Positions 1 to 20,151 of a stretch of DNA of 20,151 bases are shown piece after piece; position 1 is the stretch's first letter; every line of letters starts with the position of its first letter. The notes under the pieces were generated by a model. It had not been told where the DNA came from. It searched no databases and saw nothing but the letters and a program-made list of their open reading frames with translations. The DNA lies in the IMG/VR virus record IMGVR_UViG_3300005515_000067, positions 1 through 20,151 of that record. One strand, given 5' to 3'. The translations under genes were made by a program, and so were the position numbers. This stretch comes from a virus.

Positions 1-33
1 CATCCAAGTTCAGTAACCGCTTTTGATTCCTTC

Positions 34-60
34 AAAGCCCGCCAAGTGCGGGCTTTTTTG
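34..60 (+). terminator. Rho-independent terminator
   Basis: A 9-bp perfect stem (AAAGCCCGC at 34-42 with GCGGGCTTT at 48-56) encloses a 5-base loop and runs into a T-tract at 54-59. This is a typical intrinsic terminator for rightward transcripts entering from the left edge. It would insulate the early promoter that follows from upstream readthrough. Read leftward, the flanking A/T sequence is weaker, so leftward function is less likely. Confidence 0.85.
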
Positions 61-85
61 CGCCCCGCGTCCGGACCCGGGGCGC
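60..85. repeat. GC-rich inverted repeat
   Basis: GCGCCCCG at 60-67 pairs with CGGGGCGC at 78-85 around a 10-base loop. It follows the terminator directly but has no T-tract of its own. It may reinforce termination or be a protein site; the sequence does not decide. Confidence 0.5.
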
Positions 86-104
86 GTCCATGCGTAAAAA
101 TATA

Positions 105-137
105 AGCAATGCTCTTGACTAAGAAAAAAGCATAGCT
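105..137. promoter_or_regulatory. Candidate operator: inverted repeat over the early promoter
   Basis: AGCAATGCT (105-113) and AGCATAGCT (129-137) are inverted copies matching at 8 of 9 positions. Their centres lie 24 bp apart, a little over two helical turns. They flank the -35 element and fill the spacer of the promoter at 115-143. A dimeric repressor bound here would block RNA polymerase. No repressor gene is in the window; it would be expected to the left. The binding protein is inferred, not seen. Confidence 0.5.
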
Positions 138-143
138 AATAAT
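115..143 (+). promoter_or_regulatory. Early-operon sigma70-type promoter
   Basis: TTGACT (115-120) is followed by a 17-base spacer and AATAAT (138-143), or TAATAA (137-142) with a 16-base spacer. The surrounding DNA is A/T rich in an otherwise GC-rich window. The predicted start near 150 leaves a short leader before the first gene at 188. It is the only clear rightward promoter before the operon of small genes, recT and exonuclease, so it is the best candidate for the main early promoter. Confidence 0.7.
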
Positions 144-187
144 GTCTCCATCGCAACCGAGCCCAGCAGGGCAGATGGAGACCCCGA

Positions 188-349
188 ATGTACGCACACA
201 TCTACCGCGCGGCTGGCAAAAAGGCCCGCCTGATCATCAGTACCGGCCCGTCGATTTCCGAGGGCATCGTGTCCGAGCAGCTGTTCGACAGCAAGGCTGA
301 GGCCAAGGCAGCGGCGAAGGCTGCCGGCGCTAAAGCCTGGAACTTTTGA
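188..349 (+). CDS. Small unknown early phage protein, 53 aa
   Basis: First gene after the early promoter, encoding 53 residues from ATG 188 with GGAG about seven bases upstream. The product has a short basic N-terminal part (YRAAGKKARLII) and an alanine/lysine-rich, probably helical C-terminal half. No family is recognised. The start and reading frame are supported by the ribosome binding site and by the next gene beginning 15 bp after its stop. Length and position suit the small accessory proteins that phages make first after infection, but no function can be given. Confidence 0.6.
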   Translation: MYAHIYRAAGKKARLIISTGPSISEGIVSEQLFDSKAEAKAAAKAAGAKAWNF

Positions 350-364
350 GTCCGGGAGAGCACG

Positions 365-523
365 ATGAGCAAGCACACCCCCGGCGCCTGGCAGATCAAG
401 AAGTCGTACAACGGCTACGTCATCACCCGCACCTGGTCGAGCGGCTTCTACCAGCGCATGAGCACGCCGCACCTGCGCACCGAAGTTGAAGCGCAAACCT
501 TCCTGGCCGCTGCGGAGGCCTGA
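365..523 (+). CDS. Small phage protein with HTPGxW N-terminus, 52 aa
   Basis: 52 residues from ATG 365, with a purine-rich GGGAG upstream. It opens with SKHTPGAW, resembling the HTPGPW-type start of a widespread group of small phage proteins of unknown role. The rest has several aromatic residues and an alanine-rich end. The stop at 521-523 is one base before the next ATG (525), indicating translational coupling. The family resemblance is from memory; no biochemical function is known to me. Confidence 0.65.
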   Translation: MSKHTPGAWQIKKSYNGYVITRTWSSGFYQRMSTPHLRTEVEAQTFLAAAEA

Positions 524-524
524 C

Positions 525-872
525 ATGAACGCCCGCATGTCCCCCGAAGAGGCCCGCGACGCTGCCATCGCCGAGCGCACCGCCAAGAACGCAGACCACA
601 CGAAGGCGCTGATTGCAGCTGGCGACCTGACCACGATCCGCGAAGTCGGCGACTGCGTTACCGACTACCTCGCGTTTGCCTACGACGATCTGAACAAGCT
701 CGTGACCGGCGAACTCACCTTCGTCCAAATCCGCGACAAGGTGATCGAGAACGACGCGGAAGTCGCAGCGATCAAGCAGATCGAGCGCATGGAGCAGGTG
801 CGCAAGGAGCAGGAGCGGTGGGCTCGTATCGAGCGCCGCGCGTGGGATCGCCAGTACGGGGTGCTGATGTGA
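525..872 (+). CDS. Unknown early phage protein, 115 aa, helical
   Basis: 115 residues from ATG 525, chosen over the upstream TTG at 486 because 525 sits one base after the preceding stop. The protein is charged and probably almost entirely alpha-helical, with a basic, tryptophan-containing C-terminal segment (residues ~85-115: ERMEQVRKEQERWARIERR). No membrane segment, signal peptide or metal-binding motif is visible, and no family is recognised. The following gene begins with GTG overlapping this stop codon. Confidence 0.65.
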   Translation: MNARMSPEEARDAAIAERTAKNADHTKALIAAGDLTTIREVGDCVTDYLAFAYDDLNKLVTGELTFVQIRDKVIENDAEVAAIKQIERMEQVRKEQERWARIERRAWDRQYGVLM

Positions 873-1063
873 GCACGCAGACCACTTCCATGCGCCTGGA
901 AGGCCTCAAGAAGATCGTGCAGGCCGCTCGCGACGTCAAGCACCGCTACCCGGGACTTTACGTCGACGGCATCAACGCGGGCTTGGACATCGCCCTGCGC
1001 GCCATCGACATGGAACTGACCCTGTCCCGCGATAACGAAGCAGCGACGGCACCACACCAATAA
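869..1063 (+). CDS. Small unknown phage protein, 64 aa
   Basis: 64 residues starting at GTG 869, which overlaps the previous gene's stop in a GTGA junction. The frame stays open further upstream, but that would need a long overlap, so the GTG is preferred. The product looks helical and soluble, with a central YVDGINAGLDIALRAIDMEL stretch. Not recognised. The 40-bp gap to the next gene contains a good ribosome binding site for that gene. Confidence 0.6.
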   Translation: MSTQTTSMRLEGLKKIVQAARDVKHRYPGLYVDGINAGLDIALRAIDMELTLSRDNEAATAPHQ

Positions 1064-1103
1064 ACCAACCGCCGGCGGCGCCGGCCAGAACGAGGAGCAG
1101 AAG

Positions 1104-1394
1104 ATGGACCTGAAGAAGACCGGCGGGCAAGCGTTCCCGACCAGCGACGGGCAGTCGGCGCACGCTATCGCGGTAGGCGCAATCAGCGGCATCGAGGATC
1201 CGGCCGAGCGCGACCGCGTGTACACCGAGGTGCGTGGCCAAGCCATGCAGGGCATGACACTGCGCGACTACTTCGCGGCGAAGGCGATGCAGGGCATTTG
1301 CGCCCATGGCGATACGTGGGGCTGCGATATTCCCGAGATCGCGGCGAAGGCATACAAGATGGCCGACGCCATGCTTGCGGAGCGTGCCAAGTGA
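1104..1394 (+). CDS. Conserved phage protein with TLRDYFAAKAMQ motif, 96 aa
   Basis: 96 residues from ATG 1104 with AGGAG upstream. It contains an N-terminal GGQAFP segment, a central GMTLRDYFAAKAMQGI motif (residues ~50-65) and a C-terminal KAYKMADAMLAERAK helix. This three-part pattern is familiar from many short proteobacterial phage early proteins, but no function has been assigned as far as I know. Its stop overlaps the GTG of the next gene. Confidence 0.75.
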   Translation: MDLKKTGGQAFPTSDGQSAHAIAVGAISGIEDPAERDRVYTEVRGQAMQGMTLRDYFAAKAMQGICAHGDTWGCDIPEIAAKAYKMADAMLAERAK

Positions 1395-1777
1395 GCCGCG
1401 AACTGTCGGACATCCGCGTCGCGCTGGCCGACGCAAGGGCCGCTGCCGAATGGATGCGGGATCGTTCCACGCACTGGAGTGGGCGCGAGGCAGCGGATCG
1501 GTATCTGCAATCGATCAAGGCCGGAGCCGACGCCTGCGAAAAGCTGAGCCGCGACCTGCGCGACGGCCGCAGGCACCTCGACGTGCCTGACGATGTGCGC
1601 GAGCGCGGCCCGGTCGCCGCGAACCTGGAGAAGGCCGACGAGGGCTGCCGCCTGTGCGACACCTGCGAAGGCGTCGGCGTGACGATGATCGCCACGTGCG
1701 AGGCCGGCTACCACGTCGAGAAGGACGTGGCCTGCCCGGACTGCAAAGGCGAAGGCCAGGTCGAGGTGAAATCGTGA
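1391..1777 (+). CDS. Phage protein with DnaJ-like zinc-finger motifs, 128 aa
   Basis: 128 residues from GTG 1391 (GTGA overlap with the previous stop). Residues 1-80 are helical and charged. The C-terminus holds two CxxCxGxG-type motifs, C89-x2-C92-EGVG and C115-x2-C118-KGEG, with further cysteines at 86 and 103. In DnaJ chaperones four such repeats bind two zinc ions; here two repeats could build one zinc site. No J-domain (HPD motif) is present, so it is not a co-chaperone itself. Related short zinc-finger proteins occur among phage early genes. The zinc binding is an inference from spacing. Confidence 0.7.
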   Translation: MSRELSDIRVALADARAAAEWMRDRSTHWSGREAADRYLQSIKAGADACEKLSRDLRDGRRHLDVPDDVRERGPVAANLEKADEGCRLCDTCEGVGVTMIATCEAGYHVEKDVACPDCKGEGQVEVKS

Positions 1778-1980
1778 TCGCCGCCCGCATCGCGCGCCGC
1801 CTGGTGCGCAAGGCCATCAAGCCGGCCGCGCTGTGGCTGACCGACCGCGCGCTGACCGCGTCCGCCGGCGAAGCCGCCCGCCTGCTCCAGATGCGCGAGG
1901 ACCTCGTCAGCCTCGTGCGCACCGAACGAATCCGCGAAGTGCGCCTGATGGCGCGCCGCAAGCAAATCAGCACCTGGTAA
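1774..1980 (+). CDS. Small basic unknown protein, 68 aa
   Basis: 68 residues from GTG 1774, again a GTGA overlap with the preceding stop. The protein is strongly basic (many Arg, clusters such as RIARRLVRKAIK and RLMARRKQ) and probably helical throughout. A role binding nucleic acid is possible from charge alone, but no recognised motif supports it. A 20-bp gap containing GAGGA separates it from the next gene. Confidence 0.55.
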   Translation: MIAARIARRLVRKAIKPAALWLTDRALTASAGEAARLLQMREDLVSLVRTERIREVRLMARRKQISTW

Positions 1981-2000
1981 CCCACCAACCCGAGGAACCC

Positions 2001-2105
2001 ATGATCCGCCACATCTTCAACCAGTACCGCCTGTACCTGCGCGCCGGCTTCCAGCCGCGCCAGGCCGTCGCCCGTGCCGTGAGCAGCTATTTGCTGGGGT
2101 TCTAG
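2001..2105 (+). CDS. Very small phage protein, 34 aa
   Basis: 34 residues from ATG 2001, with GAGGA seven bases upstream. The sequence contains YRLYLRAGFQPRQAVARA, a pattern seen in tiny phage early proteins with aromatic and basic residues. There is no clear membrane segment. The next gene starts two bases after the stop, so it is embedded tightly in the operon, which supports it being translated. Function unknown. Confidence 0.55.
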   Translation: MIRHIFNQYRLYLRAGFQPRQAVARAVSSYLLGF

Positions 2106-2107
2106 CC

Positions 2108-2548
2108 ATGAAGACCTGCTTCAAGTGCCGCCGCGAGCTGCCGCTGACCGAGTTCTATCGGCACAAGCGGATGGCTGACGGCCACCTGGGGAAGTGCAAG
2201 GAATGCACGCGCGCCGACGTCGCCGCATATCGCAACGCAAACCCGGAGGCGACCGCGGCGAGGAAGTCTGCGTACAGCAAGACAGCGGCCGGCAAAGCTG
2301 TTCTACGCCGTACGTACTTGAAGCGTCGAGGGACGCACCCCGAGCAGTTCGCGGCGAACACCATCGTCAGCAACGCCATCAAGTTGGGGAGGCTGATCCC
2401 GCAGCCCTGTTTCATCTGCGGCGCCCAGAGAGCCGAAGCACATCACGCCGATTACTCGCTGCCGCTCGCCGTGACCTGGCTGTGCAAGAAACATCACGTT
2501 GAAACCCACCAGCTGGCGAAACAGCTGAAACGAAAGGAAGCCCAATGA
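2108..2548 (+). CDS. HNH-like zinc-binding phage protein, 146 aa
   Basis: 146 residues with two metal-binding parts. The N-terminus has C4-x2-C7 and C30-x2-C33, a zinc-finger arrangement. The C-terminus has C101-x2-C104, a His pair at 112-113 within AHHADYS, then WLC (126) and HH (129-130) with H134, the pattern of HNH/treble-clef proteins common in phages next to recombination genes. A basic helical linker joins them. It may be a nuclease or only a DNA-binding zinc protein; the catalytic Asn is not obvious. Its stop overlaps the recT start in an ATGA junction, suggesting coupled expression with the recombination genes. Confidence 0.75.
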   Translation: MKTCFKCRRELPLTEFYRHKRMADGHLGKCKECTRADVAAYRNANPEATAARKSAYSKTAAGKAVLRRTYLKRRGTHPEQFAANTIVSNAIKLGRLIPQPCFICGAQRAEAHHADYSLPLAVTWLCKKHHVETHQLAKQLKRKEAQ

Positions 2549-3549
2549 GTAACGCCCTCGCCATCATCACCGGCGCCATCCAGGAAGCGCGCGACGATTT
2601 CTCGCGCGTCCTCGTCGACCGCAGCATCAGCTTCGAGCGCGAAAGCGGCTTCGCGATCCAGATCCTGCAGAACAACGACTACGCGATGAAGGTCGCGATG
2701 GGCGCCAAGCCGTCGCTGATCGCGGCCGTGACCAACATCGCCGCCATCGGCATCAGCCTGAACCCGGCGCGCAAGCAGGCCTACCTGGTGCCGCGTGGCG
2801 GCAAGATCTGCCTCGACATCAGCTATATCGGCCTGCTGGACATCGCTGTCGCCTCGGGATCGATCCTGTGGGGCCAGGCCGAGCTGGTGCGCGAGAACGA
2901 CGCGTTCCGCAAGGTGGGCATGGACAAGCAGCCTGTGCACGACTTCGAGCCGTTCGGGAAGAACCGCGGCGAGATCGTTGGCGCGTACGTGGTCGTGAAG
3001 CTGCACAACGGCGATTACCTGACCACGATCATGGACATCGACGACATCTACAGCATCCGCGACCGCTCGGAATCGTGGAAGCGCAACGGCGGCGGCCCGT
3101 GGAAAACCGACGAGGGCGAGATGATCAAGAAGACAGTCATCCGCCGCGCGTACAAGCTCTGGCCGAAGACTGAGCGCCTGGACAACGCCATGGACCAGCT
3201 CAGCCAGAACGGCGAGCGCATGGTCGACCTGAACGAGCGGCCGGCCGACTGGATCGACGTCGCGCCGATGATCGCCGACGCGATCGCCACGCGCACGGAC
3301 GCCGACGCCCTGAAGTACTGGCGCGAGAACAACGGCAAGCTGGCGCGCCAGCCGCAGGACCACAAGAAGCTCAAGGACGCGATCGCCAGCCACCGTCAAG
3401 CGCTGCGTGATGCCGCCGACGCCGCGCGCACGATCGACATGGAGCCGCCGCGCGCGCCGCAGCCGTCGCCGCCGGCAGCCGCCGACATGCCGCCGCCGCT
3501 GTCCGATGAGGACGCCGATTTCCAACGTAGCCTGGGAGCACAACCATGA
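2545..3549 (+). CDS. recT: RecT-family single-strand annealing protein
   Basis: 334 residues. The central region (about 40-230) matches the RecT family: NPARKQAYLVPRGGKICLDISYIG, later EIVGAYVVVKLHNGDY and the GPWKTDEGEMIKKTVIRRAYK segment. RecT proteins coat single-stranded DNA and anneal complementary strands, working with a 5'-3' exonuclease in phage recombination and repair of replicating DNA. The exonuclease gene follows with a 4-bp ATGA overlap, so this is a classical two-gene recombination module. The protein is longer than E. coli RecT (269 aa) because of a C-terminal tail rich in Pro and Ala (residues ~300-325), probably disordered. Confidence 0.93.
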   Translation: MSNALAIITGAIQEARDDFSRVLVDRSISFERESGFAIQILQNNDYAMKVAMGAKPSLIAAVTNIAAIGISLNPARKQAYLVPRGGKICLDISYIGLLDIAVASGSILWGQAELVRENDAFRKVGMDKQPVHDFEPFGKNRGEIVGAYVVVKLHNGDYLTTIMDIDDIYSIRDRSESWKRNGGGPWKTDEGEMIKKTVIRRAYKLWPKTERLDNAMDQLSQNGERMVDLNERPADWIDVAPMIADAIATRTDADALKYWRENNGKLARQPQDHKKLKDAIASHRQALRDAADAARTIDMEPPRAPQPSPPAAADMPPPLSDEDADFQRSLGAQP

Positions 3550-4604
3550 AGTTCATCGAATGCCCGCAGGGCAGCGCCGAATGGCTCGCCGCGCGAAGCG
3601 GCAAGATCACCGCCTCGTGCTTCGCCGACGCCATCAGCGTCTGCCAAAAAAAGTCTGCTTCGCGTGATTCGGGAGACCCGACGGCGGTAGCTGAGCGCTA
3701 CGCCGCCGATCTGGCGATCGAGCGCATCAGCGGCCAGCCGCACGGCGAGCCGCCGAAAGCGTGGGTGCTCGAGCGCGGCCACGAGATGGAGGCGCATGCG
3801 CGCCGTATCTACGAGGGCCGCACTGGAGCTTTCGTCACCGAGGCCGGCATCTGCGTGACCGACGACGGCGCCTTCGGCTACAGCACCGACGGTCTGGTCG
3901 ACGACGACGGCCTCATCGAAATCAAAGCGCCGATCGACAGCACGAAGATTCTGGCGATGTGGCAGTCCGGTGACACGAGCGAATACGACCACCAGATGCA
4001 GGGCGGCATGTGGATCACGGGCCGGAAGTGGTGCGACTTCATCATGTACGTGCCGGACTTGGCCGCCGTCGGGAAGGACCTGTTCGTGAAGCGCATCTTC
4101 CGTGACGACGCGTTCATCGACGACATGGCCGCGCGCCTCGTGAAGTTCGACAGCATGGTGCAGTTGTTCGAGGGCGTGCTGCGCGCACCGGTAGATGATG
4201 CCGTCGACGCCGAGTTCGACCCCGACTTCCAGGAAGTGTCCGCCGCGCCGGCGCCCGCCGAGCTCGTGCAGGCCGCGGCCGCGCCCGAGATGCACCCGGT
4301 GCACCAGGTCTTGGTCGACGCGCTGGAACGGCGGCGCGAGGCTCAGCCAGCAATGGCGGCGACGGTGACGGACATTGATGTCGCGCGTGTACCGGCAGCG
4401 GACGACGAAGCCATGTTGCGACTTGGCCAGATCAACGAGCGCCTGGCGCCGATCACGCTGACCGCCGACGGCCTCGCGCGCCTGGGCTTCGCGCACGCGA
4501 TGACGGACAAGTCCGCGAAGTTGTATCGCGAGTCGGACTTCCTGCGGATCTGCGCCGCGCTGCAGCGGCACATCAGCGCCGTGGCCCAGCCAAAGGCCGC
4601 GTAA
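3546..4604 (+). CDS. YqaJ/lambda-type recombination exonuclease with C-terminal fusion
   Basis: 352 residues. Residues 1-215 form a YqaJ/lambda exonuclease nuclease domain: an N-terminal QGSAEWLAARSGKITAS segment, catalytic D115, E125 and K127 (D-x9-E-x-K, the spacing of lambda Exo D119/E129/K131) and the downstream YDHQMQGGMW motif. The enzyme digests one strand from double-strand ends so that RecT can load on the other. Residues ~215-287 form a low-complexity linker, and ~288-346 a separate module (LRLGQINERLAPITLTADG, then DKSAKLYR and CAALQRHI). I recall that module as a stand-alone phage protein, so this looks like a gene fusion. Confidence 0.9.
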   Translation: MKFIECPQGSAEWLAARSGKITASCFADAISVCQKKSASRDSGDPTAVAERYAADLAIERISGQPHGEPPKAWVLERGHEMEAHARRIYEGRTGAFVTEAGICVTDDGAFGYSTDGLVDDDGLIEIKAPIDSTKILAMWQSGDTSEYDHQMQGGMWITGRKWCDFIMYVPDLAAVGKDLFVKRIFRDDAFIDDMAARLVKFDSMVQLFEGVLRAPVDDAVDAEFDPDFQEVSAAPAPAELVQAAAAPEMHPVHQVLVDALERRREAQPAMAATVTDIDVARVPAADDEAMLRLGQINERLAPITLTADGLARLGFAHAMTDKSAKLYRESDFLRICAALQRHISAVAQPKAA

Positions 4605-4620
4605 CTCGAAAGGACACAAC

Positions 4621-5031
4621 ATGCTCTTCAACCACATTCAAGGCCAGCGCGAGCTCACTCAGCAGCAGGCGATCACCAAATACTGGGGCGGTGAAATTGA
4701 ATCGGTACCGCACCCGAAATATCGCTACGGTTGCGAAGTCCATCCGAACGGCTGGACCGAGATCACCCAGGAGGAGTTCGCGCAATCGAACTTCTTCCGC
4801 TACACCCCGCTGGCTGCTGGCTGGTCTCGCACCTTGGCTGGAGACGCCTTTTTGTACTTCATGCACGACGACACCGGCTTCGCCCTGATTGGCGACTACT
4901 GGGAAAAGAAGATCAGCATCTTCAAGTTCGGCTGCCAGCACGAGTCTACGAGCGAAGAAGTCGGCCGCTGCCTGACGAAGTACACGTGCAAAAAGTGCGG
5001 CTTCGTCCAAACCATCGATTCGTCGGATTGA
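4621..5031 (+). CDS. Unknown phage protein with C-terminal zinc ribbon, 136 aa
   Basis: 136 residues from ATG 4621 with AAAGGA upstream. The body is rich in aromatic residues and looks like a mixed alpha/beta fold. The C-terminus carries C105-x-H107, C117 and C123-x2-C126-G, consistent with a small zinc ribbon. No family is recognised. It follows the exonuclease by 16 bp. Codon use is slightly more A+T rich than in its neighbours, which may indicate separate acquisition. Confidence 0.65.
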   Translation: MLFNHIQGQRELTQQQAITKYWGGEIESVPHPKYRYGCEVHPNGWTEITQEEFAQSNFFRYTPLAAGWSRTLAGDAFLYFMHDDTGFALIGDYWEKKISIFKFGCQHESTSEEVGRCLTKYTCKKCGFVQTIDSSD

Positions 5032-5033
5032 TC

Positions 5034-5267
5034 ATGGCCGGCCAGCGCCCGTGCCTGTGGACGGTCCTGCACTGCCGCGAGCAGGACTTCCAGCGGTTCC
5101 TCGGCGTCGACAGCAACGAGGCCGCCGCCGAGCGCGTGCGCGAGCTGTGCGAAGTCAGCTCGCGCGCCGAGCTGGACCGCGACGCGGCCGCGCAGGCGCG
5201 CTGGGATGAGCGGATCCGCCGCGCGTACCTCAACTATCAAAAGCAGCACCCCACCAACCACCAATAG
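5034..5267 (+). CDS. Small conserved phage protein, 77 aa
   Basis: 77 residues from ATG 5034, two bases after the previous stop. The sequence is charged and helical, with the segment AAERVRELCEVSSRAELDRD (residues ~31-50), a pattern I associate with short phage proteins near recombination genes. An upstream in-frame extension would overlap the preceding gene extensively, so the ATG is preferred. Function unknown. Confidence 0.6.
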   Translation: MAGQRPCLWTVLHCREQDFQRFLGVDSNEAAAERVRELCEVSSRAELDRDAAAQARWDERIRRAYLNYQKQHPTNHQ

Positions 5268-5282
5268 GACCAGGAGATGTAA

Positions 5283-5810
5283 ATGTTCGAACTCGAAAAG
5301 CAGCAGGTCAAACTCGTGAAAGTGTCTACGCCGATGGAAAACCACGGCAAGGACTACAAGCTGGCGTGCGTCCTCACGATCGAGGCGACGGTGCCGAATA
5401 AGCATCTGATGAATTTCGCCCCGGGTCTGCGCGATGCCCTCTATCGCATGGCCGACCAGAACAACGACGACGGCGACCTGCTGGCCGACCCGGAGCAGCC
5501 GACGGTGCTGCGCTTCCCGAAGATGTCCCCGTTCGACTGGGAATGGGAAGGCACGGGCTATACCGCCGTTGTGGACTATGGCCTGGGCGGCGAGAGCGAC
5601 ATCGTCCTGGGCGACGCCGAAGTCGGAAGCTTCAGCATCACCCCCATGGAAGGCGGTAGCGTGGTCGTCAAGTGCAACATTTCGGCACACCCGGAGGAGG
5701 AGCATGTCGGCAAGCTGTGCGCGAAGCAGAAACAGAACATCGACCTGACGCTGACGCCTCCGCCGCCGGCTGACGTGTACGACCTCTTCAACGAAGAGAA
5801 GGCGGCCTGA
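5283..5810 (+). CDS. Conserved recT-neighbour phage protein, 175 aa
   Basis: 175 residues from ATG 5283 with AGGAG upstream. It begins FELEKQQVKLVKV and has a beta-rich body with ALRFPK-like (here VLRFPKM), SFSITPMEGGSVVVKCN and LTLTPPPP segments. This is a recognisable protein commonly encoded beside recT/exonuclease genes in proteobacterial phages, but I know of no demonstrated function. Its constant company with the recombination module makes a DNA-metabolism role possible; that is inference by neighbourhood only. A start-stop ATGTAA lies directly before its ATG. Confidence 0.7.
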   Translation: MFELEKQQVKLVKVSTPMENHGKDYKLACVLTIEATVPNKHLMNFAPGLRDALYRMADQNNDDGDLLADPEQPTVLRFPKMSPFDWEWEGTGYTAVVDYGLGGESDIVLGDAEVGSFSITPMEGGSVVVKCNISAHPEEEHVGKLCAKQKQNIDLTLTPPPPADVYDLFNEEKAA

Positions 5811-5811
5811 C

Positions 5812-6693
5812 GTGAGCGCCGCACTGAAAATCATGCCGATCGAGCAGTGCGGCGCCGTGGGCAAATGCATGGCGTCACCGCAAAGCTACGAGTCGCACAT
5901 GAGCAGCTACAGCTACCGGAAACCCGCACCCGATCGCGTTGCCGCCCATGCTTTGGCCGAACTGGAGAGGGCGCGCGCCGTCGACGTGGCCACGCATGAA
6001 CGGAACGTGCCGGCGCTGGCCAACAACCAGGCGGTGCGCGAGCACGTCGAAGCTGTGATGGCTGAGATCGGCATGCCTCGCAGCTTCACTCAACGCGACA
6101 CGAACTCGCGAGCCCGCCGCCCGAAGACCTTCAGCAGCTCCGCCGGATTCCTGTCCGATCTCGTGCGCGAATGCAAAACGGATGATGGCTTTGCAGCTGC
6201 TACTCGCACCTACGAGGAATTGTCGAAGCGCTACCGCGAATTCGAGGCGGCAGCGAAGCAGCAGGCCGAGCGGGACAAGGTGGCTGCCGAGCGCGCGGAG
6301 GCCGAGAGGATCGCCAAGCGCCGGGCCGACCTGGAGCTGGTCACAATTATCCAGCGCTATGGTCTGCCCATCGAATCTGAATGGCACGACGTGCTGGAAG
6401 CCCTGCGCGGGCGCGACCAGCGGCTCGACCTGGCTGTCGCCATGGAGGACGTGCGCGGCGACTGGAATGATGGATGCGGCGCCGTTGAATACGCGCTGAG
6501 CCGGTTCACGATTCGCGACAACGAGGACAAGGACATCGCCAACGACGTTCTGGGGTGCACGCGCGACTTCGAAGACGGCCGGGTGTTCCGTGATACGACT
6601 TGGTCGTACAGCGCCTTGTATGCGTCCGTCGCCGATAGGCAGCTCGCGGCAGACGTACAGACGGCCAGAAGCCATGCGAGGAACGAATCGTGA
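5812..6693 (+). CDS. Unknown phage protein with coiled coil, 293 aa
   Basis: 293 residues starting at GTG 5812, one base after the previous stop. Residues ~130-178 are a charged Ala/Glu/Arg/Lys-rich coiled coil (YREFEAAAKQQAERDKVAAE...), followed by a globular C-terminal region with several Trp and Asp. The N-terminal ~100 residues are polar and may be partly disordered. No domain is recognised and no catalytic motif stands out. Its stop overlaps the GTG of the next gene (GTGA), suggesting coupling. Confidence 0.65.
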   Translation: MSAALKIMPIEQCGAVGKCMASPQSYESHMSSYSYRKPAPDRVAAHALAELERARAVDVATHERNVPALANNQAVREHVEAVMAEIGMPRSFTQRDTNSRARRPKTFSSSAGFLSDLVRECKTDDGFAAATRTYEELSKRYREFEAAAKQQAERDKVAAERAEAERIAKRRADLELVTIIQRYGLPIESEWHDVLEALRGRDQRLDLAVAMEDVRGDWNDGCGAVEYALSRFTIRDNEDKDIANDVLGCTRDFEDGRVFRDTTWSYSALYASVADRQLAADVQTARSHARNES

Positions 6694-7460
6694 CCCAGCC
6701 ATCGCAAAACGCACTGAGCGCGCGCGGCCTGCGGCCAGTAGCGGAGCTCGCCGCCGGCCGAGACCACGGCGACCGGCTGCGCTACAGGGCAGGCTGCCGC
6801 TGCTTCCGCTGCAGGAGCGCCAACACCGCATACGAGGCAGCCCGGAAGGTGGCGCGCGCCGCCGGCGAAGGAAACGGCATCGTGCCGGCTGCGAAAGCCC
6901 GCGCGCACCTGAAGGCGCTATCGGCGCAGGGCGTCGGGAGGCGTTCTGTCGGCGCGGCGTGCGACGTGGCCGACACCGTGCTGGCGGACATCATCTCGGG
7001 CCGCAAGACAAACATCCGCGCCTCGACCGAGCGCGCCATCTTGAAGGTCACCGCGGCCGCCGCCGGCGACGGTGCGCTGGTGTCGGGTAAGGCCACCTGG
7101 AAGATGCTCGACGAGCTGATCGCCGATGGATACACCCGGACCTATCTGGCCGCCCAGCTCGGCAGCAAAAGCAAGGTCCCGGCGCTGCAGCTCAAACGCG
7201 ACGTCGTGACCGTGCGCAGCGCATACCTGGTCGAGCGCCTGTTCGAGAAACTGAAATGCGAGTGCGCCAAGCCGACCATGAAGCTGCTGGCGAAACTGCG
7301 CGACGAGGGATACACGCAACACCAGATCGAGCAGCGGCTCGTCGCGCTGGCCGCGAGGCTCGGTGAAGAACCGCCGTCGATACAGCCGAACAAAAAGGGG
7401 AGGATCAGCACGAAAGCGGCTGATCTCGTAGAACAGCTTTACCAAGAACTGACCGCCTGA
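6690..7460 (+). CDS. Putative DNA-binding phage protein with Cys cluster, 256 aa
   Basis: 256 residues from GTG 6690. Near the N-terminus HGDRLRYRAGCRCFRCRSA places H26, C36, C38 and C41 close together, a small zinc-knuckle-like pattern found in phage proteins. Residues ~80-120 (GVGRRSVGAACDVADTVLAD, then SGRKTNIRASTERAIL) look like a helix-turn-helix. Two further repeated HTH-like segments follow around GYTRTYLAAQLG (147-158) and GYTQHQIEQRL. It is probably a DNA-binding regulator or replication helper. Its place after the recombination genes would suit a middle or late gene regulator, but that is speculation. Confidence 0.6.
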   Translation: MTQPSQNALSARGLRPVAELAAGRDHGDRLRYRAGCRCFRCRSANTAYEAARKVARAAGEGNGIVPAAKARAHLKALSAQGVGRRSVGAACDVADTVLADIISGRKTNIRASTERAILKVTAAAAGDGALVSGKATWKMLDELIADGYTRTYLAAQLGSKSKVPALQLKRDVVTVRSAYLVERLFEKLKCECAKPTMKLLAKLRDEGYTQHQIEQRLVALAARLGEEPPSIQPNKKGRISTKAADLVEQLYQELTA

Positions 7461-7465
7461 CGATC

Positions 7466-8383
7466 ATGAGCGAAAACAGCAAAATCGAATGGACCGACCA
7501 CACGTTCAACCCGTGGATCGGCTGCACCAAGGTGAGCCCGGGTTGCGACCACTGCTACGCGGAACGCGACATGGCCAGCCGCCTGAAGGTCGTGCAGTGG
7601 GGCCCGCGCGGCGCGCGCGTGCGCACGAAGCCGGCGAACTGGGCGAAGCCCATGGCCTGGAACCGTCGGCACGACGAGTTCTTCGCGCAGCACGGCCGGC
7701 GCCAGCGCGTGTTCTGCGCGTCGCTCGCCGACGTATTCGACAACCAGGTGGACCCGGCGTGGCGCGCGGATCTGCTCAAGCTGATCGCCCAGACCCCGAA
7801 TCTGGACTGGCTGCTGCTGACGAAGCGCATCGGCAACGTGACCGACATGCTGCCGAACGGCTGGCTGATCGATCACCCGAACGTGTGGCTGGGGGCAAGC
7901 ATCGTCAACCAGGTCGAGGCCGACCGCGACATCCCGAAGCTGGCCACCCTGCATGCGCACGTGAAGTTCCTGAGCATGGAGCCGCTGCTGGGGCCGGTGC
8001 GCCTGGACCAGAATGCGCCCGACGAGCGCGCGCTGCGCTGGTACCGGCCGATGATTCGAATGGTCGACTGGGTGATCGTCGGCGGCGAGAGCGGCCCGGC
8101 GTCCCGTCCAATGCACCCGGCGTGGGCTCGCGACCTGCGCGACCAGTGCGCAGCCGCAGGCGTGCCGTTTCTCTTCAAGCAGTGGGGTGAATGGCTGCCA
8201 GCGATCGATGGCCGCAGCGTGACGGGCAAAGTCCTGATTCTGGAAGGCGCCGCGCCGCTCCCGGTCAAGCCGCAGTGGCACGGCTTCGAGGGTGGACAGC
8301 AGGTGGCGCGCGTGGGCAAGAAGGCCGCCGGCCGCCAGCTCGACGGCGTTCAGCACGACGGCTATCCGAAAGGTGGGACGTGA
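7466..8383 (+). CDS. Phage Gp37/Gp68 family (DUF5131) three-cysteine protein
   Basis: 305 residues. The N-terminus holds the family signature: IEWTDHTFNPWIGC, then C20-x6-C27-x2-C30-YAE. The body continues with RVFCASLADVFD, LDWLLLTKR, NVWLGAS, FLSMEPLLGP, WVIVGGESG and PFLFKQWGEW, all typical. The three cysteines and TIM-barrel-like strands resemble radical-SAM enzymes, so a 4Fe-4S cluster and SAM chemistry are plausible, but the substrate is unknown. In many genomes a separate partner gene (TcmP) lies next to it; none is seen here. An ASCH-like gene lies 0.9 kb downstream. Confidence 0.88.
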   Translation: MSENSKIEWTDHTFNPWIGCTKVSPGCDHCYAERDMASRLKVVQWGPRGARVRTKPANWAKPMAWNRRHDEFFAQHGRRQRVFCASLADVFDNQVDPAWRADLLKLIAQTPNLDWLLLTKRIGNVTDMLPNGWLIDHPNVWLGASIVNQVEADRDIPKLATLHAHVKFLSMEPLLGPVRLDQNAPDERALRWYRPMIRMVDWVIVGGESGPASRPMHPAWARDLRDQCAAAGVPFLFKQWGEWLPAIDGRSVTGKVLILEGAAPLPVKPQWHGFEGGQQVARVGKKAAGRQLDGVQHDGYPKGGT

Positions 8384-8388
8384 GCTTT

Positions 8389-8628
8389 TTACAGGCCGGT
8401 TTGCCCATCCTGGATGCACTGATGGGCGTACTGAATCCCGGCCTCGATCGCCATGCCTTCGGACTCGTAATCCTGGGGAAGGTGGTGCCGCATGCCCGGC
8501 GCCAGCGTTTTGCTGGCGTCAGCCTTACGCTCGAAGAAAACGAACGCTGCCCAGCAGTTTTCGCCCTTTTCTACTGCATGCGTGTTCACGAAAAATTCAC
8601 CCATCTCATGGAATCGGTATTCGGCCAT
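8389..8628 (-). CDS. Small unknown protein on the opposite strand, 79 aa
   Basis: 79 residues read leftward inside the rightward early operon. Support: a strong ribosome binding site (GAGGAG about six bases before the ATG), no competing frame on the plus strand with phage-like sequence, and a sensible product with a beta-rich start (WAAFVFFERKAD) and a DYESEGMAIEAGIQYAHQCI helix, a pattern seen in small stand-alone bacterial and phage proteins. It ends 5 bp from the stop of the DUF5131 gene, converging tail to tail. It probably has its own promoter (8682-8711). Function unknown; independently expressed cargo (moron-like) is a possibility. Confidence 0.65.
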   Translation of the reverse strand: MAEYRFHEMGEFFVNTHAVEKGENCWAAFVFFERKADASKTLAPGMRHHLPQDYESEGMAIEAGIQYAHQCIQDGQTGL

Positions 8629-8681
8629 CTGCCTCTCCTCTCTGGAAAACCCGCACTGTACACGGAACGAAAAACGTTGTC

Positions 8682-8711
8682 ATTACGCAAATTTGATACA
8701 CGCGGTGCCAA
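8682..8711 (-). promoter_or_regulatory. Candidate promoter for the leftward 79-aa gene
   Basis: On the minus strand TTGGCA (8711-8706) is followed by an 18-base spacer and CGTAAT (8687-8682). The -35 matches 5 of 6 consensus positions and the -10 only 4 of 6. The local sequence is A/T rich. The -35 lies within the inverted repeat at 8705-8720, so a repressor could act here. Confidence 0.35.
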
Positions 8712-8725
8712 GTCTGGCACTTTTT
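8705..8725 (+). terminator. Hairpin with T-tract, terminator or attenuator
   Basis: GTGCCA (8705-8710) and TGGCAC (8715-8720) form a 6-bp stem with a 4-base loop followed by five Ts. This resembles an intrinsic terminator for rightward transcripts, yet it sits just upstream of the ribosome binding site of the gene at 8737. It could attenuate expression of the distal operon including the integrase, or be an operator. Confidence 0.5.
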
Positions 8726-8736
8726 GAAAGGACGAC

Positions 8737-9264
8737 ATGGACAAGAACACCGACATCAAGCTGGAAGCCAAGCGCTTGCGCCTGCTGGCCGCCGTGCTCG
8801 AGCTGCAGCACTACACGAGCACGGAATCGAACATCGTGCCCATCCCGGGCGGCGACCGCGTGATCGCGATCGGGACGCCGGCGCAGGTGCTGGCCACGCT
8901 GACAAACCGAGCTGCACGCGATGTCCTGGCCGAGCGCCGCCGCCAGGTCGAAGCCGAAGGGATGACGAACGAGGGCGACGACCGCTACTATGCCGCAGAG
9001 CTGCCGCGCGCCGCGGCGTCGTACATCCTGAACGGTGCCAACGACGAGGCTCCGTATATTTGGCCTTGGGCGAAGTCGTGGTGGAAGCCGCGCGATGCCC
9101 GCGCCAACTACGTGCGCGCCGCCGCGCTGCTGCTGGCCGAAATCGATCGCATCGACCGCGCGAAGCAGGCCGCCCTGCAGCAGCTGGTCGACCAGGCGCA
9201 GGAGCTGGACATGGGGTATGGGCCGGCGGCCGCCACCGACAGCGAAGGTGGCCACCATGACTGA
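8737..9264 (+). CDS. Conserved phage protein, 175 aa
   Basis: 175 residues from ATG 8737 with AAAGGA upstream. The central part (about 60-145) has the pattern ARDVLAERRRQVEAEGM, then DDRYYAAELPRAAASYIL, PWAKSWWKP and NYVRAAALLLAEIDRID, a recognisable conserved block in many phage proteins of unknown function, sometimes fused to other domains. It looks helical with conserved acidic and aromatic residues, but I know of no proven activity. It overlaps the next gene by 8 bp. Confidence 0.75.
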   Translation: MDKNTDIKLEAKRLRLLAAVLELQHYTSTESNIVPIPGGDRVIAIGTPAQVLATLTNRAARDVLAERRRQVEAEGMTNEGDDRYYAAELPRAAASYILNGANDEAPYIWPWAKSWWKPRDARANYVRAAALLLAEIDRIDRAKQAALQQLVDQAQELDMGYGPAAATDSEGGHHD

Positions 9265-9937
9265 ACGTCCGATCCTCTTCAGTGGCCCAATGGTGCGCGC
9301 GCTGCTCGACGGCACGAAGACGCAAACGCGGCGTGTAGTGAAGCCGCAGCCAGAGTCGTGGCAGAGCCTTCAGCCGATGTGGGGTACCAGCCCGCCACCG
9401 AACCCGGTTGCCTTCGGCCGGCCAGGCACCGTTCGCCCGGTGGCGCCTGATTGGCCGGACAGCGCCGACGATGACATCCTGTGCCCATACGGAGTAGCGG
9501 GCGATCGCCTGTGGGTGCGCGAGACGTGGGCGCAGCCGACGACTCTCGACCCTGGCCCCACCTTCTATCGGGCCGATTATCCGTCGTGCGCGGCCGGCTT
9601 CACGAACCTGCCGCCGGTCGATGAGATCACGTGGAAGCCGTCGATCCACATGTTTAGGAAGGACAGCCGCATCCTGCTGGAGATCACCGGCCTACGCGTT
9701 GAGCGGCTGCAGGACATCAGCGAGGCGGACGCTATCGCCGAGGGAATCGAGCAGATGCCGTGTGCGGTTCCCAGCACGCGGACGTGGCGCAACTACGACC
9801 CGTCGAATGGATGGACGTCGAAGGTCGCAATTCCACAGAATTCATACCGGTCGCTCTGGGACAGCATCAACGGCGCCGGCAGCTGGGCGACCAACCCCTG
9901 GGTGTGGGTCGTGGAATTCAGGAGGATCGAACGATGA
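9257..9937 (+). CDS. ASCH/PUA-like phage protein
   Basis: 226 residues from ATG 9257. It starts RPILFSGPMVRALLDGTKTQ and RRVVKPQP, followed by GDRLWVRETWA, then ILLEITGLRVERLQDISEADAIAEGIE and a C-terminal NPWVWVVEFRRI. This layout is that of phage ASCH-like proteins, a PUA-related beta-barrel fold thought to bind RNA or modified nucleotides; some databases call them morphogenetic proteins without good evidence. Aromatic-rich loops at residues ~170-205 could form a ligand pocket. It is coupled to both neighbours by overlaps. Confidence 0.75.
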   Translation: MTERPILFSGPMVRALLDGTKTQTRRVVKPQPESWQSLQPMWGTSPPPNPVAFGRPGTVRPVAPDWPDSADDDILCPYGVAGDRLWVRETWAQPTTLDPGPTFYRADYPSCAAGFTNLPPVDEITWKPSIHMFRKDSRILLEITGLRVERLQDISEADAIAEGIEQMPCAVPSTRTWRNYDPSNGWTSKVAIPQNSYRSLWDSINGAGSWATNPWVWVVEFRRIER

Positions 9938-10113
9938 TCGAACGAGGAAAGGACCGCCGCCGCGGCGTGTCGTCGTACTTCACCAGCCCGGTGAACGACC
10001 GACGCCGCCCGCAGTTCGAACGGCGTGGGACGGTTCCGGCCAGACCGGCGCCGACGCGTGGCGAGCAGGTGTACGGCGAGCGCCGGGTGCTTCCGGACGC
10101 GGGACTGGAGTAA
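9934..10113 (+). CDS. Small Arg-rich protein, 59 aa
   Basis: 59 residues from ATG 9934, overlapping the previous stop in an ATGA junction, with GGAGGA upstream. Very rich in arginine and proline with little hydrophobic core, so probably disordered alone. Binding to DNA, RNA or a protein partner is plausible but not shown. Its place in a tightly coupled series argues that it is translated. Confidence 0.55.
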   Translation: MIERGKDRRRGVSSYFTSPVNDRRRPQFERRGTVPARPAPTRGEQVYGERRVLPDAGLE

Positions 10114-10115
10114 CC

Positions 10116-10352
10116 ATGCCGACCAATTACCTCACCGCCGACGAGCTGGCCGAGCTGATCGGCTGCGCGCCCACCAGCTTCGCGTGCATGCGCCGCTACC
10201 TGGACCGGCACGGGTGGCCGTTCGAACCGAACCTTCGCGGATTCCCGCGCGTGAGCCGCGCGTATCATGACGCCCGGCTGAGCGGCGCCGCCGCCCCAGG
10301 CCCGGCACCAGTCGCCGACGCCGAACCTGACTTCAGTATGTTTTCGCAATGA
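10116..10352 (+). CDS. DUF4224-like protein upstream of integrase
   Basis: 78 residues from ATG 10116. YLTADELAELIGCAPTSFAC, then RYLDRHGWPFEPN and GFPRVSRAYHDARLSG, fit the short DUF4224 family usually encoded directly before phage tyrosine integrases. The N-terminal half resembles the winged or MerR-like helix-turn-helix of excisionases. It is therefore the best candidate for a recombination directionality factor here, which would bend attP DNA to favour excision. The gene is joined to the integrase by an ATGA overlap. Excisionase function is inferred from position. Confidence 0.75.
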   Translation: MPTNYLTADELAELIGCAPTSFACMRRYLDRHGWPFEPNLRGFPRVSRAYHDARLSGAAAPGPAPVADAEPDFSMFSQ

Positions 10353-11449
10353 TCGGAAGAAGAAAATCACCGGACGGCATGCCGTTCCGCCTGTACGAGC
10401 GCCTCGGTAAGTTCAAGGTGAGCTACGGCTACAAGCTGCCGGACGGGAAGTGGGCGTTCCGCTTGACGGCCGCCACCAGCGACAAGGAAGCGTGCGCGCG
10501 GATCCGCACCGAGGCGATCGAGCGCGCCAACGAGCTGAACGGCGTCCAGGTGGAGACCGGCGAGACCGATGCGCTGTTCCGCCGCTACTTCGCGTGGCAG
10601 CGCGCCTTGCCGCGCGACAGCGAGGAACGCAAGGCCGACAGCACCCTGGACGAGAACGAGCACAACGAGGCAAAGCGCCTGCTGAAGACATTCGGCAAGG
10701 TGAAGCCGGCGGTCATCAAGCCGGTGCACATCTATAAGTATCTGGACGGCCGGGCCGCTGAAGGCGCGCCGGCGAAGGCGAACAAGGAAATCGCGCTGCT
10801 GTCGGCTGTGCTGGAGTTCGGCCGCCGTAAGGGTGTGCTGGAGACGAACCCCTGCCGCGACATCAAGTACAACAAGACGACGCCGGACACCCGCTATGTG
10901 ACGTCGACCGAGCTCGACCTGGTCGTGCGCGTGGCGCGGGAGCGCGGCGGGATGTACGTGGTGGCGGCGCTGTGCTTGCGCGCGGCCTACCTGACGGTGA
11001 GCCGTCCGGACGAGATGCGGAAAATCACGCGCCAGGCGATCACGGAGCAGGGGGTCGAAATGCCGGTCGGCAAGCGGAAGAAGGGAAGTGTGCAAAAGTT
11101 CAAGGTGATCGAGTGGTCGGACGAGCTGCGCGCGGTCATGAGCGAGGCACTGTCCCTGCAGCGCACGACCAGCATGTATGTTTTCGGCAACAGTGAGGGG
11201 CAACCCTACACGACCAGCGGCTGGAACACGAACCTGCGCCGGTTGATGGAGCACGCGCGGAAGAAGGCGGAAAAAGAAGGGATCGAGTTCGCGCGGTTCA
11301 CGTTGAAGGACATGCGGCCGGCGGCTGTCACGGACCGGGTAGAAGAGGGGGATAAAGACATCACGAACGCTACCGGACACAGCACGGATCGCATGGTGCG
11401 GCAGGTGTACGACAGGCGGAAGAAGAAGACGGCCAAGGCGACCGCGTAA
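10349..11449 (+). CDS. int: Tyrosine-family phage integrase
   Basis: 366 residues. The N-terminal ~75 residues form an arm-binding-type domain, ~75-170 a core-binding SAM-like domain and ~180-360 the catalytic domain. Catalytic positions visible are R219 (SRPDEM), a Lys in the KRKKGSVQK hairpin, R323 in KDMRP, H344 in GHST and nucleophile Y354 in QVYDRR. The usual His of the HxxR box is Lys320 here. The enzyme would recombine attP (11455-11705) with a host tRNA-His gene. It is the last gene of the early operon and ends 5 bp from the first arm repeat. Confidence 0.95.
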   Translation: MIGRRKSPDGMPFRLYERLGKFKVSYGYKLPDGKWAFRLTAATSDKEACARIRTEAIERANELNGVQVETGETDALFRRYFAWQRALPRDSEERKADSTLDENEHNEAKRLLKTFGKVKPAVIKPVHIYKYLDGRAAEGAPAKANKEIALLSAVLEFGRRKGVLETNPCRDIKYNKTTPDTRYVTSTELDLVVRVARERGGMYVVAALCLRAAYLTVSRPDEMRKITRQAITEQGVEMPVGKRKKGSVQKFKVIEWSDELRAVMSEALSLQRTTSMYVFGNSEGQPYTTSGWNTNLRRLMEHARKKAEKEGIEFARFTLKDMRPAAVTDRVEEGDKDITNATGHSTDRMVRQVYDRRKKKTAKATA

Positions 11450-11454
11450 CAATG

Positions 11455-11486
11455 ATCTTCCAAAATTTGGAATTTCATCTTCCAAA
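11455..11486 (+). repeat. Left-arm integrase-binding repeats
   Basis: Two direct copies of ATCTTCCAAA at 11455-11464 and 11477-11486, spaced 22 bp (about two helical turns). The first is also half of a 15-bp palindrome, TTCCAAAATTTGGAA (11458-11472). They begin 5 bp after the integrase stop. Arm-type binding by the integrase N-terminal domain is inferred from position and repetition. Confidence 0.75.
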
Positions 11487-11524
11487 AAAATTAAAGGGCT
11501 ACGGCGCGAAGCTCGTAACCCTTT
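11484..11524 (-). terminator. Leftward terminator inside attP
   Basis: Read on the minus strand, AAAGGG (11524-11519) and TACG (11517-11514) pair with CGTA (11503-11500) and CCCTTT (11498-11493), with one mismatch, and the stem is followed by TTTAATTTTTTT. It would stop leftward transcripts from the late/lysis side before they run antisense into the integrase gene. A rightward role is weaker because no T-tract follows on that side. Confidence 0.65.
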
Positions 11525-11528
11525 GATC
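11516..11528 (-). promoter_or_regulatory. IHF-like site, left of core
   Basis: Minus strand GATCAAAGGGTTA matches the IHF consensus WATCAANNNNTTR except for the first base. It lies 15 bp left of the tRNA core, a suitable place for bending P-arm DNA back to the core. It overlaps the stem of the leftward terminator. Confidence 0.5.
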
Positions 11529-11543
11529 TTATTGCTGAATTCT

Positions 11544-11591
11544 TGGGGTGGCTGATGGGACTCGAACCCACGACAACAGGAATCACAATCC
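11544..11591 (-). other. tRNA-His 3' fragment (att core)
   Basis: On the minus strand the sequence begins GGATTGTGATTCC (GTG anticodon loop) and runs through the variable loop, T-arm (GGGTTCGAGTCCC), acceptor strand and encoded CCA. It closely resembles the 3' part of bacterial tRNA-His. The 5' half (acceptor 5' strand, D-arm) is absent; the sequence just upstream is unrelated. It is therefore not a working tRNA but the segment that restores the host tRNA-His gene when the phage integrates. Crossover probably occurs at or near the anticodon loop. Confidence 0.9.
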
Positions 11592-11607
11592 GATGCCCAA
11601 AAGCATC

Positions 11608-11620
11608 TAAGTAATTGATT
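11608..11620 (-). promoter_or_regulatory. IHF site, right of core
   Basis: Minus strand AATCAATTACTTA fits the IHF consensus WATCAANNNNTTR at every defined position. It lies 16 bp right of the tRNA core in an A/T-rich stretch, mirroring the near-match on the left side. Confidence 0.65.
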
Positions 11621-11643
11621 TTCCTAAAGGTGCGGATGAATTC

Positions 11644-11705
11644 TTTGGAAGATCGACGCCGCTGAAACCCGCATGAATGCTTGGCCCTTACGGGCATCTT
11701 CCAAA
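11644..11705. repeat. Right-arm integrase-binding repeats
   Basis: The decamer ATCTTCCAAA recurs at 11696-11705 on the plus strand and inverted (TTTGGAAGAT) at 11644-11653. Both right copies extend the match to ATCTTCCAAAGAA. Together with the left pair they give four exact copies around the core and none that I noticed elsewhere in the window. Confidence 0.75.
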
Positions 11706-11734
11706 GAAATAGGGCCGTCGCCCGGTACGCGATT

Positions 11735-12031
11735 TTACATTGGCTCGATCATCACCGACCACTCCTGCACGTACGCCGGGCCGTCGTCGCCCTGCGGCCG
11801 CTCCTCGCCCCTGAATAGCATTCCGCCCGTATGCATGGCGATGAGGCGGGCTTCGTAGAGGTCCGGCAGCAACCCTGGCCCGACCTGGGAATCGTGCCGC
11901 CGGACCTGAAGGACGTAGGTTGACCGCACTGCGGCGAGCGTGAGCGCGCCTTCGACGGCTGGCATCTGGTTGATCTCGCGGTTCGACAGGCGCCGCCCAT
12001 GGTCGCGCAGGCGCTTCACTTTTCCGTACAT
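11735..12031 (-). CDS. Unknown protein beside a LexA box, 98 aa
   Basis: 98 residues from ATG 12031. The frame extends upstream, but this ATG is preferred because a LexA box lies 14 bp before it and the longer N-terminus looks like noise. The product begins with a basic segment (KVKRLRDHGRRLSNREINQMP) and continues beta-rich to a short WSVMIEP end. It resembles conserved short proteins near integrases in betaproteobacterial phages, without known function. There is no clear ribosome binding site, so a leaderless or weakly translated message is possible. If the box governs it, it is an SOS-induced gene. Confidence 0.6.
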   Translation of the reverse strand: MYGKVKRLRDHGRRLSNREINQMPAVEGALTLAAVRSTYVLQVRRHDSQVGPGLLPDLYEARLIAMHTGGMLFRGEERPQGDDGPAYVQEWSVMIEPM

Positions 12032-12038
12032 GCTGATG

Positions 12039-12069
12039 TTGAAAATACTGTATGAGCGTACAGTATAAC
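12039..12069 (+). promoter_or_regulatory. Candidate LexA-controlled rightward promoter
   Basis: TTGAAA (12039-12044) and TATAAC (12064-12069) are separated by 19 bases, or GTATAA (12063-12068) by 18. The LexA box occupies the spacer, the ideal place to block polymerase. It would transcribe the small gene at 12120. A leftward promoter for the 98-aa gene is less evident, although the box is symmetric and could control both directions. Confidence 0.45.
12046..12065. promoter_or_regulatory. LexA (SOS) box
   Basis: TACTGTATGAGCGTACAGTA is a perfect inverted-repeat match to the LexA consensus CTGT-N8-ACAG, with the outer TA and TA bases also conserved as in the strongest E. coli boxes. It lies between two divergent small genes, 14 bp from one start and 54 bp from the other. 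LexA cleavage after DNA damage would release these genes. Confidence 0.85.
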
Positions 12070-12119
12070 GGCTGACCAGCCGCAACCTGCCGGCGGTGCG
12101 CCTACCGTATGATCGGCGC

Positions 12120-12338
12120 ATGGAACTGAGCCGCCCGAACACCGAACTTGCCGCCGCAGTCGACCACGCGCTGACCATGGGCGACGTGCGCGCCGCGGCC
12201 GCCTACCTGGCCGACCACGGCGCGGGCTTCGCGCTCATCTGCCGGGTGCTGGCTGAGCCGGCGCGGCGTCGGCCGGGAGCGACGACGGAGGCGCCGGCCA
12301 CACCTGGTGCACGTACCCGCCTTCCGTCGTCCGCATGA
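12120..12338 (+). CDS. Small helical phage protein, 72 aa
   Basis: 72 residues from ATG 12120. Residues 1-50 (ALTMGDVRAAAAYLADHGAG, then FALICRVLAEPARRR) follow the pattern of a short helical protein found in betaproteobacterial genomes and phages, with a C-terminal Pro/Ala-rich tail. It lies downstream of the LexA box promoter and reads against the lysis operon. Its 3' part overlaps the leftward 47-aa ORF, so the tail is uncertain. Function unknown. Confidence 0.5.
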   Translation: MELSRPNTELAAAVDHALTMGDVRAAAAYLADHGAGFALICRVLAEPARRRPGATTEAPATPGARTRLPSSA

Positions 12339-12378
12339 CGAGCTGCTGCTCGGTCGGCGTGATGACGTGGAAGTCCAT
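12235..12378 (-). CDS. Possible 47-aa ORF after the holin
   Basis: 47 residues from ATG 12378, whose A is also the last base of the holin stop (TGATG), suggesting coupled translation. The product has a compact start (MDFHVITPTEQQLVMRTTEG) and a Pro/Ala-rich end. It has no lipoprotein signal or membrane segment, so it does not look like a spanin. It overlaps the opposite-strand gene at 12120-12338 for 104 bp. Real or not is uncertain. Confidence 0.45.
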   Translation of the reverse strand: MDFHVITPTEQQLVMRTTEGGYVHQVWPAPPSSLPADAAPAQPAPGR

Positions 12379-12905
12379 CACACCCCTGCCATCTTGCTGA
12401 TCGTCTCGTCCTTCTCGCGCGAGCTGCGCGAGCTGCCGAATTCGAAGGCGAAATAATCCTTCAGACAGGACCCCAGAATGCCGGCAATGGTGGACAGGAT
12501 GCCGACCGCTTCGCCCGGCATCTGGCCCTTGAACTGGACCAGCACATAGAGGCAGGCAATCAGCCCGACGACGACTGCCATCACGGCCATGTCGGCGCGG
12601 TAGTTGTGGCCGGCATTCATCTTGCGCACTTCCGTGTCGTGCGCGCGTGCGTCGACGCGGTCTGCCAGATAAGCCTTCTCGAGATCGACCTGCTGGGCGC
12701 CTACGGCCTGGCGGAACTCCAGCACCTTGTTCGGATCGGCCTGGATGGCCGCCAGCGCGGCCTCGCCGGTGTCGGCGCCGGTGACGGTCTTGGCAATGTC
12801 GACGACCTTGCCGGCGACGTCCGCCGCCTTATCGCTGCCGGTGAGGAGTTTGACCAGGGACGGCGCGAACTGCGCAAGCGCCATGGCGATCGTAATCGGG
12901 TCCAT
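12378..12905 (-). CDS. Holin of the 3TM family
   Basis: 175 residues from ATG 12905, preceded by AAGGAG at good spacing; a TTG one codon earlier is less likely. The N-terminal ~40 residues form a hydrophobic or amphipathic helix (MALAQFAPSLVKLL), a polar helical stretch follows, and two membrane helices lie near residues 104-125 (MAVMAVVVGLIACLYVLVQF) and 130-150. This fits the three-TM holin family described from gene transfer agents and phages. It would open the inner membrane to release the lysozyme encoded just upstream in the same operon (1-bp stop/start overlap). Confidence 0.8.
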   Translation of the reverse strand: MDPITIAMALAQFAPSLVKLLTGSDKAADVAGKVVDIAKTVTGADTGEAALAAIQADPNKVLEFRQAVGAQQVDLEKAYLADRVDARAHDTEVRKMNAGHNYRADMAVMAVVVGLIACLYVLVQFKGQMPGEAVGILSTIAGILGSCLKDYFAFEFGSSRSSREKDETISKMAGV

Positions 12906-13321
12906 CAAAATTCTCCTTTACGCATGAGTTCGGCCAGGCGGCGGGCGCGATCGCCGACCTGCTTGGCCCATTTCGAATCCAGCATCTCGGCGGCCGCCTC
13001 GGTGTAGCGGCCGGCGCGCGCGTGGTCCAGCATGTTCACGAAGAGCAGCAGGCGCTTGATGCCCAGGTTGAAGCACATGTTGGCCAGCACGTTCTGGCGC
13101 GCCTCCGACAGTTGCCGCCACCACGGGATAAAGCGGTCGAGATCCTTTTCCGCCAGATCGATATCGTTCTTGAGCATCAGGGCGATTTCGTCGTCGAAGA
13201 AAGGACGGTCGGTCAGGTTGCGGCCGACGCCGCCCGTCAGCTTGCCGACGGTGTCGATGTAGACCAGCGCGCGCCGGCCCTCGTCGATGGTGAGCTGTGC
13301 AGCGAGTTTTTCACGGTTCAT
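12905..13321 (-). CDS. GH24 phage lysozyme (endolysin)
   Basis: 138 residues. Catalytic residues E14 (IDEG), D23 (YIDTVG) and T29 (KLTGGVG) have exactly the spacing of T4 lysozyme E11/D20/T26. Downstream the LSEARQNVLANMCFNLG and GRYTEAAAEML segments are typical of the C-terminal lobe. The enzyme cleaves the glycan strands of peptidoglycan. No signal peptide or signal-anchor is present, so export depends on a holin. It lies between the XhlA-like gene and the holin gene, with gaps of 2 bp and an overlap of 1 bp. Confidence 0.92.
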   Translation of the reverse strand: MNREKLAAQLTIDEGRRALVYIDTVGKLTGGVGRNLTDRPFFDDEIALMLKNDIDLAEKDLDRFIPWWRQLSEARQNVLANMCFNLGIKRLLLFVNMLDHARAGRYTEAAAEMLDSKWAKQVGDRARRLAELMRKGEF

Positions 13322-13323
13322 GG

Positions 13324-13572
13324 TCAGGCCTTCAGGTGAGAAAGAATCCAGGTCAGGCCGCTGCCGATTGAGCCGGCGGCACCGCCGATCAGCATCAGCG
13401 TGCGCCAGCCGCCGCGGGCTTCCGCCAGCTGCGCGAGCACCTTGTCCAGCTTTTCGTTCTGCAGGGTGTTGGTGGCGCGCAGGTCGGATACTGCGACCTT
13501 CAAATACGTGACTTCGACCTGCAGAGCAGCCAGGGCGATGGCGTTTTGTTGTTCAGTCATGGAGGTGGTCAT
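13324..13572 (-). CDS. XhlA-like small membrane protein
   Basis: 82 residues. An N-terminal heptad-rich stretch (ALQVEVTYLKVAVSDLRATN and onward, residues ~15-52) predicts a coiled coil, followed by one membrane helix (LMLIGGAAGSIGSGLTWILSHL, residues ~59-80). This layout matches XhlA-like hemolysin/holin-accessory proteins. The first ATG is chosen because GAGG lies eight bases upstream; a second ATG four codons later lacks a site. It opens the lysis cassette directly after the tailspike gene. It could be a second holin or antiholin. Confidence 0.7.
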   Translation of the reverse strand: MTTSMTEQQNAIALAALQVEVTYLKVAVSDLRATNTLQNEKLDKVLAQLAEARGGWRTLMLIGGAAGSIGSGLTWILSHLKA

Positions 13573-13581
13573 TGGTTGGCC

Positions 13582-15858
13582 TCATGCGGTCTTCACGATC
13601 ACGACAGCGCGGCCGTCGGCCTCGACCGTGATGACCTTGCCGACGGCGCGCATGTAGTTCGTCAGCGTCATATCCGCTTCGTTCATGGGCACGCCCTTGA
13701 TGCCGTCGCCGTCCTGCACGGGCACGATGTACTGGCCCGGCTGGGCGCCGTACACGTTGACCGGCACTCGGCCAGCAAATGCGATCCGGTCGACCGTGGC
13801 GCGCACCGCTTCGTGGTCCTCATCGTATTTCTTGGCGTCCGCTTCCCAGTCCTGCATGGCGGCCTTGTAATCGGCGCGCAGCTTGTCGATCAAGGCGGCA
13901 TATGCAGCGCGGTCGGCCTCTTCCTGCGCGGCCACGGCCTTCCAGTTTTCCAGCGCCTTTTCGAAGTTCTCCATGCGCTTTGCGTCCACGTCCGGAATGC
14001 CGAGTTCTTCAGGCGGGTACGGCGTGCGGCCTGCCGTGATGCCTTCGTAATCCGGTTCGACGTACACGGGTTCGACGGGACGCAGGCCGAGATCGGCCGC
14101 CCACGTGTCGCCGCCGACGTAGGACGGGTCAGTCGACTTAGTGGCGAACGTGACGGAATCCGCGAAACGATCCGTGATTTCGCCGTTGGCCGTCACACCG
14201 ACAATCTGACCTTTCGCAATCGTGCCCACGCCGGGCGCCTTGCGCATATATTCGGCATAGTCGGCCCCGCTGGTGTTCACCGTGCCGGCCGCGTTGATCG
14301 AACGGCCATTGCTCGAGTGCTTGCCGGTGGCCAGTCCAGTGGGCGCACCGTTGATCGGCCCAGCGGTGACGTGCTGAAAGTAGGCGGCCGTCGTGCCCGC
14401 GCCCTGCAGCGTCAAGATCACGCCCGCCTCGGCCAGGCCAGGCTTGTTGATGATGTGCGACGAACCGGACGACACGCCCATGAAGCAGTTGCCGTTTGTG
14501 TCCATCCCGAAGCCACTCACGCCGCTCGGCGTGTTGACGCCGTACTGCGTGGCCGTGTAGCGCGTCGACCAGCCGAACCGGTTTTCCACCTTCCCGACCG
14601 GATCCTCGATGACGTAGTTCTTCGCACCGGCATCGGACACCGACGCGGTGCAGTTGTCGTTGTGGTTCGCGATCGCGTGGAACAGCTGGTACGTGTTGTC
14701 GGCGCTCTGCGCCTCGATCTGCGCTTGGAACAGCTCCAGGTAGTTGTGACCGATCTTCTCGCCCACGACGTTCGGGCCCAGCGTGATGCCGACGCCGACC
14801 TGCGCGCCGGCGGCGCCGCTGGAGCTCTGCAGCAGGTTCGCGAAGTACGAGTTCGCACCGCCCTTGTTTACCTTGATGGGCCGGTTCGACAGGATGTTGT
14901 TCCGGTGGAAGCGGCAGATTTGGAGACCCTGCGTGGTGGTCTCGGTAATGCCGTTGGCGAAGGCGAAGCCGGCGTCCCCGATGGTGTTGTTGTCGATCGT
15001 GTGCGCGTATGCGCCGGGCACAAACGCGCTCGTGACCGGATCGATGTCGGTCAACAGAATGCCGGTCCCGCCATTGTTCGATCCCGACAGCAGATAGCAG
15101 TCGTGGATATGAGCACGGCCGGCATAGACCCTGATCGGGGCCTGCGAGGCCGTCGACGGGCGGAAAATAATGTTCGACACCTCGCACTGCTGGTGCGCGA
15201 TGCGCAGCATGTCGAACACGGCCAGGTCGGGCGCGGTGATATACGTGCCGTACCGGGACGCACCGCGAATGCGCATGCCCTTGCCGGTGGTGACGATCGG
15301 TTGCGAGATCCGATAGTTCCCGGGCGGCAGGATCACCTCGCCGGCGAACGTCGTGAAGCACGCCAGGGCATTCTGCAGTGCCGTAGTGACGTCGGTCGGG
15401 ACGCCGTTGCGCACGTTGGCGATCTGGGCCGACGTCATGAAGTCGAACGCGCTCACGGAATCCCGGCCGCGATCGAGCAGCGTGCGCAGCTGGGCGCCAG
15501 CACCCGATGCATTGAAGCCGACGAGATTCGAGCCGGTCGGCGCGGCCAGCTGTGGCGAAATGTTCTGCAGACCGGCTGGGTCGGTGCTGTAGTTGTCGAC
15601 CGGGTATCCGCTGACCTGCTGGCCCGCGGCGGTCTTCAGGTCGACCTTGTACGCGCCATCCCAGAAAATCGCGGCTTCGCCTTTCGCGTCCAATGTGATC
15701 GGCCACTGGTGCGGGACCGTGCCGGCGGCGTCCTGGTACACGGCTTTCGGCGTCGTCGTGCCGGCGGCATAGGTGTACAGCTTGCAGCCGGCCGCCGGCG
15801 TGCCGTCGTTGTTGTAGTAGCGCTGTCGGCCTTCCGGCATGAGGGTGGTGGTAGGCAT
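13582..15858 (-). CDS. Tailspike with beta-helix and C-terminal chaperone-like domain
   Basis: 758 residues with AAGGA before the ATG. Residues 1-95 (LYTYAAGTTTPKAVYQDAAG, WPITLDAKGEA, FWDGAYKVDL) are a virion-attachment adaptor common to podoviral spikes. Residues ~135-500 look like a right-handed beta-helix of the pectate-lyase-3 type (FDFMTS, GEVILPPGNYRIS, many Asn/Gly turns), expected to bind or cut host surface polysaccharide. Residues ~525-758 (TSGADYAEYMRK, IVGVTANGEI, VDRIAFAGRVPVNV) resemble the Peptidase_G2-type intramolecular chaperone, interrupted at ~620-690 by a charged coiled coil. The spike probably trimerises and sets host range. Confidence 0.85.
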   Translation of the reverse strand: MPTTTLMPEGRQRYYNNDGTPAAGCKLYTYAAGTTTPKAVYQDAAGTVPHQWPITLDAKGEAAIFWDGAYKVDLKTAAGQQVSGYPVDNYSTDPAGLQNISPQLAAPTGSNLVGFNASGAGAQLRTLLDRGRDSVSAFDFMTSAQIANVRNGVPTDVTTALQNALACFTTFAGEVILPPGNYRISQPIVTTGKGMRIRGASRYGTYITAPDLAVFDMLRIAHQQCEVSNIIFRPSTASQAPIRVYAGRAHIHDCYLLSGSNNGGTGILLTDIDPVTSAFVPGAYAHTIDNNTIGDAGFAFANGITETTTQGLQICRFHRNNILSNRPIKVNKGGANSYFANLLQSSSGAAGAQVGVGITLGPNVVGEKIGHNYLELFQAQIEAQSADNTYQLFHAIANHNDNCTASVSDAGAKNYVIEDPVGKVENRFGWSTRYTATQYGVNTPSGVSGFGMDTNGNCFMGVSSGSSHIINKPGLAEAGVILTLQGAGTTAAYFQHVTAGPINGAPTGLATGKHSSNGRSINAAGTVNTSGADYAEYMRKAPGVGTIAKGQIVGVTANGEITDRFADSVTFATKSTDPSYVGGDTWAADLGLRPVEPVYVEPDYEGITAGRTPYPPEELGIPDVDAKRMENFEKALENWKAVAAQEEADRAAYAALIDKLRADYKAAMQDWEADAKKYDEDHEAVRATVDRIAFAGRVPVNVYGAQPGQYIVPVQDGDGIKGVPMNEADMTLTNYMRAVGKVITVEADGRAVVIVKTA

Positions 15859-15868
15859 CGGGTAGTCC

Positions 15869-16192
15869 TTATACGATGTCGGTTGCGGTGTACATGAAGG
15901 TCAGGCCGGCGCCCATGGCCTGGACTTTCCCGCCGGGGTTCAGGCCCTTGTTGATCAGTTCGAAGCACGGGTAGCTTTCGCCCGCGGCGATCGGGCGCGC
16001 CGAGATGTGCGTGATGACCGTGGTGCCGTCGGGCGCCACGAAAGCGACCGTGCCAGCGATGGGCGCGGCCGTCGTGTTGACCAGCGATGCGGATTTGATG
16101 ATTCGTTTGGTCAGGGCGGGCACTGTCGTGCCCATGTCGGCCAGCGCCGCGCCCAGCACCGCGCCGTCGAAGATGTACGGGTTGACTGCCAT
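15869..16192 (-). CDS. Small virion-associated protein, 107 aa
   Basis: 107 residues with AAAGGA before ATG 16192. The sequence is hydrophobic and beta-rich (TVAFVAPDGTTVITHISARP, CFELINKGLNPGGKVQA), suggesting a compact beta-sandwich. Its place between two tail genes and its composition indicate a small structural or tail-decoration protein. No family name can be given with confidence. Confidence 0.65.
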   Translation of the reverse strand: MAVNPYIFDGAVLGAALADMGTTVPALTKRIIKSASLVNTTAAPIAGTVAFVAPDGTTVITHISARPIAAGESYPCFELINKGLNPGGKVQAMGAGLTFMYTATDIV

Positions 16193-16213
16193 GGTGGTCC
16201 TTTCAGGTGGTTG

Positions 16214-16996
16214 TTATGCGGTCGTGCTGTCGGTGATCAGTCCCAGCGAGGCCCATGCGGTCAGCGCGGATGCGAGCGCCGCATTGCCGCCGCGCGAGCC
16301 CGTAACGGTCGGTTTTGCAACGGGGGTGGCGCCGAAGAAGCCGATGCCCGTGCCGTTGACAGAGATCCGCGTCGTGTTCGTCGCGCGCAGGGAAATCGTG
16401 GACGCGGCAACGGTGAGCGGGACGTAGCCGGCCGCCACGCGGTCATAGGCCAGCACACCGGTCGTGCCCGCTCCGAAAGCCGCGCCGTCCGAGTCGAACT
16501 CGAGCCCGGCCGCGCCGTTGTTGGAGACGACAAACCGGTACGTGGGTGACCCCGTGCCGGCGCTGAGGGTCGTGAACCTGCCGCTGTTGCGCGCGGTTGC
16601 GCCGATGGACGTGCCGTTGATCGTGCCGCCCGTGATGGCCACGGCATTCGCGTTCTGCCTGGCCATCGTGCCCAGCGACCCGAACGCGGCCGAATAGTCC
16701 GGGATCATGGCGATTTCCTTCCGGATGTCGTCCAGGATCCTGCGGTCAATCGACTGCGTCCACGTGAGCGCCGCCGCGACGTCCTGGGATCGGGTATCGG
16801 ACGCCGCCGGCACGTCGACACCGAAGGCGGCCAGCGCGGCCAGGTCGTCCGACGACATTCCGTTCGGGCCGCCGATCCGCGCCAGCACGGCGGTCAGCGC
16901 GCGCGAGAATTCCGGCGTCATCAGCACGGTCCCGTCCGGCTGCACGTTGCCGATCGCCACGCGCGCCGGGAACAGGTTCAAGGTGTTCTTGCTCAT
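16214..16996 (-). CDS. Tail fibre-like structural protein, 260 aa
   Basis: 260 residues. The N-terminal ~100 residues are helical and may attach to the virion. The middle has NANAVAITGGTINGTSIG and NSGRFTTLSAG, repetitive beta motifs typical of phage fibres and structural proteins, and the end has TVTGSRGGNAALASALTAW, a frequent phage structural C-terminus. It overlaps the gp10-like gene by 4 bp (ATGA), so the two are translated together. It could be an adaptor or side fibre. Confidence 0.7.
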   Translation of the reverse strand: MSKNTLNLFPARVAIGNVQPDGTVLMTPEFSRALTAVLARIGGPNGMSSDDLAALAAFGVDVPAASDTRSQDVAAALTWTQSIDRRILDDIRKEIAMIPDYSAAFGSLGTMARQNANAVAITGGTINGTSIGATARNSGRFTTLSAGTGSPTYRFVVSNNGAAGLEFDSDGAAFGAGTTGVLAYDRVAAGYVPLTVAASTISLRATNTTRISVNGTGIGFFGATPVAKPTVTGSRGGNAALASALTAWASLGLITDSTTA

Positions 16997-18426
16997 CGCG
17001 TCAGGCCCTCCGCGTCCACTGCGGCGCCGAGGATGACGCGCTTCACCGGATCGGAAATCGAGATCTCAAATACGCGATCGCGACTGCTGCCCAGGCGCCG
17101 AAGACGTGCGCGCGCCTTGAACTCGGCGATGCGGCCCATCGACATCGTGCGCAGAGTGCTCCAGGTGTGCCCGCCGTCGTCCGACCAGCGAACCATCATC
17201 AGCGGGTCGCTGCCCTGGCCAGTGAGCAGGCCGACGCCCGCCTCAATGTCGACCTGCAGGCCGTGGTAGCGGATGCGCCGGTAATCGCCGTCGGCCACGT
17301 GCGCCGCCGCCCGCCGCGCCAGCAACGGGTTGCCGTCGTCGTCGTAGCAGTCCAGGTCCAGCGCGTACAGGTTGCCGTTCTCCCAGTCGCCGACCACGTG
17401 CTCGCCGCTCCAGAACATGTGGCAGTTGGCGCGGTGCCGGTTCAGCTGGCCGTCGCTCGGGTCGAGCCATGCGCGCTCGTGCCAGAGCTGAGCTTTCACG
17501 CCGTAGACCCATGTCGCGTTCGCGCTGGGGAAGCTCAGCACATAGTGCGTTTCGCCTTCCTGCGTATAGGCGAAGGCTCGGGCATCCGAGATGTCGCCGT
17601 AGCTCTGGATCGCGCGCTCGATGCCGTCGTGGGACACGCGCACGGGCGAGTAGCCGTTCAGGCGCCAGACGGTGCCCTGGCCGGTCTTGTCCTCGCCCAG
17701 CCAGAACACGCTGTTGTCCAGGTCGGCCACCGAGTGCGGCGCGCAGCAGCCCTGTTCGATGAGCGCGTTGCCGTCGCGTGTATACGGGAAGTCGGCCTCG
17801 CCGGTGTAGCTCCACACCTCGGTCACGGTCCGTTTGAACAGCAGCAGCTGGCCGTGGTTGACGATATGGGAGACGATAGGCTCGGCGTTGCTGTCCGCCG
17901 CGGCGAAGTCGAGCGCGTCGAACGTCACCGAGCCGTCGGCCGCCGATATATAGAACTGGAACGTGCCGGGGCGGTCGAGGATGAAGGCGTTGTTCGCGTA
18001 GTCGACGCGCTGCCCGCCGTAGAACGCCTCGTCATCGATGCGCACCAGAGCGTTCGTGCCCAGGTTCAGCTGGTACCCGTTCGGGCCCGTCCCGAGTAGG
18101 GCGATGTTGCCGTTGTCCTTGATCGAGACGGGGGCGTCGAGCGCGTCGATCGTGCCCACCAGCGTTGGCGTGAAGTCGGCGGCCACACGGTAGACGTTGG
18201 AGCCGGCCACCGCAATGGCGTCGCCGACCGACGGCCGGTACAGCGCGCGGATGCCGCCGCCGGCGAGCGTCGCCAGCCGGCGCAGGCCGGGAGTGCCGAA
18301 CAGCGCGCGCACGGACTTGGCATTGCCTCCTGATTCATCAAGAACCGGATATAGATTGATACACCGCGACGCGCTAAAATTGAGGGACCTAGAAAGATAG
18401 GCTCCTCCAACAAAAGGGATTCTCAT
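16993..18426 (-). CDS. P22 gp10-like packaged DNA stabilisation (tail) protein
   Basis: 477 residues, close to P22 gp10 (472). It begins MRIPFVGGAYLSRSLN, CINLYPVLDESGG and GTPGLRRLATLAGGGIRALY, then repeated beta-propeller-like strands (TVTEVWSYTGEADFPYTR, GCCAPHSVADLDNSVFWLGE, WLDPSDG). Such proteins close the portal after DNA packaging and hold the tail needle or spike. The first ~36 codons (AGA, CTT, AGG, CTA, TCA) are A+T rich and unlike the GC-rich rest, continuing the composition of the HNH gene that abuts its start. No ribosome binding site precedes the ATG. Confidence 0.88.
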   Translation of the reverse strand: MRIPFVGGAYLSRSLNFSASRCINLYPVLDESGGNAKSVRALFGTPGLRRLATLAGGGIRALYRPSVGDAIAVAGSNVYRVAADFTPTLVGTIDALDAPVSIKDNGNIALLGTGPNGYQLNLGTNALVRIDDEAFYGGQRVDYANNAFILDRPGTFQFYISAADGSVTFDALDFAAADSNAEPIVSHIVNHGQLLLFKRTVTEVWSYTGEADFPYTRDGNALIEQGCCAPHSVADLDNSVFWLGEDKTGQGTVWRLNGYSPVRVSHDGIERAIQSYGDISDARAFAYTQEGETHYVLSFPSANATWVYGVKAQLWHERAWLDPSDGQLNRHRANCHMFWSGEHVVGDWENGNLYALDLDCYDDDGNPLLARRAAAHVADGDYRRIRYHGLQVDIEAGVGLLTGQGSDPLMMVRWSDDGGHTWSTLRTMSMGRIAEFKARARLRRLGSSRDRVFEISISDPVKRVILGAAVDAEGLTR

Positions 18427-19090
18427 GGTTGAAGACTGGAAGCCGATTGCAGGTTTTGAGGGGATCTACGAAGCCAGTAATCAGGGCAGGATTCGTAGAT
18501 TAGAGCGAGGGAAAAAGCTTTGCGCAGCGGATATTCCAAACATCGTGGCCTTACGTGAAAAAGGTTTGTCTCATCAAAAAATTGCAAACCAATTCGGAGT
18601 TAGTAAGAGAAACATTGCCATGATTTTCAAAGGACTTAACTGGGCCAATGACCCTGCACATCGTTTTATTCAAGGATCTCTGCTAACGACCGGCTACTTC
18701 ATGGTGCAGCTCCGCAAAGATGGAAAGTCGCACAGGCATTTGGTGCACAGACTGATCGCGCAGACGTTTATTGGCCCGATACCGGCTGGCCTGTGTATTA
18801 ACCATTTGGATGGAAACCCCAAGAACAATGCGGTGACCAATCTTGAAATCACAACATATGCCGGCAATGCTCAGCATGCGATTAAGGCTCTCGGTTGGAA
18901 GCCGACAGCTCAGCGTGGGCCTCAAAACGGTTGCGCGAAGCTAACCGAAGAGCAGGTTCGATATATAAAAAGTCAGCCGAAAAAATATGGAATCGCGACC
19001 AAGCTGGCGCGCGAATTTGGCGTCACTAATAGCGCAATTAGCTCAATCCTGAATGGGAAAAACTGGGCACATATCCAATCCAGGGCATAA
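18320..19090. mobile_element. Homing endonuclease insertion with converted flank
   Basis: A stretch visibly richer in A+T than everything around it, comprising the HNH gene and the first ~105 bp of the gp10-like gene. The change back to GC-rich sequence is abrupt at about 18320 and at 19090. This fits a free-standing homing endonuclease that arrived together with a piece of its donor's gp10 (co-conversion). No terminal repeats or target duplication are visible, as expected for homing. Confidence 0.65.
18425..19090 (+). CDS. Free-standing HNH homing endonuclease with two HTH modules
   Basis: 221 residues, SD AGGGA before ATG 18425. Residues 4-25 (WKPIAGFEGIYEASNQGRIR) form a NUMOD4 DNA-binding motif. 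Residues 33-76 hold an HTH module (LREKGLSHQKIANQFGVSKR), and 88-150 the HNH domain with H108 (LVHRLIAQTF), N126/H127/D129 (INHLDGN) and N139 (NLE). A second HTH occupies 169-216 (KLAREFGVTNSAISSIL). Both HTH modules end in an NWA motif, suggesting duplication. It probably nicks or cuts a specific phage sequence, most likely in gp10-type genes. It lies opposite to the late operon. Confidence 0.88.
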   Translation: MVEDWKPIAGFEGIYEASNQGRIRRLERGKKLCAADIPNIVALREKGLSHQKIANQFGVSKRNIAMIFKGLNWANDPAHRFIQGSLLTTGYFMVQLRKDGKSHRHLVHRLIAQTFIGPIPAGLCINHLDGNPKNNAVTNLEITTYAGNAQHAIKALGWKPTAQRGPQNGCAKLTEEQVRYIKSQPKKYGIATKLAREFGVTNSAISSILNGKNWAHIQSRA

Positions 19091-19091
19091 A

Positions 19092-19247
19092 TTGAGCGAC
19101 TACATCACCTTCAAACTGTGGAAAGCCGGGGCGCTCCTCGTGCTCGTCGTGATTTTCAGTGCCGTCCAGGGTTGGCGTGAGGGCACTAGTCGGAGCCGAC
19201 CACCGGAGCCGTCCGATAAAGGTACTGAAGCAGATTCGGACTCGTAG
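19092..19247 (+). CDS. Possible single-TM small protein, 51 aa
   Basis: 51 residues from TTG 19092, starting right after the HNH stop where GC-rich sequence resumes. The SDYITFKLWKAGALLVLVVI stretch and following residues give one N-terminal membrane helix and a polar tail, like many tiny phage membrane proteins. No ribosome binding site is seen. Its last 62 bp overlap the opposite-strand gene end. Possibly a gene whose original start was lost at the insertion junction. Confidence 0.4.
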   Translation: MSDYITFKLWKAGALLVLVVIFSAVQGWREGTSRSRPPEPSDKGTEADSDS

Positions 19248-20151
19248 CCGCCTGGATCGCGGGGCTTTGCATCGGCTGCCCGGTCATCAAGTCTCTAAGG
19301 GTGCCGCTGTTCAGCGCCTTGTTTGTCGCACGACCTGCGGCCATTCCGACAGCCGCTTTTACAGGCCCCGCCATCGTTGCCGCAGCAATTGCCGCCGCAG
19401 CCCGTTGCGCTCCGCCGTGAGCTCCTTCCCTCGGCTTCAGGAACTGTGCCGCGATGTCGGCTAATTCCTGCAAGTCCTTGTTGTTGATGTTCTTCAGGTT
19501 CGCCAGGCGCGCGATCGAGATGTCGCCGTCCACCCCGTTTTTCGCCAACTTTTCGAGCGCGAGCATGTTGCCGTACTGCTGCCGCGTCTTCGCGAAGGCT
19601 GCCGACGCCTCTGGTGTCATCGAGCGGTCGAGAGCACCCATCAGGTCGCGCTTGAGGTCGCTGGCGTAGTAGGCCTCGGGCGTGCTGCGACGGCCGATGC
19701 GATCCAAGACGCGCTTGATGTTGTAGGCGGCCTGACCGTCGATCTCTCCGTTCGCGTCGACCTTGTTCATGATCTCGTCGATCTGGTTCTTGATGACGCG
19801 GGCGCCATCTGACCCCAGTTCGCTGGTCGCGCGGGACTCTGCTTCCGACAGCGCGTCCAGGAAAGGCTGGTCGACGCGGACGGTGTTCGAGCGGAGCACG
19901 CGGTCAAATTCACCGCCCAGGTCGCCCTGTGCCTTGCGCAGTGCCGCCGTCACGTTCGCCGAGTGCTGACCGAACGTCGCGCTCAGTGCGCGGTTCAGCT
20001 GGTTCTGCATAGCCTGCTCGGTCGCGGCGCGCCCGCTGAACGGGACGTAATTCAAGCCTGCGGCCACGGCATTCAATGGCTTGCTGTCGGCGATACGGTC
20101 GGCCGGAATGTCGATGCCGAGTTGCTTCGCGCGATCAGCCAGCGCGACGAC
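19186..20151 (-). CDS. Partial virion protein, likely DNA ejection protein (C-terminal part)
   Basis: At least 321 residues, open to the right edge, so the N-terminus is outside the window. Recognisable pieces are RAKQLGIDIPADRIADSKPL, LNYVPFSGRAATEQAM and NRALSATFGQ, then long helical segments and an alanine-rich region near the end (RAAAAIAAATMAGPVKAAVG). This pattern is familiar from large internal virion proteins of podoviruses encoded upstream of gp10-like genes, thought to be injected with the DNA. The amphipathic Ala-rich region would suit membrane interaction. The name is inferred from context. Confidence 0.65.
   Translation of the reverse strand, partial: VVALADRAKQLGIDIPADRIADSKPLNAVAAGLNYVPFSGRAATEQAMQNQLNRALSATFGQHSANVTAALRKAQGDLGGEFDRVLRSNTVRVDQPFLDALSEAESRATSELGSDGARVIKNQIDEIMNKVDANGEIDGQAAYNIKRVLDRIGRRSTPEAYYASDLKRDLMGALDRSMTPEASAAFAKTRQQYGNMLALEKLAKNGVDGDISIARLANLKNINNKDLQELADIAAQFLKPREGAHGGAQRAAAAIAAATMAGPVKAAVGMAAGRATNKALNSGTLRDLMTGQPMQSPAIQAATSPNLLQYLYRTAPVVGSD

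Follow-up and report, generated by a model that had tools for sequence, protein, structure and literature searches.

A backward gene in a variable cargo slot of a temperate phage early operon, probably a moron cassette

Results

Genes at the locus

The stretch of DNA analysed (the window) was one IMG/VR virus record of 20,151 bases. By the codon-model gene call of the whole record, the early row (188-11449) held 21 rightward genes, including those for RecT, a YqaJ-type exonuclease, a DUF5131 protein, g8737, the gene at 9257-9937 and the integrase, and a single leftward gene, at 8389-8628. This sole leftward call bore out the initial annotation, which had described a leftward gene interrupting a rightward operon. 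From 12378 to the end of the record the called genes ran leftward, the head-closure gene included.

About 95 bp past the integrase, positions 11544-11590 (TGGGGTGGCTGATGGGACTCGAACCCACGACAACAGGAATCACAATC) resembled the 3' part of a tRNA gene, presumably of the His type. ARAGORN called no full tRNA at these positions, and at gathering scores Rfam matched nothing in the window. By its sequence the site looks like an attP, and since phage genes flank it on both sides, the record does not seem to be an integrated prophage. In one of the three low-GC stretches of the record, a gene whose product has NUMOD4 and HNH_3 domains (18425-19090) ran forward against the leftward structural genes; it is likely a homing endonuclease insertion.

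The leftward gene (8389-8628, minus strand) started with ATG and encoded 79 amino acids. Its leader read ...AGAGAGGAGAGGCAG-ATG, with the Shine-Dalgarno sequence AGAGGAG (8635-8641, minus strand) 6 nt ahead of the start codon. Its codon log-odds was 0.215 per codon. The values were 0.456 (sd 0.15) for coding windows and, for size-matched open windows in a wrong frame, -0.33 (sd 0.28); one of 286 such wrong-frame windows reached 0.215. The stretch reads as coding, on the evidence of the open reading frame list, the codon score, the gene call, the homologs L061 and L094 and the distant relative L105, and the very good ribosome site that had been claimed for a 79-aa leftward gene was found. A chance open frame in 335 bp of non-coding DNA might be suspected from the 161 ORFs of at least 45 aa in the window, many of them spurious, and from the two forward frames of the stretch that are also open; given the rarity of such a codon score in wrong frames, the strong ribosome site and two full-length homologs with the same start, it is highly improbable.

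To the left lay the DUF5131 (Gp37/Gp68-type) gene (7466-8383, plus strand; PF07505, 9e-91), convergent with the cargo gene and with its stop codon 5 nt from that of the latter. No leftward terminator-like site was found next to the end of 8389-8628, and the fold of the 91 nt spanning the 3' end of the gene was no better than that of shuffles (z 0.32). To the right, g8737 (8737-9264, plus strand), which marks the slot in relatives, was preceded on the right flank by a hairpin followed by T5 (GTGCCAAGTCTGGCAC; about 8705-8727, plus strand), present also in relatives without cargo. This hairpin, GTGCCA-AGTC-TGGCAC and then T5, was kept behind several different upstream genes in relatives; in L108, L110-L112 and L123 the upstream gene ended at the TGA of the hairpin, and in L120 and L095 a different hairpin (GCCGG...CCGGC) took its position. 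It is possibly an attenuator or an exchange border.

Comparison with related phages

The comparison with the empty relative L108 (contig of L017), together with the low GC, delimited an inserted cassette of leftward gene plus leader at 8370-8704 (minus strand; border +/-1-2 bases). The window departed from L108 after GGCTATCCGA (8369) and rejoined it at 8705, an insert of about 335 bp. Past GGCTATCCGA, L108 continued GTGCCAAATCTGGCAC..., its DUF5131 gene running straight into GTGCCAAATCTGGCACTTTTTGAAAGGA and then g8737, with no insert. DNA identity between the window and L108 was 86% over the left 200 nt and 91% over the right 100 nt. L123 (contig of L014) had the same empty junction, with identities of 83% (left) and 67% (right). 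The end at 8725 given in the initial annotation takes in the leader and also the hairpin ahead of g8737; the inserted unit is approximately 8370-8704.

The GC content of the cassette was 0.548, against 0.642 for the whole record. Windows of cassette size as low in GC numbered 123 of 1982 and were confined to three places: the cassette, the integrase end with the attP region, and 18241-18961 with the reversed HNH gene.

A survey of the slot covered 30 loci found with the N-terminal 60 residues of g8737 as query, plus the window (31 in total). By gene calls, a reversed gene lay upstream of g8737 in 14 of the 31 (the window, L107, L114-L118, L120, L124, L127-L129, L132 and L134) and was lacking in 17 (L099, L106, L108-L113, L119, L121-L123, L125, L126, L130, L131 and L133). 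The 79-aa family had no match in any of the 30 other slot loci by profile search of all fetched frames; in the presence/absence comparison proposed by the initial annotation, the gene was thus not part of a fixed core. The slot differs between two phages of one set, because L107 (filled) and L123 (empty) share an isolate genome number.

The 14 reversed proteins formed 7 groups, or 8 without the weak L095-L124 link: the window; L107; L095 (the contig of L132) with L120 and perhaps L124; L128 with L134; L114, L115, L116, L127 and L129; L117; and L118. A hydrophobic, membrane-like segment was present in the seven proteins of the last three groups. The GC content of all 14 cargo genes (0.529-0.607) was below both flanks of each. 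No known function was found for any cargo protein scanned (that of the window and 10 of the 13 others). Two 'phage' records also matched the L107 cargo, and the one inspected had ordinary chromosomal genes around the match.

Because the loci were gathered via DUF5131, g8737 and the membrane-cargo family, they do not form a random set; it includes several near-duplicate contigs and some overlapping loci from a single contig (L113 and L119 share a contig, and L099 and L121 resemble them). As the slot was defined as the gap beside a rightward gene, forward-oriented cargo would be taken for the neighbour gene, and the observation that all cargo was reversed is partly an effect of the search design, because forward cargo would go unseen. 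Contig 3300010224_000022 (L113, L119) carried a g8737-type gene close to each end, neither of them with cargo. Directly behind the DUF5131 gene of L061 (6001-7008) lay a small reversed frame (7010-7234), which had a CATGCTAGGATTTCC leader and a low codon score (7.7). Xanthomonas phage CP2 had a DUF5131-type gene and then forward genes, with no reversed gene annotated there.

Leader and putative promoter

By consensus scan, the leader held one putative leftward promoter (8655-8683, minus strand), with -35 ATGACA (8683-8678), 17 nt of spacing and -10 TACAGT (8660-8655). The site matched the consensus at 9 of 12 positions and was the only sigma-70-like site on either strand in 7000-10500 (0.3 expected in shuffles), in keeping with the possible promoter noted before. 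The extended -10 word TGnTAnnAT was absent from the whole window, so that the putative promoter rests on the 9/12 consensus match and on conservation in three contigs.

The conserved leader block (8655-8700, minus strand; TGTATCAAATTTGCGTAATGACAAC...GTGTACAGT) was common to three phages with two kinds of cargo. In the leaders of the window, L120 and L095 it spanned TGTATCAAATTTG through the -10 box, the two boxes staying 17 nt apart; ATGACA was present in all three, and the -10 boxes were TACAGT, TACAGT and TAGAGT, respectively. The cargo of L120 and L095 was unrelated to that of the window despite the common block. In the whole viral collection, the block core occurred in two other contigs (those of L120 and L095), and it occurred once in the window.

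The palindrome CAAATTTG inside the block was conserved and, as a sequence feature, is a possible operator; it was discarded as a phage-wide operator, there being no second good copy in the window. A conserved palindrome that could be an operator, and convergence on DUF5131 with no terminator-like site nearby, would also suit a leftward unit that mainly regulates the operon, its promoter braking or delaying downstream genes and its protein being secondary or a regulator. Such a role is unlikely in view of the 17 of 31 loci without a reversed gene, the diversity of the cargo proteins, several groups of which were conserved as proteins, and the single good copy of the palindrome.

Homologs, fold and function

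In a tblastn search among fetched loci, the 79-aa protein matched L061:5092-5334 (minus strand) with 39.5% identity (E 6e-11), the other accepted match being the window's own copy (L001). The single match in the plasmid collection was L094:5986-6252 (plus strand), on a Paraburkholderia megaplasmid (33.8%). The three proteins aligned over their full length from the same start, with the core W-x-A-x-V-x-F-E-R-K in all of them; L061 ended at the same residue as the window protein, and L094 ran on for 9 residues. A profile scan of viral contigs returned the L061 contig alone, and 50,697 phage records gave no match at E 1. Profile searches found a distant relative, L105, in one of 398 genomes of a phylum sample, and only the L105 genome again among the 399 of an order sample centred on it; L105 adjoins what by eye looks like an Rz/Rz1 pair. 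The g8737 profile matched none of the same 399 genomes, which shows little because the sample held no genome known to match.

In L061 and L094 one shared forward gene (82% identical over 122 aa) lay back to back with the homolog; its L061 copy was DUF1643, and the leaders of the homologs (TGCTACGAT and TGCTAGGAT, respectively) overlapped the start of this DUF1643-type gene. Two other candidates were rejected: L002 (27 aa, 50%) as a homolog, since a profile search of its genome at E 0.01 was negative, and a relationship of the family to the L029-group reversed cargo, for which hhalign gave E 0.0019 but a probability of 14%.

The structure model of the 79-aa protein, from a two-sequence alignment, had a pLDDT of 82.8 and a pTM of 0.71, with strands at 2-8, 12-22, 25-35 and 42-54 and a helix at 57-74, a generic beta4-alpha arrangement. 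The best Foldseek match was Borrelia Pur-alpha (E 0.43), and among viral models there were matches to unnamed proteins (E 0.11). In comparisons with PUR-repeat or dsRBD-like folds, VIA-align Z did not exceed 6.5, a value that common arrangements also reach. All of these matches were too weak to name a fold family or a function. Assignment of a function by homology failed in Pfam, PHROGs, NCBIfam and PADLOC (the last up to E 0.1; a new kind of defence system would not match), the product having been described as unrecognised, and two PDB chains at E 0.75-0.76 were not accepted. DUF6566, a lookalike of small reversed-cargo proteins, had no Pfam match to the window protein, and another cargo family scored 14.8 bits against a cut-off of 26.7.

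Extended -10 word in reversed-cargo leaders

TGnTAnnAT occurred in 10 of the 14 filled slot leaders (0.23 expected from shuffles) and never on the opposite strand, a figure obtained after the fact because the word was first noticed by eye in those leaders. It was absent from all 14 empty loci considered (of 17; L113, L121 and L125 left out). Because of its origin in the slot leaders, the word was also tried in other loci. For the membrane-type cargo family, 20 loci were reduced to 14 by leaving out contigs already used (L135, L137, L146, L153) and near-duplicates (L141, L143). The word was present in 13 of these 14 leaders (0.14 expected), although promoter and gene may have travelled together, since the family is shared with five slot members. 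By gene calls, 12 of the 14 had cargo opposed in direction to the genes on either side, and in L144 and L147 one side was undecided; L138 and L147 may be two-gene units because of an extra same-direction frame beside the cargo, which leaves 11 of 14 clean. The general frequency of the word was 0.0045 per 100 nt of strand (L003-L093).

A wider survey of 137 fetched viral loci (GC > 0.58, some overlapping) yielded 90 distinct sites and is a description rather than an independent test, because these loci include the sets in which the word was found. A reading frame of 50 aa or more, bearing a ribosome-like site, started at most 70 nt downstream of 58 of the 90 sites, a divergent frame started at most 60 nt away from 47, and 32 had both; the corresponding values at 6000 random positions were 29, 23 and 6%. 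Five scrambled motifs had both at 4/56, 5/103, 5/96, 15/295 and 4/50 sites. Of the 47 sites with a divergent frame, 32 had the forward start codon at one exact offset, with the promoter TG in the antisense of the ATG. Read the other way, CATGCTAGGATTTCCT is AGGAAATCCTAGCATG, that is, the extended -10 word opposite a ribosome site and start codon. A backward word over the next forward start codon, followed by reversed frames, was also seen near 6001 in L028, L040, L045, L077, L085 and L089, and the same arrangement over a forward start at L075 4568, L061 5370, L094 5945 and L156 4060.

Discussion

The cassette at 8370-8704 reads best as a moron in a variable cargo slot of a temperate phage early operon, with leftward expression predicted in the lysogen (probability about 0.78), and from sequence comparison the moron reading is well supported. 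The marks of morons given for Burkholderia phages in passages of PMC2920897 are insertion between genes, own control signals, a different GC content and occurrence in more than one phage class. In the present case, L108/L017 and L123/L014 join DUF5131 directly to g8737, the base composition differs (0.548 vs. 0.642), and the gene family recurs in several kinds of phage or element (L061 at another site, the L094 megaplasmid and distantly L105). A candidate for own control signals is the one promoter-like site, in a block conserved in three contigs. No terminator of the cassette's own was found, which alone does not exclude a moron, because the passages of PMC2920897 list promoter, operator and/or terminator. 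Of the moron reading in the initial annotation, the independently organised cargo has held up, with an empty site, a lower GC content, other cargo in relatives and a leader block; its suggestion of exclusion or defence found no match in the four databases searched.

The expression state would follow from the arrangement. Host RNA polymerase would read the cargo leftward from ATGACA/TACAGT while the early operon is repressed, and the small beta4-alpha protein would be made in the lysogen. When the operon is switched on, convergent transcription would shut the cargo gene down; such a shut-off is suggested by the distance of 5 nt between the end of the cargo gene and that of DUF5131, and by the lack of a terminator-like site next to the cargo gene. 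The protein might then bind a component of the host or of an invading phage and so alter host fitness or block superinfection. Superinfection exclusion or defence as its benefit is somewhat unlikely, and other effects on the host take the remaining weight.

Expression on infection from its own promoter, as a lytic early gene for host takeover rather than a lysogeny gene, would agree with the position of 8389-8628 in the early region, and phage takeover proteins are often small, fast-evolving orphans. The gene, however, runs backward against the early operon, and the phage possesses both an integrase and a tRNA end resembling an attP. Passages on Salmonella prophages (PMC7067206), moreover, describe antisense orientation to lytic genes as characteristic of accessory loci. 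In view of these points a takeover role is improbable. The passages on Salmonella STMMW_20121 (PMC7067206) describe a close likeness to the moron reading, a gene antisense to lytic genes with its own promoter in lysogens; expression was measured there, whereas it is predicted for the window cargo.

Related phages that exchange cargo at one fixed site are also described in passages on defence hotspots (PMC9122126), in P2-like phages and P4 satellites. In contrast to the reversed cargo seen in the present slot, the P4 elements lie in either orientation, and many of the systems were shown to act against phages. The Burkholderia phage morons (passages of PMC2920897) likewise lie between phage genes, with lower GC content, own control signals and several phage types; they were found by broken collinearity, and a reversed-gene slot or common leader is not described in those passages. 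The Start-Associated Sequences of Cluster K mycobacteriophages, in passages of PMC3203893, resemble TGnTAnnAT as a repeated sequence at the starts of non-structural genes, but are 13 bp long, nearly all gene-directed and with a proposed translational role, whereas TGnTAnnAT is promoter-like and backward.

In the isolate Burkholderia phage BgManors32 (OK665842.1), reversed genes interrupt the forward ones. One lies immediately behind a gp37-type gene, and another (69-aa) has a TGCTAGGAT word across the start that the depositors annotated for the following forward gene. In the 7.6-kb stretch of this phage TGnTAnnAT occurred once, and two other reversed units lacked the strict word. Its cargo differs from the 79-aa family, being an L116-related protein with one membrane segment (36% over 106 aa) and a member of the 69-aa family (74%). 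The frame of UEW68599.1 (L156 5369-6049; BgManors32 21785-22465) extends upstream into a stretch with SDWASWAQAVGAIAAI, related to L116 cargo, and by its sequence the protein may be annotated too short.

The backward cargo is interchangeable among related phages and probably made while the phage is dormant. With slightly less than even odds, a general scheme can be put forward tentatively, in which phages with hosts that are probably Burkholderiales carry portable backward cassettes whose extended -10 is written antisense to the next forward gene's ribosome site and start codon (AGGAAATCCTAGCATG backwards being CATGCTAGGATTTCCT). One element would start translation forward and transcription backward, and cargo would drop in at a gene start without breaking the operon and be expressed in the lysogen but not during lytic growth. 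The window lacks the word of this proposed class and both close homologs carry it; the 79-aa family would travel in this way in L061 and L094, and the window would use a second leader type common to three phages. In the open-licence literature no prior report of the reversed-promoter word or the cargo slot was found, and the seven papers containing one of five 12-base forms of TGnTAnnAT are, by title, not on phages. The window cassette would be of a known kind, the moron, and the cassette architecture around it possibly new.

Temperate-phage cargo genes change their hosts and are hard to spot, as many are orphans. If true, the swap site and the promoter word together would give a listing, from sequence only, of cargo likely expressed in lysogens, testable in bulk, and CATGnTAnnATT is a pattern by which public Burkholderiales prophages could be scanned for reversed cargo. 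For the window, the 79-aa family gains a likely expression state and a testable role.

Follow-up and report, generated by a model that had tools for sequence, protein, structure and literature searches.

Introduction

The stretch of DNA analysed here (the window; 20,151 nucleotides of the IMG/VR virus record IMGVR_UViG_3300005515_000067) carries a gp10-like gene whose first codons are A+T-rich and which begins back to back with an HNH endonuclease gene. The locus raises the question of where this gp10 start came from, and whether the endonuclease had a part in its arrival. Free-standing endonucleases located beside their target gene are known to transfer with co-converted flanks (PMC2988022), the recipient being assumed to become resistant once the donor allele has replaced the cleavage sequence (PMC12724721), and homing endonuclease genes have been described at the boundaries of genetic exchange, in so-called HEG islands (Barth et al. 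2023, PMC10448857). An earlier note on the window had proposed that homing repair copied the gp10 start of a donor along with the endonuclease gene. The features of the locus are listed in Table 1.

Table 1. Features of the gp10-HNH locus, with positions in the window.
Feature	Position	Strand	Basis or remark
Remaining gp10, ~99.9% identical to L001	16993..18039	-	Past nt 387 one difference, stop aside
gp10 nt 106-387, clade-level diversity (~93% to L001), GC-rich	18040..18321	-	Binned identity and difference list
Conserved junction block, gp10 nt 106-134, identical to L002; likely crossover homology	18293..18321	-	Nucleotide comparison of relatives
gp10 codons 1-35 (nt 1-105), A+T-rich, probably foreign allele	18322..18426	-	GC3 0.37; 61-69% nt identity to L001; N-terminal residues group with L035/L011
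CATG, overlapping divergent start codons of gp10 (-) and HNH (+)	18424..18427	.	Sequence
Free-standing HNH endonuclease gene, 221 aa (NUMOD4, HTH-like segment, HNH_3, C-terminal HTH), divergent from gp10	18425..19090	+	Pfam, PHROGs, I-HmuI 1u3e
Small conserved ORF, TTG start	19092..19247	+	59% identical to ORF in L010/L035; homology from start codon on
Ejection-protein gene, runs off window	19186..20151	-	phrog_26400; GC-rich upstream arm; nearest L035/L010, 77.6-77.8% nt

Composition of the gp10 start

The product of the gp10-like gene (16993-18426, minus strand) is a head closure Hc3 protein of 477 amino acids (PHROG 578; E 3e-117 for the whole protein against phrog_578). Codons 1-35 were found to have a GC3 of 0.37 and a GC content of 0.46, compared to 0.91 and 0.68 in the remaining gp10. 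The maximum-likelihood changepoint of the gene was codon 35 (codons 33-38 were almost equal), which places the switch at window position 18321/18322, and the gain in log-likelihood was 26.6, compared to a largest value of 11.2 among 1000 permutations. This confirmed the earlier observation that the first ~36 codons are A+T-rich and switch sharply to GC-rich codons near 18320. Codons 1-35 are also the 35-codon stretch with the lowest GC3 in gp10; the HNH gene aside, the minimum over 35 codons in the other genes examined was 0.457.

Codon usage was scored as HNH-like versus native late genes, and the gp10 start received a score of +30.4. The maximum among 1964 native windows was 15.9 (mean -13.3), while windows of the HNH gene had a mean of 17.3. 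The HNH gene had been described as having the same composition as the gp10 start; it was found to be A+T-rich in a similar style but not identical to it (GC 0.477, GC3 0.50).

The difference in GC3 between the first 35 codons and the rest of the gene was also determined for 99 other gp10 genes, taken from IMG/VR and phage records. These had a mean difference of -0.003 (sd 0.081, minimum -0.185), compared to -0.54 for the gp10 of the window, which thus lies ~6.6 sd beyond them. A general 5'-end codon effect, none being present in these 99 genes, was ruled out as the cause of the A+T-rich start.

A free-standing HNH gene at the gp10 start

Both Pfam domains of the HNH protein exceeded the curated cut-offs (HNH_3, 45.5 bits with a cut-off of 24.8; NUMOD4, 40.3 bits with a cut-off of 23.4). 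The PHROG match was to PHROG 59, HNH endonuclease (E 1.7e-49), and the closest solved structure was that of I-HmuI (PDB 1u3e, E 4e-13), with the core H/N/N residues aligned. The protein can be placed in the HNH (NUMOD4/HNH_3) homing endonuclease family, as it has both domains and a similarity to a characterised homing endonuclease that includes the HNH core. The gene is free-standing, with no intron involved. Owing to the overlap of the two start codons in the CATG palindrome, the translation start region of gp10 sits within the HNH gene and vice versa.

No HNH gene was present at the same place in L001-L017, L035 and other relatives. Matches to HNH_3 were obtained in 20 of the 112 related records scanned, and none of the matches that were located with respect to gp10 abutted the gp10 start; in L055, for example, the HNH gene lies ~1.3 kb upstream of gp10. 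In a distant relative (L176, record G083) an HNH_3 match at 27573-27701 is located just downstream of gp10, not at its start. Elsewhere in the window, a 146-aa ORF (2108-2548, plus strand) of native GC content has a zinc-finger/HNH-like Cys/His pattern (CFKCRRELP..., CFICG...HHADY); no Pfam match was found for it.

Comparison of the locus with relatives

The gp10 loci of 17 relatives were fetched first, and none had this HNH gene. L001, the nearest relative, is near-identical to the window across 6.4 kb (11995-18363). Within gp10, identity to L001 falls into three zones: 61-69% over nt 1-105, ~93% over nt 106-387 and ~99.9% from nt 388 onward. Compared to near relatives in general, identity was 61-72% until about nt 110 and 90-97% afterwards. 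The gp10 start therefore differs between the HNH carrier and the non-carrier L001 (61-69%), as against 90-100% identity downstream. The divergence of the middle zone equals the level seen among the clade members L001-L004 themselves. The composition break thus marks one crossover, and a second, later one relative to L001 is indicated at ~18040 (about gp10 nt 388), with either the window or L001 as its recipient. Another region of elevated divergence, with ~40 differences to L001 over 800 nt, was observed at 16000-16830, amid near-identical sequence, and appears to be a further exchange tract.

In HNH-free relatives (L035, L010, L001-L004) gp10 and the small divergent ORF are separated by a short spacer, which represents the empty state. 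Within the spacer, the Shine-Dalgarno site of the small ORF is accompanied by a terminator-like, GC-rich hairpin with T's after it; the hairpin of L001 was scored as a terminator in a terminator scan, while that of L035 was visible in the sequence but unscored by the scan. In the window the spacer is gone, together with its Shine-Dalgarno site and terminator, and the HNH gene is found in its place. Homology to L035 and L010 resumes at 19092, the start codon of the small ORF, and continues through the ejection-protein gene at ~78%. The small ORF, which is hydrophobic, is left without its Shine-Dalgarno leader owing to the HNH gene, and it overlaps the end of the ejection gene on the opposite strand.

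As the GC3 of the ejection gene is 0.80, the A+T-rich island is flanked by two native-looking arms. Codons 240-280 of the ejection gene (window ~19311-19431, minus strand) have a GC3 of only 0.45-0.53 in the window, L035 and L010; since this dip is common to all three phages it is old and unlinked to the HNH block.

The upstream arm of the window, nearest to L035/L010, likewise differs from that of L001, so that a larger module exchange must have taken part. For this reason, and given the second zone of ~93% at nt 106-387, the reading of the locus as the scar of a single co-conversion event ending near 18320 was too simple. The divergence peak that had been predicted for the first ~110 bp does exist, within the first ~105 nt and at the composition break, but it is followed by the ~93% zone to nt 387.

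Given that the record is metagenome-derived, and that the patchy identity to L001 (93%, then 99.9%) would also fit mixed strains, the possibility was considered that the assembly fused two phages from a single metagenome within a part of gp10 that they share. Such a chimera is highly improbable: the reading frame and the protein family are unbroken across the junction, exact matches to known relatives at the junction extend over no more than about 29-32 nt, and native sequence bounds the island on both sides.

Allele class of the gp10 start

The N-terminus of gp10 was found to keep the family protein sequence, as had been claimed, but as another allele (MRIPFVGGAYLSRSLNFSASRCINLYPVLDESGGNAK, compared to MQIPFVGGAYQSRSLNLDAQRCINLYPVLGESG-NAK in near relatives). 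Among the 35 N-terminal residues five are common to L035 and unlike the L001 class, and several of these also occur in L011. In a tree of the 35 N-terminal residues the window grouped with L035/L011 (support 0.91), while in a tree of the rest of gp10 it grouped with L001 (support 0.997). The allele class is moderate evidence, because so few residues are concerned, that the start was imported rather than recoded in place.

The alternative is that local selection turned the gp10 start A+T-rich in place, either as the promoter and ribosome-binding region of the HNH gene or as an aid to translation start after loss of the leader. That the five diagnostic residues follow the L035/L011 allele class argues against this, as it points to an imported segment beyond mere recoding. 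Because the HNH reading frame opens within the start codon of gp10, the promoter and ribosome-binding site of the HNH gene are to be expected in the first ~100 nt of gp10, and the length of the A+T-rich segment would fit a promoter region; a sigma-70-like consensus promoter was looked for in that segment, however, and none was found. The shift also stops abruptly at codon 35, and the 99 other gp10 genes lack any general 5' effect. Local selection is accordingly regarded as very unlikely.

An endonuclease-free relative with the same A+T-rich start, which by the earlier note would have spoken against its reading, was looked for among the loci of relatives and the 99 other gp10 genes, and none was found. 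L035 was ruled out as the donor, as its spacer is empty and its GC3 is 0.667. No donor phage was found in IMG/VR (queried with the HNH gene, the full gp10, the gp10 N-terminus and an N-terminal alignment) or in genome contigs (queried with gp10 and HNH); these searches yielded no more than remote HNH genes (36%) or gp10 starts with a higher GC content. The same searches returned no second HNH-bearing gp10 locus of this type, and there was no DNA match to window positions 17900-19400 among phage records. The argument for joint import thus comes from one sequence and its composition.

A conserved gp10 start in HNH-free phages

Third-base identity in gp10 codons 1-24 was 0.95-0.97 among HNH-free lineages, compared to 0.52-0.72 elsewhere in the same lineages, and part of the gp10 leader is conserved in the same manner among HNH-free relatives. 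When the window was compared to these HNH-free relatives, third-base identity was 0.00 for codons 1-12 and 0.11 for codons 13-24. In L001, L006, L007, L008, L013 and L015, silent sites of gp10 nt 1-72 are near-invariant, though these relatives are otherwise 76-82% identical. This frozen stretch may be either a crossover joint or a hidden DNA or RNA signal. On the simplest view it would be a recurrent crossover joint, comprising the gp10 start and ~70 nt before it, where HNH-free relatives also exchange their upstream arms. The arm upstream of gp10 (ejection genes and small ORFs) is strongly variable in L001-L017, L035 and L048, with a short terminator-like leader kept, and has the appearance of a module-exchange slot.

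The codons most conserved at silent sites (1-24) are precisely those recoded in the window, a pattern that a resistant allele next to a free-standing homing endonuclease might be expected to show. Avoidance of the relatives' codons beyond base composition gave P values of 0.0015-0.24 under a null of HNH codon usage and of 0.017-0.27 under a null of base composition, values which depend on the null chosen and on relatives that are not independent.

Since the gp10 start serves as a crossover joint also where no HNH gene is present, ordinary recombination could have brought the HNH gene and the gp10 start together. In that case the upstream arm swapped in through the conserved joint would already have contained a foreign gp10 start and the HNH gene, with no involvement of nuclease cutting. 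Close relatives have upstream arms that are for the most part unrelated, yet conservation extends over the first codons of gp10 and the 40-75 nt preceding them; in L048, L035 and L011, which lack the HNH gene, the gp10 start has switched allele; and the window itself combines an L035/L010-like upstream arm with an L001-like remainder. That arm is GC-rich, however (ejection gene GC3 0.80), so the island must have entered separately at some time, and the island coincides with a gene for a homing-type endonuclease. Ordinary modular exchange is a real but less probable rival to homing.

Proposed origin of the locus

It is highly probable that a block of ~0.77 kb (18322-19091), consisting of the HNH gene and the gp10 start, was imported. 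We favour, with somewhat less confidence, the interpretation that the A+T-rich start is a donor allele linked to the free-standing HNH gene, with intronless homing as the most likely driver. In a donor phage of lower G+C content, the HNH gene would have adjoined the donor's own gp10 start back to back. Homologous recombination would have brought the block into a GC-rich P22-type podovirus, with the crossover on the gp10 side falling in the conserved stretch of ~30 nt right after codon 35, and with the native spacer and terminator being lost. In a mixed infection with an HNH-free phage, the HNH enzyme would cut the conserved start of that phage's gp10, repair would copy the donor block, and the recoded gp10 start would then escape cutting. 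The locus would have been reshuffled later, the latest crossover relative to L001 being that at about gp10 nt 388.

Transfer driven by the enzyme is likely on account of the HNH family, the position of the gene and what has been published on free-standing endonucleases of phages. The proposal that homing repair copied the donor's gp10 start with the HNH gene is upheld in so far as the two form one foreign compositional block, but the joint also swaps where the HNH gene is absent, and the role of the enzyme is one that we infer. A cleavage site in the 5' part of gp10, as originally suggested, is plausible and may be narrowed to the first ~70 nt plus the leader, because this stretch is the most silent-conserved in HNH-free phages and is fully recoded in the window. 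More speculatively, and with considerable doubt, the locus could function as a 'cut and rescue' unit, in which the HNH enzyme targets the frozen first ~70 nt of gp10 and the leader in competitors, while the element carries a recoded, uncuttable start; the overlapping start codons would weld the two together, to be inherited only jointly.

Part of an essential virion gene appears here to have travelled with a free-standing HNH gene, and natural relatives show the junction, the empty state and the change of allele. As the proposed target is small and well defined (the gp10 leader and the first ~70 nt of the gene), the homing idea is directly testable in vitro.

Comparison with known systems

As is found for free-standing homing endonucleases (intronless homing), the site is empty in close relatives and the adjacent gene differs between carrier and non-carrier. 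Judged by its sequence, the HNH gene with its gp10 start appears to add a clear new case to a recognised class of selfish phage elements.

The likeness to I-HmuI (PDB 1u3e) lies in the NUMOD4 start, the alignable HNH domain and a DNA-binding C-terminal part. I-HmuI is intron-encoded; the HNH enzyme of the window, in contrast, is free-standing and has an additional helix-turn-helix-like insertion after the NUMOD4 motif.

In T-even phages SegF (next to gene 56), SegG (gene 32) and MobE (nrdB) undergo intronless homing, and the window resembles them in having an intronless endonuclease gene beside an essential or conserved phage gene. For the T-even Seg and Mob systems, co-converting transfer, a target in the neighbouring gene and replacement of the recipient cleavage sequence are described (PMC2988022, PMC12724721), and the window would share these features under the homing reading. 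The Seg enzymes are GIY-YIG or hybrid enzymes, compared to NUMOD4/HNH_3 in the window. Unlike the T-even cases, the HNH gene of the window is divergent from its neighbour, shares overlapping start codons with it and resides in a P22-type podovirus.

HEG islands (PMC10448857) are similar in that an endonuclease gene is located at the boundary of an exchanged module, beside an essential structural gene. The window differs from them in having a single such gene, with no second endonuclease on the other side within the window, and in that the exchanged part of the essential gene comprises only 35 codons.
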